From: Methanobacteriota archaeon
Lineage (GTDB): Archaea > Halobacteriota > Methanosarcinia > Methanosarcinales > Methanosarcinaceae
Direction of reading: 5' to 3'
Length of the DNA: 60,939 nucleotides
Assembly: GCA_030054735.1 (NCBI GenBank)
Contig: JASGVX010000110.1
Span: 1-60,939, forward strand
In this document: positions 1 to 60,939 of the stretch, piece after piece
How the letters are laid out: the number at the start of each line of letters is the position of its first letter
Numbering within the stretch: the first letter of the stretch is position 1
Position numbers and translations under genes: made by a program
The notes under the pieces: generated by a model
What the model was told of the DNA's origin: nothing
The model's input: only the letters and a program-made list of their open reading frames with translations
Database searches by the model: none

Positions 1-110
1 TAAAATATTTAAATACGTTTGATATAAAAATTAACCTAAAAATATTATTAAATTGTATGATAAAAATCGAAAGTATTAAATAGAATGCTGCTGTATATAC
101 GTGCTTATTT

Positions 111-441
111 CTTGCTATCGTTATTCTAAAATACGCCTGTTTTGCTCAAACATCTATTTTTGGAATTTCCCGAAATTTTCTTTCTTTTACCTTCATTGAA
201 ATACTTTCTATTTCCATTCCCAGAGCTTCAATAGAGACAAATATAGGACTTACGCAGTTGGGTAGTAAAATCAAGCACATGCGGGCTTTTCAACATTGGT
301 CTGATTTATACGGTTAAGTCTTTTCCGCTTATGGTTTTTAGTTTAACTGCGTAAGTCCTAAAATAATGCAAATTTTCAAATAATTTTCCAAAAACGATAA
401 CAGTAAAAATGTTAATTTTTTGCAGAGATCTGCGAAAAGTC
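111..441 (+). repeat. Dispersed ~210-bp non-coding repeat (family R1), copy 1, interrupted
   Basis: Starts with the signature TTGCTATCGTTATTC and ends near TCTGCGAAAAGTC. The same order of landmarks occurs at 51641-51850 and 60178-60386: CTATCG, a GAAATACTTTCTATTTCC-like block, a GAGACAAATA-like block, AAAACGATAAC, GTTATTTTTTTGCAG, then ATCTGCGGAA. The CTATCG motif near the left and CGATAAC near the right are inverted relative to each other. This copy is split by a separate inverted-repeat element at 244-360. No coding potential is seen. Confidence 0.7.
244..360. mobile_element. 117-bp MITE with 16-bp perfect terminal inverted repeats, inserted in repeat R1
   Basis: TAGGACTTACGCAGTT at 244-259 is the exact reverse complement of the sequence at 345-360. 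The element interrupts R1 between the GAGACAAATA-like block and the AATGCAAATTTTC block, which are adjacent in the uninterrupted R1 copies. It carries no transposase, so it is non-autonomous. The terminal GGACTTACGCA is a common type of IS-element end, but the parent family cannot be named from this window. Any target duplication is short (possibly ATA) and unresolved. Confidence 0.8.
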
Positions 442-595
442 ATCTGTATGGAATTCTCAAAAAAATCATAATAATTGGAGCCAAAAACAAAGTTTTTAGA
501 TGTTTTCAGGCTCCTAAAAACAAAAAAACCAAAAATCAAAAATTCCCATGATTGTTTCATGGGAAGAAACTTTTCTTTTTACCGGATCACACTTC

Positions 596-1087
596 TCAGG
601 TTATTGTCAAGTACCCTGTATCAAACCCGCTAATTGAAGATGTTTCCGATTTCACGTTTGCCCTGAAAAGCTTGCGTTCTGCCAGAGCATCTCCAGGGAC
701 AGTAACTTTCACCGGAAGCAAAACTTCTTCTCCTGATTTCAGAGTTATAGTTTTCTCAGTCCATTCAAACCAGGAGAGGTCTGCCTGATAGGAAGCAGGA
801 AGTTCATTGACACTGATTTTCACTTCAAAAGTGTCATCGATGTTCTGAGTATTTTTCACCTTGATGTTCAGATCAACAGTTTTTCCTGCTTCAACACTGC
901 TGGCCCTTGGTGAAACGGCAATATTGGCGCCGCCTGAAATCTGAACAACAGGGTCAGGAACTGAAGTATTAGCAGTGTTTTCGGCAGCATCAGTTGAATT
1001 AATCGACAGAGAATAGCTTCCAACCAGAGCTGGAGCAGTTATGCACACAAGTGCAACGATACCGAGAATTAGAAATAGTCGTTTCAT
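596..1087 (-). CDS. Secreted protein with a CARDB/COG1361-like beta-sandwich domain
   Basis: A 163-residue protein with an N-terminal signal peptide (MKRLFLILGIVALVCITAPALVG, written here as KR followed by a hydrophobic run to about residue 23). The mature part reads as a single immunoglobulin-like sandwich: VEAGKTVDLNIKVKNTQNIDDTFEV followed later by LKSGEEVLLPVKVTVP, a pattern typical of CARDB or NEW3 domains in archaeal surface proteins. There is no C-terminal anchor, so it is probably released or bound to another envelope protein. The ATG at 1087 is supported by GGTGA about eight bases upstream. It stands alone with non-coding DNA on both sides. The specific function is unknown. Confidence 0.65.
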   Translation of the reverse strand: MKRLFLILGIVALVCITAPALVGSYSLSINSTDAAENTANTSVPDPVVQISGGANIAVSPRASSVEAGKTVDLNIKVKNTQNIDDTFEVKISVNELPASYQADLSWFEWTEKTITLKSGEEVLLPVKVTVPGDALAERKLFRANVKSETSSISGFDTGYLTIT

Positions 1088-1426
1088 CTATTATATCACC
1101 TACTTTCCGATATTTTCACCCTAAACTCTCTTATTGCATTCCGGTTTTACAGGGCCCAGGAGGGTTTTTTTGGGCAGAATCATGGTCTTATGTACCTTTT
1201 CAAGCCTGGAGGGGAAATTCCCAAAAACAAAAAAATTGAAACCTTTTTGCAGTAAATTTAAAATTTAGATCTCTTCGTCATGAGTGGGTTTCAGGTCAGA
1301 TTCGATTATTTAAAATTAACCTGCTCTGTAAAATGCAGTTGTTTTTTTAAAGCCAGGGACGAAACTTTCCAGGGTATTGGGAATTTTTCGATGACTTACA
1401 GCATTTTTCTAAAGTTTAAGCCCGGT

Positions 1427-1527
1427 ACGAAATAACCTGTAACTATCATTTTTAGTAAATTCCAATTGGCTCCAATGGCCTTGAAAATCAACATGTCCAG
1501 CTGGAAAATATAAGCAGGTTATTTCGT
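1427..1527. repeat. 101-bp element bounded by a 13-bp perfect inverted repeat
   Basis: ACGAAATAACCTG at 1427-1439 is the exact reverse complement of CAGGTTATTTCGT at 1515-1527. The interior has no ORF. It could be a MITE or a large hairpin; no second copy was seen in the window. Confidence 0.55.
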
Positions 1528-1859
1528 CTCAGTTCCTTTGAAATTTGATATAAATTTGGAGACTAAGTTTTTTGGAGAGAGCCAGTTCTCAGAACTTAAT
1601 TCCAGATAATAAAATGATTTTATTATATCTATTTAAATTTATCTGAAAATTATGAATATTAATTCTTCATACACATGATTATTATTATAAATATGATAAT
1701 CTGTATTACTGAGTTCCTAATACTGAGTTCGCCGATGATGTATTTTATCCATATCATTGCTAGCGGTAATAATTCTATTCATTTTATAAAAGGAAATTCA
1801 CAAAGATAGTTTCATTTTTTCACTTCGAGTCTGAACCCTCTATTGCATCTAAAGACCCC

Positions 1860-1883
1860 ATCCTGTTCTGACTGGAACAGGAT
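1860..1883. terminator. Hairpin, possible terminator or RNA stem
   Basis: ATCCTGTTC (1860-1868) pairs perfectly with GAACAGGAT (1875-1883) across a 6-nt loop. There is no adjacent gene whose end it obviously marks, and no clean T-run directly follows, so its role is open. Confidence 0.35.
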
Positions 1884-2007
1884 AGAGGCTTCATGTAAAA
1901 AAAACCAGAATTTAGTGCAGGCTCCGGGTAAAAAAGATAGGTTTCAGGAAGGAAAAATTCTTAATAAAGAGCCAGTGAAATCCTTTTAAGAATCAGTATC
2001 AATTAAA

Positions 2008-2034
2008 AACCTGAACTCCGGCTTTTTAGGCGCA
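2008..2034 (+). repeat. Fragment related to the 60004-60165 inverted-repeat element
   Basis: AACCTGAACTCCGGCTTTTTAGGCGCATA-like sequence here matches, with few differences, the left end of the element at 60004 (AACCTAAGTTCCGCC followed by TTTTTAAGCGCATA). The right half is not recognisable at this site. Confidence 0.5.
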
Positions 2035-2140
2035 TATATGCTTTTCCTCAAATCTAAGAGGTCCAATGCTTGCGATTTAAAATATTACCATGCGTCTTAT
2101 GTACTTAAAAATGCGGAAATAAGCTTAGAAATAAGGCAAA

Positions 2141-2158
2141 CAGGCTGTCTCAAAACTC
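2141..2158. mobile_element. Solo IS-like end
   Basis: CAGGCTGTCTCAAAACTC shares the 12-mer CAGGCTGTCTCA with 53325-53336, where it borders a decayed transposase remnant. No transposase sequence is visible next to this copy. Confidence 0.4.
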
Positions 2159-2277
2159 AAAGCATTTCTAGAACTGGATAAAGAGCAACTTTGACTTTAA
2201 AAACAAGACCATTTACAACAGAAAAATTCACACAACCCACTATACGCATTAAATTTTCGTATATTTACAATTTTTTC

Positions 2278-2340
2278 TGCTATCGTTTTTCAAAAATATG
2301 CATCTTTTTCCCGTCAAATTTCACAACAGATAAGGGATTG
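2278..2340 (+). repeat. Truncated copy of repeat R1 (left end)
   Basis: CTGCTATCGTTTTTC is identical to the first 15 bases of the R1 copy at 51641. Similarity fades over the following 50 bases and the right half of R1 is missing. Confidence 0.45.
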
Positions 2341-2426
2341 CAACCAGCATATTTAGCGCGAAACAATCTCGGGATAAAACAAATTAATATCTTTACAGAG
2401 CCTGATTAATAAGTTCACTGCTGCCT

Positions 2427-2957
2427 TCATCTCTCCCTTCCAAGCATCATTTCAAGGTAAGAAGTACGGATAGAATCGTTTTTCTGAATCCCGAGCTTGG
2501 ATAAAAACTCAAAAAGCTTCTCCCTTGAACTTTCAAGGTCTTTTTCGTCTTCCACATCAAGCTCCACTTCAAGGAAGTCTCCAAGCCCTCCAACTGCATC
2601 AAGGCAGACAGTAATATCCCCTGCCCTGAAAATCTCCCTTTTTTTGCGCACTGCACCCGCTTCCAGGAAACCAAGCGCATGGAAAATTTCTGCCGCACTA
2701 TCTCCATTCACAGGCGTTTCTATCTCTACTCGGGTTTTGGAGACATCATCGAGTTTAGGGCCTTTATAAGTCAGCACAGCCTGCCCGCCCAGAGAGCGTA
2801 TCCTCAGGGCCTCATCTGTTTTTGCAAAATTCCGGTATGGAGCTGCAAAATAGACGTCAGACTGCTCTTCAACCCCTATTTTACCTGCTCCCATTTCCTT
2901 AAGAAGAGGGCGGATCTTTGAATGGTCCACTCTTACCTTAACTTCAACTTCAAGCAT
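2427..2957 (-). CDS. cyaB: CYTH-domain protein, CyaB-like (class IV adenylate cyclase / thiamine-triphosphatase-like)
   Basis: A 176-residue protein beginning with the CYTH signature ExExK (LEVEVKVRVD, E3, E5, K7). Further strands carry the basic and acidic residues of the triphosphate tunnel: EALRIRS, LTYKGP, RVEIETPV, then KKREIF and VCLDAVGGLGDFLEVEL. The length fits the CyaB subfamily. Family members bind triphosphates with a divalent metal; in archaea the true substrate is generally not established, so cyclase activity is only one possibility. It lies upstream in map order of the mevalonate cluster but is separated from it and probably has its own promoter. Confidence 0.85.
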   Translation of the reverse strand: MLEVEVKVRVDHSKIRPLLKEMGAGKIGVEEQSDVYFAAPYRNFAKTDEALRIRSLGGQAVLTYKGPKLDDVSKTRVEIETPVNGDSAAEIFHALGFLEAGAVRKKREIFRAGDITVCLDAVGGLGDFLEVELDVEDEKDLESSREKLFEFLSKLGIQKNDSIRTSYLEMMLGRER

Positions 2958-3045
2958 AGTTTCCAGACATCTCCAGTTGATTCATGCTTTGACCAGTATT
3001 TCAATCCATAATTAAATATTTGGGATGAAAAAAATCCTAAAAAAA

Positions 3046-3444
3046 TCAGGGATCTAGAGGGACGAATTTTGTGCCGTAGTATATCATACCGCGCTCACCG
3101 TCTTCCCCGAGCTTTCTGAACACGGACTTTACCCGCGTCCCGATCTGGATTTTATCAATATCGCCAATAACCTGAGAGGTCAGGCAGGGTCCCTCATCCA
3201 GTTTAATAATTGCAAGGGTATAGGGGGCCTGGTCTTCAAAACCTTTTGCAGCCGTGTGAATCAATGTATAACTTACAATTTCGCCGGTACCTTTGAATTT
3301 ATAGGGTTCGAGCTCACCCATGCGCCTGCAGTTCACACAAACATTGCGTGGAGGATAGAAATATTCCTCGCATTCCTTGCAGCGGGTCCCTTCAAGGTTG
3401 TACCTGACACCGATGTTTCTCCAGAACCTTGGAACAGAAGACAT
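3046..3444 (-). CDS. DUF35 / OB-fold zinc-ribbon protein of the thiolase-HMGCS complex
   Basis: A 132-residue protein with an N-terminal rubredoxin-like zinc ribbon (C22, C25, C36, C39 in CKEC and CVNC) followed by an OB fold (FKGTGEIVSYTLIH ... APYTLAIIKLDEG). Archaeal proteins of this family bridge acetoacetyl-CoA thiolase and HMG-CoA synthase and form a channel for the shared CoA intermediate. Here it directly follows those two genes on the same strand, six bases after the thiolase stop, which strongly supports the same role. Last gene of the probable four-gene unit 6471-3046. Confidence 0.9.
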   Translation of the reverse strand: MSSVPRFWRNIGVRYNLEGTRCKECEEYFYPPRNVCVNCRRMGELEPYKFKGTGEIVSYTLIHTAAKGFEDQAPYTLAIIKLDEGPCLTSQVIGDIDKIQIGTRVKSVFRKLGEDGERGMIYYGTKFVPLDP

Positions 3445-3450
3445 CCAATA

Positions 3451-4623
3451 TCACCTCTCCCTCGATAAAATATGAATTACTGCTGTCGCTCCTGAACCTC
3501 CTACGTTGTGGGTCATCCCATACTCTGCGCCTTCCACCTGGCGCTTGCCTGCATCTCCGCGCAGCTGGGTTACTATTTCCACAGCCTGTTTAATGCCGGT
3601 TGCCCCCACAGGATGTCCACAAGCTTTCAGGCCGCCGGAAGTGTTGACAGGAATCCTGCCGCCAATTGCAGTTTCCCCATTTTCGGTAACAACTCCACCC
3701 TTCCCTTTCTCAGCAAAGCCGAGGTCTTCAATTGCGCATATCTCGGCAATTGTAAAGCAGTCGTGCACTTCGACAAGGTCTATGTCCTCAGGGGCCAACT
3801 TTGCCATTGAATATGCCCTCTTTGCAGCCACTACGCTTGCATCAAGAGTGGTGATGTCCCTTCTGTCATGCAGGGCAATCGTATCACTTGCCTGTGCTAT
3901 CGCCTTAATATAAATTGGAGTATCACTATATTTGCGGGCAATTTCCGCAGGCGCCAGAACAAGTGCAGACGCTCCGTCCGTTATAGGAGAGCAGTCAAAG
4001 ATATGTAGCGGGTCGGCAACCATTATAGAATTCAGGACATCATCTACAGTAATTGCGTGCTTGTACTGAGCAATCGGGTTAAGACATCCGTTTCTATGGT
4101 TCTTGACAGCAACCTCTGCAAGCTGTTCACTTGTGGTACCGTATCTGTGCATGTGCAGCCTTGCAATCATTGCATAAAGCCCTGGAAATGTTGCCCCAGC
4201 CATTCCTTCCCATTCCCTGTCAGCAGCAGCTGCAAGAGCTGAAGATGCTTCATCGGACCCCACGTCTGTCATTTTCTCTGCTCCTGCTGCAACCACAATG
4301 TCGCTGTATCCTGAAGCCACAGACATTATAGCCTGACGCAGGGCAAGCCCACCAGATGCACAGGCAGCTTCCACTCGGGTAGCCGGGACGTGAAGGTTTC
4401 TCGAAAGCCCGGAATAATCCGCAATAAGAGCACCTATGTGTTCCTGATCAATGAAACGTCCTCCACTCATATTTCCAATGTAAAGGGCATCAATATCTTT
4501 TCCACTTACAGATGAGTCCTGGATTGCTCCAATTCCGGCTTCAACAACTATATCTCTCAAGGAACATTCCCAGAGTTCCCCGAACTTAGTGTTTTTTACT
4601 CCGATAATTGCTACGTCTCTCAT
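3451..4623 (-). CDS. Acetyl-CoA C-acetyltransferase (thiolase), mevalonate pathway
   Basis: About 390 residues. It condenses two acetyl-CoA to acetoacetyl-CoA, the first step toward archaeal isoprenoid lipids. The nucleophilic cysteine is C88 in EAACASGG; the C-terminal catalytic motifs are CGHPVGATG and [15 protein letters not shown] chose the ATG at 4623 (protein start [15 protein letters not shown]): a longer frame opens at 4674, but its extra 17 residues overlap the HMG-CoA synthase gene and are not thiolase-like. With this start the gene follows the synthase stop by 16 bases. It is the archaeal type that works in complex with HMG-CoA synthase and the DUF35 protein. Confidence 0.92.
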
Positions 4624-4639
4624 TATATCCACCCCGTTT

Positions 4640-5689
4640 TCAGGCCAGTCTGATCTTGCCTTTATGCCTGGCATACCTTGCGTAGTCGATGTATACAGGA
4701 TTCTTTATAAGTTCGGAAACCGTCGGAGCCCTGTTTCGGATTTCCTCAATCCTGTCAGTAACTCTTATACTGAATGCATCAGAACCTGCTCCTGACCCGA
4801 ATGCAGTTGCAAAAATCCTGTCTCCTGGCTTTGCCTGGTCAAGGGTTGCAGCTATTCCCATCAGGCAGGAGCCAGAATAGGTGTTTCCTATTTTTGGGAC
4901 AACAAGTCCGGGAGCAATCTGCTCTTTTGTGAACCCCAGCATCTTTGCAGCCTTTCTTGGGAATTTTCCGTTTGGCTGGTGGAATACCCCATAATCATAA
5001 TCAGAAGGAGTTGTCCCAAGTTTTTCAAGCAGGCCCTTTGCGCCGTTTGTTACGTGTCTGAAGTAGCCTGGCTCTCCCGTAAAACGTCCACCGTGTTCGG
5101 GATAGGGCATTCCTTCTCTTCTCCAGAAGTCAGGGGTATCTGTTGTAAAAGAGTATGTATCTTCAATGATAGCGGCAAGTTCGGATTCATTTCTCCCTAT
5201 AAGACAGGCAACTCCTCCTGCTGCTGCAGTATACTCAAGGGCGTCACCTGGTGCTCCCTGAGAAACATCCGCCCCTATAGCCAGGCCGAGATCAATCATT
5301 CCTGAACCCACTAGCCCCATACAGACCTGCAATGCGGCAGTTCCTGCTTTACATGCAAACTCAAAGTCTGCTGCAGTCATTTCAGGAGTTGCGCCAATAG
5401 CCTGGGCTACTATAGTGCTTGTCGGTTTTACAGCGTAGGGATGACTTTCTGAACCAGTATACACCGCCCCGATTCTGGAGGGGAGAACGCCGCTTCTTGC
5501 CATTGCGTTTCTTGCTGCTTCTACTGCAATCGTTGCTGCGTCTTCATCTACGTCAGGTACGGATTTTTCGTACACCATGAGACCATTTTTGAGAGCCTTT
5601 GCGTCATCACCCCAGAGCCGGGCGATTTCTTCGATTTTTATGCGGTATCTCGGAACATATGCACCATAAGATACAATTCCAATGGTCAT
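4640..5689 (-). CDS. Hydroxymethylglutaryl-CoA synthase
   Basis: A 349-residue archaeal HMG-CoA synthase, which condenses acetoacetyl-CoA with acetyl-CoA to give HMG-CoA. The acyl-accepting cysteine is C113 in [13 protein letters not shown]; the general-base glutamate region is [16 protein letters not shown], and a conserved histidine lies in FHQPNGKFP. The ATG at 5689 has AGGTGA upstream at good spacing. It lies 41 bases after the regulator gene and just before the thiolase, consistent with one operon for the entry into the mevalonate pathway. Confidence 0.93.
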
Positions 5690-5730
5690 GCTTTCACCTA
5701 TTTTTAAGTATTTAGGCTATCTTCCAGGGG

Positions 5731-6471
5731 TCATTCCCTTGCATAGTATTGACTGTATTTTTTCAGTAGCTTCACAATCTGATCGAGATCCATTGTAGTT
5801 GCGACCACAGGAATACGGTCTACTTCTGCCATCTTGACTGCAACAGGGCCTACATCTCCCCTACGGAGTCCGTGGAGCACAACAGCTCCGGGTTTCAGGT
5901 TGGTTACCCGAATAGCTACCAGGGGGGATTTTCCGGTAGAGACTTTTGTAAAGATCATGGCTCTGTCCGTACTCCAGCCGTAGAGCTTCTGGAATTCATG
6001 TGAGGAAAGTTCCAGTATTGCACGCTGGCTGTCGATGACAGAAAAACCATAAAGAGGCTTTTCAATTCCTTTGTAGACTATATCGCCTTCAATAAGATTA
6101 ACCAGTTTAGCAAGCTGTATAGGGAGAGTATACTCGTAGGTTGAGTAGATGGATTTTGAGCTGCTTTCAGCGTTAAGTATAGATTCGTAGGCGTGAATCT
6201 TTTTGCCTCCCCTCTCCATATCAATTTCAATCAGGGCCTCCACAATCTTCCGGATTATAAGTGTCCCTGGAGACTTTCGCCTCCCGCTTTCATAATCACT
6301 GATAACGGAGGGAGAGACCTTAAGGTAATTTGATATATCGGTCTGGGATATCTCGAAGTTTAACCTCCACTTTTTCAGAGACTCTCCGGGCTTATCTGAG
6401 AGTGTGATATCTCCAGCCATTTTTTCTGCCAGTCGGTTGCGCAGATTTTCTGAGGAATCGTTGAATGTCAT
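5731..6471 (-). CDS. XRE-type helix-turn-helix regulator with C-terminal sensor-like domain
   Basis: A 246-residue protein. Residues ~28-80 form a Cro/CI-type helix-turn-helix (WRLNFEISQTDISNYLKVSPSVISDYESGRRKSPG). The remaining ~160 residues are a conserved archaeal domain (for example GDIVYKGIEKPLYGFSVIDS and GRRGDVGPVAVKMAEVDRIPVVATT-like stretches) whose ligand I cannot name. It is the first gene of the strand leading into HMG-CoA synthase, so a role in controlling isoprenoid synthesis is a reasonable inference. Its own promoter carries an inverted repeat around the TATA box (6497-6523), suggesting autoregulation. Confidence 0.85.
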   Translation of the reverse strand: MTFNDSSENLRNRLAEKMAGDITLSDKPGESLKKWRLNFEISQTDISNYLKVSPSVISDYESGRRKSPGTLIIRKIVEALIEIDMERGGKKIHAYESILNAESSSKSIYSTYEYTLPIQLAKLVNLIEGDIVYKGIEKPLYGFSVIDSQRAILELSSHEFQKLYGWSTDRAMIFTKVSTGKSPLVAIRVTNLKPGAVVLHGLRRGDVGPVAVKMAEVDRIPVVATTMDLDQIVKLLKKYSQYYARE

Positions 6472-6496
6472 GACTTACTTAGTCTAAGATGAAACG

Positions 6497-6523
6497 TTAG
6501 CATATAAATATAACGAATGCTAA
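6497..6523 (-). promoter_or_regulatory. TATA box embedded in a 7-bp inverted repeat, candidate operator of the XRE/mevalonate unit
   Basis: TTAGCAT (6497-6503) and ATGCTAA (6517-6523) are perfect inverted repeats flanking TATAAATA. The site is 26-52 bases upstream of the regulator start at 6471, where an archaeal TATA element is expected. A repressor bound here would compete with TBP/TFB. The divergent gene at 6613 has its own TATA-like sequence near 6580. Confidence 0.5.
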
Positions 6524-6612
6524 TTCGGCAATTGTCGCCGAGAATTAAGCATCGATAAGGGAGAGATCTTCGTCAAAAAATTTATAACATATATACGAGA
6601 AATTAGGATGTA

Positions 6613-7431
6613 ATGCCCGCAAATTCACAGAACCCCGGGATAAGCGTTTCGGACATAACTCTCTATATCACTTGCCCGCGAAGGGTTTACTTTGTCAGCC
6701 GCGGTTTTGAGCTTTTTCCAGAAATAAACGCATCAAGGCTCGAGAGAATGCTCTTGAAAGAACTCTCCCTGAATTATCCTGAAATTGTGAAAAAGTGTTC
6801 GTTAAACGCCGATAGCATCTGCAAAGAACTTGAGACTGCCCTTAGTCAGGCATGTGAAGATCTTCCACTAATGTTTCCAAAAGAATTTGCAGATAGAGAG
6901 ACGGGATTTATGGAGGAGGGGGCCGCGCGGGTGAGAGCCAAAATCCCAGAAATTGCAGCTAACCTCCACAAAGGGCTAGAAGAATTCGGGAAAGACGCCA
7001 TGCTTGCGGCACTTACCCCTGTAAAAACCGAGCCCATTATTTACTCAGAGCGTCTGAACCTGAAGGGATCACCCTCTAAAATAGTCTGTTTTGAAGGCTT
7101 GAATGTTCCATCTATTATAAGGCCTGGGAGCTGCCCTGTCCAGGGTGTCTGGGCGTCCGATAGGACACACGTTGCATCACTTGCCCTTCTCCTTGAAGCC
7201 GAGTCCGGAAAAGAAATCCCTTTTGCCTTTGTCGAGTACGTAAGTTTCGGGATAATACGAAAAGTAGTCATCCGGACTTCGGACCGCAGGGAGGTATTAA
7301 AAATCTGCAGGCGTGTTGAGAAAATAAAAGCCGGATTCATGCCTGAGAAAACAGAAGAAAAATTCTGTCCGGAATGCACCTTTTCAGAGCACTGTGTTTC
7401 GAATCCTTCTCTTATGTCAAAATTTTTCTAA
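6613..7431 (+). CDS. Cas4-like (DUF83/RecB-fold) iron-sulfur protein with degenerate nuclease site
   Basis: A 272-residue protein with the overall Cas4/DUF83 layout: one N-terminal cysteine in CPRRVYF (C21) and three C-terminal cysteines in FCPECTFSEHC (C252, C255, C261), which would hold a 4Fe-4S cluster. The RecB nuclease motifs are eroded: GxxD reads G152-S-P-S155, and the E-x-K motif reads P166-S-I-I-R170-P-G, so the catalytic Asp, Glu and Lys appear replaced. The later helix (GVW.SDRTHVASLALLLE) is kept. No CRISPR array or other cas gene is in the window. Divergent from the mevalonate regulator. Either an inactive Cas4 relative with a structural or DNA-binding role, or an unusual active site; I favour the former. 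Confidence 0.75.
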   Translation: MPANSQNPGISVSDITLYITCPRRVYFVSRGFELFPEINASRLERMLLKELSLNYPEIVKKCSLNADSICKELETALSQACEDLPLMFPKEFADRETGFMEEGAARVRAKIPEIAANLHKGLEEFGKDAMLAALTPVKTEPIIYSERLNLKGSPSKIVCFEGLNVPSIIRPGSCPVQGVWASDRTHVASLALLLEAESGKEIPFAFVEYVSFGIIRKVVIRTSDRREVLKICRRVEKIKAGFMPEKTEEKFCPECTFSEHCVSNPSLMSKFF

Positions 7432-8065
7432 ATCATGAATGGATGGAAAATGTTGTAGAGCAATGAAAAAAGCAAAAACAAAACTGTTGTTCAGTAAGAA
7501 GTTGTAAGGACTTTTTTGAGTGCGATTGAACAGAGATTGTATCTTTATTAACAATAACACCTCCCATTTTTTAGGTCTAAGAAAAACTTTCGTTGGGTAT
7601 GAATATACAAGTTTTTTTAAGAGTCTCAAATGATTAGTCATATAAAGTACTAATTTTGAATAAAATAATCATAAATCCAGGATTATTTCTTATAGTTCGA
7701 TGATCTGGCCAGAAAAATTATAAGGAATTAGCTAAGAGGGATTTATTGAGTTCAAATAAACTTTCCAGATTCAGCCGAACTCCATAAACTATCGCCATAT
7801 ATATAAACACTGGGTAATTTTTTTCATAAAAGTTTCGTATGAGGTATTATTAATTGATCATATGTAAACATAAAAGTTGCGTACAAATACTATGTATTAT
7901 TTCAAAATCGGCATCAACAAAAATTATGAAAAGTTAAATGTCGACCTGCCGAAAGAAGGATAAATGTAATTTTAGACAAAAATTAACCTTGTAGTGGAAA
8001 AAATTGATACTACTATCATTATATTTTGAATATTTTATTTACTAAGAAATAAATAGGAAATTAAC
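7432..8065. other. AT-rich intergenic region, 630 bp
   Basis: No gene or clear repeat recognised. Both strands have only short, low-complexity frames. It probably holds the promoter for the small protein at 8066. Confidence 0.5.
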
Positions 8066-8251
8066 ATGAACGCAAAATCAGCAGATATATTATCACGCAT
8101 ATTAGCGTTGATAGCTGTTTTTATAGCACTATATAATGCATATCTTGGATGGTTAGATGAAGCAAAAGAATCTTACTTATCAATTCTTATATTGATATTT
8201 GTTTTATTGTCATTACTTAACGCAGAATATTCAAAAAAACAAAACCGCTAG
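8066..8251 (+). CDS. Small two-helix membrane protein, unknown function
   Basis: 61 residues with two predicted membrane segments (about residues 9-29, LSRILALIAVFIALYNAYLG, and 37-55, SYLSILILIFVLLSLL) joined by a short charged loop (DEAKES) and ending in a basic tail. An AGGAAAT-type Shine-Dalgarno lies upstream of the ATG. A hairpin terminator follows at 8286. The even hydrophobicity, RBS and terminator argue for a real gene, but there is no family assignment. Confidence 0.55.
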   Translation: MNAKSADILSRILALIAVFIALYNAYLGWLDEAKESYLSILILIFVLLSLLNAEYSKKQNR

Positions 8252-8285
8252 GGATTATGTTATCAAAATCTATACAGAGTTAAGG

Positions 8286-8304
8286 CTGCTGAGGATTTCA
8301 GCAG
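8286..8304. terminator. Bidirectional hairpin between convergent genes
   Basis: CTGCTGA (8286-8292) pairs with TCAGCAG (8298-8304) over a 5-nt loop, between the 3' ends of the small membrane protein gene and purP. Confidence 0.5.
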
Positions 8305-8323
8305 TTTCAGAATACTAACAGCT

Positions 8324-9394
8324 TCAGGATATTATTTTATCCAGCTGATTTGTCCTGCTTGCTTCTTTGATTTCCTGAGCTATTCTCCTGCCTGTAGAGA
8401 GATTTTCCTGAATCAGATCTGCATAAGGAGAACCTGAAATGTAAAGGTTTGTTCCTGCAACGATCCGGGCAGAAATCTCAAATACCTTAATTTCGAGATC
8501 ATCCGTAAACACAGTTTCAAGGCAGAAAGCTCCTATCATTCCTCCAAAAAGACGGAGGGACTCTTCGACCACTCTTTCTCCAAGAGAGAAGATCAGAGTG
8601 AGGAGTGACTCCCTTGCAACAAGGGGCACGTTTCCAGTAACAACGTAAGTCGGGCGGATTCCTGCTTCTATGAGTTCTCTGGGGGATCCAAGCCTGAAGA
8701 TCTCGTCTGCATTGGATTCTACCCTGCGGTCCATGCTCAGGAGTTCAAGGCTGCCTTCGCTTAAGGTATAACCTTCATTCTTAATTGGAGAGTAGAAATA
8801 GTGAAGGTAGTAGCGGGTTCCGGTAATGAATTCTTGAATTGTATATTTCTGCTTGTGGTCTATGAGTTCCTCGAACTCTTCGTAGGTTTTTGCAACGAAG
8901 AAGCCTTTTCCTCCTTTTGCTCCGTCGTACTTGACCATCACAGATCCGTTAATATCATGTGGGTCATCAATTTTTTTGGGTATATGGATACCTGCACCAA
9001 GCAGCCATTTCCGCTCTTTATTCCTGTCTGATTCCCACTCCAGTACAGCCCGGTTCCCAAAGCTAGGTACAGCCATCTCTGCAAAATTATCTGTACCCAG
9101 ATACGCAATAAATGAACCGTGAGGAATAATAATTACATTTTTCTTTCTAAGCTCTTCAGCCTTGTTCATTATGTCCGCATAGCTCTCGACAACGAGATAC
9201 TCATCAGGTTTTGCTTTGGGAAATGCATCATAGAACTTGGGCGGCTTACCAACGCAGATCCCAAGAGTTCTGAAGCCTTCTTTTCGTGCCCCATCAAAGA
9301 TTTGGAGGCTTGAGTGAGAACAGACTGTTGCAACAGTAATGTTATCTAAATCATAATTTTTCAGAAATTCCAGAACCTGCTGTTTTGTGATCAT
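8324..9394 (-). CDS. purP: FAICAR synthetase PurP (formate-dependent, ATP-grasp)
   Basis: A 356-residue protein of the archaeal PurP family, which makes FAICAR from AICAR, formate and ATP in purine synthesis. Typical PurP landmarks are visible: an N-terminal TVCSHSSLQIFDGARKEGF segment, HGSFIAYLG, the ATP-grasp loop AKGGKGFFVAK, the TIQEFITGTRYYLHYFYSP strand, and the metal-binding C-terminal FEISARIVAGTNLY. The length matches the family. Divergent from the regulator gene at 9612 across a 217-bp spacer that holds both promoters. Confidence 0.93.
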   Translation of the reverse strand: MITKQQVLEFLKNYDLDNITVATVCSHSSLQIFDGARKEGFRTLGICVGKPPKFYDAFPKAKPDEYLVVESYADIMNKAEELRKKNVIIIPHGSFIAYLGTDNFAEMAVPSFGNRAVLEWESDRNKERKWLLGAGIHIPKKIDDPHDINGSVMVKYDGAKGGKGFFVAKTYEEFEELIDHKQKYTIQEFITGTRYYLHYFYSPIKNEGYTLSEGSLELLSMDRRVESNADEIFRLGSPRELIEAGIRPTYVVTGNVPLVARESLLTLIFSLGERVVEESLRLFGGMIGAFCLETVFTDDLEIKVFEISARIVAGTNLYISGSPYADLIQENLSTGRRIAQEIKEASRTNQLDKIIS

Positions 9395-9611
9395 GATAAC
9401 TACCAGTGAAAAATTTAGATTAGAATATACAATGCTGTATTTAAGCTTAAGGGCAGGATTCTATATATAAATATAGTAGTGTATCTATAATAACGCTCAG
9501 AAATAAAACTTTATATTGAGTTTGTTCTAAAGTACATTATATAGTACAATCAAAAAATTAGAATACAATCAAAAAATACTGGCAAAAAAGTTTTTAACTC
9601 AGGAAATAAGC

Positions 9612-10547
9612 ATGAGCGGGCTTGAAAATCGAGACAGTTTGTCTGAAACTGGCGAAGCTCCCGGGAGACCTGGGGATCAGGATAACAGGGTGCTTGTCCT
9701 CCCTGTAAACGGGGATTCTAGAAAAATTACCCAGATCCTCTCCAACGAAACATCATTGAAGATCCTTGACCTCCTTGGGAAGAAAAGCATGTCTGCAACG
9801 AATATTGCAGAAGAGCTGAAGCTCCCTCTGACAACGGTCAAATACAATCTTGATTCTCTGGTTGAATCCGACCTGATTAAGGTTAAACAGATAAAGTGGA
9901 GCCAGAAAGGGCGTCAGGTTAAGATCTATGAATCAGTTGAAAAGCTAATTGTCCTTGTCCCCCCAAGAAACTCGATAGATAAACTCTCCATAATAAGCCT
10001 GCTGCAAAAATATATTGGAGTAATAGGTGCAGCCGTCTTTGCATCTGCAGGAATAGAGTACTTCTCAGCCTACATGCGGGCAAAAAGTGTTATAGATGCC
10101 ACTGCTCCTTTGAGGATGGGAGTAACGGGGCCGGCAAATGAGACTTATCCAGAAGAAACAGTTCTGGAGAGCTTTGATAATAAGAGCCTGGGCCCTAAAG
10201 CCGTTAGCACTGAGTCCACTTTTAGCCAGAAGTCAAGCGCAGAAGATGAAATGAAGAATGAGAGCCCTGATACCTTTGCCGGAAAGCAGGATATGGGCGT
10301 TGAAGGAGGAGAAAATCTCTCTTCAGGAATGGAAACTACTGCCCTGAACGTGGATAGTGCTGAAATTCTAAAAGAACTGGACTCAGGCCAGGGGCTCCCT
10401 CCAGTTCCCCCCGCATACCTTGGAGGGATAGATGGGATTTATGACACACTCGCCCTTCATCCTGGAGTCTGGTTCCTTTTCGGATGTATCTTTGTTATAT
10501 TTTTTGTAATAGTAAGAGAAGTCTATTATAAGAAAAAAACCAAGTAA
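9612..10547 (+). CDS. Membrane-associated winged-helix (ArsR-like) regulator
   Basis: 311 residues. Residues ~37-110 are an ArsR-type winged helix (ITQILSNETSLKILDLLGKKSMSATNIAEELKLPLTTVKYNLDSL). Two hydrophobic stretches follow, one around 128-150 and one near the C-terminus (WFLFGCIFVIFFVIVREVYYKKK), with a ~130-residue acidic, Ser/Glu-rich low-complexity linker between them. It therefore looks like a DNA-binding domain tethered to the membrane with an external or linker region. It ends 11 bases before truA and is probably co-transcribed with it. Targets and signal are unknown. Confidence 0.75.
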   Translation: MSGLENRDSLSETGEAPGRPGDQDNRVLVLPVNGDSRKITQILSNETSLKILDLLGKKSMSATNIAEELKLPLTTVKYNLDSLVESDLIKVKQIKWSQKGRQVKIYESVEKLIVLVPPRNSIDKLSIISLLQKYIGVIGAAVFASAGIEYFSAYMRAKSVIDATAPLRMGVTGPANETYPEETVLESFDNKSLGPKAVSTESTFSQKSSAEDEMKNESPDTFAGKQDMGVEGGENLSSGMETTALNVDSAEILKELDSGQGLPPVPPAYLGGIDGIYDTLALHPGVWFLFGCIFVIFFVIVREVYYKKKTK

Positions 10548-10558
10548 TCAGGGATTGT

Positions 10559-11368
10559 ATGAGGGTCGCTTTAAAACTTGCATACATAGGCACCGAGTTT
10601 CACGGGTCTCAGATTCAGCCGAATGCCGAAACTGTGGAGAAAGAACTCTTCAAGGCTCTCCGGAACCTCGGGATAATAGAAAGCCCCAAATCTGCTAACT
10701 ATACCTGTGCAGGCAGGACTGATGCAGGGGTTCATGCCCTTGGGCAGGTTATTGCTTTTGATACGGACAAACAGGTACTGGCAAATCCAAGAATCATCAA
10801 CTCCGAACTTCCTCCAACTATATGGGCATGGGCTCACGCGGAAGTCCCATTCGATTTTGATGCCAGGAGACACGCAATTTCCAGGCATTACCGCTACGTT
10901 CTGAGTGGCGAAGAGTACGACATTTCAATGATGAGGGAAGCCTCAAAACTCTTACTCGGGACCTATGATTTCAAAAACTTTTCCAGGTCAAACGGAGAAA
11001 AAAGTACGGTCCGTACTCTCGAGAGGGTTAATGTCCGCATAGATGGAGAAATTACAAAGATTGACATTGTTGCTAATAGTTTTCTCTGGCATATGGTAAG
11101 GAAAATAGTAACTGCTCTTTCAATGATTGGAACGGGGGTACGTGATAACGACTGGCTGGTCCAGATGTTAAACCCCGAGATTTATGAGGAAGGAATTGAG
11201 CCTGCCCCAGCCTATGGCTTAACCCTTATGGAGGTAGGCTACGGAGAGAATATAGATTGGATTGAAGATAATTACTCAATCCGAAGGGCAATTGACCAGA
11301 ACTCCAAACGCATCCTCAGACACAGGGTTATGTCTGAAGTGCTCGGAGAATTGATCTACCATGAGTAA
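10559..11368 (+). CDS. truA: tRNA pseudouridine(38-40) synthase TruA
   Basis: 269 residues, the usual length. The catalytic aspartate is D55 in AGRTDAGVHALGQV; other TruA landmarks are FDARRHAISRHYRYVL and NSFLWHMVRKIVTALSMIGTG. The enzyme isomerises uridines in the tRNA anticodon stem-loop. It starts 11 bases after the membrane-bound regulator gene. Downstream is a long gene-free region. Confidence 0.93.
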   Translation: MRVALKLAYIGTEFHGSQIQPNAETVEKELFKALRNLGIIESPKSANYTCAGRTDAGVHALGQVIAFDTDKQVLANPRIINSELPPTIWAWAHAEVPFDFDARRHAISRHYRYVLSGEEYDISMMREASKLLLGTYDFKNFSRSNGEKSTVRTLERVNVRIDGEITKIDIVANSFLWHMVRKIVTALSMIGTGVRDNDWLVQMLNPEIYEEGIEPAPAYGLTLMEVGYGENIDWIEDNYSIRRAIDQNSKRILRHRVMSEVLGELIYHE

Positions 11369-11383
11369 GCAGGAATCCAGTCC

Positions 11384-11433
11384 AATTTATTTATAAATTA
11401 TAATTTGGAATTTATTTATAAATTATAATTTGG
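11384..11433. repeat. Perfect 25-bp tandem duplication downstream of truA
   Basis: Two identical units, 11384-11408 and 11409-11433, each containing TTTATTTATAAATTATAA. The unit carries a TATA-like sequence, so the duplication may have copied a promoter-like element, or may be a slippage product. Confidence 0.8.
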
Positions 11434-12209
11434 AATGATGTCTGTTTTTCTCCGATCTCTAAAAATAGCCCATGAAATCAATAAATTAAAGTTCTACTGC
11501 ATGTCCCGTTTAAAGCAACGAGGGCGCTCGAATGAAACGCATATGAAATTCTTCAAATAACAGGCACAAAAAATGAAAGTACCTAGAAGCACTTTCATGC
11601 TAAAAATAAGTATTATCAAAATTCATTAGAAAAAAATTCAATTATGAGTTGAAAGGAACTTTTTATTTATTCCTTCTACACCATAACTCCCCACCTGCTC
11701 GCATTTACAGGTGGGGAATTCGCGGAGTTAATTTACGGAGCAAATTTTTAAACTTCTTCGGGAAACATATTATCGTAGGGGATGATCTTATTTAACACTT
11801 CCCATTTAGTTGTATTTTATAAAATGTTATAATGCTTATGATTTGTGTTAATATTTATAAATAGTAACAAAAAAATACAGATAAATTGTTCTATTTTTTG
11901 AGTACAGTTACTGATATGAACTTAGATTGAATGAGTAAAATCTTCCATTTTTGAATTTATTTCAAAACTCTTCTTATTTTTTTAAATTCTTTTTCTGATA
12001 CGAAGTAATACTCCTTCTGCTTCATGAAGCCTCATTTTAAAAGGAAAAATAATGACCAGTCCCTCAATAAGATATAATCAGATATGAGAGCTTTTTTAGT
12101 AATGATACAAATAATTTCACTATAATTTAATACTACTATTTTCTATTTGAATTATAATTAATATTACAAAAGAGAAAATTATTAATTATAAGATGAGCAA
12201 GTACTCTAG
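11434..12209. other. Gene-free region between truA and the methyltransferase/transporter unit
   Basis: No ORF stands out. The only structured item is the hairpin at 11689-11716; the final ~200 bases are very AT-rich and should hold the promoter for the gene at 12210. Confidence 0.55.
11689..11716 (-). mobile_element. Strong hairpin resembling an IS200/IS605-type element end
   Basis: CCCCACCTG (11689-11697) pairs perfectly with CAGGTGGGG (11708-11716) over a 10-nt loop. Read on the minus strand, the context GAATTCCCCACCTG...GGGGAG resembles the subterminal hairpins of tnpB-carrying elements. No tnpB sequence is seen nearby, so this would be a solo end; it could also be a terminator. Confidence 0.4.
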
Positions 12210-12977
12210 ATGTCTTCTTCAGAAATTCAGATCAAAGAGATGGTAGCCAATAAATGGGACCTTGCATCCGAGACTTTTGATACCCATGCAGGACACGGGA
12301 TCCAGAGCCAAAAAGAAAAAGATGCCTGGAAACGTGCTTTTCTTAAGGTCTTTCCGGAAAAAGGTTTAAAAATTCTTGATGTCGGCTGCGGTACAGGGGA
12401 ATTAAGCTTACTGTTTGCTGAAATGGGGCATAAGGTTACTGGAATTGACATTTCCAGACAAATGTTGAATACGGCAAAATTAAAGGCTGAAGCCCTTGGA
12501 GCTGACATAACCTTTGAGGAAGGAGATGCAGAAAACCCTTTTTTTGGTACATCTTCTTTTGACATTGTGTTCAGCCGCCATCTTCTCTGGACTCTCCCAA
12601 ACCCGAAAAAGGCCGTAGAAAACTGGAAAAGGGTTCTGCGGAAAAATGGGAAGGTTCTGATTATCGATGGGGTGTGGGACAGCGGGACCCTGGAATCCAG
12701 AGTCCGCAGAATTGCAGCTGACTTTTTAATTCTGCTACTTGAGAGAAAGAATCCCAGAAAAGGACACGCCGGATATTCTGATGAACTCAAAGCCCGGCTC
12801 CCTCACGCCGGAGGGGTTCCGCTTGAAAAAGTAAGGGAATACCTCTCGAGTACAGGCTTTGAAAAGATACAGGTTTTTGACCTGAAAGAAGTAAGAGAGG
12901 CCCAGAAAGAGGGAATGCCGTTAGGCGAACGGATTGTACGCAGTTATCAGTACTATCTCATCTGCGGCCGGAAATAA
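12210..12977 (+). CDS. Class I SAM-dependent methyltransferase, first gene of the transporter unit
   Basis: 255 residues. The SAM-binding motif I is ILDVGCGTGELSLLFAEMGHKVTGID (around 50-75), followed by an acidic GDAENP and the post-I SRHLLWTLPNP motif. It is clearly a paralogue of the last gene of the unit (18211-18975): both share the opening W.. (A/S)SETxDxHxGHGIQS, the HLLWTLPxP motif, the VDGVW block and RKNPRKGH. The substrate is unknown. Placed 33 bases before the binding-protein gene on the same strand, so it is probably co-transcribed with the importer and acts on the imported molecule or on a metal-binding cofactor. Confidence 0.82.
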   Translation: MSSSEIQIKEMVANKWDLASETFDTHAGHGIQSQKEKDAWKRAFLKVFPEKGLKILDVGCGTGELSLLFAEMGHKVTGIDISRQMLNTAKLKAEALGADITFEEGDAENPFFGTSSFDIVFSRHLLWTLPNPKKAVENWKRVLRKNGKVLIIDGVWDSGTLESRVRRIAADFLILLLERKNPRKGHAGYSDELKARLPHAGGVPLEKVREYLSSTGFEKIQVFDLKEVREAQKEGMPLGERIVRSYQYYLICGRK

Positions 12978-13010
12978 AATTCATTAAATAAAACAGATGG
13001 AGGTTTCAAA

Positions 13011-14636
13011 ATGAAAAATAAAAACTCACCTTTATTTATAATTTTAATTATCCTTCTTACCTGCTCCTTCCTGCTGGCTTCCGGATGCAGCAGTACAGAA
13101 GAAAACGACACAAAAGAGGCTGTTTCCGGGACGGAAATAACCTCAGGATCTGATGCAAAAGGAAGCTCAGAAGCCAGTACACTTGTACTTGGTGAGATGT
13201 GGGAAATAGATTCAATTAATACTCTTGCAGGCGGCGGGACGCTGATTTGCGAGAAAGCTGCAATAACCGAAACTCTTGTTGGTGCTAATGATGATTTCTC
13301 CCTGAAACCCGGGCTTGCAAACTCCTGGGAGCAGCTTGACGAGAATACCTGGGAATTTAAACTAAGAGATGATGTTAGCTTCCATGACGGAAGTAAAATG
13401 ACTGTAAAAGAAGTGAAGTTGACCCTGGAAAAGATAATTGAAGCAAATCCGAAAGTCGCATCCATGCTCAAGATCGACACTATCGAGGAAGTCGATGAAT
13501 ATACTCTCAAAATAAAAACCAAAGAAATCAATCCAATTCTGCCTGGAATTCTCCATTACCCAGATACAGCCATATTAAGCCCCTCTTCTTTTGATGGATC
13601 AGGAGAGTTCGTAAAACCCATTGGAACAGGTCCGTATAAATTTGAATCCTTTGACGAGAGGACCAGAATTCTGACGGTTGTCAGGAATGAAAACTGGTGG
13701 GGAGGAAAAGTCGGGCTTGCGAAGATGGTCCTTAAAGGGATACCTGACCCGAACACAAGGGCAATGTCAATAGAAAATGGGGAAGTTGACTTTACCGTTG
13801 ATGTGCCCTACAGTGAAACAGACCGGATTGGCGCTTTAGACGGCATTATAGTAGAGAAATACAAAACTCCGAGAGTTTACAAACTCGACGTCAACCTGAA
13901 ACATGACCCTCTTGGAGATCTCAGAGTAAGACAGGCCATGTCTTATGCCATTGACAGGCATGATATCGCAGAACACGTACTCTACAATGTAGGAGAAGCT
14001 GCTGCAGGGCCTTTCCTGCCCACGATGGTATGGGCAAATAAGAGCCTGAGCCCCTATACAAGAGACCTTGAGAAAGCTAACGAACTCCTGACAGCCGCTG
14101 GCTGGGTAGACACTGACGGAGACGGGATAAGGGATAAAGGTGGAAAGCCCCTCAAGCTCAACATGATGACCTATTCAGCAAGGCCAGGTCTTCCTCCAAT
14201 GGCTGAGGCTATAACTGCCCAGTTGAAAGAGGCAGGCATAGGCGTAGAACTCGAAATAATGGAAGTAGGGTCAATTAATGACAGAAGGAAAAAAGGTGAC
14301 TGGAACCTCTACCTTGCCGCCTACAACATTGCAATGGTTCCAGACCCGGAATATATCCTAACTAACTGGTACATGACAGATGGCAGTGATAATCAACCTG
14401 GATATTCTAATCCGAAAGTAGATTCCCTGATAACGGAAGCCAGAAAAATAACAGACCTGAAAGAGCGCTATAAGAAGTTCAGTGATGTTGAAGCCATCGT
14501 GTACGAAGAACAGCCTATGATAATAATTGCTTACTACGGCTGTGCAATTGTGAAAAAGGACTATGTAAAGGGCTATGTTTTCGACCCGACAGCCCATGAT
14601 TACCGCATAAATGCAGGCATGTATATTGAGAAATAA
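13011..14636 (+). CDS. ABC importer substrate-binding lipoprotein, Nik/Dpp/Opp family (SBP_bac_5)
   Basis: 541 residues, within the family's normal range. The N-terminal lipobox LASGC places the lipidated cysteine at C26, after which an acidic Ser/Thr-rich linker leads into the domain. Family landmarks include LVLGEMWEIDSINTL, LANSWEQLDENTWEFKLRDDVSFHDGSKMT, GTGPYKFESF, LGDLRVRQAMSYAIDR and NELLTAAGWVDTDGDG. This family binds nickel chelates, peptides or other small solutes; the ligand cannot be decided from sequence. ATG preceded by GGAGG at 12998-13002. First of five transporter genes in order. Confidence 0.88.
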   Translation: MKNKNSPLFIILIILLTCSFLLASGCSSTEENDTKEAVSGTEITSGSDAKGSSEASTLVLGEMWEIDSINTLAGGGTLICEKAAITETLVGANDDFSLKPGLANSWEQLDENTWEFKLRDDVSFHDGSKMTVKEVKLTLEKIIEANPKVASMLKIDTIEEVDEYTLKIKTKEINPILPGILHYPDTAILSPSSFDGSGEFVKPIGTGPYKFESFDERTRILTVVRNENWWGGKVGLAKMVLKGIPDPNTRAMSIENGEVDFTVDVPYSETDRIGALDGIIVEKYKTPRVYKLDVNLKHDPLGDLRVRQAMSYAIDRHDIAEHVLYNVGEAAAGPFLPTMVWANKSLSPYTRDLEKANELLTAAGWVDTDGDGIRDKGGKPLKLNMMTYSARPGLPPMAEAITAQLKEAGIGVELEIMEVGSINDRRKKGDWNLYLAAYNIAMVPDPEYILTNWYMTDGSDNQPGYSNPKVDSLITEARKITDLKERYKKFSDVEAIVYEEQPMIIIAYYGCAIVKKDYVKGYVFDPTAHDYRINAGMYIEK

Positions 14637-14653
14637 AAAAGGAAACTTGAATG

Positions 14654-14678
14654 GGTGTAGATCTTTTAGATCTATACC
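14654..14678 (+). promoter_or_regulatory. Hairpin between binding-protein and permease genes
   Basis: GGTGTAGATC (14654-14663) pairs with GATCTATACC (14669-14678), one G-U pair, 5-nt loop. It sits in the only sizeable gap (108 bases) in the transporter operon. Such stems commonly protect the 3' end of the highly expressed binding-protein mRNA or reduce read-through to the permeases. Confidence 0.45.
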
Positions 14679-14744
14679 TTCCCCCACTAAAAATGGCAGG
14701 GACAGACAGGCACTCTTTCCTTTTGTTCGTATTTAGGAGGAAGC

Positions 14745-15686
14745 ATGAAATATTTCTTGAAAAAGGCAGGGTTTATGGCATTTACAGTTTTTGCGGTCTG
14801 CGCCCTGACTTTTTTTCTTATGAACGTGATTCCAGGAGGAACAGCTGAACTAATTCTCAAGCACACACTTATTGGCCTTGAGGAAAGCGCAACCGAAGAG
14901 CAGCTCATACAGTTCTCAAGCAGGTACAACCTGGATGACCCTCTTTACCTGCAGTTTTTCAGTTGGGTAAAAGAAGCCGTATTGAGAGGGGACATGGGGA
15001 CCTCCTATGTCTATAAAAAACCGGTGATTTACCTCCTGGCTCTGCGCCTTCCGGCAACGGTCCAACTTGCGGGAGCAAGTATGGCGCTTGCAATAGTTGT
15101 CGGGGTAAGCCTGGGAATTTATTCTGCCCTCCAGGAGAACCGTATTTCTGACCATATACTGAGGATTATAACACTTTTTGGAGTTTCAATGCCCGGTTTT
15201 TGGGTAGCCCTGATTCTTATTCTCATATTCTCCCTCAAATTGAAACTTGTTCCTGTATCAGGCTATGGAAATCTGGAAAACATGCTTTTGCCAGCAGCAG
15301 CCCTTTCTCTCCACTCTATTGCTTCTATTATGAGGGTTACAAGGACAAGCATGCTTGAGACCCTTGGCCAGGAGTATATCAGGTTTGCAAAAGCCAAAGG
15401 GCTTCCTGTATGGAAAATAATTAGCAGGCACGCCTTAAAAAATGCCATGCTCCCCGTCATCACAGTTATTGGTTTTCAAACGGGAAGCCTGCTTGGAGGA
15501 GCGGTTGTGATTGAAAAGATCTTTGCCTGGCCCGGGATAGGAGGTCTGCTTGTGGACTCAATTTCGGCCAGGGATTTACCAGTGGTACAGGGATGCGTGC
15601 TTGCGATTGTTACGATGTACCTCCTTGTGCATTTCCTGGTGGATATGCTCTATACGCATCTGGACCCCCGGATAAGGTACGGCTGA
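14745..15686 (+). CDS. ABC importer permease, NikB/DppB type
   Basis: 313 residues with the DppB/NikB plan: an N-terminal membrane helix with an FFLMNVIPGG motif, a large periplasmic loop (YNLDDPLYLQFFSW), then five membrane helices. The EAA coupling loop is RTSMLETLGQEYIRFAKAKGLP. The ATG is well marked by TAGGAGGAAGC. It is followed three bases later by the second permease. It forms the transmembrane channel with the NikC-type partner. Confidence 0.9.
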   Translation: MKYFLKKAGFMAFTVFAVCALTFFLMNVIPGGTAELILKHTLIGLEESATEEQLIQFSSRYNLDDPLYLQFFSWVKEAVLRGDMGTSYVYKKPVIYLLALRLPATVQLAGASMALAIVVGVSLGIYSALQENRISDHILRIITLFGVSMPGFWVALILILIFSLKLKLVPVSGYGNLENMLLPAAALSLHSIASIMRVTRTSMLETLGQEYIRFAKAKGLPVWKIISRHALKNAMLPVITVIGFQTGSLLGGAVVIEKIFAWPGIGGLLVDSISARDLPVVQGCVLAIVTMYLLVHFLVDMLYTHLDPRIRYG

Positions 15687-15690
15687 TACT

Positions 15691-16593
15691 ATGGATAATT
15701 CATTTGCTGATAAGTTAAGAAAAAAAAGCTTCTTACTGCCGGAAGCTTACGGAAATGAAGTTGTAAAAAAAGTTTTTCAAAGAAAAGATATGCTTTTTGC
15801 TCTGCTAGCCCTTTTCTTTTTTGTCGGGTTAGCCCTTTTTGCTCCTCTAATTTCACCTTATGACCCCAATGCCATTAATCTGAAGAACAAGAACCTGAAC
15901 CCTTCAGAAGAGCACCTTCTGGGCACAGATTACCTCGGAAGGGATCTGCTCAGCAGGATCCTGATAGGGGCCCAGACTTCTCTTTCTATTGCCACAGGAG
16001 TGGTGCTGATTTCCCTCTTTCTGGGAACTGCAGCTGGCTGTGTAGCAGGTTATTATGGGGGAATTGTGGACGAAAGCATTTCAAGACTAATTGATATCTT
16101 CCTTTCGTTTCCGGGAGTCATCTTTGCCCTCACCATTCTGGGGGCACTTGGAAGTGGAGTTTTCAACCTGATGCTTGCCCTTTCTATAGTTCACTGGGCA
16201 AAATATGCCAGGTTGATGCGTGGGCAGGTCCTTTCCATCAAAAAAAAGGAATTTATTCTTTCCGCCATAACAAGCGGAGCCGGAGATTTTTACATAATCC
16301 GCAAGCATATTGTTCCCAATGCCATTGCTACTCTCCTCGTGCTTGCCACGATCGACTTCGGACATGTTATTCTTTCAATTGCCACCCTGAGTTTTCTAGG
16401 AATTGGGCTACCTGCCGATGTGCCTGAATGGGGAGCAATGCTTTCTTCAGGAAAGGAGTTCATGAGGACAGCTCCTTTCCAGACGATCTTTCCCGGACTT
16501 GCCATAACCCTCATTGTGGTTATTTTCAGTATTCTAGGAGACGGTATGAGGGATATTCTTGATCCTAACCATGAGGGAGGCGAAATATATTGA
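15691..16593 (+). CDS. ABC importer permease, NikC/DppC type
   Basis: 300 residues. The N-terminal segment with the first membrane helix (LLALFFFVGLALFAPLISPYDP) and the GTDYLGRDLLSRIL motif are typical of DppC/NikC; the coupling loop is MRGQVLSIKKKEFILSAITSGA. It starts four bases after the NikB-type stop and overlaps the next gene by four bases, so the importer genes are translationally coupled. Confidence 0.9.
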   Translation: MDNSFADKLRKKSFLLPEAYGNEVVKKVFQRKDMLFALLALFFFVGLALFAPLISPYDPNAINLKNKNLNPSEEHLLGTDYLGRDLLSRILIGAQTSLSIATGVVLISLFLGTAAGCVAGYYGGIVDESISRLIDIFLSFPGVIFALTILGALGSGVFNLMLALSIVHWAKYARLMRGQVLSIKKKEFILSAITSGAGDFYIIRKHIVPNAIATLLVLATIDFGHVILSIATLSFLGIGLPADVPEWGAMLSSGKEFMRTAPFQTIFPGLAITLIVVIFSILGDGMRDILDPNHEGGEIY

Positions 16594-17531
16594 GCCTGCT
16601 TGAAGTAAAAGACCTCTCCGTTGAATTCCCTTCAGGAGAAAACACCGTAAAAGCAGTTTCTCATGTCTCTTTTGAGATAAGGGAGGGAGAGACCTTCGGG
16701 ATAATCGGGGAAAGCGGGTCTGGAAAGTCCGTTATAGGACTTTCCCTGCTCAGGCTTCTTCCGGCAAATGCGAAGGTTTCAGGAAGAGTGTTTTTTCAGG
16801 GACAGGACCTTCTTTCCCTTAAGCCTTCAGAACTCCGAAAAATCAGGGGAAAGAAGATCTCGCTTATGCCCCAGAACCCGGCAGGAGCCCTTAACCCGGT
16901 CCTGAAAAACGGGCTTCAAATAGAGGAGGTGTTTGAAGGAAACAGGGATGAAAAAAAGGAGGGAATGAAAAAAGCCCTGGAATTGATGAAACAGCTCTTT
17001 TTGAGAGACCCCGAAAAACTTTGTACCCTCTACCCTCACCAGCTGTCCGGAGGCATGAGGCAGCGGCTGACAGCCTGTATATCTCTTTCATTTGAACCTG
17101 AAATTCTGGTCGCAGACGAGCCCACAAAGGGGCTGGACCCAGAGGCAAAGGCAGGTGCAGTTGATGTTTTCACTAAAATAAAAACAGAGTATAAAAAGAC
17201 AATGCTCCTGATCACTCATGACCTTGACCTGGCTTTTGAGGTCTGTGACCGAATAGCTGTGATGTATGCAGGAGAGATTGTAGAACTGGACCAGGCTTCA
17301 AAAGTCCTGAGCACTCCACTTCACCCTTATACAAAGGGGCTTATCCAGGCTCATCCCAGGAACGGGCTCGTACCTCTGAGTGGGCAGAGCCCAAGCAGGA
17401 TAAAGCTCCCTGAGGGTTGTCTTTTCCATGAAAGGTGCAGGTACTCAGATGTTGAGTGTTCCATAAAGCATCCAGAAATAAAATACTACAACGGAGGTCT
17501 GATAAGGTGTCACTTCCTGTCCTTAAAGTAA
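16590..17531 (+). CDS. ABC importer ATPase, NikD/DppD/OppD type (TTG start)
   Basis: 313 residues. Walker A is GESGSGKSVIG, signature LSGGMRQRL, Walker B ILVADEPTKGLD, and the H-loop LLITHDLDLAFEVCDRIAVM. The C-terminal oligopeptide-transporter extension (PLHPYTKGLI ... GCLFHERCRYSDVECSIKHPE) carries the cysteines that bind an iron-sulfur cluster in some DppD/DppF-type ATPases. Start is TTG at 16590, overlapping the TGA of the preceding gene (TTGA) with GGGAGG just upstream; no ATG is available in this position. Confidence 0.9.
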   Translation: MSLLEVKDLSVEFPSGENTVKAVSHVSFEIREGETFGIIGESGSGKSVIGLSLLRLLPANAKVSGRVFFQGQDLLSLKPSELRKIRGKKISLMPQNPAGALNPVLKNGLQIEEVFEGNRDEKKEGMKKALELMKQLFLRDPEKLCTLYPHQLSGGMRQRLTACISLSFEPEILVADEPTKGLDPEAKAGAVDVFTKIKTEYKKTMLLITHDLDLAFEVCDRIAVMYAGEIVELDQASKVLSTPLHPYTKGLIQAHPRNGLVPLSGQSPSRIKLPEGCLFHERCRYSDVECSIKHPEIKYYNGGLIRCHFLSLK

Positions 17532-18214
17532 ACGGGCTGGCAATGAGGTTCGGGACTTCTGAAGTGTTCAAAAATGTAAGTTTCTCAGTAACTCGCGGAG
17601 AAACCCTTGGGCTTTTCGGTAGAAGTGGGTCAGGAAAAACCACGATTGGCAGATGTATTGTAGGGCTTGAAAAACCCACTGGAGGAGAAATCCTGGTACG
17701 GGGAGTGGATATACTGAAAATGGAAAAAAAAGAGTTTCGGAAACTGCGCCCTAAAATTCAGATGATATTCCAGCACCCTGAAACCTCTCTTGACCCGCGC
17801 ATGAAAGCTTTTGAAAACCTTATAGAGCCCCTGAAGCTCCATTCAGGTCTTAAGCGAGATGCCCTCATGAAACGGGGAGAGGAACTGGCCGAACTTACAG
17901 GGTTGCGCCCGGAACACCTTGCCCGTTATCCTGGCCACCTCAGCGGGGGGGAGATCCAGAGGGTAGTGCTTGCCAGGATCATGGCTTTATCCCCGGACTT
18001 TATAGTCGCTGATGAGCCCACTTCCATGCTTGATGTTTCAGTCCAGGCTCAGATCCTGCGCCTTATGCAGAAACTCCAGAGGGAGACAGGAGTTTCTTAC
18101 CTGCTTATCTCCCATGACCTTGAGGTGTTAAAGAATGTCTGCCACAGGATCGCCTACCTTGAAAACGGGACCATTACCTCAATTGAAACCATAAACAGAG
18201 GAATTAAAATATGA
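17507..18214 (+). CDS. ABC importer ATPase, NikE/DppF/OppF type (GTG start)
   Basis: 235 residues. Walker A GRSGSGKTTIG, signature LSGGEIQRV, Walker B FIVADEPTSMLD, H-loop LLISHDLEVL. I chose the GTG at 17507: GGAGGT sits eight bases upstream and the protein then begins (M)SLPVLKVNGLAMRFG, right at the ATPase fold. A longer frame from ATG 17456 would add 17 residues lying inside the previous gene. With the GTG start the two ATPase genes overlap by 25 bases. It lacks the long C-terminal extension of its partner, so only one of the pair may carry a cluster. Confidence 0.88.
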   Translation: MSLPVLKVNGLAMRFGTSEVFKNVSFSVTRGETLGLFGRSGSGKTTIGRCIVGLEKPTGGEILVRGVDILKMEKKEFRKLRPKIQMIFQHPETSLDPRMKAFENLIEPLKLHSGLKRDALMKRGEELAELTGLRPEHLARYPGHLSGGEIQRVVLARIMALSPDFIVADEPTSMLDVSVQAQILRLMQKLQRETGVSYLLISHDLEVLKNVCHRIAYLENGTITSIETINRGIKI

Positions 18215-18975
18215 GCACTCAGGAAAAACAGATAAAACAGACCATTGCCCGCATATGGGATGTCTCATCCGAGACCTATGACAGCCATGAAGGGCATGGG
18301 ATCCAGAGTAAAGCTGAACGAGAAGCCTGGAAAAATGTGTTTAAAAGTCTTCTTCCTCCGGGCAGGCTGAAAGTGCTTGACGTCGGCTGCGGGACATGTG
18401 AAGTTGGGCTTTTATTTGCTGAAATGGGACACCATGTCACAGGTCTTGACCTTTCTGAAAAAATGCTTGCAAAAGCAAGGGAAAAAGCTTCCAGAAGAGG
18501 GTTTGACAGTGTTTTCAAAAAAGGGGATGCTGAAGCCCCTCCCTTTGAGGCAAATTCATTCGATATAGTTGTTAACCGCCACCTCCTCTGGACTCTCCCG
18601 CATCCCGATACTGCGGTCCTGAACTGGAAAAAAGTTCTCAAGAAAGGAGGGAGGCTTATTGTTGTTGATGGGGTCTGGAATGACGGTTCACTCGAAACAA
18701 AGGCGAGAAGGCTTGTAAGTGATTTTTGCACTTTGCTTGCGGAAAGAAGGAATCCCAGAAAAGGGCACTACTCCAGAGAAATAGACAGCGAACTTCCTAA
18801 CCGTCACGGAGTCCCTTCTGAAAAAATGCTTGAATATTTCAGGGATGCGGGGTTCAAAAACGTCAGAGACCTGGACCTGAAAGATATTATGGAGCTTCAG
18901 AGAAAGGAAATGCCGTTCAGAAAACGGATAGCTTATAACTACACTTATCATCTGGTCTACGGAGAAAAAAATTAA
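18211..18975 (+). CDS. Class I SAM-dependent methyltransferase, last gene of the transporter unit
   Basis: 254 residues, overlapping the preceding ATPase gene by four bases (ATGA), which ties it to the operon. Motif I is VLDVGCGTCEVGLLFAEMGHHVTGLD; GDAEAPPFEANSFDIVVNRHLLWTLPHP and VVDGVW follow. Clear paralogue of the gene at 12210-12977, so the importer is bracketed by two copies that have since diverged (for example GCGTG versus GCGTC in motif I). Substrate unknown. The tight coupling suggests that it acts on the transported compound. Confidence 0.83.
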   Translation: MSTQEKQIKQTIARIWDVSSETYDSHEGHGIQSKAEREAWKNVFKSLLPPGRLKVLDVGCGTCEVGLLFAEMGHHVTGLDLSEKMLAKAREKASRRGFDSVFKKGDAEAPPFEANSFDIVVNRHLLWTLPHPDTAVLNWKKVLKKGGRLIVVDGVWNDGSLETKARRLVSDFCTLLAERRNPRKGHYSREIDSELPNRHGVPSEKMLEYFRDAGFKNVRDLDLKDIMELQRKEMPFRKRIAYNYTYHLVYGEKN

Positions 18976-19093
18976 AGATTTGAAGCTGAGTCCCAATTAA
19001 GGAGACTAAATCTTACTTTAAGGGTTTCTAACAATTGATGGAAGATAAAAGAGGAACTGCCCTCATTACTTAAGCCAACTGTTCCTTTCTTTA

Positions 19094-19777
19094 TCACTCT
19101 GCGATCTTGACAATAGCTGTTCTTTCAGCAATAACATTTCTGCCCTTGCGGTCAACAACCTTCAGATTTATTTCACTACCTGCTTTAAAACCGTAATTGT
19201 CAGAAGTGTTATCGTCCCCGTTCACACTAACTTTTACGCTGGACTCTACGGTCCCTACTGCACTGTCCCGCCCGCAGAGGACAAGCCTTTCCCCAACATC
19301 CCATAAGCCATCTTCAATAGTGGCTTTGTTGTTAACAACATAGTATTTGGTATTTTTTCCATTTTTGGTCAGATCCATGTAAAGAACCTGTATACTTCCT
19401 TCAATTCTTTTTCCAGTTCCTTCAGAAATACTTCCCTGGAAAGAATTTCCATATCCGAAAATCTTTATCGATATAGAGTCTAATGGAAGGGGATCTCCTC
19501 CCTCATGAATAAGGACAATCATGTTTTCTTCAAACCTGGCTCTATTAGCTAGTGGCCCAACTCCATAAAGCCCTCCTTCACAGGATTCAAGAGTAATTCT
19601 TGCCATAGGAGGCTGAAGGTTTTTGACTTTAGAGAAATCAACGCTGCTAACAACTACACCCACAAGTGCAAAGGTGATTAACAGAATGAGAAGAGAACCG
19701 ACAACAGGGGCTAGACCTTCCGGTACAGAGTTTAAGAAATAAGAGAATTTATCCCGGATCTTTTTCCAAGTTTTCAT
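19094..19777 (-). CDS. Type IV pilin-like / archaeal pilin N-terminal domain protein
   Basis: 227 residues. A short basic leader (KTWKKIRDKFSYF) precedes a hydrophobic helix, EGLAPVVGSLLILLITFALVG (residues ~20-41), the layout of archaeal class III-signal pilins and DUF1628-like proteins; cleavage would fall just before or within the GLAPVVG segment. The rest is an extracellular beta-rich domain (for example SIKIFGYGNSFQGSI, DGLWDVGERLVL, KVSVNGDD). No clear RBS, so it may be leaderless. No pilus ATPase or platform gene is nearby, so it is an orphan subunit or a surface protein using that signal. Confidence 0.65.
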   Translation of the reverse strand: MKTWKKIRDKFSYFLNSVPEGLAPVVGSLLILLITFALVGVVVSSVDFSKVKNLQPPMARITLESCEGGLYGVGPLANRARFEENMIVLIHEGGDPLPLDSISIKIFGYGNSFQGSISEGTGKRIEGSIQVLYMDLTKNGKNTKYYVVNNKATIEDGLWDVGERLVLCGRDSAVGTVESSVKVSVNGDDNTSDNYGFKAGSEINLKVVDRKGRNVIAERTAIVKIAE

Positions 19778-19879
19778 TAATAGAAAATATGTGAAGTATG
19801 GATAAATAATTACTCATTTGACGAACAATAGTAGAATTTAATTAAAAAATTAAAGATAAAAATAATATTTATTAAAAAG

Positions 19880-20743
19880 TTATTTCTTTTTTCTTTTTGC
19901 CTCCTTTTCGTATTCCTTTTCGAGCTCGAAGATTTCCCTGAATCTTTCAAGCTCGTTTCTGCTTCTGGAATAGCGTGAAAGTACCATAAAACCCCCGACG
20001 AGCAGGGCTAAAATTGCGGCAAAGAAATACATGGGTGCAGATTCAATATAATATTTTACCTGAATAGCTTTCTCATGTTCTCCCATTTTGGAAGAAATCC
20101 ACAGAAGAGTCTGCCTTCCATTCTCATCAAAACTTGTTTCAGATGGTTTAGGCCTTGCTATCCCGAAAACCCTGTTACCAGTAACGTAGCCTTCCGGGAG
20201 AACTACACGGATGAACTCGGAGTCAGGTTTCATAAATGTAAAACTCTGGGATCCGGGCGTATCAAGAGTGTACGCAATAAAACCTGTAACCGGCTCCTTA
20301 AATTCAAGGTTTACTACTTTCATTCCGCGGGTAACGCCCTGCGTGAGATTATAATTCACTTCAGAAACGTTGCTGCTATTTGAGAGCCTCATGAAGGTAT
20401 CTGAATTCGCAGCAGTTTTGTTTGCGGGTTCTACAAGAAGTACAAAGTTTTTAATAGGGTCCTTCTCAGGGCCCCCGCCAAGGGTTTCGGGAGGGAAGAT
20501 TTCAAGCTTGCTGCTATTTATGACAATATGGACAGCCTGCACTCCTGTTTTATCCTTCTGAATGTAGTATCTGGTGGTATTTTCTGGAATTCCATTCTCC
20601 CATTCATCCAGAAAAGCATCAAATTCATAGCTGGAGATGTTGCCAGGCTCCAGAGTGATCTCCTTTTTTTGGTCAATACAGCCTGATATGAAGACCACCA
20701 GCATGGCAAGGAGTGTAAATATACATTTTGTTTTCATTTTCAC
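19880..20743 (-). CDS. Membrane-anchored lipoprotein of unknown function (DUF5803-like)
   Basis: 287 residues. The lipobox FISGC places a lipidated cysteine at about residue 22. An extracytoplasmic beta-rich domain follows (ISSYEFDAFLDEW ... GFIAYTLDTPGSQSFTFMKPDSEFIRVVLPEGYVTGNRVFGIARP), then one C-terminal membrane helix (MYFFAAILALLVGGFMVLS) and a strongly basic cytoplasmic coiled tail (EREIFELEKEYEKEAKRKKK-type). The architecture resembles archaeal DUF5803 lipoproteins; I give that only as a likely match. Start is GTG 20743, with GGGGAG nine bases upstream. Confidence 0.6.
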   Translation of the reverse strand: MKMKTKCIFTLLAMLVVFISGCIDQKKEITLEPGNISSYEFDAFLDEWENGIPENTTRYYIQKDKTGVQAVHIVINSSKLEIFPPETLGGGPEKDPIKNFVLLVEPANKTAANSDTFMRLSNSSNVSEVNYNLTQGVTRGMKVVNLEFKEPVTGFIAYTLDTPGSQSFTFMKPDSEFIRVVLPEGYVTGNRVFGIARPKPSETSFDENGRQTLLWISSKMGEHEKAIQVKYYIESAPMYFFAAILALLVGGFMVLSRYSRSRNELERFREIFELEKEYEKEAKRKKK

Positions 20744-20930
20744 GGTAGAATTCTCCCCTGGGCGTAAAGCGATCTCTTTTCAGCCTGAAACAATTTTTTT
20801 AATTCTTATTTAGGCAGGGTCCGTAACAGGTCAGCTTTTATCCTATGCTTTCTCTTCTTAATAAACAAAACGGATATTCTGTCGGAAGAATAAATGTGAA
20901 TATCCCTTTTCCATCTCCTTCGTCTCAGGC

Positions 20931-21188
20931 TCAGGTTTTTGATTCATCTGAAGAACTTAAATATCTTTCTAGCATAGGCCAGTCAATTTTTTTGATATAT
21001 TTTGCCTGAAGCTTGGAAACGTAAAGAATATTACTGCCAAGAAGAATTTTCATATCAGAGGGTTTAGGAGATATTTCTCCTAGCGGAAGAAGCACAGGGC
21101 CTTCTGGAGAAGTGGAAAGCCTGAAGTCCTGTCCGCTTTTTCTTATGTAAGCCCTGACCTTTTCGTCAATTGAAAATGCCGGAATCAT
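20931..21188 (-). CDS. Small conserved-looking archaeal protein, unknown function
   Basis: 85 residues from ATG 21188 (a GTG at 21197 would add three residues; GGTG lies six bases upstream of the ATG). The sequence is soluble, with RAYIRKSGQDFRLSTSPEGPVLLPLGEISPKPSDM and KYIKKIDWPMLERYL. No family recognised. The gene is divergent from srp19, sharing the 21189-21363 spacer. Confidence 0.6.
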   Translation of the reverse strand: MIPAFSIDEKVRAYIRKSGQDFRLSTSPEGPVLLPLGEISPKPSDMKILLGSNILYVSKLQAKYIKKIDWPMLERYLSSSDESKT

Positions 21189-21363
21189 ATAAAACACCGT
21201 GCAGAAATTGTCCGGGAAAGATAAATAATTACAGGGTATAAGATTGAAAACGACGGAATCTTTTTACTGATAAACAGGAAACTCAGTAAGAAAAAAACCA
21301 CAAGAACTGCAAAAGCTGCCGGTCAGTTTAAATTTGATGAAAACAAATTAGGGAGAAGATAAC

Positions 21364-21675
21364 ATGATGATGAAAGATAAAGGAAAACTTGTAATCTGGC
21401 CTGCATATATCGATCAAAGCAAATCCAGAAGCAGCGGGAGGATCATCTCCCGAAAAAACGCCATAAAAGAGCCGCACCTTAATGAAATCAAAGAAGCTGC
21501 CAAACAGCTGGGCCTGAGCCCGGAAGTGGAGCCTGAGAAAGCCTATCCCAAATCCTGGTGGGAAGTTAGCGGAAGAGTGCTTGTAGACGATAAAGGTCCA
21601 AAGTCCATTATTGCAAAACAGATTGCTTTAGAAATTAAAAAAAAGAGGGGCCCGGAAGTACCCAAACGTCCATGA
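21364..21675 (+). CDS. srp19: Signal recognition particle 19 kDa protein
   Basis: 103 residues. The SRP19 RNA-binding signature is clear: KLVIWPAYIDQSKSRSSGRIISRKNAI followed by KAYPKSWWEVSGRVLV. It binds helices 6 and 8 of SRP RNA and prepares the site for SRP54. The start has several ATGs in a row (ATGATGATG); the first is given, although the RBS GGGAGAAG at 21353-21360 would serve any of them. Basic C-terminal tail as expected. Confidence 0.92.
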   Translation: MMMKDKGKLVIWPAYIDQSKSRSSGRIISRKNAIKEPHLNEIKEAAKQLGLSPEVEPEKAYPKSWWEVSGRVLVDDKGPKSIIAKQIALEIKKKRGPEVPKRP

Positions 21676-21737
21676 AATATAAAGAGAGCTTTAACATCGC
21701 TTTTCATTTAACCCGGATAGGCGGGGCCTAACCCTTG

Positions 21738-21832
21738 TTTTCCTTTTAGCTTTTTATAAGAGCATCTCATTTCCTTTTTAGCTTTTTATAAGGGTATCTC
21801 ATTTCCTTTTTAGCTTTTTATAAGGGTATCTC
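21738..21832. repeat. Three-copy ~32-bp tandem repeat at the 3' end of the Rnp4 gene
   Basis: Units at 21738-21768 (31 bp, diverged), 21769-21800 and 21801-21832 (32 bp each). The rightmost unit is the coding sequence for the last residues of Rnp4 (MRYPYKKLKR); the TGA stop at 21799-21801 spans the junction with the next unit. The two other units lie downstream of the gene and repeat the coding text without being translated. Confidence 0.85.
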
Positions 21833-22128
21833 ATTTCCTTTCCACACTGCTCGCAGGATATAACAATGAATCCTTCTTTTAGTCTGTAGCGAGCATTATA
21901 TCCAGGCATAAGAAACGTGTAGCAGTGCTTGCAAATCCTTCTTTTGATTTCCCCTGGAATTCCTATCCTGTTTCTCATGGATATATTTCGTATGAGCTGC
22001 ACGTAATGCCTGCTGCGCTCAGGTTTTTCTAAGAGCTCAGTTTTCGCAAGCTCAAAAAGCCGCCACATACGCTGGTGGGCTATGTTCTGAATAAGGTTTT
22101 TCTGCTGTTTCCTGGCTGCTCTGGGCAT
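21799..22128 (-). CDS. rnp4: Ribonuclease P protein component 4 (Rpp21/RPR2 family)
   Basis: 109 residues. Basic N-terminal helices (ARKQQKNLIQNIAHQRMWRLFELAKTEL) are followed by the zinc ribbon: CKHC about two-thirds along and CEQC near the end, typical of archaeal RNase P subunit Rnp4. With Rnp1 it binds the specificity domain of RNase P RNA. The 3' end of the gene has been tandemly duplicated (see the repeat at 21738-21832), leaving the reading frame intact. Confidence 0.9.
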   Translation of the reverse strand: MPRAARKQQKNLIQNIAHQRMWRLFELAKTELLEKPERSRHYVQLIRNISMRNRIGIPGEIKRRICKHCYTFLMPGYNARYRLKEGFIVISCEQCGKEMRYPYKKLKRK

Positions 22129-22246
22129 TGGTAAATCTATCCTGCTATTTTACTGGTATGAGAACCCTGTTTCTATGCACCTGCTGAACTCTCTTCCCTG
22201 CGCCTGTCAAAAGAGCCTCTTAGAGAAAGCTATTTCCAGGACAGGT

Positions 22247-23017
22247 TTAAAGGTCTTTTCTAATAAAAACTGGCTCAAGAACCCTATTATAGATCATCTT
22301 CTGAAGGTAGCAAACAGCTGGCAATTTGATCACAACTGCTTCTCTCTTGTCTCCTGCACTATGGACTCCTATTGATTCTTTTCCATCCGCTATCATGAAG
22401 AGTTCTTCATCATAATGGATCCCATCGATTACGATATTGTTTATGAAGTCTGCAAAATCTTTTGTAGTTTCTCTAAACTCAAATGGAAGTGACTTGAATC
22501 TGTCTGCTTCACTTACAATAAGGGTTAACCTGCAGGTTCTTTCCAGTTTTTTCAGTTCTGCTTCAAACTCCTGGAAGAACCAGGGACCGGATGCAAAAAC
22601 AATCAACTCTTCTTTTACCCCACTGAGAATTTCACGGATTCTATTTTTCATCCCCCATTCACTCTGTATACACCAGACTGGAGAAGTTTTTGGGAGCTTA
22701 TAACTTAATTCATTGAGCTGGTCAAGGGTATCTATTGCACAGTTGATGAATTCATCTTTTATCTTGCTTATTACCTGCTTGGGGTCAACTGCACGGAAAT
22801 ATGTCGGTGAACCCTGTCGTACTTCCAGAAAACCTTTTTTCGCAAGTACTTTAAGGATCTCATATATTTTGGCTCTTGGCACATTCGTGAGTTCATGGAT
22901 CTCCCTGGCAGTAGCCTCTCCCAAACTGACAAGCCCTGCATAAGCTTTTGCCTCATTTTCGGTTAGCCCAAGCGTTTCGAGGTTTCGAATTAACTGAGAA
23001 TTGATTTGCGAAAACAT
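22247..23017 (-). CDS. TrmB-family transcriptional regulator
   Basis: 256 residues. Residues ~10-75 form the TrmB winged helix (LETLGLTENEAKAYAGLVSLGEATAREIHELTNVPRAKIYEILKVLAKKGFLEV). The C-terminal part (REILSGVKEELIVFASGPWFFQEFEAELKKL) matches the PLD-like effector domain found in many TrmB proteins; the sugar-binding domain of true TrmB is not obvious. Divergent from the RND exporter operon and likely to regulate it and itself; an inverted repeat lies directly before its start codon. Confidence 0.85.
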   Translation of the reverse strand: MFSQINSQLIRNLETLGLTENEAKAYAGLVSLGEATAREIHELTNVPRAKIYEILKVLAKKGFLEVRQGSPTYFRAVDPKQVISKIKDEFINCAIDTLDQLNELSYKLPKTSPVWCIQSEWGMKNRIREILSGVKEELIVFASGPWFFQEFEAELKKLERTCRLTLIVSEADRFKSLPFEFRETTKDFADFINNIVIDGIHYDEELFMIADGKESIGVHSAGDKREAVVIKLPAVCYLQKMIYNRVLEPVFIRKDL

Positions 23018-23018
23018 C

Positions 23019-23037
23019 TGTTACCCCTAAAGTAACA
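23019..23037. promoter_or_regulatory. Inverted repeat immediately upstream of the TrmB-family gene, candidate operator
   Basis: TGTTAC (23019-23024) and GTAACA (23032-23037) with a 7-bp spacer, one base before the regulator's ATG. A second, weaker set lies nearby: CTATCT/AGATAG around 23056-23076 and a duplicated GATAGATTAT at about 23072-23091. Placement between the divergent genes fits a regulator site. Confidence 0.45.
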
Positions 23038-23370
23038 ATAGATTTAAATCTTTTCTATCTATTAATAGCAGATAGATTATGATAGATTATAACATAAAGG
23101 AATGGTGAAAATTTAATTTCAAACACTTATACCCCATATTGTCATTAATGATATTGGGAAGTGTGGTTATAGAGCCATTAGCAAAGTGAAAACTTGAAGT
23201 CATATTTCAAATATTCCTGAGCAATTATTCCAACAGCTTATATGAGAGAAATATATATATCCATATATTGAACAGGAACCTCCAGCCCAAAAGAAAAATC
23301 GGCAGGTTAAAGATTTTAAACAGGCTTCCTGAACTACACTTCGTACAAAAAATTTAGAGAGGAGTCAATT

Positions 23371-25731
23371 ATTAAAAAATCTTTTGAAAAACTGGGGTTT
23401 TTTATTCAAAATAACCGTTTTTCCGTACTCCTGGTAGCCTTCCTCTGTATAATCTTAGCGATACAGGGAGCACAGTTAATCGAGATGAAATCAGGAACGG
23501 ATACTTTTGTCGGAAAAAACTCTCCTCTCTACCAGAATTATGATCACCTTTATAAGAATATATTTCAGACTCAATCTATCGTGGTAATGGTAGAGGGCAA
23601 TGATGTGAGGAATGCTGCTCTGATGGGGGCTGTAGATAGGCTGGAACATCAGCTAGGAGCAACAGATGGAGTAATTGAGACTACAAGCCCTGCTTCCCTG
23701 ATAAAAAAAATCAACCACCGGATGACAGGGAGAAGCAAACTTCCTGAAAGCAATGAAGAAATTAAAGCTATCATAAATGGAAATCCTGAGATTTTCAGCC
23801 ATATTATTCCTGACAATACCCATATGTTAATTCTGGTAGTTATGGCCGGTTCAACCAGTGACAAAGCTCAGGAAGACATCCTTACTGCCACTGAAGACGC
23901 GGTCTCGTTTGCGAATTTTCCACCATCTTATAATGTCATTGTCACAGGCGAACCGGCATTCGGAATCTCCATGAACTATGAGATAAATTCCAGTATGGGA
24001 GTTCTTTTAGGGATTTCAGCTGTATTTATGCTTCTTGTACTGCTTCTTGTATTCAGGCATGCCCGCTGGTGTGTTCTTCCACTGCCAATCGTTCTCCTGG
24101 GTATTGTTTATACTTTTGGGGCTATGGGTTATGTCGGAATTCCAATGTCAATGGTTTCCATGGCTGCATTCCCAATCCTTATAGGTGTAGGGATTGACTA
24201 TGCAATTCAGTTCCATAACAGGCTTGAAGAAGAGCTTGTGGATAAAGGAAACAAAACAAGAGCAGTAATAGAAACCGTAAAACACACAGGCCCTGCAGTG
24301 CTTATAGCTCTGACAATGACAGCACTTGGCTTTGTCTCACTAATAACATCCACAGTGCCAATGGTCCAGGATTTTGGGAAACTGCTCCTCTTAGGCATTA
24401 TCATGTGTTATATTTCTTCCATATTTGTAGGGGTTACAATGCTTTCAATATTTGATAGCTACTCAGACAGAAACCCCTTGAGGAAAATAGCAAAAAAAAT
24501 AAAGCCTTTAAATCCGGAAAAAAAGAAAAAGCCTGAAGAAGAGAGTGAAAGCGACCGCGCAATAGGGAGATTTCTCCAGAAAATTACCAATATAACAATC
24601 AAATACGATGTTATCGTACTGGGAATTGGATGCTTGCTATGTTTTGGCGGCCTCTACCTCGACCAGTCCGTACCAATTGAGACTGATGTTCAGAGTTTTG
24701 TGCCTCAGAATATGCCTTCCCTTGTGGATCTCAGACACCTGGGAAATATCATGGGTGGGAGTGAGGAACTGAATCTTATCATTAAGGTTGAGGACACAGC
24801 AAACCCGGATGTTCTGAAATGGATTGATAAGTTTTCCGAAAATGAAGTGGAGTCCAATAGGCATATTTACAGCGCTTCGAGCATTGTAGACCTCGTAAAG
24901 GAATATAATGGAGGAGTGATTCCTGACACCAGCCAGGAGATAAAAGATATTTATTCAATGATCCCAAAGTCTCAAAAAGACCGCTATACCTACGGGAAAA
25001 ATATGCTGCTTCTGAATTTAAATATAGGAAATGCGGTTGCAGATATCAAGTTAACGGGAATTAAAGAGCTTACAAACATCGTCAAACAGGATTTACAGTG
25101 GATGCCAGCTCCACCAGGCAGCACAGTTACGATTACCGGGAACTCAGTGGTCTTAATGGAGGTAATTACCGCTCTTACTACCGGGAGAGTAGCAATGACT
25201 TTCCTTGGCCTTTTACTCGTGCTCATAGGGCTCTTTATTGTCTACAGAGACTGGGTGAAAGCTCTCGTCCCTGTGATCCCGATGCTTATAGTTATCGGCT
25301 GGTCAGGAGGGGTAATGAGCTATCTGAATATCGACTACACTCCAATAACAGCAACTCTTGGAGCTCTTATTCTGGGAGTTGGGTCCGAGTATGCCATCCT
25401 CATGATGGAGCGTTACTTTGAGGAAAAAGATAAAGGACTGAGTCCTATAGAAGCAATTAATAGAGCCAGTTCCAAAATAGGGAGTGCAATTGTTGCTTCA
25501 GGAGCTACAACAGTATTTGGGTTCATGGCTTTGCTTGCATCTCCTTTCCCAATGATATCCGACTTTGGTACGGTTACGGTTATTGATATCACGCTGACAC
25601 TCCTGGCAACCTTTGTGTTTTTCCCGCCACTTATAATCCTTCTTGATACCTGGCGCGATAAAAGAAAAGGAGCAAAGACAGCAGAAATACAGCCTGACAC
25701 AAAAAAACAAATTCAGGGGGCCGAAATATGA
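23371..25731 (+). CDS. RND-superfamily exporter, HAE3/MMPL type, apparent ATT start
   Basis: About 786 residues in this reading. Two repeats of the RND plan: an N-terminal helix, a large external loop, then five helices (VLLGISAVFMLLVLLLVF ... MAAFPILIGVGIDYAIQF), a second helix after a cytoplasmic linker rich in Lys/Glu (PEKKKKPEEESESDR), a second loop and a second set (ITATLGALILGVGSEYAILM). The first ATG (23485) would delete the first helix (NNRFSVLLVAFLCIILAIQ), so translation must begin upstream; the only position with a good RBS (AGGAG at 23360-23364) is ATT 23371, or the adjacent ATT 23368. HAE3 proteins export lipids or hydrophobic compounds. Coupled by ATGA to the next gene. Confidence 0.85.
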   Translation: MKKSFEKLGFFIQNNRFSVLLVAFLCIILAIQGAQLIEMKSGTDTFVGKNSPLYQNYDHLYKNIFQTQSIVVMVEGNDVRNAALMGAVDRLEHQLGATDGVIETTSPASLIKKINHRMTGRSKLPESNEEIKAIINGNPEIFSHIIPDNTHMLILVVMAGSTSDKAQEDILTATEDAVSFANFPPSYNVIVTGEPAFGISMNYEINSSMGVLLGISAVFMLLVLLLVFRHARWCVLPLPIVLLGIVYTFGAMGYVGIPMSMVSMAAFPILIGVGIDYAIQFHNRLEEELVDKGNKTRAVIETVKHTGPAVLIALTMTALGFVSLITSTVPMVQDFGKLLLLGIIMCYISSIFVGVTMLSIFDSYSDRNPLRKIAKKIKPLNPEKKKKPEEESESDRAIGRFLQKITNITIKYDVIVLGIGCLLCFGGLYLDQSVPIETDVQSFVPQNMPSLVDLRHLGNIMGGSEELNLIIKVEDTANPDVLKWIDKFSENEVESNRHIYSASSIVDLVKEYNGGVIPDTSQEIKDIYSMIPKSQKDRYTYGKNMLLLNLNIGNAVADIKLTGIKELTNIVKQDLQWMPAPPGSTVTITGNSVVLMEVITALTTGRVAMTFLGLLLVLIGLFIVYRDWVKALVPVIPMLIVIGWSGGVMSYLNIDYTPITATLGALILGVGSEYAILMMERYFEEKDKGLSPIEAINRASSKIGSAIVASGATTVFGFMALLASPFPMISDFGTVTVIDITLTLLATFVFFPPLIILLDTWRDKRKGAKTAEIQPDTKKQIQGAEI

Positions 25732-26879
25732 AGCAGGTGCCCATAAGGAAATTAAGGCAAAAAATGATTAAAAAAATTACTACGTTTACGTTAATTCTAT
25801 TAATGGTATCAGTTACTGCCCTTCCAGCCCTTGGGCACGATGATGATGAAGAAGAAACAAACTTCATTATTCTGGATCATGGGTATACTGTAGATTACTA
25901 CAGGAGTTACGGAGGGCCTGATATAAAGGCATCAATTCTAGGAGACCCCGAGTTTAGCAGGGGAGAGCGTGCAGACCTGAGGGTGGAAATCGTAAATGCT
26001 GGAGTAATAGATGGTTTTCAGAGATTGTATGCAAATCAGAAAAGGATAAACGACTCTATTGAGGAAACAATCGCGCTGGCAGAGATGGGAGAAGAAAAAG
26101 AAATCACAACGGCAAAAAATCTAAAGGCAGCCCTTCAATCAAAAACAGAATACATTGAAGTTGAGCCCACAGCCAATCTCCAGGTTGTAGACATGCTTGA
26201 AACAGGACGTAGATCATTCCTCAGTTACAGCATCAAAATTAATGATAATATACCTGCAGGGAATTATGAACTCCTCCTGCCTCTGAGTTATCAATATCAG
26301 ACAAACGTCAGAACTGTAACTGCGGATTCAGTAAATCTCGGGGTTACGGACCTAATGTATGCAAGAGAGTATAAAACAAAATATGAAACTTTCAAAATAC
26401 CCATTTCCATAAAAAGCGGACCTAAATTTGAAGTAACGAATGTCGCGGGAAACCTTGTACAGGGAGAAAGCAAAGTCATTGAGGTTAGCTATAAAAATAC
26501 GAGAGAAAGTGTAGCAGAAGATGCTTTAGCCCGGATAATCATAATGAGCCCCCTGAGCGTTGAGAATTCTATAGTAAGGCTCGGAGATATAGGTCCAGGT
26601 GAAGAGAAGACTGCCAGATTTGAAATTACGGCAGACAAGGAAGCCCTTGTAAAGAACTACGGAATCAACAGTGTAATAAAATACATTGATGAAGACGGTG
26701 ATACTGCTTTTTCAGAAAGTATGAAAGTGGACGTGCCCCTCAAAGCTAGAGAGAAGAAATCCAGCACAACAGTAATAGTAATTATACTGATTAGCGTTAT
26801 TACACTTTTCCAGATCATAAGTGTACGCCGGAAAAAAGTCAAAAATAATGAGAATGCATCAGGTGATGAAAATGAGTAA
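25728..26879 (+). CDS. Membrane-anchored surface protein, COG1361/CARDB-like, partner of the RND exporter (gene 1)
   Basis: 383 residues: a signal peptide ending near ALPALG, an acidic stretch (HDDDEEE), two beta-sandwich domains (SRGERADLRVEIVNAGVID..., GESKVIEVSYKNTRESVAEDALARI...), and a C-terminal membrane helix (TTVIVIILISVITLFQII) with a basic tail. Overlaps the exporter stop by four bases with GGGG upstream. A second possible ATG at 25764 would shorten the leader. It is homologous to the next gene: both open with a YGxPDxxAxxxGD motif and share the NAPAGxY/IPAGNY strand. Probably an extracytoplasmic partner of the exporter. Confidence 0.75.
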   Translation: MKQVPIRKLRQKMIKKITTFTLILLMVSVTALPALGHDDDEEETNFIILDHGYTVDYYRSYGGPDIKASILGDPEFSRGERADLRVEIVNAGVIDGFQRLYANQKRINDSIEETIALAEMGEEKEITTAKNLKAALQSKTEYIEVEPTANLQVVDMLETGRRSFLSYSIKINDNIPAGNYELLLPLSYQYQTNVRTVTADSVNLGVTDLMYAREYKTKYETFKIPISIKSGPKFEVTNVAGNLVQGESKVIEVSYKNTRESVAEDALARIIIMSPLSVENSIVRLGDIGPGEEKTARFEITADKEALVKNYGINSVIKYIDEDGDTAFSESMKVDVPLKAREKKSSTTVIVIILISVITLFQIISVRRKKVKNNENASGDENE

Positions 26880-27930
26880 AAATGGCTTATTTGCTGCTGT
26901 CACAACCTTTCTGATCATTTGCTCTGCAGTCCTGCCAGCACAGGCTGCTTTTCCAGAAAATTTCGACATTAGTAAAAATTATTATACAGTGTACGGAGAA
27001 CCTGACCTCAGTGCAACACTCATCGGAGACAACCAGTATTACAGAGGAAATACTGTAACCCTTTACATTGAAATGATGAATAAGGGCACAATTACAGGTT
27101 TTAAGTCTGAAAAAGATGTAGATTTCGGGGATATAATGGGTTTGATGCTCCAGCAGACAGAAATGCAGTATGAGTCACAGGCTACAACAGCAGTAGGCGT
27201 CCTTGCAACCCTTAAATCCGATGACCCAAATGTTAAGGTTAAATCAGGAGCTCAGCAAGCAGGTACTCTCGAACAGGGAAGTCAAAGTCAAATTCCTGCA
27301 AAGTTCACTATAGAGATTAATAAAAACGCTCCTGCAGGTACGTATCCCCTGACTCTTGAACTTACATACAAGTACCAGAATAATGTTCAGTTAAGTGGAG
27401 ATGGTTTTGATCCTGCTATAGGTATTGTGACAAATAAGGAAGTAGGTATCTGGTATGAAAACAAGACCCAGACCCAAACCATAACTATTGAAGTGAAAGA
27501 AGAACCTTATTTTGAAGTTACAGAAGTAACAGGTGACCTTTACCCTGATAAGGGTGGATTGCTTCGCGTCACATACAAAAATACCGGAGAAAAACCTGCA
27601 AAAGATGCAACCGTTAGAGTCAGTGCAAATGATCCCTTCAGTACCACTGACGACCAGGCTTACCTTGGGACTTTGAATCCGGGAGAAGAGGCTGTTGCTA
27701 TTTTCAATATAGAAGTAGGCGATACTGCAACTCCAAAGCTTTACTCCCTGAGCAGTGAGATTCTCTATGAAGATGCAGATGGGCATGACCAGATCTCAGA
27801 TACTATCAAGATCAACACTGAAATCCTACCTGCTGAAAAATCTCTTCCAGGATATCAGATAGGGACGAGTATAATAATGGCTATTGCAGCTTGTTTTGTG
27901 ATTTTCAGGAGAAAAGGGCAGCAGAAATAA
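26872..27930 (+). CDS. Membrane-anchored surface protein, COG1361/CARDB-like, partner of the RND exporter (gene 2)
   Basis: 352 residues from ATG 26872, chosen because AGGTGA (26861-26866) lies five bases upstream; longer frames exist but their N-termini are not signal-like. Signal peptide (FAAVTTFLIICSAVLPAQA), two sandwich domains (YYRGNTVTLYIEMMNKGTITG..., GGLLRVTYKNTGEKPAKDATV), and a C-terminal helix (GTSIIMAIAACFVIF) with a basic tail. Overlaps the previous stop by eight bases. Same architecture as its neighbour, so an old tandem duplication. Followed by a hairpin terminator at 27959. Confidence 0.75.
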   Translation: MSKNGLFAAVTTFLIICSAVLPAQAAFPENFDISKNYYTVYGEPDLSATLIGDNQYYRGNTVTLYIEMMNKGTITGFKSEKDVDFGDIMGLMLQQTEMQYESQATTAVGVLATLKSDDPNVKVKSGAQQAGTLEQGSQSQIPAKFTIEINKNAPAGTYPLTLELTYKYQNNVQLSGDGFDPAIGIVTNKEVGIWYENKTQTQTITIEVKEEPYFEVTEVTGDLYPDKGGLLRVTYKNTGEKPAKDATVRVSANDPFSTTDDQAYLGTLNPGEEAVAIFNIEVGDTATPKLYSLSSEILYEDADGHDQISDTIKINTEILPAEKSLPGYQIGTSIIMAIAACFVIFRRKGQQK

Positions 27931-27958
27931 GTGGAAAACTGAAATTAGTCAAGAAAAC

Positions 27959-27989
27959 GTGCCTGTTAAATAATAATTTTTGCAGGCAC
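27959..27989. terminator. Hairpin terminator between convergent genes
   Basis: GTGCCTG (27959-27965) pairs perfectly with CAGGCAC (27983-27989) around an AT-rich loop, in the 124-bp gap between the exporter operon and the ModE-type gene. Confidence 0.5.
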
Positions 27990-28054
27990 AGATGTCCTTA
28001 TTTTACAGATTTTAAATAAAAACCTCAATAATATATTAAATTTAAAAAAGATAT

Positions 28055-28642
28055 TCAGTCTGAGATGTCAGACTTTTTTTGAACCGGAATTGTCAGTTTT
28101 TTTTCACCGACAGCTTTTGCGACCATTACTTCAGTGGATTTTATGACCGCATAAATCCGGTCTCCAGGTTTTATGTCCAGCTCTTCAACTGCTTCCTTCG
28201 TAACTACTGAGGTCAGGACTGAAGGCTCGATTTCAATAGTGAGTTTGGAAACAACCCCATTTTTTTCTATATTAATTACTTTTCCTGGAAGCTTGTTTCG
28301 GGCTGAAAGCTTAAAACTTATGTTTTCCCAGGAGGTTTCATCTCCCACAGCTTCATTAATCAATTTTTTGTTTGCTTCGTACTCAGCCAGCAGTTTTCTT
28401 CCGAACTCAGTCAGGAAAGTACCCTGATCTTTTCCTCCACGTACAGTAACTACCGCAGGCTCGTCGAGGGCATCATTCATTTTTTTAAGCATTGTCCAGG
28501 CATGCTTATAGGAGATACTGAGTTTCTGGCATGCTTTTCGGAGGGAGCGTTCTTCGTCAATTGTTTTCAACAACTCAGCTCTACCAGCACCCATCACCGT
28601 TCTTCCATTTTCGGTAAACCAGAGCTTTGTTCTCGCTTTCAC
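28055..28642 (-). CDS. modE: ModE-family molybdate/tungstate-responsive regulator (winged helix plus Mop/TOBE)
   Basis: 195 residues. Residues ~15-65 are the ModE-type winged helix (GAGRAELLKTIDEERSLRKACQKLSISYKHAWTMLKKMNDAL). Residues ~125-190 form one Mop/TOBE domain (NKLPGKVINIEKNGVVSKLTIEIE ... VTKEAVEELDIKPGDRIYAVIKSTEVMVAK) that binds oxyanions. Bacterial ModE has two Mop units; this form has one. Start is GTG 28642 with AGGTGA six bases upstream. No molybdate transporter or molybdoenzyme gene is adjacent, so its targets are elsewhere. Confidence 0.85.
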   Translation of the reverse strand: MKARTKLWFTENGRTVMGAGRAELLKTIDEERSLRKACQKLSISYKHAWTMLKKMNDALDEPAVVTVRGGKDQGTFLTEFGRKLLAEYEANKKLINEAVGDETSWENISFKLSARNKLPGKVINIEKNGVVSKLTIEIEPSVLTSVVTKEAVEELDIKPGDRIYAVIKSTEVMVAKAVGEKKLTIPVQKKSDISD

Positions 28643-29285
28643 AGATATTCACCTTTTTAGCGGAGTACAATTAACAGAACTTGCCTTAAACCGGGCATAG
28701 TGCCGGGACACATGGAGAAATGTTAATCTCTTCTGCCGACCGCACGGTTTATAAGAGCATTCAGGGGACTCCGCAATCAACCTTTACCCCTAAAAGAGCC
28801 AGGTATCCAGACTTCCGTAACCCTGCCTGCAGAGAGTTTCTGATGCTGGATTGTGCGGAAGTTTTACTTAAAGCTATGTTTTCAGATCCCGGAAAGGCAA
28901 ATACCAGGTCTCCGGTCTTGCTTCACCTGTAACATCAATAACTGCTGCAGCATAGTTAGTTTTTTCTTTTAATGGAGAGATAAAAGCAGTTTTCTGGCAC
29001 TTTCCTGCTTAAGGACCGCCACTTAAATAGCGACAAGTATTAAGAAAAACATAAGTAAGCCAAGGTTAACTTGCATTTATTTGCAAAAGGAAGTAAAACA
29101 TCCAGGAATAAATAATAGAATTGAAATAAGATTCACTCCCCCATATTTAATAAGATGAGAGTATATAAAAGCAAAATACTCCTGAATAATAGCAAATTAC
29201 TCCTGAAGGAGTTATATTTTCAGGAAAATTTCTATAGAATAGATAATATTCACATAAGTTATATTATTCTTTTAAAGGTGTCCTT
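28643..29285. other. Intergenic region, 640 bp, possibly holding decayed coding sequence
   Basis: 28680-28940 has a higher GC content than ordinary spacers here but no plausible intact gene; frames on both strands are broken by stops or look random. The right part (29040-29285) is AT-rich promoter DNA for the symporter, with a TATA-like sequence at 29159-29168. Confidence 0.4.
29178..29212 (+). promoter_or_regulatory. Direct repeat and small palindrome upstream of the symporter gene
   Basis: ACTCCTGAA occurs at 29178-29186 and 29199-29207; the second copy continues into AGGAGT so that ACTCCT/AGGAGT form an inverted repeat. It lies just downstream of the TATA-like GTATATAAAAG and 73-107 bases before the start codon, where an operator or leader stem could act. 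Confidence 0.35.
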
Positions 29286-31202
29286 ATGGATGGTTATAAT
29301 ATTTTTCTTCTAATGCTTGCTGTCTATATAGCCTTACTTGTGGCTATTGGATGGTACTTTAATAGCAGACAGAAATCGGTCACAGACTTCTGGCTTGCTG
29401 GCAGACGGATAGGGCCAGGAGCCCTGGGGTTTTCAGCTGCAGCTTCCTGGTTAACAGCAGGCGGGATTCTTGCGGTTGTAGGATTTTATATGCTTCAGGG
29501 AATGGGCTCTATATGGGCTTTTGTAGCTCCTAACATCATAGCTCTCCTTTTCCTTGCTGTGCTTGTGCGGAAAATCAAAAACCTGCCTGCAATCACCCAG
29601 CCTGAACTTCTGGAACAGCGTTATGGGAGTATGGTCAGATGGCCAGTTGCCCTGATCATCACTGTTGTAATGATCCTTTTTGCAGTATCTGATATTACAG
29701 GGCTTTCCCTTGTGCTGCAGACATTTTACGGCCTTGATCCTTTCTATGCTGCAGCCATTGTTGCAATTGCAGTATCTCTTTACGTAACCCTTGGAGGGCT
29801 GTACGCAGTTATCTGGACGGACACTATTCAGTTTTCTTTCCTTGCTATTTTCACATTAGGAATGGCTTTTGCTGCAGTAGGAACAGTTGCTGATGGGAGC
29901 CTTGGCAGTTCTGCAATAAGCGCTTCAGAGCTTTTTGGAAACGTGCCCGCAGACTGGTGGAATCCTTTCTCAATCGGCCTTCCTATGGTCCTGATCTTTT
30001 GCCTTGCCATTATCCCTGGATGGATTACGGAACAGGACCCCTGGCAGAAAATCTGGGCCGCAAGAGATGCCAGATCTGCCAGTCTTGGAATGATAATTGG
30101 CGCTCTCCTGATTACTGTGGTCTTTACGGCCTGCGCTGTTATTGCAATATCCCTCAATGCCATATATCCTGAAATCGCAGAAATGGGTTTTCCTGCAGGA
30201 ATGGCACTTGCAGAGCCTGCACTTCTGTCTTTTGTCAGTGAGCGTTTTATCTCATCACCAGTAATAATAGCCTTCAGTGCAATAGGGCTTGCAGCAGCTT
30301 CAATGTCCTGTACGGACACTTTTTCAGCATCAGGAGCCTCCTGTATCTCAAGAGACATTTACCAGAGGTATATAAAACCAGATGCCACTATGAAGGAAAT
30401 GATGCTGGTAAACAGGGTCAGTGTGCTGTTTATTATACTCGCAGCAACTGCAGGCTCATTCGTTATACCCAACATTATTGATGCCATTCACATTGCAACC
30501 TTCATTGCAAGTTCTTCTTACTTCTTCCCACTTATGGGAGGCCTTTACTGGAAGCGAGCCACTAAAGAAGGAGCCTTCGCAGGTATGATAGTCGGATTTC
30601 TTGTTCAGGTATCACTTGTAGCTCTGGACCTTATAAAAACCCCTCCATTTTCCTCTAATTATCTGGAAAGCATTCACCCGATTCTCATGAACCATGGGGT
30701 TATCGTGGGAATGTCTCTGAGTGCGCTTGCTTTCTTTGGCGTCTCTCTGATGACAAAGCCTTCGAGCAGGGTAAACCTTGCACCTTTCTTCGAAGAGGAA
30801 GCCGAAGAGCTTTCCCGCCATGAAGCAAGAGAAATCAACGAGAAAGATCCTGAATACAGTGTCTTCCTTAAAAACCTTGATGAAAAAGTTACAGGAGAAC
30901 GTGCCCACCTTCAGCTTAACCTCAGGACTTCCAGAAATATTGTCTGGGACGAATTAATTGAAAAGCTTAAAACAGTATCCCCTGCCTGGGTAACACCTAC
31001 AGGACTTGATTCCGTGTACAGGTTGACCCATGGAGACATGCTTGCCTGTGTTAAGGTTACAAGAGGAACAGGAGAGCAGGATATCTGGCTAAAAGCCGAA
31101 CCAAAACTTGAAACTGTTGGGAGGCAGAAAAAAGAGCTTTTTAGAGCTTATGAAGAGCTGAAAAAAGTGCTTGGCCAGAAAGGAGTAAAACTGGACTTTT
31201 AA
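29286..31202 (+). CDS. Sodium:solute symporter (SSS family) with a C-terminal cytoplasmic domain
   Basis: 638 residues. The first ~480 residues carry the multi-helix SSS core (SVTDFWLAGRRIGPGALGFSAAASWLTAGG; TLGGLYAVIWTDTIQF; ITEQDPWQKIWAARD; AASMSCTDTFSASGAS). The last ~150 residues are a soluble tail (FEEEAEELSRHEAREINEKDPEY ... WDELIEKLKTVSPAWVTPTGLDSVYRLTHGDMLACVKV) that is longer than in simple members and could be regulatory. RBS AGGTG upstream of the ATG. The substrate cannot be read from sequence. Solitary gene, convergent with the isomerase-like gene. Confidence 0.85.
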   Translation: MDGYNIFLLMLAVYIALLVAIGWYFNSRQKSVTDFWLAGRRIGPGALGFSAAASWLTAGGILAVVGFYMLQGMGSIWAFVAPNIIALLFLAVLVRKIKNLPAITQPELLEQRYGSMVRWPVALIITVVMILFAVSDITGLSLVLQTFYGLDPFYAAAIVAIAVSLYVTLGGLYAVIWTDTIQFSFLAIFTLGMAFAAVGTVADGSLGSSAISASELFGNVPADWWNPFSIGLPMVLIFCLAIIPGWITEQDPWQKIWAARDARSASLGMIIGALLITVVFTACAVIAISLNAIYPEIAEMGFPAGMALAEPALLSFVSERFISSPVIIAFSAIGLAAASMSCTDTFSASGASCISRDIYQRYIKPDATMKEMMLVNRVSVLFIILAATAGSFVIPNIIDAIHIATFIASSSYFFPLMGGLYWKRATKEGAFAGMIVGFLVQVSLVALDLIKTPPFSSNYLESIHPILMNHGVIVGMSLSALAFFGVSLMTKPSSRVNLAPFFEEEAEELSRHEAREINEKDPEYSVFLKNLDEKVTGERAHLQLNLRTSRNIVWDELIEKLKTVSPAWVTPTGLDSVYRLTHGDMLACVKVTRGTGEQDIWLKAEPKLETVGRQKKELFRAYEELKKVLGQKGVKLDF

Positions 31203-31230
31203 AAACACGAGTTTGAATAAATAAGGCTAA

Positions 31231-31261
31231 GGTTCTTGAACGAACCCTGCCTCTATTTTTT
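31231..31261 (+). terminator. Hairpin plus T-run terminator of the symporter gene
   Basis: GGTTC (31231-31235) pairs with GAACC (31242-31246), followed by a T-rich run ending TATTTTTTT at about 31261. Confidence 0.5.
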
Positions 31262-31274
31262 TGGATTAATAATC

Positions 31275-32078
31275 TCAGGAATACAGAGCTTTCTCAACAA
31301 CTTTTTTCCCAAGCTGAACATCTTCCAGAGAGAAGACTTCCAGATTGTAGATACCTCTGTAGTCCGAGAGCAGTTTGAGGACAGAAAAATCAACACAGCC
31401 TTTTCCAGGCGCCATATGTTCGTCCCCATCGTATTTATCTGTCCACTGCCCGTAGTTGTCGTGAAGATGAAGGTGAATAATATACTTTTGCAGGGTCTGG
31501 ACAAATGTCCTGAGTTTTTCAGGGCTGCCCCCGCATGTAAGGTTGGCATGTCCTATATCGAGAGTAGCCTGAAGATGCTCAGAGTTCACTATTTCTATTG
31601 TCCTGTATAGTTCTTCTGCTTCACAGCAAAAGTTCAAGGGGTCTGTCCCTTCTTTATTTTCAAGCCCCAGAATGACTCCATAATCCTCAGCCAGAGAGGA
31701 AAGTGCCTCAAGGTTATTGACCATTGAAGCAAAGGATTTGTCTCTGTAAGGTCCAATCCTGCCAGGGTGTAACACCACTACATTGGCTCCTGCCCTGTTT
31801 GCAATTGCCATGGACTCTTCCAAAAGAGTAAAATCTTTTTCCCCCATGTTTGCAGTATCTACCTGAAGAAATGCAGGAGACTTTGGCGCAAAATAGGGGG
31901 CGTGGACAGTCACTGCAAAATTGTATGCTGAGATTTCGTCAAGGATATGCTCAAGCTTTTTCTTTTCAAGTACCGAAGCATTGTAAATTCCAAGTTTTGG
32001 GACATATAATTCTATAGATCCGACATTTTCTTTCAGATCCCGAAGTGGGCCAGCAAAAGATGAAGCTCCGAAAATCAC
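31275..32078 (-). CDS. Xylose-isomerase-like TIM-barrel protein (sugar phosphate isomerase/epimerase or endonuclease IV-like)
   Basis: 267 residues with the AP_endonuc_2 barrel and its metal-binding pattern: VVLHPGRIG, ILGLENKEG (Glu), TLDIGHANL (Asp and His), HLHLHDN and a final NLEVFS (Glu). Active sites of this type bind two or three metals and isomerise sugars or hydrolyse DNA ends; similar archaeal proteins are usually annotated as sugar phosphate isomerases. The exact substrate is unknown. Convergent with the symporter. Confidence 0.8.
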   Translation of the reverse strand: MIFGASSFAGPLRDLKENVGSIELYVPKLGIYNASVLEKKKLEHILDEISAYNFAVTVHAPYFAPKSPAFLQVDTANMGEKDFTLLEESMAIANRAGANVVVLHPGRIGPYRDKSFASMVNNLEALSSLAEDYGVILGLENKEGTDPLNFCCEAEELYRTIEIVNSEHLQATLDIGHANLTCGGSPEKLRTFVQTLQKYIIHLHLHDNYGQWTDKYDGDEHMAPGKGCVDFSVLKLLSDYRGIYNLEVFSLEDVQLGKKVVEKALYS

Positions 32079-32216
32079 GTACTAAGCAAGGATATCAGAT
32101 ATAAAGTTCTTTTGCGTTCCTCAGTAATAGGCCAGAAAATATCCAGTAAATAGCCGGAAAATAGTATACTGTCTAAATAAACATGTAAGTTTTAGGAAAT
32201 ATCCTGAGTACCTGAG

Positions 32217-32295
32217 TGTCGCGTCAGCGTTAAGATATCGTATATAACCGATTACAACGATTCAAAATCGTATAATCCTTATGACTGACACGACA
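32217..32295 (+). mobile_element. ~79-bp MITE-like element (family M2), copy upstream of mtr
   Basis: Ends are TGTCGCGTCAG and CTGACACGACA, imperfect inverted repeats (10 of 11). The interior includes ATCGTATATAACCGATTAC and CAAAATCGTATAATCC. Closely similar copies are at 38056-38135 (same orientation) and 60653-60730 (reverse orientation). No coding capacity. Confidence 0.8.
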
Positions 32296-32974
32296 TGAGG
32301 GGAAAAGATAAGATTTTAATTTAACCCAGGGCAGAAGACTTAAAATTAATATCAATACAGAAAAACAGCCAACAAATTTATATATAATTAATTGTTACTC
32401 ATCTTTCTTTTTGAAATATTTTATAAAAGAGCTCAAGGAAGTATATAGATACTTCATAAAAACACATTTTTAATGAGAAAATAAACAATTAAAAATAATT
32501 AAACTACACAAAACGGGAAAAATGTCCTTTTTTGTCCCAGGAAAATGGAAGAACTTAGCGAGCTTTTTATTATATAAATTTTAGAAATATAAAAACGTGG
32601 CAGTATAATTATTTGTTATAGTTATAACTAATATATTTTTTAAAGTATAAGTAAAAAATTCATTAGTACCAATCGGAATCTTTATATGATACTGAAGGAT
32701 GTATATTTTATTCGTATTTATATATATTGGATATTGATTGATTTACCTGGCTTAAAAGATAATATATAATTGATTGTATAATTTATAACCATATAGTAAT
32801 GCTTTAAATGCGTTCCTATTTCGAAAGGTTTATGAATGATCCTCTCTAATCCAAAAATTAACGTTCGTCATAATCATATTTCTTTGTGATGATGTGGCAG
32901 ACAACTTTTAATAAATGTACAGCGTTTTTTGGAATCCAAATTATTACATGTAATAATATAAAGGAGGAAAATGA
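32296..32974 (+). promoter_or_regulatory. Long AT-rich promoter/leader region of the mtr operon
   Basis: About 680 bases without a gene between the M2 element and mtrE. Several TATA-like sequences are present (for example TTTATATATAATTA near 32378 and TTATATGATACTG near 32682), so more than one promoter is possible and the mRNA leader may be several hundred bases long. It ends with an 18-bp palindrome and a strong AAGGAGG ribosome-binding site (32961-32967). Confidence 0.5.
32940..32957. promoter_or_regulatory. Perfect 18-bp palindrome directly before the mtrE ribosome-binding site
   Basis: ATTATTACATGTAATAAT is its own reverse complement and ends three bases before AAGGAGG. In RNA it would give an AU hairpin beside the RBS; in DNA it is a classic dimer operator shape. 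Confidence 0.5.
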
Positions 32975-33889
32975 ATGGAACCACTCATAAGTATGGGAGT
33001 GCTTGCACTTATCGGAGTGGCTGCGACCATTGCAGGTGCTTCAGAGGACCTGGAATCTGATATAGGGTCGCAGAGTAACCCGAACTCTCAGGTGCAATTA
33101 GCTCCCCAAATGATGTTTCCCCATAGAATATTTAACAAAGCTATATCAGGAGAACCACCATCCAATGCATTAATGTGTTCGATCGGTGCAGCCGTTGCAA
33201 CAGTATTAATAGCTGAATTTTCGATATCCCCGCTTTTTGCACTGGTATTCGGTTCCTTAATTGCAGCATGCATACATGGAACCTTTGCGGTAACTGCCCA
33301 CATGGGGAGGTGTGCTAGCCAGAGCCGGTTTAAGCAGCCAATTTATCTGGATATGATGAGAAGCCACACCCCGGCAATCATGGGATTTTCGTTTATAACA
33401 ACCTTCTGTGTTCTGATTGTATCATATTTGATGACCCTTGTACTGGGACACCCATTCCCGCTAACTATGCTGGCCTTTATCTGGGGTATCACAATAGGTG
33501 CAATTGGATCCTCAACAGGTGATGTCCACTACGGTGCAGAGCGCGAGTTCCAGCAGTTTGAATTCGGTTCAGGACTGAACGCCTCAAACTCAGGAAATAT
33601 TGTAAGATATGCCGAGTCCGGGCTCAGAAGCGGTTTTGACAATTCCTGGTTCTGCGCCAAGTTTGGTGGGCCTACCACAGGGGTTGCTTTTGGTATGACC
33701 GTATTCCTTGGAAGCTGGATAACTACTATTTTTGACCCTGCAAAAGGCCTGGCCACGGGATGGCTTTCTGTTGTGACAGGTGTAATTATTGTATTAATAT
33801 TAATTATCTGGAACTGGAAGATAGAAGTAAAAGCCCGCAGCGATTTCGGACCTTACAAAGAAGACAAACCTGAGGAGGTTTCCGCATGA
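32975..33889 (+). CDS. mtrE: Tetrahydromethanopterin S-methyltransferase subunit MtrE
   Basis: 304 residues, an integral membrane subunit of the complex that moves the methyl group from methyl-tetrahydrosarcinapterin to coenzyme M and pumps sodium. Long hydrophobic helices ([67 protein letters not shown]) match the MtrE family. First gene of the eight-gene operon, with a strong RBS; overlaps mtrD by four bases (ATGA). MtrC, D and E form the sodium-translocating membrane core. Confidence 0.96.
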
Positions 33890-34638
33890 TTGATGCTATC
33901 TTTGGAAACATTATCTGGATGCTTCTTATCACAATCGGCGGTGCTCTGATCTCCCTGGGTGTCCACTTCGTGCCTGTAGGCGGCGCACCAGCAGCTATGG
34001 CCCAGGCTACTGGTGTCGGTACCGGTACAGTGCAGCTGGCAGCAGGTGCAGGCCTTACAGGACTTGTAAGTGCAGGCGCCATGATGAATCTAACAGATAA
34101 TCTTCTCCTGATTCTTGCCTCCGGAGCGGTTGGAGCAATGATCATGATCTCTGTGACCATGATTGTCGGTACCTGGACATATGTTTATGCTGTGGGTTGT
34201 GTACCTGCTTCTGCAAAAGTAAAGGTAGACCCTATTACAAAATACAGACAGGACCTCTATGTATCCCAGGGTACTGAAGGGCACGGGATTCCAACAGTCA
34301 GTTTCGTAAGCGGTGTCATTGGTGCTGCCCTTGGTGGAATAGGAGGATCGCTTGTATATTATTCACTGATTGAAGTAGGTATGAGTGTAGGCCTGCAGGG
34401 ATCAGGAGTTACCAACGCGGTCACAGGAAACACGCTTGTAGGAGTTGCAGCAATATTTGCAATAGGCATTTTCCTTGTGAACGCTGTAATCCCTTCCTAT
34501 AACATAGGAGGTACAATTGAAGGGTTCCATGACCCGAAATTCAAGAAATGGCCAAAAGCGGTAATTTCCTCCCTTGTAGCAACATTATTGTGTGCTGTCG
34601 TGGCAGTAATTGCAATAGCACAGCTCGGAGGTATCTAA
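33886..34638 (+). CDS. mtrD: Tetrahydromethanopterin S-methyltransferase subunit MtrD
   Basis: 250 residues, mostly membrane helices with Gly/Ala-rich packing ([49 protein letters not shown]). A cytoplasmic loop carries [24 protein letters not shown]. Part of the sodium-transporting core. Translationally coupled to mtrE, and ends one base before mtrC. Confidence 0.96.
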
Positions 34639-34639
34639 A

Positions 34640-35443
34640 ATGTCTGCAGGTGGATCAGGAGGAGAAGCTAAAGGTGGGTATCCTCCACAAACAATAATGG
34701 GTTTAGGTATAGTCGGCGGTCTTGTCGGAATTTACCTTGGCCACTTTATGCCTCCAGCATATTCTTTCTTCGGAGGCATTGGAGCAATCTGTGCAACCGT
34801 GTGGGGTGCTGATGCTGTCCGGCGTGTTGCAAGCTATGGACTTGGTACTGGTGTCCCATCAATTGGTATGCTCGCTCTTGGTATGGGAATTATAGCATCC
34901 CTCTTTGGACTTTCAATAGGAGGTCTTGGAGGGCCTGTAGTAGCTGTTATTGTTGCAGCAATTATAGGCGGCGTAATTGGAGCACTTGCAAACAAAGTAA
35001 TCGGCATGGGCATCCCTATTATGGAACAGGCGATGGCAGAGATTTCATGTGCAGGTACCCTTGTAATTCTTGGTCTTAGCGTTGTCATTGCAGGATCATT
35101 CGATTATGCTGCAGTTATTGAATACGTGATCGCAAGCGGATACATTGCACTGATCTTTATAATAGGTGGCATGGGAATTCTTCACCCTTTCAACGCTTGC
35201 CTGGGACCTGATGAGAAACAGGACAGAACCCTGGTTCTTGCTGTTGAAAAGGGAGCCATCGCACTAATAATTACAGGCTTTGCATCCTCACTCCATGAAG
35301 GGCTGATGACAGCTGGCATAAACATGATCATAGGAATCGCCATCTGGCTTGTTGCTTTCAACAGGTACTATACGTATATTAAGAGAGACGCATACAAAGT
35401 GGTTGGAACTGGTCTGTTGCCAAGTGCGGAGGAATTGCAATGA
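34640..35443 (+). CDS. mtrC: Tetrahydromethanopterin S-methyltransferase subunit MtrC
   Basis: 267 residues, hydrophobic, with repeated glycine-rich helices ([59 protein letters not shown]). Third membrane-core subunit. Overlaps mtrB by four bases (ATGA). Confidence 0.96.
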
Positions 35444-35766
35444 GCATTGTTCGCATAGCTCCCGAGATAAATTTAGTCATGGACACGGAATCGGGGACCG
35501 TCACACAGGAACGGGCAGATTCGATTCAGTATTCCATGGAAACTGTCTTTGAGAGGATGGACAAACTGGATGCAATTGCAGAAGACCTTTTGAATTCTCT
35601 TTCGCCCAGCGAACCGCTCCTTAACTCATGGCCGGGCCGTGAGCACACCTCTTATATGGCAGGATTTTATTCAAACACCTTCTACGGAGTTGTTGTAGGT
35701 CTTGCATTCAGCGGTCTGCTTGCCCTCGTCATATACATATCAAGACTGATGGGAGGGGTGGTGTAA
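35440..35766 (+). CDS. mtrB: Tetrahydromethanopterin S-methyltransferase subunit MtrB
   Basis: 108 residues: a soluble N-terminal part ([23 protein letters not shown]) with a helical linker, and a single C-terminal membrane helix ([23 protein letters not shown]). Small subunit of the stalk between the MtrA/MtrH catalytic part and the membrane core. Overlaps mtrC, ends one base before mtrA. Confidence 0.95.
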
Positions 35767-35767
35767 A

Positions 35768-36490
35768 ATGGCAAATAAGAGAGAACCGGCCCCAGGATGG
35801 CCTATCCTGAAAGGAGAATACGAAGTAGGCGACGTCAAGAACTGTGTAATGGTAATTACCTGCGGGTCTCACCTTCCGGGAAAGCCGATACTTGATGCAG
35901 GTGCAGCCTGTGCCGGGTCCTGTAAAACCGAAAACCTTGGTATTGAAAAGGTCGTTGCTCACATAATCTCAAACCCGAACATCAGATACTTGCTTGTAAC
36001 CGGCTCTGAAGTTAAAGGACACATTACCGGCCAGTCAATGATAGCCCTCCATCAAAACGGTGTAGTAGACAACAGGATTGCAGGAGCGTTAGGTGCAATT
36101 CCATATGTGGAAAACCTTAATGCAGCCGCAATCGCCCGTTTCCAGGAACAGGTTCAGGTTTTCGATCTGATAGATACCGAAGATATGGGTGCTATTACTT
36201 CCAAGGTGAGAGAACTCGCGTCAAAAGACCCTGGTGCCTTTGATGCAGATCCATTGATTGTGGAAATCAGTGATGAAGGTGGAGAAGAAGAAGAAGGCGG
36301 CGTTGTCAGGCCGGTTTCCGGAGAAATTGCAGTTATCCGCAGCAGGCTGAAAGCAATCGAAGCCCGCATGATGGATATAGGAAACTTGAACAAGTTCCAC
36401 GCAGGAGTCCACGCAGGAAAGATTGAAGGCGCCATGATCGGATTGACAATAACCATATCCCTGCTTGGGATGTTGCTGCTAGGGAGGTAA
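35768..36490 (+). CDS. mtrA: Tetrahydromethanopterin S-methyltransferase subunit MtrA (corrinoid protein)
   Basis: 240 residues. The cytoplasmic N-terminal domain binds the 5-hydroxybenzimidazolyl-cobamide whose cobalt carries the methyl group; the axial-ligand histidine is H85 in [10 protein letters not shown], equivalent to His84 of the Methanothermobacter protein. A linker with a glutamate/glycine run ([15 protein letters not shown]) leads to a C-terminal membrane helix ([20 protein letters not shown]). Its stop is followed directly by mtrF. Confidence 0.96.
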
Positions 36491-36495
36491 TGAAA

Positions 36496-36714
36496 ATGGC
36501 AGAAGAATACGAGAAAGGCGTCCCAATGGTCCTTGCCCCTCAGCTGGGTGCAATTGATGCAACTGTTGAGAGCATTCGATATAGAGCACAGTTGATCGCG
36601 AGAAACCAGAAGCTTGACTCTGGAGTCGCAGCTACCGGAATAATCGGCTTTGCAGCAGGTTTCCTCTTTTCTCTGCTGATGGTCATTGTAATCCCAGTAG
36701 CTTTAGGCCTATAA
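36496..36714 (+). CDS. mtrF: Tetrahydromethanopterin S-methyltransferase subunit MtrF
   Basis: 72 residues ([18 protein letters not shown]...), with one C-terminal membrane helix ([29 protein letters not shown]). I chose ATG 36496 because the ribosome-binding site AGGGAGG (36481-36487) is eight bases upstream; the ATG at 36490 is only two bases away from it. Small stalk subunit related in sequence to the C-terminal part of MtrA, as known for the family (IEGAMIGL versus ATGIIGFA). Confidence 0.93.
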
Positions 36715-36732
36715 GCTTGAGAGGTGAATAAT

Positions 36733-36954
36733 ATGGAAGGAAAAGCACCAGCAGCGTTTGTAGAGCCAGGCGAGTTTAACGAAGTAATGAAAAGGCTCGA
36801 TAAGATCGATGAAAAGATAGAGTTTGTCAACAGTGAAATTGCACAGAGAATCGGAAAGAAGGTAGGAAGAGATATAGGAATTCTGTACGGCGGAGTTATT
36901 GGTCTCCTGCTCTTCCTGATGTATGTCTCGATATCTTCAATGTTCATGATGTAA
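36733..36954 (+). CDS. mtrG: Tetrahydromethanopterin S-methyltransferase subunit MtrG
   Basis: 73 residues. An N-terminal amphipathic helix (FNEVMKRLDKIDEKIEFVNSEIAQRIGKK) precedes one membrane helix (GILYGGVIGLLLFLMYVSI). ATG 36733 is chosen: GAGGTG (36721-36726) is six bases upstream, while an in-frame GTG at 36724 lies inside that RBS. Stalk subunit next to MtrF. Confidence 0.93.
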   Translation: MEGKAPAAFVEPGEFNEVMKRLDKIDEKIEFVNSEIAQRIGKKVGRDIGILYGGVIGLLLFLMYVSISSMFMM

Positions 36955-36967
36955 GTGAGGGATCAAA

Positions 36968-37918
36968 ATGTTCAAGTTTGATAAGAAACAGGAAGTTTTC
37001 GACATTGGTGGAGTTAAATTCGGCGGACAGCCGGGTGAATACCCAACCATATTAGTAAGTACTATGTTCTATGCAAGGCACAAAATTGTAACTGATGAGG
37101 ACAAAGGTATCTTCGACAGGGCAGCTGCAGAAACCCTCTGGAACACCCAGGTCACATTGAGTGATGCCACAGGGCTCCCCTATGTAAACCAGATTGTAGG
37201 AGAAACTCCAGAAGCAATTAATAGATATATTGACTGGTTCATTGAGATCGATGACAGGACACCTTTCCTTATCGACTCCTCAGCCGGAAACGTACGTGCA
37301 GCAGCAGCCAAGCACTGTACCGAAATAGGTGTTGCAGACAGAGCAATCCACAACTCTATCAACGCAAGTATTGAACAGGAAGAAATCGATATTCTTACAG
37401 AAAGTGATGTATCAGCTGCAATTGTTCTTGCATTCAACGCAACTGACCCGACCGTAAAAGGAAAAATAGATATCCTTGAAGTAGGGGGTTCCGGACAGAC
37501 TAAAGGTATGCTCCAGGTCGCCAAGGAATGTGGAATAAAGTATCCAATTATCGACGTTGCAGCTATGCCTCTCGGTGCAGGTTCAGGCGCAACAATCCGC
37601 TCGGTACCCACACTCAAAGGAAAATTCGGACTTCCAATCGGCGGTGGATACCACAACATGGCTTCTGCATGGGACTGGCTCCGTAAATTCAAGAAGACCC
37701 AGCCTGACCCCAAGGCAATCTACATGCCTACAGACATTGGTACCAACCTGGTAGCTCAGATTGCAGGTTCCGACTACCTGCTCTACGGTCCTATCGAGAA
37801 CGTCAACCAGATTTTCCCGGCTGTCGCAATGGTCGACATTATGCTCGGTGAAACTGCAAAGGAACTTGGCGTTGAGATTGCAGACCTGGCAAACCACCCG
37901 GTAACTAAACTGACATAA
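36968..37918 (+). CDS. mtrH: Tetrahydromethanopterin S-methyltransferase subunit MtrH
   Basis: 316 residues, a soluble TIM-barrel methyltransferase that takes the methyl group from methyl-tetrahydrosarcinapterin and puts it on the MtrA corrinoid. Landmarks: FDIGGVKFGGQPGEYPTILVSTMFYARHKIV, TPFLIDSSAGNVRAAAAKH, GYHNMASAWDWLRKF. The length matches the family. Last operon gene, followed by a strong terminator. Confidence 0.96.
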   Translation: MFKFDKKQEVFDIGGVKFGGQPGEYPTILVSTMFYARHKIVTDEDKGIFDRAAAETLWNTQVTLSDATGLPYVNQIVGETPEAINRYIDWFIEIDDRTPFLIDSSAGNVRAAAAKHCTEIGVADRAIHNSINASIEQEEIDILTESDVSAAIVLAFNATDPTVKGKIDILEVGGSGQTKGMLQVAKECGIKYPIIDVAAMPLGAGSGATIRSVPTLKGKFGLPIGGGYHNMASAWDWLRKFKKTQPDPKAIYMPTDIGTNLVAQIAGSDYLLYGPIENVNQIFPAVAMVDIMLGETAKELGVEIADLANHPVTKLT

Positions 37919-37954
37919 GTTTTTAAAGTATTAAAAGGACTGAAAAACCGAAAG

Positions 37955-37988
37955 CAAAGAGAAATTTCTCTTTGTTTTTTTCTTTTTT
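37955..37988 (+). terminator. Strong terminator of the mtr operon
   Basis: CAAAGAGAAATTTCTCTTTG (37955-37974) is a perfect 20-bp palindrome followed by a T-tract (TTTTTTTCTTTTTTT). Confidence 0.8.
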
Positions 37989-38055
37989 TGTACTTTGATT
38001 TGTGATTTACTTTAATTGTTTTCAATCAGGTTCTAAAATCAGCTAATATAATTAT

Positions 38056-38135
38056 TTTTATGTCATCGCTAAGATGTCGTATATAATCGATTACAATAAT
38101 TCAAAATCGTACAATCCTTGATGACTGACACGGCA
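38056..38135 (+). mobile_element. ~80-bp MITE-like element (family M2), copy downstream of mtr
   Basis: Aligns along its length with 32217-32295 in the same orientation: GATGTCGTATATAATCGATTACAA and CAAAATCGTACAATCC in the middle, CTGACACGGCA at the right end. The left end has decayed (TTTTTATGTCA instead of TGTCGCGTCAG). With the upstream copy it flanks the whole mtr operon. Confidence 0.75.
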
Positions 38136-39068
38136 CTATGGACCTGTGCTGTTTACATTAGTTTATTCTTAGAATTGCTCCTGAAAATATTGAGAATTTA
38201 TGGGAAGAAATTAGAAAATATTGCAGAAAAAGTCTAGATTAATATTAATTGCATAAAAAGAATTTTTCTTAAGCTTGTTTATAAAAAGGAAAGTACCTGG
38301 CAAACGAGGAAGTATTAAACGAGTTTGCCAGGTACGAGGAATCCACTCCCAACTTGCTCTTTGGGGAACAACTATTACCCTGGATCAGAAGGGATGTAAG
38401 AACCTGAACAGTGTTTTACAGAAACTCCACTCGTTCAGGAGTTATACATAACCGGCTTTACATACTCGGTTGTTTCACATCCGGTTTCCGGACTCACTGT
38501 TTGTCAAGGGTTAAACACACCTTACGGATACTGAGGACAACACAGATGGACAAACTGTGAGCAGGTATCATCAATCTGATCCCAGGGGTATTTGGCCCCC
38601 TAACTTTGTAATTTATTTAATTACATGTTTTACACAGACTTACATATATAAATAAAGAATTGTGAACCGATATTATCAGTTTTAGAGAAATTACTATTTT
38701 CTCACTTCAGCATATAGAAGGAAAGTATGACATGGTGCAGGCAATAGATTAATGAATAAAAATTGCAGATGATAGGAAACTAATAATAATTTAAAACATG
38801 AAATAATATATGAAGCCGTAAAATAACTGTCCTGTCTTAAGAATAATATAAATTGATAAGAATTCTCAAAAAATAGCATTAAATAGAAAGATTTAATATT
38901 TGGTAGCACTTACCAAGATATACACGGCTGAGGAAGGTTTTCAGAGCCCAAAGTATATCTCCTCTGGTTAAATAACTTTATTAAGTTCGAAGAGGAAGAT
39001 ATAAAAACTACTGGTATCAGGGGTATAGATCATGGATCGGAGCATAAAAGGTCATAAAACCAGAAATC
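38136..39068. other. Long intergenic region downstream of mtr
   Basis: 930 bases without a convincing ORF. The centre (38293-38600) is less AT-rich than the flanks and has strong base-pairing potential, described as a candidate ncRNA. A TATA-like TTTATAAA lies at about 38277-38284, and another (ACATATATAAATA) near 38642. Confidence 0.5.
38293..38600 (+). ncRNA. Candidate structured RNA of ~300 nt, unknown family
   Basis: A perfect 13-bp stem, GTACCTGGCAAAC (38293-38305) with GTTTGCCAGGTAC (38323-38335), opens the region. A long-range helix pairs CCCTGGATCAG (38378-38388) with CTGATCCCAGGG (38576-38587), with a single bulged base. Inside it are CCTGAAC/GTTCAGG, AACTCC/GGAGTT (mutually exclusive with the former), TCCGG/CCGGA, and CACTGTTTGTC/GACAAACTGTG (one mismatch). 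A final GGGG/CCCC hairpin is near 38585-38600. The nesting and the absence of an ORF suggest an RNA. The strand is inferred from the TATA-like sequence upstream and is not certain. It could also be a palindromic mobile-element relic. Confidence 0.4.
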
Positions 39069-39080
39069 GTGGGTGAAAAT

Positions 39081-40196
39081 ATGCTGATCAGAAAAAACAT
39101 ATCCCTTGATGATAAGTACCTTAAAAAACTGCAGCCCTTTCTGGACGCCAACGATGGGAATCTTAGCGCTGCAGTCAGGGACACAATTGAAATTGCAGAA
39201 ACAGCACTAACGCATCATAAAAGTATTGAAGAGGCAATTAGATTTTTAAAAGAAACACCCGCAAAAGAAGAGCTAAGCGACACGATTAAAAGCGGGGAAA
39301 ATTTAATTATAAATAAAACAATTCTCGAATGGCTTTTCAGGTGTGCAAAAGGAAGGCTCAGTGATGAAGAACTGGTTAATGAGCTTGTCAATCCTTTTGA
39401 AATCCACAATATGAAAGAGCTTGAGGACTATTTAAACAGGATTTCCAGAAAGAATCAGTGGCCAATCCGAACTTCAATCAAATGTGAAGACATAGAGGAC
39501 CCTGAATCTGCACTTATACTCCTCTCCAATGCCACGATAAACAGCAGAGAATTTTTTGCTCAGCTAATAGCTCATTTTCTGGCAAGATGGAAACAGCTGG
39601 ACGTAGAACATATTTTCAGAAGAGCAAATTCAACCCAGATTTCATTCAAAAAGAACCTTTCAGTTTCTCTTAATGAAACCATGCCAGGGATTAGAAAGCA
39701 TTTTGGTTATCTTGACATAGTATGCAGAGAACTTGACGACAATACAGAATTCTGGACGCAGCTAATGCATACATACAATGTTGAGAGGTATAATCTTGTG
39801 ACCCTGCACAGGAATCAGTTCGAAATTTTTGCTGCTGGAGAGGTCCCAAACCCGATAAAAAATCTGGAACGCCTGTCTAAACAGTCAATAAATGAGATGC
39901 CCCTACCTGATTTACTGGTATATTTCAGGAAGATGTACCTGGCAACCCAGCTGGTAAAGAATATTGAAATCTGTTTTGAACCAGGAAAAGAATCGATAAC
40001 CATCTTTCATGATTTTAAAAATGAAAAGGTTATCCAGAACCTTGTCGAATACTTTTCAAACATATTCAGGGAAAACGGCACACCTTTTGCAAGCTCTTTA
40101 TATTCGAGTATGATCGTGTTTAAGTTCTATGAGGAAGAGGAAGCTGACTCCGGATTATATAGAGATAAAGAGTTCACAGAAACAGATATTATATGA
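39081..40196 (+). CDS. Ribbon-helix-helix N-terminal protein, probable regulator, unknown family
   Basis: 371 residues from ATG 39081, selected because GGGTGA lies four bases upstream (a GTG at 39069 would add four residues). The N-terminus MLIRKNISLDDKYLKKLQPFLDANDGNLSAAVRDTIEIAE is a typical ribbon-helix-helix DNA-binding unit: a strand of the form IRKNISL followed by two helices. The remaining ~320 residues have no domain I recognise; an all-alpha/beta mix with LYSSMIVFKFYEEEE at the end is visible. Downstream of mtr on the same strand but over 1 kb away. A methanogen-specific regulator is plausible; I do not name one. Confidence 0.65.
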   Translation: MLIRKNISLDDKYLKKLQPFLDANDGNLSAAVRDTIEIAETALTHHKSIEEAIRFLKETPAKEELSDTIKSGENLIINKTILEWLFRCAKGRLSDEELVNELVNPFEIHNMKELEDYLNRISRKNQWPIRTSIKCEDIEDPESALILLSNATINSREFFAQLIAHFLARWKQLDVEHIFRRANSTQISFKKNLSVSLNETMPGIRKHFGYLDIVCRELDDNTEFWTQLMHTYNVERYNLVTLHRNQFEIFAAGEVPNPIKNLERLSKQSINEMPLPDLLVYFRKMYLATQLVKNIEICFEPGKESITIFHDFKNEKVIQNLVEYFSNIFRENGTPFASSLYSSMIVFKFYEEEEADSGLYRDKEFTETDII

Positions 40197-40278
40197 AAAG
40201 AATAAAGTTTCCTGAAAAAACCGGGTCTCTCAAAAGGGTTGAAAAAAATAAAGGAAAAGAGCTTAAATTTTCGTCTGT

Positions 40279-41781
40279 TTAACCTTTTGCAACCCCAAGC
40301 GGGATAACTCTTGCAACCTTACTGGCAATTCCAAGTTCATGCACAACATTTACCACCTCACTGCTGGATCTGTATACTCCAGGGGCTTCTTCAGCGATAA
40401 CGGAAGGATGAGTTGCCCTTACAGTAATTCCATGAGCTTCAAGTTTCTCTTTTATGGTCTGCCCGTGGAACTCCTTCTTTGCATGAGCTCTGCTCATAAT
40501 TCTTCCGGCCCCATGGCAAGCACTTCCAAAAGAAATATCCATAGACCCTTTTGCACCGCAGAGTATGAATGAATGAGTTCCCATACTGCCGGGAATTAAA
40601 ACAGGCTGCCCTACATCTCTGTATGCGGAAGGAACTTCCGGGTGCCCAGCAGGAAATGCCCTTGTTGCTCCTTTTCTGTGCACGTAGACTTCTTTTTTCC
40701 TGCCGTCAATGATGTGATCTTCCAGTTTTGCCACGTTGTGTGCAACATCATAAAGGAGGCTCATTCCCATGTCATCGGCATCTCTGCCAAAGACCTTTTC
40801 AAAAGACTCGCGTGTCCAGTGAGTTATCATCTGCCTGTTTGCCCATGCGTAGTTTGCAGCACAGAGCATGGCTTTGAAATAGTTCTGGGCTTCCTTTGAC
40901 TGAGCCGGAGCACAGGTAAGCTGCTTGTCCGGGATCTCGATCCCGTACTTCTTTACAGCCCGAGAGAGCTCTTTCAGGTGGTCTGTACATATCTGGTGTC
41001 CTGCTCCCCTTGACCCACAGTGGACCATTACCGTAACCTGGCCTTCTTCAAGCCCGAAGGCTGATGCTACTTCCCGGTCATAAATCTTATCCACATACTG
41101 TACTTCAAGGAAGTGGTTTCCACTCCCGAGAGTCCCTAACTGAGGCTTCCCCCGCTTCCTTGCCTTTGTGCTTACATGAGAAGTATCTGCTCCTTCAAGG
41201 CAGCCATTCCCCTCACAGTGTTCCACATCCGCGTCCACCCCGTATCCGGCTTCCACCGCCCATTTTGCGCCCTCAAGAAATACACTGTCCAGTTCTTTGT
41301 CAGAGGCTCTGAACCGGCTTTTCCCACCAACTCCTGCAGGCACTTTGTTAAACAACTCGTCAGTCAGCCTCTTAATATGCGGGACTACTTCTTCTTTTTG
41401 AAGGTTTGTGCGGATAAGCCGCACCCCACAGTTGATGTCAAATCCTACTCCTCCGGGGCTGATAACTCCTTCCTCTGCATCAAAGGCTGCAACTCCCCCT
41501 ATAGCAAATCCATATCCCAGGTGGGCATCAGGCATTGCCATGGAATATTTCTGAATACCAGGAAGAGTTGCCACATTTGCAATCTGGTCAATAGTCTCAG
41601 GTTCAATGCCTTCAAGCAGGTTTTCCGATACAAACAGGCGTCCTGGAACCCTCATTTTGGGGACCTGCCCTTTAGGGATTTCCCAATCATTATCGGAAAG
41701 CTTCCTGACCATGCTTTTTACGCCCCTGTGCACACTTTCCGTACCCGATTCCTCAGTAAAGGTATTTTCACTCTCTACCAT
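40279..41781 (-). CDS. rtcB: tRNA-splicing / RNA-repair ligase RtcB
   Basis: 500 residues. RtcB joins 2',3'-cyclic phosphate and 5'-OH RNA ends with GTP and manganese. Metal-binding and catalytic motifs: DINCGVRL (C118), [28 protein letters not shown] and [12 protein letters not shown], whose histidine carries the GMP. No intein is present. I chose ATG 41781: GGGAG lies eight bases upstream. A TTG at 41808 would add nine residues with no better signal. Archease, its activator, lies just upstream on the same strand (42037-42477). Confidence 0.94.
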
Positions 41782-42036
41782 AATTGATGCTCCCTTATCC
41801 TTTAACAATATGAATATAATTTTGAGATTATAATCCAGATATCAATATAATTCTGAGACTACTCATTTTCCTTATGTTTCCTTGAGAATCTACAAATTAT
41901 TGTGGGAACATAATAAAATGCTGTTTGAGATTACATAAAAGACAACACACTACAGTCACACAACGGCTATACATAAAAGCGATGTATAGAATTCTCCAGA
42001 ACCGAATTTTCCAAAACCCTTAAAAATTCCTGATTC

Positions 42037-42477
42037 TTAAATATCAACAACAACCTGAGCTTTCCAGCCCACGGTGTTTTTCTTTAGTTCAAGCTGGTTA
42101 TATGTGACAGCCTTAATTTCGCTTTCAAAGGGGTGGCTTTCGGGGTAGTAATTTTCACCTGATGCCAGAGCTTTTATCGAGTATTCTCCTTTTTCTTCCC
42201 TGATCTCTTTGACCTGGAACTTCCAGAAAACAATCTCATCCACCTCAAACAGATATAAAAGCTCAGAAAGCCAGTCTACAAGCAAAGATTCCATATCAGG
42301 TGATCTAAGGATAACTTCTCTTTCCGTCTCCCCTGAGACTTTCTCCGTATCAATTATAACATTAAACATGGCAAGAGCTGCGTTTTCAAATACCTCTTCC
42401 AGGGTATCTCCGTAAGCCTGGAACTTTATATCTGCTGTATGTTCCAGATACTCATACTTTTTTCTTTGAGACGGCAT
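42037..42477 (-). CDS. Archease, RtcB activator
   Basis: 146 residues with the archease pattern: EYLEHTADIKFQAYGDTLEEVFENAALAMF at the N-terminus (with the metal-binding aspartate), a central WLSELLYLFEVDEIVF, and a C-terminal VKAVTYNQLELK-type strand with the second acidic site. Archease speeds RtcB guanylylation and broadens its turnover. Same strand as rtcB and 255 bases from its start, so linked in function though perhaps separately transcribed. Confidence 0.92.
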   Translation of the reverse strand: MPSQRKKYEYLEHTADIKFQAYGDTLEEVFENAALAMFNVIIDTEKVSGETEREVILRSPDMESLLVDWLSELLYLFEVDEIVFWKFQVKEIREEKGEYSIKALASGENYYPESHPFESEIKAVTYNQLELKKNTVGWKAQVVVDI

Positions 42478-42611
42478 AGCCAGATATTGGGTTTTGTCTT
42501 ACATTAAGCTATCCGCTTCATAAAGCCTGTTTTACCATTAAAAAATCAAAAGGGATTTAGACGGCTGAACCGGAGAACCGCTTGAATTCGGGTCAAAAAC
42601 ACTAAAAGTAA

Positions 42612-43223
42612 TCAGTCCAGCCTTTGCCAGATATAGTATATTCTCTGAATTGCCGTAATGTGGCTGGTTACAGCAATCAGGATAACAGCCCAACCCAGAA
42701 TACTAAAACCCATGATTGGAGCTGGGTAAACCGAGCCGGAGAAAGCGGCAATGATTATCACTATAAGACGGTCAGCTCTGCCCATGATCCCTCCATAGTA
42801 TCTTCCAAGGTTGAGTGCCTGAGCCTGAGTCCCAAGGTAACTGGTAAGGAGAACACCCACGATTGCCACAACTCCTATCTGCCAGGATACATAACCTGCA
42901 AAAAAGATGCTGCAGATGATAAAAGTGTCCGAATAGCGGTCAATTACGTGGTCGAGAAAATCGCCCCTCGGTGTTGCTCTGTTGGATTTACGTGCAATTG
43001 CCCCATCAAGGGCATCGAAAAGAGAGTTAAACACTACCAGGATACCTGCAAGCAGGGTGAGGTCCTTATATTCTGGAGAAAGGTAAAAACTGATCCCAGC
43101 AAAGAAGGCACATATAAGGGAAACTATGGAAACCGTATCAGGTGAGACCTCGTATTTTATGAAGAAATCTGCTAGAGGGTCAATTACTCTCGTAGCAAGA
43201 GGTCTCAGGGCATTAAATGTCAT
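42612..43223 (-). CDS. CDP-alcohol phosphatidyltransferase, likely archaetidylinositol phosphate synthase
   Basis: 203 residues with about six membrane helices. The family signature is complete: D70, D73, G74, A77, R78, G87, D91, D95 in DALDGAIARKSN followed by RGDFLDHVIDRYSD. These residues bind the CDP-linked lipid and the metal. Archaeal enzymes of this size often make archaetidylinositol phosphate; archaetidylglycerol phosphate or archaetidylserine synthesis cannot be ruled out. Single gene. Confidence 0.85.
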   Translation of the reverse strand: MTFNALRPLATRVIDPLADFFIKYEVSPDTVSIVSLICAFFAGISFYLSPEYKDLTLLAGILVVFNSLFDALDGAIARKSNRATPRGDFLDHVIDRYSDTFIICSIFFAGYVSWQIGVVAIVGVLLTSYLGTQAQALNLGRYYGGIMGRADRLIVIIIAAFSGSVYPAPIMGFSILGWAVILIAVTSHITAIQRIYYIWQRLD

Positions 43224-43435
43224 GGTAATTGGAATCTTCCTTTTATTTATATATTCGTTATAAAAGACAGGCCTAAAGAATGGCAGCTTATCCTGCTTCT
43301 TATACTGAATAGAATCTATTTATTTATATATTTCTTTGATTACCTGTTTTTAATATTTATACTTAAGGCTGTATTGTTTGATATCTGCATACTTTATAGA
43401 TAATACTTGCTTTACTTTCTCCTCTCATTTTTTAA

Positions 43436-44026
43436 CTACTGTTTCACTTTTGCAAGTTCATACAGGTATTTTATTCTGCAGGAGTGCTCAAGCTGCGTGG
43501 TCACAATATAAGCTTCTCCGAGAGTTCTTCCGATAGCAAAAGTTCCATGGCTGAATACAACAGCTCCCCTCTGTCCTGAAAGCGAATCTGCAAGGTTTTC
43601 AGCAAGCTCTCTGCTCCCAATCCCACCCCCGACAACCGGGATATTTCCAAGGAAATACTGCCCCTCACTGTCCACAGGAAGAATTACCTTGCCAGCCCCG
43701 CTAAGCAGAGATTCCACAACCGCATAAGGGCAGTGAGCATGAATTATTGCAAGGGCAGAGGTCTTCCTGTAGATCTCTCTGTGTACCACGGTCTCGGAAG
43801 ACGCAATTATATCCAGGGACGAAGTGTCCCGAATATCTACCTCAACAACATTATCGCCGGTGATCTCGTCAAGGGCAGTCCCGCTCCGGGTGATAAGCAT
43901 TTTATCCCCTGCTCTGACGCTGATATTCCCAAAATTTGATTCCACAAGCCCGTGTTCCACCAGCTTGCGCCCGTATTTTGCCATTTCCTGCCACATCTTA
44001 AGCGAGATATGGAGAAAGAGTGCCAT
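43436..44026 (-). CDS. Class II aldolase/adducin-family protein (fuculose-phosphate aldolase-like)
   Basis: 196 residues. Zinc ligands are in place: HAHCPYAV (H96, H98) and FSHGTFAIG (H160), with H82 in the VHREIY helix. Phosphate-binding NFGNISVRAG and ITRSGTALDEIT loops are present. Archaeal relatives cleave or form phosphorylated sugars and lactaldehyde-type products; the true substrate here is unknown. The start is uncertain: ATG 44026 lacks an RBS, and ATG 43996 (MWQEMAKYGRKLVEHG) is equally possible from alignment with typical family N-termini. Confidence 0.82.
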   Translation of the reverse strand: MALFLHISLKMWQEMAKYGRKLVEHGLVESNFGNISVRAGDKMLITRSGTALDEITGDNVVEVDIRDTSSLDIIASSETVVHREIYRKTSALAIIHAHCPYAVVESLLSGAGKVILPVDSEGQYFLGNIPVVGGGIGSRELAENLADSLSGQRGAVVFSHGTFAIGRTLGEAYIVTTQLEHSCRIKYLYELAKVKQ

Positions 44027-44177
44027 AAGGTTTATGGATTGCCAGAACTATGATCAGGCGAAAAACAAGCTGATTGCCATAATAACTAAGAAACTACAGG
44101 AGTTCTGGAAATGGGTCATGCCATAAAGTTTATCTGTAAGTATTGTATTTAGATAAGTCGGCAATTAGCTTTATTGC

Positions 44178-44250
44178 GCCTCGTTGGCTCAGCCCGGTAG
44201 AGCGAGTGACTTGTAATCACTAGGTCGCGTGTTCGAATCACGCACGGGGC
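44178..44250 (+). tRNA. tRNA-Thr (anticodon TGT)
   Basis: 73-nt cloverleaf without encoded CCA. Acceptor stem GCCTCGT pairs with ACGGGGC; D-arm GCTC...GAGC; anticodon stem AGTGA/TCACT with loop CTTGTAA, giving TGT; T-arm GCGTG TTCGAAT CACGC. A T-rich terminator (TTTTTACTATTTTT) follows directly. Confidence 0.95.
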
Positions 44251-44360
44251 TTTTTACTATTTTTGTTCGAAACCTATTTCTAAAGTTATGGGAATAGGCA
44301 TTTATGACATTGATTGTTCAGGTAAGGCATATCCTGCTGAAAGTAGGAAAGATATTCTGA

Positions 44361-45095
44361 TTAAACTTTTTCGCTATTACTTCCGCAAACAGGGCAGTTG
44401 TTCAACTTTGCGAGTGAGATTTCACTGAAGCTTCCGGAAAGCCCGTTCCAGAATAAAAGCCTGCCCCCCAGAAGCTTTCCTTTGCCTGTCAGGAACTTGA
44501 CCGCTTCGCTTACCTGGATGGAACCTATAATACCTGCAGTTGCTCCGATAATTGGAAAACCCTCTTTTTTTGAAATTCTCGGGAAAATACAGTAAAAGCA
44601 GGGCGTTTTTCCTGGAATTATTGTTGTGACCTGCCCATCGTAGCCCGTAACTGCTCCATGAATTAAAGGAATATTCCTCTTAATTGAAAGCCTGTTAAGA
44701 ATATGCCTTGTTTCCAAATTATCCAGGGCATCAATTATAATATCACATTCAGGAACCAGAGAATCAATGTTTGACTCGCTAAGCATCTCTTTAATTATTT
44801 CAACTTCAATTAGAGAGTTCATTAAAAGAAGCTTTTCCTTTGCAGATTCAATCTTTGCTCTCCCAATATCCTTTTCATGGTGGAGAAACTGCCTGTTCAG
44901 GTTGCTAGAGTCTACAGTATCAAAATCTGCAAGGATTATTTTTCCTATCCCTGCAATTGCAAGGTATGTTGATACAGGGGATCCGAGCCCTCCAGCACCG
45001 GCAACAAATACCCTTGCAGCCTTCAACTTCTCCTGCCCCTCCTCTCCAAAAAGAAGAATCTGCCTACTATACTTTTCTCGTTCCATATTATCCAT
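44361..45095 (-). CDS. ThiF/MoeB/HesA-family adenylyltransferase (E1-like)
   Basis: 244 residues. The nucleotide-binding GAGGLGSPVSTYLAIAGIG (32-51), the adenylation arginine region SNLNRQFLHHEKDIGRAK and D123 in IIDALDN are all present. Two CxxC pairs for zinc are at C166/C169 (TPCFYC) and C234/C237 (NCPVC). The cysteine expected in the crossover loop of ThiF/MoeB (usually in a C-A-E-A-G-like segment) is missing; here it reads IIGATAGIIGSIQ. It would activate a small sulfur-carrier protein C-terminus for molybdopterin, thiamine or tRNA thiolation; the missing cysteine suggests the MoeB-like adenylation-only role. The start may be ATG 45086. Confidence 0.85.
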   Translation of the reverse strand: MDNMEREKYSRQILLFGEEGQEKLKAARVFVAGAGGLGSPVSTYLAIAGIGKIILADFDTVDSSNLNRQFLHHEKDIGRAKIESAKEKLLLMNSLIEVEIIKEMLSESNIDSLVPECDIIIDALDNLETRHILNRLSIKRNIPLIHGAVTGYDGQVTTIIPGKTPCFYCIFPRISKKEGFPIIGATAGIIGSIQVSEAVKFLTGKGKLLGGRLLFWNGLSGSFSEISLAKLNNCPVCGSNSEKV

Positions 45096-45240
45096 GTGAG
45101 TGACTTCCAGATGTTGATTACAGGATTTTTGATATCTAAAGGTGTACTGGTTTCTACTATATGATATTTAGAGAGTGGATAAACTGATGTACAGGCAAGC
45201 TTTTGAGTTAGACAATACTGAACTTCATAAAAGTTCATTT

Positions 45241-45294
45241 AATTTTCTCAGTAGATTGATTTCTTTAAATTTTCTCAGTAGATTGATTTCTTTG
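45241..45294. repeat. 27-bp tandem duplication
   Basis: Two 27-bp units (45241-45267 and 45268-45294) differing at the last base, each containing CTCAGTAGATTGATTTCTTT. Located in the IS debris upstream of the RavA-like gene. Confidence 0.75.
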
Positions 45295-45481
45295 TGCATA
45301 ATGTCTTCGGAGAACAGAAACAAGAACAGAAATCCTCATGATGAAATATATGGGTTTTGTGTTCAAAACCATATTGAGCACCTTTGTTAAACACAGTGTT
45401 AAAAAGAGTAGTTTTTTTGAGGGTTTCTTTATCTCCCTCAGAAACATCGGGTTTAAGTTTAATCGGTCTATCCATATTCAT
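45275..45481 (-). pseudogene. 5' remnant of a tnpB-like (IS200/IS605, IS1341-type) gene
   Basis: A short frame starting MNMDRPIKLKPDVSEGDKETLKKTT and continuing FNTVFNKGAQYGFEHKTH resembles the N-terminal start of archaeal TnpB (IKLK...L..T...FN.A...G). Homology fades after about 50 residues, and no catalytic domain follows; the distal part is missing. The element end hairpin lies upstream at 45525-45577. Confidence 0.5.
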
Positions 45482-45524
45482 ATATTAATGCCAATAGAGT
45501 ATACTTAATGGAGGTGTAAAGGCT

Positions 45525-45577
45525 GGAAGTTTACGGCATTCCTCTCCTGAGCTAAAGACTCAGGGGGTTCCTGCCTT
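45525..45577 (-). mobile_element. IS200/IS605-type element end hairpin adjoining the RavA-like gene
   Basis: CCTGAG (45546-45551) and CTCAGG (45559-45564) form a hairpin with a CTAAAGA loop; the stem extends with G-U pairs. On the minus strand it reads AACCCCCTGAGTCTTTAGC...AGGAGAGG, a form typical of tnpB-element ends. Its right edge lies seven bases from the ATG of the next gene, so the leader of that gene is made of element DNA. Confidence 0.5.
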
Positions 45578-45583
45578 ATATCT

Positions 45584-47113
45584 ATGAAAATTCAGGATTT
45601 AAAAAATACGGTCCTCAATATCAAGCGAGAATTCGCTGCTTATTTTAAAGAGAGAGATGCCGAAATCAATGGTTCTCTTCTGGCGCTGCTTTCCGGAGAA
45701 CATATACTTTTGCTTGGGCCCCCAGGCACTGCAAAAACCCTGCTTGCAAGCAAAATTTGCGAAAGCATCAAAGGGGGAATTTTTTTCCATTATCTTCTTA
45801 CTCGTTTTTCTACTCCAGAAGAAGTGTTTGGGCCTCTTTCTTTAAAAGCGCTTGAAAGGGACGAATTCAGCCGTAGAGTGGAAGGATACCTGCCAACTGC
45901 GCATATAGCCCTTCTTGACGAGATTTTCAAGGCGAACAGCTCTATATTGAACAGCCTTTTGACAGTCCTGAATGAGAGAAAGTATCATAACGGCAAGGAA
46001 GTCATGGATGTCCCTCTATTTTCTGTTTTTGGAGCTTCAAATGAACTGCCCGAAGAAGACGAAAGCCTTGAAGCCCTTTACGACAGGTTTCTTTTCAGGT
46101 ATAGGGTGGACTATATACAGCACGAAGAGAACCTTGAAGCTCTCATTTTCGAAAATGCGGAAGACTTCCAGCCTACAAGCAAACTCTCGGTTGAAGATAT
46201 AAAGGAGGTCCAGAAGAAAGCAAGGGAAATGCCTGTAGACCCTGAAGTCCGGACAATTATTCGAGGGTTGAGAAGAGAGCTTAAAAACTCGAATATTTTC
46301 GTTTCGGACAGGCGCTGGAAGAAGATTATAAACGTGCTCAGGGTCGCTTCAGCTCTAAATGGGCACACGAGCGTAAACAGAATGACAGTTGTTCTGCTGC
46401 AGCATATGCTCTGGGACCTCCCTGAACAGAAGGAAACTATCAGGAAACTTATCCTGGACAGGGTTGTTTCAGGAGGCACTGATACCGGAAAGCTAAAACA
46501 GGATGTGCTTGACCTTAGAAGTTCTATTTACAGATGTCTGCAACAGGAACTTCCGGATACAGTTTCCTGTAATAAGTGCTTTGAAGAGGAGAAAAAGAGT
46601 GCAGGAAGTCTCATGAGTAGCAGGTTTGCGGGAGTGAAAGCTCCAAAAAGCCTCACATTCAATAATGCCCTTGATCTTTTAAAACACCACGTGGAATTTC
46701 CTTCTCACAGCTATAGTCTCGGGATTGACTACGGCAATACTAACGGTTCACTGAGCTTCGAAGCTGTGGCAGAAAAGTTCCGCCGCAGGTACGGGTTTGA
46801 GTTCAAGCTAAGCCTGGACTACGGAGACAAAAAACTCTACGAAAAAGAGTACGAAAACCTAGAGGAAAGGTTAAACTACTTCAGAAGGCAGGTACAGGAA
46901 GAAGAAAAAGCTCTTGAAGAGACCCTGAGGGAAAATATCTGGATTTCCGGACAGGACAGCAAAGAGATTCTAATAAAATATCATTCCAAAAATACGGATA
47001 TTTACGAGATAGCAGGCCATCTGAACGAAATTCGGGCCCTGCTGGAAAAACCAAAAATATTCGATGTGGAAATCGAAGAAGTAGAGGTTGCCAGAGCCGA
47101 AAAACACATGTAA
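45584..47113 (+). CDS. MoxR-family AAA+ ATPase, RavA-like
   Basis: 509 residues. Walker A is GPPGTAKT (45-52), Walker B ALLDEIFKAN, sensor 1 FGASNELP, with the MoxR insert and sensor 2 (LYDRFLFRYRVDYI). The C-terminal ~220 residues form helical domains with a coiled-coil (ENLEERLNYFRRQVQEEEKALEETLREN). The next gene encodes a VWA protein, matching the RavA-ViaA pairing known from bacteria: an AAA+ chaperone with its VWA partner acting on target complexes. There is no clear RBS; an IS end abuts the start, so the leader may have been replaced by the insertion. Confidence 0.85.
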   Translation: MKIQDLKNTVLNIKREFAAYFKERDAEINGSLLALLSGEHILLLGPPGTAKTLLASKICESIKGGIFFHYLLTRFSTPEEVFGPLSLKALERDEFSRRVEGYLPTAHIALLDEIFKANSSILNSLLTVLNERKYHNGKEVMDVPLFSVFGASNELPEEDESLEALYDRFLFRYRVDYIQHEENLEALIFENAEDFQPTSKLSVEDIKEVQKKAREMPVDPEVRTIIRGLRRELKNSNIFVSDRRWKKIINVLRVASALNGHTSVNRMTVVLLQHMLWDLPEQKETIRKLILDRVVSGGTDTGKLKQDVLDLRSSIYRCLQQELPDTVSCNKCFEEEKKSAGSLMSSRFAGVKAPKSLTFNNALDLLKHHVEFPSHSYSLGIDYGNTNGSLSFEAVAEKFRRRYGFEFKLSLDYGDKKLYEKEYENLEERLNYFRRQVQEEEKALEETLRENIWISGQDSKEILIKYHSKNTDIYEIAGHLNEIRALLEKPKIFDVEIEEVEVARAEKHM

Positions 47114-47136
47114 ACCCAAAAAAGGAAAAAAAGAAC

Positions 47137-48993
47137 ATGCAGAACCTGAAAAGCTCAAAAAAAGTTTTCGAAAATCTATCAGGATCAGATAGAATAACAA
47201 ATCTATCAGTATCAGATAGAATATCAAATCTATCAGTATCAGATAGAATATCAAATCTATCAGTATCAGATAGAATAACAAATCTATCAGTATCAGATAG
47301 AATAACAAATCTATCAGGATCAGATAGGGCATTTTTTGACCGGGACTTCAATCCTTTTACTATACTGAACACAGAACTGCGGGAATTTCTGGCAGTTCCC
47401 CGAAAAATTCCTCACAGGCTAAGGGAAGAGATCGCAGAGGTCCTTATTTATGAGCTCATTTCAGGAATAGACTACGAAATAAAGGACGAAAAACGCTTTA
47501 CGGAAAAGTTTGGGGTTTTTTACCCTATATTTCTTAGTATGAGAAACCAGCAGGTCTGGGAAGAAATAAAAACCCTCGCAGGAGAAAACCGCATAGCAGG
47601 GGTTTTTATACTGAGAACTCTGCTCGAAGAGCTTTTTACTCTCATTGAGGATTATGAAAAAGTAGAGAAGGATATCTTAAAAAAATCCCAGATAGGACTG
47701 GAAAAAGCCCTGAAAACTCTGAAAGAGCTAATTAATGAAACCCTGGCTTTCTGGGAGAGAAAAAGACTGGAAAGAACTGAAAGCCTGAGAAACTATGAGT
47801 GGGAGGGGAATTCAAACGAATTCCAGGAAAGAAAGAGAGCAGAAGAGAGCAGCCATGGAAGTTTCCTTAAAAGGCTGGAAGAACGGGCAGAGAACTATCA
47901 GGGCCAGGAATCTGAAGACTCTGCCGAATCTGAAATTCTTGCTTCAATGACCAGGGAATTCATGTTCAGTGAAAAGGCTGGCGAGGCTGTTGACTCTGTA
48001 GTAGGGGAAAAAATCACCATAAAGCTTGAAGAGCTTATCCCTCTCCTTGAAGACCACCTTGAAATGCTTGAGATCCTGTCCATGCTATTTCCGGGAAGGG
48101 CATGGGACAACTCCTTACAGGCTTTGCACAGGGAATATTTCGAAAACCTTGAGAAATATGCATCTCTTTTCAGGAAAAGTTCTGACTTGCATAAGATCCT
48201 TGAACAGGTAGGCAGAATTGAGCTTGAGTACGGCTCAAAAAAACTGCGGCTATCACCGCACAGCAAAAGCGAAGTGCACACAGTCACCTTTTCAGGCGAC
48301 ATCCAGACCCTGCTTCCAATAGAAACTGTAAAGCTCAAAAACCCAGTGCTGAAACGCAAGTTCTACGCTGACATGATCGAAGGAAAACTACTTACATACC
48401 AGCTAAAAGGAGAAAACTGGAACTCGGACCTTGCAGGAAAAAAGAGGAAGGGACCTGTTGTCGCCCTTGTCGATACCTCTGCTTCCATGCGGGGAGCACC
48501 TGAACTTCTTGCAAAATCCGTTGTCCTGGCAATTGCGAGAAGGATGTTAAGAGAAAACAGGGATGTCAAAGTAATTCTTTTTTCATCAAAATGGCAGACC
48601 GTTGAGATAGAACTTACGGACAAAAAACGTATGGGAAAAGAGTTTCTGGAATTTCTCAAATATACTTTTGGAGGAGGCACGGATTTTAATACGGCACTCC
48701 GAGCAGGGTTAAAAACAGTAAAAGGGGAAAAAACCTTTCAGGGAGCAGACTTGATTTTTCTTACGGACGGGAGCTCGGAACTATCAGAGAGACCTCTTAT
48801 CCGCGAATGGAACGAGATAAAAGTAGAAAGAAAAGCCCGCATCTTTTCCCTTATAATAGGAAACTACGATGCAGGAGGTCTGGACCAGGTCTCAGACCAT
48901 AGCTATATAATCCATGATTCAGGAAACTGGCAGGTCGAGGAAAGCCCTGCAAGGTTTATAAAAGCAGTCAGCAAGTCTGCGAGGATGTTTTAA
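47137..48993 (+). CDS. VWA-domain protein, ViaA/CoxE-like partner of the RavA-like ATPase, with an N-terminal 9-residue repeat
   Basis: 618 residues. Residues ~12-66 consist of six copies of a 9-residue unit, NLS(V/G)SDRI(T/S). A long helical middle follows (ERKRAEESSHGSFLKRLEERAENYQ), then a C-terminal VWA domain with an intact MIDAS: VDTSASMRG (DxSxS), the threonine in GGGTDFNTAL, and FLTDGSSELS. It starts 24 bases after the RavA-like gene. VWA partners deliver the ATPase to a substrate; the target here is unknown. The repeat region is absent from typical ViaA proteins, as far as I know. Confidence 0.85.
   Translation: MQNLKSSKKVFENLSGSDRITNLSVSDRISNLSVSDRISNLSVSDRITNLSVSDRITNLSGSDRAFFDRDFNPFTILNTELREFLAVPRKIPHRLREEIAEVLIYELISGIDYEIKDEKRFTEKFGVFYPIFLSMRNQQVWEEIKTLAGENRIAGVFILRTLLEELFTLIEDYEKVEKDILKKSQIGLEKALKTLKELINETLAFWERKRLERTESLRNYEWEGNSNEFQERKRAEESSHGSFLKRLEERAENYQGQESEDSAESEILASMTREFMFSEKAGEAVDSVVGEKITIKLEELIPLLEDHLEMLEILSMLFPGRAWDNSLQALHREYFENLEKYASLFRKSSDLHKILEQVGRIELEYGSKKLRLSPHSKSEVHTVTFSGDIQTLLPIETVKLKNPVLKRKFYADMIEGKLLTYQLKGENWNSDLAGKKRKGPVVALVDTSASMRGAPELLAKSVVLAIARRMLRENRDVKVILFSSKWQTVEIELTDKKRMGKEFLEFLKYTFGGGTDFNTALRAGLKTVKGEKTFQGADLIFLTDGSSELSERPLIREWNEIKVERKARIFSLIIGNYDAGGLDQVSDHSYIIHDSGNWQVEESPARFIKAVSKSARMF
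47173..47334. repeat. Six-copy 27-bp in-frame tandem repeat inside the VWA gene
   Basis: Units begin at 47173, 47200, 47227, 47254, 47281 and 47308. Each contains CTATCAG(T/G)ATCAGATAG, itself an inverted repeat (CTATC...GATAG). The units are nearly identical at the DNA level, so the array is young. Its length is a multiple of three, so copy-number change keeps the frame. Confidence 0.9.
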
Positions 48994-49030
48994 GAGCAGT
49001 AAAGGATGTTTTAACGGGCAATAAATCTGC

Positions 49031-49768
49031 CTAATGCCTGTACTTAAGGCGCCTGCCCACCTCTTCTATGAACTCTTCCATATCTCGTCTTCCAGACGCT
49101 TGATGTCTGTAAAGACCTGACAGGACAACAAATGCTGTCTTTTTGCATCTCGAAGACTTCTTGAGTAAACCAAGCTCGAGAACAGTAATTATAGTTTCGG
49201 AGATCAGCTTGCGGTCGCCTGGCCCTAGATTACTCCAGCTGTCGTTGAGTATTTTTGAAGAGACTTTTACAGATTCCTTGCCCTCGGAAGCTATTGCCGA
49301 GGCTTTTGAAGATACGGCCTTTGAGATTTTTAGAACCTGGTCCTTTCCTAAGCAGGCGGTTTTAGAAAACGTCCTGAAAGCTCTTCCTGGAATTTCCTTC
49401 ATTCTCATTTTTTCGTCAGCAGAAGTCTTTTCCCGGAGATTTTCTGAAAATCCAATTTTTGAGGCTCTTTCTTCGAGAGTTTTGCGAATTTCTTCAAAGA
49501 TTTCAGTGATTTCCTCCTTAGATCTCGTTCTGAGGTATTCTCCGAGATTTTCCAGTAGTTCAGAGTCCACTTCGTCAGAATAGTCTTCTCCAGAAGCAGT
49601 GTCTTCGCTAAGCTCGACAAACTCGGCATCGATGACAGGATTGGACCCTATAAAAGAGTCACGCAACGAATCATTTCCTGAATGAGGGTTTTTACTGAAC
49701 CTGTAAGCGGAGTTTGAAAATCTCCTGAATATGCCCTGTTTGTTTTTTAGCAAGAAAATCACACCCAT
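49031..49768 (-). CDS. Hypothetical soluble helical protein, unknown function
   Basis: 245 residues, convergent with the VWA gene (37-bp gap). Acidic middle part (EFVELSEDTASGEDYSDEVDSELLENLGEYLRTRSKEEITEIFEEIRKTLEERASKIG) with strong helix propensity, and a basic C-terminal region (KKSSRCKKTAFVVLSGLYRHQASGRRDMEEFIEEVGRRLKYRH). No membrane helix, despite a short hydrophobic start. No family recognised. The longer frame on the opposite strand (49143-49583) looks like a shadow. Confidence 0.6.
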   Translation of the reverse strand: MGVIFLLKNKQGIFRRFSNSAYRFSKNPHSGNDSLRDSFIGSNPVIDAEFVELSEDTASGEDYSDEVDSELLENLGEYLRTRSKEEITEIFEEIRKTLEERASKIGFSENLREKTSADEKMRMKEIPGRAFRTFSKTACLGKDQVLKISKAVSSKASAIASEGKESVKVSSKILNDSWSNLGPGDRKLISETIITVLELGLLKKSSRCKKTAFVVLSGLYRHQASGRRDMEEFIEEVGRRLKYRH

Positions 49769-50188
49769 AACTATTAAAAATCAGACAGAAATTGCTCGAT
49801 TTCTATCTGGAATATTCATTGCCTGAGGCAATACCGGTATTCGTTTTATCATTATATGATTCTCAATTACATAAAAAGTTTCATTCTGAGATTTAATATT
49901 TTGCATACATTAATGCCAGCTTAGAATTATTATGCCAGTATTTTGAAAATTCCACTATGAAATTGAAACGCTGGAAGTACAGAGAAAAATAAATTCGGCC
50001 GGAGAAAGTAAGCTTAAAAAGAGTAGATAATGCATATTTCACAGGAAAAAGGATCTAATAAGGGTTTATACATGAAAATACGGCCAGATCAGCATATTTT
50101 TTAAAAAATAACTGCAAATTGATTCGCAGTTTAAGCAATTTTTTTATAAGTCCCATGCCTTATAGAGTATTAAGGCGAGGTGAAAAGA
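49769..50188. other. Promoter region of the surface-protein gene, 420 bp
   Basis: AT-rich. Contains a TATA-like TTTTTTTATAAGTCC near 50140-50154, a small hairpin AACTGC/GCAGTT near 50108-50129 and ATTTTTTAAAAAAT at about 50096. No ORF. Confidence 0.45.
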
Positions 50189-51577
50189 ATGAGTAGACTT
50201 GACATGAAAAGATTAAGAATAATCACTTGCGGATTACTTATCTTATCTGTCCTTTCCATTGCTTGTGCAGGGGCGGGAATAGATAATAAAGCTTTGCCTG
50301 TTAAGGCCTTACCTGTGGAGATTGAAGCGGCTGAAACGGGAATTGCAGTCAGTGCTGGTGCTAGATCTGGAATATATGGAGGGGACTATTACCCTGAGTT
50401 CGAAAAAATCAGTGTAAATCCAGCCTATCAAGATCTTGAACTGAACCCGGGAGACAGTAAAAACTTTACTGTAACTGTTGAGAATAACGATAACAAAAAT
50501 ATTGCATTGAACCCCAGAATCATAATCATCCCTTATACTGAAAAATATATAAATGAAAGCTGGGTCAGTATAAGCCCCTCAGCAAAAGACCTTAAGCCAG
50601 GGGAAAAAAAGGAGTTCAAAGTAGAGGTAAATGTCCCTGAGGATGCAGGTCTCGGGAACTATGCCGTACTCATAGCCTTTGCAGAAAAGATTCTTGAAGG
50701 AGATGCGGCAGACTATTATCCAAACTTCCCGGGCACAATGCAGCTGAACCTGCGTGTATGGATCCCGCCTAATGTACAGATCCTTACACCTTATGTTAAC
50801 GACCTTGTAGAAGCTGGAGAGACCTGCAGCTATGAAATAAAGCTGAGGAACACAGGCAAAAAAGATGTTGCAATCTCCCCTGAGCTTATGGAAGGAAGAG
50901 GCATCATGTATTATGATAGCATCGTCCCTAATGGAGGAATGGCATATGCCTTTGGAAATGATGCGATAAGCATTGAATCTCCGGAAAAAGTAAAAGCAGG
51001 GCAGACAGCTATCGTGAAAATGACACTTAAAGTTCCGGCTGATGCAAAAGGAAGCTATACCGGAACTCTTGACCTGAATATCGATGATCCGGGAATCAAT
51101 GAATACGGAGGGAAAGTACTCCTGAATTTCCGCATACTTACAATTCCCGGAGAGCCCTATGAGACCTCCTTTAAAATCGCAGACAACGGCACTATCAACA
51201 TAGAGGTCAGTGCTTATCAGTATGGATACGGCCTCTATGCCGCAGGAGGAAAAAGGGATCTTACTCCTTCATTTGAGGTGAGCCTTAAAGACCCCTCAGG
51301 AAAGGAGGTTACACCCTCTCTAGTAAGCAAGAAATACAGCGGCTCAGTAAGCATAATAGATGACACATGCCCCCAACCCTACCTCCCTTACATGTCCGCA
51401 AGGATTGGACTTGCTACAAAAACCTGCGATCAGGGAAGCTATTATCAGGCTGGAGCTACAACCTTTGTAGAGACCTATACAGCTCCGGGAACTGCAGGAG
51501 ACTGGAAGCTCTCAATCCTTCCCAAAAACACTGAAAACTTTGAATATTCAATCACAATCGGGGATGCCGAAGAATAA
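50189..51577 (+). CDS. Secreted COG1361/CARDB-like surface protein
   Basis: 462 residues from ATG 50189 (GCGAGGTGA lies just upstream; an in-frame GTG at 50180 overlaps that RBS). Signal peptide with RLRIITCGLLILSVLSIACAGAG. At least two beta-sandwich domains, with LNPGDSKNFTVTVENNDNKNIALNP and VEAGETCSYEIKLRNTGKKDVAISPELM, then KAGQTAIVKMTLKVPADAKGSYTGTL. Ends without a membrane anchor or sorting signal that I recognise. Probably a component of the cell envelope. The final part contains four cysteines that could pair. Confidence 0.75.
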   Translation: MSRLDMKRLRIITCGLLILSVLSIACAGAGIDNKALPVKALPVEIEAAETGIAVSAGARSGIYGGDYYPEFEKISVNPAYQDLELNPGDSKNFTVTVENNDNKNIALNPRIIIIPYTEKYINESWVSISPSAKDLKPGEKKEFKVEVNVPEDAGLGNYAVLIAFAEKILEGDAADYYPNFPGTMQLNLRVWIPPNVQILTPYVNDLVEAGETCSYEIKLRNTGKKDVAISPELMEGRGIMYYDSIVPNGGMAYAFGNDAISIESPEKVKAGQTAIVKMTLKVPADAKGSYTGTLDLNIDDPGINEYGGKVLLNFRILTIPGEPYETSFKIADNGTINIEVSAYQYGYGLYAAGGKRDLTPSFEVSLKDPSGKEVTPSLVSKKYSGSVSIIDDTCPQPYLPYMSARIGLATKTCDQGSYYQAGATTFVETYTAPGTAGDWKLSILPKNTENFEYSITIGDAEE

Positions 51578-51640
51578 ACGGCCCCCATCTTTATTTTATC
51601 CGGCTTTCCGCAGAAATCCTTCAATTTTTCACAATTTCTC

Positions 51641-51850
51641 CTGCTATCGTTTTTCTGAAATACACCCGTGTTACTTAAAGATTTATTTTTGGATTTTTCC
51701 GAAATTTTCAATCTTTTTCTTTTATTGAAATACTTTCTATTTCCATTCTCAAATCTTCAACTGAGACAAATAACGCAAATTTACGAATAATTCTACAAAA
51801 ACGATAACATGAACAATGTTATTTTTTTGCAGACATCTGCGGAAAGTCAG
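51641..51850 (+). repeat. Dispersed ~210-bp repeat R1, full copy
   Basis: Begins CTGCTATCGTTTTTCTGAAA and ends at ATCTGCGGAAAGTCAG. Internal landmarks are in the same order as in the copies at 111-441 and 60178-60386. GCTATCGTTTTT (left) and AAAAACGATAAC (right) are inverted relative to each other. It lies immediately left of the Firmicutes-like block. Confidence 0.75.
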
Positions 51851-51988
51851 AAGCATGGGTAATTGGGGCAAAAATCCAGTTCGGATATCACGAACATGGA
51901 TTTCTTCGAACAACCGGCATAAACAAACGAAAATAGAAAAAATATAATATCTGTAACACAAAGCAGAATATGGCATGGAGGTATTCTT

Positions 51989-52609
51989 ATGAAAAAAATT
52001 TTATTTACAATATTAATGGTCAGTGTATTAGTAATCAGTGTTACTGGTTGTGTGAATACGGATGATAAGGCACCTGGCACTTCGGATGAAGCAGTACCCC
52101 ATACAGGTTCTGAGCCTTCATCTGGAAATGAAAATCCTTCCAGCATGGGGGTTATTAGTTTAGACAGGGCAAAGGAAATTGCTCTTGATCATGCCGGGCT
52201 TGCAGAAACTGATGTTACTTTTGTTAACGCAAAACTTGACACCGACGATGGAAAGCCGGAGTATGAAATCGAGTTTTATAGCGGTAACACCGAATATGAT
52301 TATGATATTGATCCGTATACTGGAGATATTTTAAGCTACGACTCTGATGTTGAAAATTATTCAGCATCTGGCAGTGTTCAGTCAGACAATAAAATTACTT
52401 ATATTGGGGAAGAAAAAGCAAAATCCATAGCACTTGCAAAAGTTCCAGGTGCAACAGAGTCTGACATCCGGCTTGCACTGGACTCTGATGACGGAAATGC
52501 AGTATATGAAGGATCTATACTTTTTGACGATATGGAATATGAATTTGAAATCGATGCAGCTGCCGGAACAATTGTGGACTGGAGCGCAGAACCAATTAAT
52601 GATGATTGA
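51989..52609 (+). CDS. Lipoprotein with two PepSY domains
   Basis: 206 residues. Lipobox VTGC (C21), a Ser/Glu/Pro-rich linker, then two PepSY repeats: ISLDRAKEIALDHAGL...DDGKPEYEIEFYSGNTEYDYDIDPYTGDI and ITYIGEEKAKSIALAKVPGA...DDGNAVYEGSILFDDMEYEFEIDAAAGTI. Domains of this type inhibit or sense proteases outside the membrane. The sequence looks closer to Clostridia proteins than to typical archaeal ones. GGAGG upstream of the ATG. The next open frame continues in phase after its TGA stop. Confidence 0.85.
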   Translation: MKKILFTILMVSVLVISVTGCVNTDDKAPGTSDEAVPHTGSEPSSGNENPSSMGVISLDRAKEIALDHAGLAETDVTFVNAKLDTDDGKPEYEIEFYSGNTEYDYDIDPYTGDILSYDSDVENYSASGSVQSDNKITYIGEEKAKSIALAKVPGATESDIRLALDSDDGNAVYEGSILFDDMEYEFEIDAAAGTIVDWSAEPINDD

Positions 52610-52987
52610 TTTCTAACCTTAACTCCAACTTTTTATGGGGAATATAATAGAGCTTTTGTCTACACGGTCTACTACTACCAGACCATCGGATATGTTTATC
52701 CGTCTGGCTCAACGATTCAGTGCGCTGTAAAGGCAAACCGTGATTACAACAGTTCTTCCGGCAGATACCTCTGGGGATCGCTTATCAGCAGCAGAAGCAG
52801 TCTGTATTCCGGCTCTGCGGATAGCTGGCGTCAGACGGATTCCAGCACCACCCTCATTGACGGCGGCAGAACATATTATGCTCAGTATTGGGGTGATCTG
52901 ACGGAAACCCGCTGGGATGGTATCTACCAAACTCAGGTCACAAGCAACAATTGGAGGATTTGGTTTGAAGCATATTGTCCTGCATAA
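52610..52987 (+). pseudogene. Start-less open frame, Firmicutes-like secreted protein fragment
   Basis: 125 codons open in the same frame as the PepSY gene right after its TGA, ending in TAA at 52985-52987, with no ATG or GTG and no RBS. The translation contains VYTVYYYQTIGYVYPSGSTIQ, LWGSLISSRSSLYSGSADSW and TETRWDGIYQTQVTSNNW, a composition rich in Tyr, Trp and Ser typical of bacterial secreted proteins. GC content is visibly higher than around it. Likely a 5'-truncated gene joined to the PepSY gene by deletion; stop read-through is less likely. Confidence 0.55.
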
Positions 52988-53035
52988 TCAACGTAATTGC
53001 TAGGCACAAAAACAGGCGTTGAAGGGAGAAAGAAC

Positions 53036-53284
53036 ATGTTAAAAAGGACGAAGACAACTATTTCCTATTTCATATTAATGCTTGGCTGTATCTTAGGGGT
53101 TTTTTGTGTTGTCGCCACGCTCCCGCCGCTTATCTGTTATATAGATGTTGTTGTTGTCGTAATTGCTACACTCTATGTTCTTCGCGTCTCTCGCTGTACT
53201 TACTGCGGGAAATATAAGGTTGTAATTAATCCTTTCTCACACGAGTATTTTCACTGTAAAAACTGTGGAAGGAAGCAGTCTTAA
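53036..53284 (+). CDS. Small membrane protein with a C-terminal zinc ribbon
   Basis: 82 residues: two close membrane helices (ISYFILMLGCILGVFCVVATLPPLICY and DVVVVVIATLYVLRV) followed by a zinc ribbon, CTYC and CKNC. GGGAGAAAG RBS six bases before the ATG. Looks bacterial (Firmicutes) in style. Function unknown. A longer frame from 52997 exists but adds only an unsupported leader. Confidence 0.6.
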   Translation: MLKRTKTTISYFILMLGCILGVFCVVATLPPLICYIDVVVVVIATLYVLRVSRCTYCGKYKVVINPFSHEYFHCKNCGRKQS

Positions 53285-53305
53285 AACAAGAAAGGAAGGT
53301 TTGTC

Positions 53306-53365
53306 ATGAAAAAACATAGTTTATCAGGCTGTCTCATAACTACTTTCAATTCTACAATTGGGTAA
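53306..53365 (+). pseudogene. Truncated ORF cut by an IS end
   Basis: Good RBS (GGAAGGT) and ATG at 53306, reading MKKHSLS, then running into the IS-type end at 53325 and stopping after 19 residues. Evidently the 5' end of a third gene of the small acquired operon, interrupted by insertion. Confidence 0.5.
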
Positions 53366-53650
53366 TGCCCATTTCAATTTTTAATTCATTTCCAACAAGA
53401 AAAGGTAAATTATTCTCAATCAACACAGCGTATTTGCTATTCTCGCTTGGATTTCTCCTTTATTCCATCCTTTACTTCCTCCTCCCCCTATCTTTTTCAG
53501 CACATCTTTAAGTTTTTCCCTTCTCTTTTAATGAAATCTGCACATTTTCTTCAATATTTGAACATCCTTAATCTCTAACTCTTCTCAAGTTGTTTACAGG
53601 TAGGTTGTTCATTGGTAGAATTTTTTTGAGAATTGGAGCTACTAAATGCG
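53325..53650 (-). mobile_element. Decayed insertion-sequence remnant
   Basis: The left edge CAGGCTGTCTCATAACT matches the solo end at 2141. On the minus strand lies a broken transposase C-terminus (next feature). The right boundary is unclear; the last recognisable part is near 53650. Confidence 0.55.
53352..53520 (-). pseudogene. Frameshifted C-terminus of a transposase
   Basis: Minus-strand translation gives LKDVLKKIGGGGSKGWNKGEI then, after a stop and a frame change, ENNLPFLVGNELKIEMGITQL ending at TAG (53354-53352). This two-part pattern (helical ...IG..G..G..K.EI... then LVGNELKIEMGITQL) looks like the end of an IS transposase of the kind common in Methanosarcina. The N-terminal part is absent. 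Confidence 0.5.
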
Positions 53651-54015
53651 ATAAATTTATATATCCATACGTGCCATTATTCTTTGGTAAATCAAATTTA
53701 CTTGATTTGCCTGAAAAGTGCCATTTTTAAGTCTCTGTATTTCTGAAGACTCCTGTGAAGATTTGCCTTTGAACCTCCATTACATTTTTTACTTTTTTGT
53801 CTCCTTGAGTCAGTTCTCTCTTTTTCTTTTTTATCTCTTTGATTTCCGTATTCTGATGGGTAAATATCGAATATTTCCTGGGATATTTTCATTAGCAACC
53901 CAAAGTTTATTAGCGATACGATAATTATGCAGGAAACCCAACCTCTAGATATATGCATGAACATTTCCTGTTTTCATACCTTACTCTACAATTACGCTAA
54001 ACTCTGGTGAGAATC
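53651..54015. other. Upstream region of lysS
   Basis: AT-rich, with a TATA-like ATAAATTTATATATCC at about 53651-53666. A minus-strand frame (53698-53964) has no recognisable family and is probably not a gene. Confidence 0.4.
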
Positions 54016-55635
54016 ATGGCTGACACAATTCATTGGGCAGACGTCATAGCTGGAGACGTGTTAAATAAGAGTGACAAACACCTTGTTGCCACAGGAATCA
54101 CTCCCTCAGGACATATCCATATAGGCAATATGAGAGAGGTAGTGACTGCGGATGCTGCTTATCGAGCTCTTCTAGACAGGGGAGAAGATGCTCGTTTAAT
54201 CTATATTGCAGACAACTACGACCCTCTGCGCAAGGTTTACCCTTTTCTTCCTGAAACTTATGCTGAACATGTTGGAAAGCCTATTTCCGAAGTTCCCTGC
54301 CCATGCGGGGGATGTGCAAACTATGCCGAGCATTTTCTGAAACCTTTCCTTGAAGCTCTGAGGCGCCTGGGCATCAACCCTGATGTCTACAGGGCAGATG
54401 AAATGTACAGGGCAGGGATGTATACGGAAGCTATAAAAACCGCCCTTTCAAAAAGAGATGAGATTGCAAAGATCCTTGAAGAGGTTTCAGGAAAAACCGT
54501 GGCTGAAGATTGGAGTCCCTTCAATTCCCGCTGTAACAAATGCGGGAAAATCACAAGCACAAAGGTAACGGGGTTTGACCCGGAAGCCGAAACTGTTGAT
54601 TATGTCTGCTCCTGCGGGCACTCAGGGACAGTCCCTATGGCAGGAGGGGGCAAGCTTACCTGGAGAGTTGACTGGCCTGCCCGCTGGGCTGTGCTTGGAG
54701 TAACTGTTGAGCCTTTCGGAAAAGACCATGCTTCAAGAGGCGGCTCTTATGATACCGGAAAGCGGATAGTCCGGGAAATTTATGGGCACGAGCCCCCTTA
54801 TCCTGTAGTCTACGAGTGGATAATGCTTGGAAAGCAGGGGGCAATGTCTTCTTCCACGGGAATTGTTGTCTCTATTTCGGATATGCTTGAGGGGGTGCCT
54901 CCTGAAGTTCTTCGCTATCTTATCATACGCACAAAGCCTGAAAAGCATATTCAATTTGATCCAGGACAGCCTCTTCTCAACATAGTGGACGAATACGAGA
55001 GGCTCAGGGATAAGTTCCGGGATGATGCCCCGTCCCCTGAGGGCTTTGAAAAGAGAATTTATGAATTGTCCAGGGCTACCGGTATCTGCCACCCTGAAAT
55101 TCCTTTCAAGCAAATGGTGACTATTTTCCAGGTTGCCAGAGGAAATTTTGAGCAGATCCTGCAGATAGTGAAGCGCTCAGGCTTTTCAATTGAGGATGAA
55201 AAATGCATCTGGGAACTTGTGAATAATGTATCAAGATGGCTAGAACTCTATGCTCCTCCGTTTGCGAAATTTAGCGTAAAAGAAAAGGTACCCGTACAGG
55301 TGGCAACCCTTTCTGAACTCCAGAAAGCTTTCCTTGGGTCCTTTGCAGACCTTATCGAAGCAAAAGGCAAAATTAGCGGAGAAGAATATCATATGCTGGT
55401 TTATTCCGCAATAAATGAAGGTTCTGAGCTGAACCGCTTGATCAGAGAAAAATTAAATATGCAGTCTCCGCAGATAGGCCCTAAAGACCTTTTCAAAGCA
55501 ATCTATATCTCAATTCTCGGGCAGAGATCGGGACCTAAAGCTGGCTGGTTCTTATCTTCTTTTGAAGAGGACTTCCTGATAACCCGTTTCAGGGAAGCTT
55601 CAACATACAGCCCTGAGAAGCTAAAGGTGGGTTAG
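54016..55635 (+). CDS. lysS: Lysyl-tRNA synthetase, class I
   Basis: 539 residues of the class I LysRS found in archaea and some bacteria. HIGH-like motif [10 protein letters not shown] near residue 30, zinc-binding CPCGGC and CNKCGK...CSCG, and a KMSKS-like GAMSSSTGI. The C-terminal anticodon-binding domain is complete. ATG 54016 is preferred: GGTGAG lies four bases upstream, while the GTG at 54007 overlaps it. Methanosarcina species are known to have both class I and class II LysRS; only class I is in this window. Confidence 0.94.
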
Positions 55636-55646
55636 AAATAAGGGAG

Positions 55647-56303
55647 ATGGATAGGTCAATGGAAGTTTCTTCAAAAACGCACTTTCTTGCCTGGGATAAG
55701 GAATATTCCCATATCAAATGGGGAGGCCCTGCATCTATAAGGAGCCTTCAGGCTTACCTTGCCCCGGGTCTGAGAATTCTTGATGCAGGCTCAGGGAACG
55801 GGAGGTACCTTGGAGAGCTTTCAAAGCATTACGATGTTATTGGGGTTGATGTTTCTTTAACGGCTCTTTACAGTTCCCGCGCACAGCTTGCAAGAAGCCA
55901 CAGGTTTGCAGAACACGTTGGGGCAAGTGTGCATACCCTTCCTTTCAAATCCGGGTCATTTGACGGAACAATCTGTTATGGGGTACTCCAACATCTTTTT
56001 AAAGGAGAGCGGGAAGCTGCTGTCAGGGAGTTCTCCCGTCTGCTCAACAGCGGCGGTTTTATTTTTTTTGAGGCTTTCGGCTGTGAGGATATGCGCTGTG
56101 GAGGAGAACCTTCAAACCCGTTTGAAGAAAAAACATTTTCCCGGCAAAACGGTATAATTTACCATTATTTTACCGAAGAAGAGGTAAAAGAACTTTTCTG
56201 CGGATTTAAAACCCTTGAACTGGAAAACATAATAAAAGAGAAAACTTTTAGAGGAAAATCTTATCTACGGCATATGGTCAGGGGAGTTTTCCGGAAACTT
56301 TGA
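55647..56303 (+). CDS. Class I SAM-dependent methyltransferase
   Basis: 218 residues. Motif I is ILDAGSGNGRYLGELSKHYDVIGVD, post-I GVLQHLFKGEREAAVREFSRLLNSGG and a C-terminal RGKSYLRHMVRGVFRKL basic tail. The WGGPASIRSLQ segment before motif I and the overall size are like Trm9/AlkBH8-type or UbiE-type enzymes, but no diagnostic motif is present. It starts 11 bases after lysS, so co-transcription with the tRNA synthetase is likely and a tRNA or translation-related substrate is possible. Confidence 0.75.
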   Translation: MDRSMEVSSKTHFLAWDKEYSHIKWGGPASIRSLQAYLAPGLRILDAGSGNGRYLGELSKHYDVIGVDVSLTALYSSRAQLARSHRFAEHVGASVHTLPFKSGSFDGTICYGVLQHLFKGEREAAVREFSRLLNSGGFIFFEAFGCEDMRCGGEPSNPFEEKTFSRQNGIIYHYFTEEEVKELFCGFKTLELENIIKEKTFRGKSYLRHMVRGVFRKL

Positions 56304-56389
56304 TTTTAATTTCGATTTTTTTCTGAACCTTTTAGCTCCCTTCTTCTGCCCTTTCAGATCCTCTACACGATTTTATTAATTTTTTATTT

Positions 56390-56647
56390 TCATATAAAGG
56401 CTATCTTAAGGTAATTGAGCGCGATTATCACAAGGGCTCCAAAAAATCCTCCGATTGCACAGACCAGGACTGCTAGCCAGGTGATTGCTATTTCAAGTCC
56501 CAGCAAAAACTTTGCTACGATCAGGGTTAAAACCCCAAGGACTGCATTTACTGCAAGGCTGGTGGCAGTCTTGAGTACCTTATACAGCACAAATGCTGCT
56601 ATAGCTGCCAGAATCAATACTAAGATTTCGGTAAATTCAACTACCAT
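56390..56647 (-). CDS. BofA-family small membrane protein
   Basis: 85 residues with two or three hydrophobic segments (FTEILVLILAAIAAFVLYKVLK, AVNAVLGVLTLIVAKFLLGLEIAITWLAVLVCAIGGFFGALVIIAL). The NAVLG..TL...... WLAVLVCAIGGFFGALVIIALNYL layout matches the BofA (pro-sigma-K processing inhibitor) family, found in archaea without sporulation. The role in archaea is unknown; membrane protease inhibition is a guess from the bacterial member. Confidence 0.75.
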   Translation of the reverse strand: MVVEFTEILVLILAAIAAFVLYKVLKTATSLAVNAVLGVLTLIVAKFLLGLEIAITWLAVLVCAIGGFFGALVIIALNYLKIAFI

Positions 56648-56799
56648 AAATTATACATAGGGTTCAAATTATTTATATTTATCATTGTGTTTTATGAAAC
56701 AGTCATGACATTTTAAAAATTTATATCAAATGTGCTTGAAAATAGCTTCTGACCTTTTTTTATTTAAGGAGAAAACGCCATTTTAAAGCGCTTTTTTCC

Positions 56800-57249
56800 T
56801 CAAAGAGCCAGGACGTATTCAACAATAATTTCTTTAAGTGCTGCCCTGTTTGAATAAGTCCTTAGCTCAATCAAGGGATCAGGGTTCCCAAGCAGCATTG
56901 CAGAAACTACCGCATCAGGTCTCTGAAGGCAGAGAACCGGGATTTTCCGGGAAAGCGCCCTGCATATTTCATAGCCCACGCCCGTGGACGGTACTGTCAG
57001 CTCTGCAATAAGTGCATCGCTTTTTGCAAGCAGACCCATATCCCTATCATAAATCTCCTGTTCAGTCATTTTTGATTCTTTTTCTTCAAGCTCAGGGTCT
57101 GCAACATGCCAGCTGAGCACTTCCGCTCCTGCTTCTCCAAGGGCGCCGTAGATAAACCGGTATGTCTCAACTAACTGTCTTCCTCCCCGGATTGAACCCG
57201 AAAGGAAAACTTTCGGTTTTTTCTGTCCAGGAAATATGCTTTTTTCCAT
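56800..57249 (-). CDS. Nucleoside 2-deoxyribosyltransferase / DNPH1-like protein
   Basis: 149 residues. The Rossmann-like fold shows [25 protein letters not shown], a central [37 protein letters not shown] containing the catalytic glutamate (in VGYEICRA), and a hydrophobic end strand. Members hydrolyse or transfer the N-glycosidic bond of deoxynucleoside monophosphates. Neighbour of the U32 gene (23 bases upstream of its end) on the same strand. Confidence 0.85.
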
Positions 57250-57272
57250 TCCTTTTTTCCTCCTTAAACCCC

Positions 57273-59885
57273 TTACTGCACACCCCTGAAGTAATGCCCT
57301 GTGGTAAACCCCTTCCCAAGTTCACATTTTTCCTTTGCCCTGCCTCCGGGCTTATAATATGCGTCAATAGCTTTCCTGTATTTTTCCGTAATTCTTTTGA
57401 TTTCTTCTGCACCGTCCATTCCCAGTGTCTCAATCCTCAGGCTTGAAACCCCGCTTTCGATAAGTGAAGGGACATATTCAAGCATGCAGAGGGACCTTGA
57501 GTTCAGGAGATGAGTCCTGCACTGGTAGTCCATTAACAGGGGGAACTCGTAATTCTTCTCATCAACCAGCTTAAAGTTTCCTGAACTACAGGGAGCACTG
57601 CACTGTTTTCCCCCTTTCCCGAGAATCCCGCCTGCAAGGCAGTGTTCGGACTCCATAAGTTCGAGGCGGCCGTGCACTATGCATTCTGCGGGCCCGTAAG
57701 AAGCTAGTTCTTTGAGCTCTTTAAGCGTCAATTCTGGAGAAAGGACAGCTATTTCTGCTCCATTTTCCAGAATGAGGGCAAGGGTATAACCGTTATAGAT
57801 ATTCAGGGGACTGTCTGCAATACAAGGCATCCCTTTTTCTTTTGCGAGCTTAAATGTCCCCAGGTTTGAAACAAGGACTCCGTCAGCTCCGAATTTTTCT
57901 GCACGCAAAAGAATTTCTTCCACATGTTTGATCTCTGAGTCCTTAATTATTTTCGGGGTATTGAAGTATATTTTCTTCCCTTCAGCTTTTGTTTTCAGAG
58001 CAGCGCTTTCAAAAACAGAATCAAGGCCCCTGCCAGAAATTTCCTCTCCATTGAAGCTTCTCTCTTTTTCATCTGTCTTTGGCTTTCTAAAAAGCCCTTC
58101 TCCAAAATAAACACAGTCTGCCCCGCCTGCAAGAGCTCCTTCAAGCCCTTCAAGAGAATATACGGAAAGCGAAAGTAAGGGGTTTTCTGGAAGGTTCTGC
58201 GGTTTTACTTCATCCGTAATTTCATCCGTATTTCCTTTTTCCTCAAATCCTCTTGTCTTTCCAGTTTCCTTTATTTCTTCTGCCTTTTTTTCTCCGGTTA
58301 GAGGGAACTGCAAATTCTCAAGAGGCTCCCGCTTCCACTTTGATATGCGCAGCTTTTCAAGTTGAGATACTGCTTTTGTCCTCAGGTCATTCAGCTGCCC
58401 TACGGGAATGAAGATATCCCCTTCCGTAATTATCTTAAGTTCAGATGCCTCAAAAAGAGTCTTTCCAAGCTTTGTGAGTTGTTTTTCTATCTGAGCCTTT
58501 GAGGTTGGTAGCTTCTCTGCCTTTTCTACAAGATATTCGGATTCAACGGTCACCAGATTTGAATCGCTGTCTTTTACTTCTAATCTTGCAGGTTTCCCTG
58601 GAATAATGCTTGCTGTAAGTGATATCAGGATCTTTGTCTTCAAGGCTCCTGATTCGCTTTCTTTTTTAAGGGAATCCATGAGCTTCTTATCATGTGTCCT
58701 GTAAACCGTGCTCCCTGATGCTGTCCTTGAGTCAAAGGGAATTTCTACGATTTCACCTTTTCCTGCGCTGTATACCGGACCTTTTTCAGTATACATCGAA
58801 GATATTATTTTTCCTTTATCTTCAGGCAGGGCCTCGGCGTTTTCGACCATTATTCCATCTCCCAGGCGGAGGGAGTTTGAGAGTTTTACACGAAGCTGTT
58901 TTTTGCGCCTGTCATAACTTATTACCGTGCCTGCGGGAACTCCACGGTTATGCGGGTTTTCCCGGCTCATAAGTTTTCCGTGCGGATTTTCAAAAAAGTA
59001 ACCCGAGGTAAAGCCGCGGTTAAAAAGCTGAGTAAGGGTTTCCTCTTCTTCTTTGGAAACCGAGTATCTGGCAGGGTCTTTCATGTATCTGTCAATAAGG
59101 CGGCGGTAGATCCTGACAACTCCTGCAACGTATTCCGGCCTTTTCATCCTGCCTTCAATTTTGAATGACTCGACTCCGGCTTCTATAATGCTTCCGAGGC
59201 ATGAGGTTGTGTTAAGGTCTTTCGGGCTCAGAAGATAACTGCCGCTTGTTTTGACCTGTTTTCCTTCGCAATACAGCCTGTACTTTTTCCGGCACGGCTG
59301 GGCGCAGTATCCCCTGTTTCCGCTCCGTCCTCCTATCAGGCTGCTCAGGAGGCACTGCCCAGAATATGAAATACAGAGAGCTCCATGTATGAAAACCTCG
59401 GTCTCTACGGTATTTCTTTCTTTTATCTTTCTTATGTCTTCGAGTGAAACTTCCCGTGAGAGTACTGCTCTTTCGATCCCGAGCTCTTTTACAAACCTGA
59501 CTCCCTCACTGTTGTGCAGGGTCATCTGCGTGCTTGCATGCAGGAGAAGGTCAGGCAAGTATTTTCTGGAAAGGGAGATAAGCCCGAGATCCTGAATGAT
59601 GATTGCGTCTACTCCCATATCTCTCAGTCGGGAGAGCAGAATAAAGGCACTTTCCATTTCTCCTTCCTTGAGCAGGGTATTTACTGTTACATATATCTTC
59701 ACGCCTCTTAAATGGGCGTAGTCAATAGCTTTTTCAAGCTCTTCTTCTGAGAAATTGGATGCATATCCCCGGGCACTGAAAGCCCTGGCTCCGAGGTATA
59801 CAGCATCGGCTCCGTTTTCTACAGCTGCTATAAGAGCTTCCATGCCGCCGGCTGGAGCCAGAAGTTCAGGTTTTGCAGGCTTCAT
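57273..59885 (-). CDS. Double U32-family protein (peptidase U32-like, iron-sulfur type)
   Basis: 870 residues. The N-terminal barrel ([34 protein letters not shown]) includes the U32 signature [16 protein letters not shown] and four cysteines, C171, C178, C194 and C198, the cluster ligands of iron-sulfur U32 proteins. Residues ~330-540 resemble the DUF3656-type middle domain. The C-terminal third is a second, diverged U32 barrel: [29 protein letters not shown] and [15 protein letters not shown] with CSAPC. Bacterial relatives carry out oxygen-independent hydroxylation of RNA or ubiquinone; the archaeal substrate is unknown. Downstream of its stop lies the DNPH1-like gene. Confidence 0.88.
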
Positions 59886-60003
59886 CAGATGGGATTACAG
59901 AACCTGCTCTTTATTAAGCTTTGGCATCCTTACCCTTTTCGGGAAACCTTAACGTAAAATCAATATTTGTGGATTTTCACTAATGAATTAACAAATTAAA
60001 TGT

Positions 60004-60165
60004 AACCTAAGTTCCGCCTTTTTAAGCGCATAGTTTCTCCTGATATCCTATTATGTGCTTAAACTTAAGCGCATAAATATTAAGTTCTAATTTAAAATAA
60101 CAATCATCTGACATAGTAGATTAGTGAAATTAGATTTATGCGCTTAAAGTTTGAGAACTCAGGTT
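60004..60165. mobile_element. 162-bp inverted-repeat element (family M3)
   Basis: Left end AACCTAAGTTC...TTTAAGCGCATA is an imperfect inverted repeat of the right end TATGCGCTTAAAG...GAACTCAGGTT (about 28 bases, some mismatches). A partial relative is at 2008-2034. No coding sequence. Confidence 0.65.
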
Positions 60166-60177
60166 CATAATTTTTTT

Positions 60178-60386
60178 CGCTACCGTTTTTCTGAATAAGG
60201 CCATGTTTACCCAAACGTATGTTTTTGATATTTTCCAAAATTTGTGACTTTTCTCCTTCATTTAAAACTTCCAGAATCCATTTTCCTAAGCTTCAGTTGA
60301 GATAATACTGCAAATTTCAGGATACTTCTCAAAAAAGAATAGCAGAAAAGATGTTATTTTTTTGAAGATATCTGCGGAAGTTAGGG
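60178..60386 (+). repeat. Dispersed ~210-bp repeat R1, diverged copy
   Basis: Begins TTCGCTACCGTTTTTCTGAATA and ends ATATCTGCGGAAG. Landmark order matches the copies at 111-441 and 51641-51850, with more substitutions. It follows the M3 element by about 12 bases. Confidence 0.65.
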
Positions 60387-60652
60387 TATAAGTTTCACTT
60401 AATAATTTTGATCACAAGTTATATATCTCAGTTAAACAGTATAAAATATTGTGGAAAGTGTCGTATTAATAAATACAATAAATCTGTGATTAAATATTCA
60501 GTTTGGAGGGAAATGGGATAGAATTAATAGATGTTTATTTTGGGCTTTATTTTTAAAAATTAATTTTATAAATTTATCAGTATTGAACAAATTTAAAAAA
60601 GTCCAATTTGGACTGGGGATTAAAATATTAGTATTTGTCTGGTTTGGGCTAA

Positions 60653-60730
60653 TGTTGCGTCAATCCTCAAGGATTAAGAAATCCGAATAATGTAATCGAC
60701 TAAATGCGACATTTTAGTGCTGGCGCAACA
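60653..60730 (-). mobile_element. 78-bp MITE-like element (family M2), reverse orientation
   Basis: TGTTGCGTCA at the left and TGGCGCAACA at the right are imperfect inverted repeats. The interior reads as the reverse complement of the mtr-flanking copies: TCAAGGATT, GTAATCGACTAAATGCGACAT and so on. It shares the terminal GTCA motif but has TGTTG ends, so it may be a subfamily. Confidence 0.75.
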
Positions 60731-60838
60731 CTGGCTTCTTTCAGACAATTCTAATTTTTTAGTTCACCTCTAAAATATGATCTGAAATGCAGATCAAATT
60801 TTTGGGGAAGATAAACTGTAAAATTTGGAAGTGAAAAA

Positions 60839-60939
60839 ATGAGAAAGAATAGTACAGACCTTGCGAGAAAGATAAAAGAACTGCTGACTATGACAGCGGA
60901 CCGGTTCAATACCAAACTGGGGACTAGATTGAAAAATAA
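60839..60939 (+). CDS. Partial ORF at the window edge, unknown
   Basis: ATG at 60839 with GGAAGTGA five to twelve bases upstream. The translation MRKNSTDLARKIKELLTMTA... stays open to the last base (33 codons) and is basic and helical. Too short for identification, and the 3' end lies outside the window. Confidence 0.4.
   Translation, partial: MRKNSTDLARKIKELLTMTADRFNTKLGTRLKN

Follow-up and report, generated by a model that had tools for sequence, protein, structure and literature searches.

The mtrH–orf39069 spacer

The DNA analysed, here termed the window, is a 60,939 nt stretch of contig JASGVX010000110.1 from an archaeon of the family Methanosarcinaceae. In the window, the spacer between mtrH and an uncharacterised open reading frame, orf39069, contains a predicted non-coding RNA (ncRNA) gene. 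The features are given below by window coordinates. The helices are termed P1–P4, and their 5′ and 3′ arms are named in the minus-strand sense.

37950–37989, plus strand: hairpin and T-run that resemble a terminator of the mtr operon, before the ncRNA gene
38285–38635, minus strand: predicted ncRNA gene, ∼340 nt, with a conserved, syntenic and covarying structure; strand from G·U/A·C asymmetry
38293–38335, minus strand: P4, 3′-terminal 13 bp hairpin, perfect in the window, with A-U/G-C and C-G/U-A changes across species
38339–38357, minus strand: core GCRAGUU(U)GGGAGUGGAUUC, near-invariant in 28 Methanosarcina and retained by the sister genus
38363–38389, minus strand: P1, 3′ arms of the closing helix
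38403–38413, minus strand: P3, 3′ arm
38428–38439, minus strand: P3, 5′ arm, pairs with 38403–38413 (the stem with CCTGAAC/GTTCAGG)
38492–38502, minus strand: P2, 3′ arm
38552–38562, minus strand: P2, 5′ arm, pairs with 38492–38502; 96% of cells paired
38575–38588, minus strand: P1b and P1c, 5′ arms of the long-range helix, pair with 38378–38380 and 38384–38389; U-A/C-G exchange
38592–38599, minus strand: P1a, 5′ arm of the closing helix, pairs with 38363–38371
38643–38666, minus strand: promoter-like block TTCACAATTCTTTATTTATATATG, with a TATA-like box at 38643–38656; recognised by conservation, orientation putative
39069–40196, plus strand: orf39069, uncharacterised protein of ∼370 aa, flanked by the RNA and rtcB in Methanosarcina and relatives

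A first-pass annotation of the window had proposed a structured RNA at 38293–38600. This region is indeed structured, but the conserved unit reaches farther, to the promoter-like block at 38643–38666. The 5′ end of the RNA would be near 38625–38635 and the 3′ end near 38285. On the minus strand P4 is followed on its 3′ side by a U-rich tail, and the two could form a terminator-like 3′ end.

The orf39069 product has no match in Pfam, NCBIfam or PDB, and its AlphaFold model is of low confidence (mean pLDDT 50). Diverged paralogues of the gene are found in several genomes. The RNA ligase gene rtcB (PF01139; 40279–41808, minus strand) is close to that of archease (PF01951; 42037–42477, minus strand), and orf39069 and rtcB remain neighbours even at loci that lack the ncRNA. 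Past the 3′ end of the RNA, genome G014 (L009) has a tandem array of AACAACGTGAATAAAAA-like units, and other genomes of the window's clade, clade A, have comparable AACAACAGAGAAAA units. The T-runs that recur in these units on the minus strand might act as terminators.

Secondary structure and covariation

The 13 bp hairpin proposed previously is exact in the window, 38293–38305 pairing with 38323–38335. An 11 bp long-range helix had also been described, and it exists, although its coordinates were one base off: CCTGGATCAGA (38379–38389) pairs with TCTGATCCCAGG (38575–38586), with one bulged C. Several internal stems had been reported as well. Such stems are present at 38403–38413/38428–38439 and, with 12–13 bp, at 38492–38505/38549–38562, the latter not being among those named at the time. 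Compared with 100 dinucleotide shuffles, a 318 nt segment has a folding energy better than all of them on both strands (z −4.8 plus, −3.7 minus). The early impression of more structure than in an ordinary spacer is borne out by this comparison, as well as by conservation and covariation.

The consensus fold of ten clade A species has 96.4% of its cells paired, a value that is partly by construction since these very alignments were used to derive the structures. In this clade, 10 pairs have changed on both sides, compared with 3.7 (sd 1.3) in shuffles, none of 500 being as high. When the 3′ arms are slid as a control, pairing in clade A falls to 38–47%. Column-shuffled alignments of the minus strand give z −8.0 for clade A and z −4.2 for the second clade, clade B, with the proviso that related sequences can exceed shuffles even without structure.

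Covarying pairs in the long-range helix were regarded in the first-pass annotation as decisive, and they are found in both clades. P1 displays U-A/C-G exchanges at one pair of columns in clade A (A3 columns 55/288) and at two positions in clade B. In addition, the clade B P1 is built from a different sequence that still pairs, GGACUG-UAU-CCU-AAGAUYG against CRAUCUU-AGG-AUA-CAGUCC. P3 has three pairs that have changed on both sides, and in P4 pairs vary across the genus between A-U and G-C and between C-G and U-A. Variation in P2 consists of G·U pairs only, and no pair has changed both of its bases. The two-sided changes elsewhere, the control with slid arms and the replacement of sequence between clades can be considered the stronger evidence for covariation. 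At the level of aligned sequences, a conserved and covarying fold of the RNA is shown.

A switch between two mutually exclusive stems, CCTGAAC/GTTCAGG and AACTCC/GGAGTT, had been suggested. Both are present in the window sequence, but the second is kept in one clade only: in clade A it depends on G·U pairs when read on the minus strand, in clade B it has been replaced, and it does not covary. The switch is not supported because only the CCTGAAC/GTTCAGG stem covaries. Conserved mutually exclusive stems, as in a riboswitch or leader, were not found in the alignments of clades A and B.

The absence of an open reading frame, also claimed at first, holds across the orthologues in that none is conserved. 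Small open reading frames (sORFs) are common among M. mazei sRNAs (PMC11456600), and clade B genomes share a plus-strand frame of 33 codons that starts with GTG. Both properties would suit a dual-function or small-protein RNA (spRNA), as are several M. mazei sRNAs. Such an RNA is very improbable here, in that no frame is common to both clades, the frames are disrupted by indels, one locus (L033) has the clade B frame shifted and the conservation is explained by covariation.

Strand and promoter-like block

A G·U pair on one strand is an A·C mismatch on the other, which provides a test of the strand. P4 read on the minus strand has 11 G·U cells versus 1 A·C. With helices defined by Watson–Crick pairs in a reference sequence, the G·U/A·C totals are 51 to 21, favouring the minus strand. 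With predicted structures of clade A, the G·U:A·C counts are 88:10 on the minus strand versus 34:28 on the plus strand. Consensus energies are −58.4 (minus) versus −35.4 (plus) in clade A, and −72.9 (minus) versus −28.2 (plus) for the sister-genus loci together with one Methanosarcina. Because of these counts and energies, and of the conserved TATA-containing block, the RNA is placed on the minus strand, convergent with mtr and divergent from orf39069, a position that is supported, not proven, by sequence comparison. A reading of the RNA as co-oriented with mtr is thus not favoured, the evidence pointing to the minus strand and a separate promoter-like block.

Most helices can form on either strand, however, and clade B alone does not separate the strands: its energies are equal and its z-score is better on the plus strand (−7.3 versus −4.2 on the minus). 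On the plus strand, clade B also has a TATA-like sequence, ATATTAAAA, ∼30 nt upstream of P4. A plus-strand RNA that starts at the 13 bp hairpin, whether free or released from mtr read-through, is nevertheless unlikely. The G·U/A·C asymmetry in P4 and in clade A argues against it, the sister genus also favours the minus strand, mtr has its own terminator-like hairpin upstream, and clade A has no conserved plus-strand promoter. An mtr 3′ UTR is rejected, the RNA being placed on the strand opposite to mtr and next to a promoter-like block.

The most conserved part of the spacer is 38627–38666, with a between-clade identity of 0.89. The promoter-like block within it is unique in the genome and recognisable in the sister genus, and in Methanosarcina sp. 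KYL-1 it is lost together with the RNA. From its TATA-like box, a minus-strand RNA would start near 38625, which again is supported but not proven. This block is close to symmetric, and the plus strand could be transcribed from it as well. Another non-coding block with strong conservation, 38867–38906 (between-clade identity 0.84), is kept in KYL-1 and is probably the promoter of orf39069.

These properties bear on whether the region acts in cis on orf39069, as a long 5′ leader or as a divergent promoter region, instead of being the gene for a free RNA. The region always adjoins orf39069, and the TATA-like block could fire in both directions. Yet orf39069 has its own conserved upstream block, which KYL-1 retains without the RNA, and the gene is also found in other genera where there is no match to the RNA at the locus. 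A role in cis on orf39069 therefore appears decidedly improbable. On the minus strand no co-oriented gene is directly downstream, the next gene in that direction being mtrH, which is convergent. A cis leader is thus also unlikely. In all, the mtrH–orf39069 spacer is quite probably the gene for an independent, non-coding and highly structured RNA of ∼340 nt on the minus strand.

Distribution and synteny

A DNA search with a clade B query reveals single-copy orthologues in 28 of 31 Methanosarcina genomes. A covariance model built from the 3′ third of the RNA was used to search 186 genomes of the order; the same 28 Methanosarcina genomes have strong matches, and beyond Methanosarcina and one sister genus there is no other convincing match. 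All four genomes of the sister genus (G115–G118) have a diverged orthologue in the same place; these genomes include metagenome-assembled ones such as UBA9310, BM5_bin.6 and BL5_bin.6. The gene order mtrH–RNA–orf39069 is kept at every Methanosarcina locus checked.

Three Methanosarcina genomes are without the RNA, two of which (G011 and G024) are incomplete. The third, that of Methanosarcina sp. KYL-1 (G026), is 99% complete, and its mtrH–orf39069 spacer is only ∼450 bp, with neither the RNA nor the promoter-like block. The KYL-1 locus (L090, about 1034–1498) appears as a clean loss of both in a complete genome. That a complete genome has lost the RNA speaks against its being essential in all species.

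The perfect 13 bp inverted repeat would suit a mobile element, of which the locus could be a palindromic end or a remnant; identity with a transposon end had been named in the first-pass annotation as a possible refutation. That identity was not borne out, and such an origin is now scarcely credible. In each of 28 species the RNA is single copy and occupies the same site, and neither the multiple copies nor the varied sites of a transposon end or MITE were found. There is no match in plasmids and no match of the clade B core in viral contigs. Synteny and covariation likewise contradict a mobile element.

The near-invariant core

The most constrained part of the RNA is GCGAGUU(U)GGGAGUGGAUUC. 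It may fold into a weak, G·U-rich hairpin or base-pair with a YCCAA(A) stretch upstream; the pairing proposed does not covary. The core is likely to be a contact site for a partner. A long, exact and conserved complement of the core, as an mRNA target would have, was not found in the genomes searched.

Binding to the 3′ tail of 16S rRNA as a Shine–Dalgarno mimic was considered. The core pairs with it at −13.5 kcal/mol, but 12% of shuffled cores pair equally well, and the mimic is rejected as no better than shuffled cores. In a search of 393 genomes from the phylum, the core 20-mer is found only once outside the RNA loci, in another archaeal family (L177). That copy is in a coding-like stretch and looks like chance, and it is not regarded as a relative of the RNA. 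The orf39069 product has been set aside as the partner protein, since it has no family match and a low-confidence model, and the gene is present without the RNA in KYL-1.

Comparison with other RNAs

Rfam searches of the window and of representatives of both clades and the sister genus gave no match at or above the gathering score, and relaxed thresholds gave no credible match in the two clades and sister genus. The original suggestion of a new Methanosarcina RNA has stood up well: the RNA is structured, non-coding and of genus level, and no Rfam family matches it. No paper that names an RNA at the mtrH–orf39069 locus was found in the literature searched.

RNA-seq of M. mazei revealed 199 trans-encoded sRNAs, 21% of which are conserved in M. 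barkeri and M. acetivorans (PMC3432209), and the present RNA may be one of the 199. Like the M. mazei trans-encoded sRNAs sRNA162 and sRNA154, it is intergenic and non-coding, has a proposed promoter of its own, is conserved among Methanosarcina species and is apparently outside Rfam. It is, however, longer (∼340 nt) than sRNA162, which is 191 nt (PMC3510493), and has a covarying closed domain. The M. mazei sRNA papers found do not describe its locus and sequence.

Archaeal RNase P RNA (RF00373) and other large housekeeping RNAs resemble it in length, in a long-range closing helix and in being single copy, but it differs from them in having no Rfam match and in its loss from one complete Methanosarcina genome. 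RNase P RNA itself is rejected as an identity, as it is located elsewhere in the same genome. OLE, GOLLD and ROOL are bacterial orphan structured RNAs found by comparative genomics. As with these, the present RNA was first recognised as a conserved multi-stem structure of unknown function. It is smaller, archaeal, chromosomal and limited to two genera, and has no Rfam match to them.

Proposed function and significance

Transcription would start at the TATA-like block (38643–38666) and end at P4 and the U-rich tail near 38285. As the comparative data show, the closing helix P1 folds the first two thirds of the RNA into one multi-stem domain that includes P2 and P3. The near-invariant core and then the terminal stem P4 come after this domain. 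Perhaps the folded domain serves as a stable body from which the core is presented to a partner, either protein or RNA, the RNA acting in trans as a regulatory or RNP RNA. The orphan ncRNA is probably of this trans-acting type; the role is proposed because there is no cis gene, and not from any target. A more tentative proposal, possible rather than probable, is that the RNA represents a new, previously undescribed class of lineage-specific archaeal ncRNA built around the GGGAGUGGAUUC core, which serves Methanosarcina as a scaffold for an RNP or as a global regulator at the post-transcriptional level.

Structures with comparative support are rare among archaeal ncRNAs outside the universal ones, and this RNA would add an archaeal family to Rfam. 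Nearly all Methanosarcina have it, and as the genus is a genetically tractable model of methane biology, expression, deletion and partner pull-down experiments are directly feasible. KYL-1 represents a natural deletion that can be used for phenotype comparison. This natural loss and the near-invariant core provide immediate handles on function.
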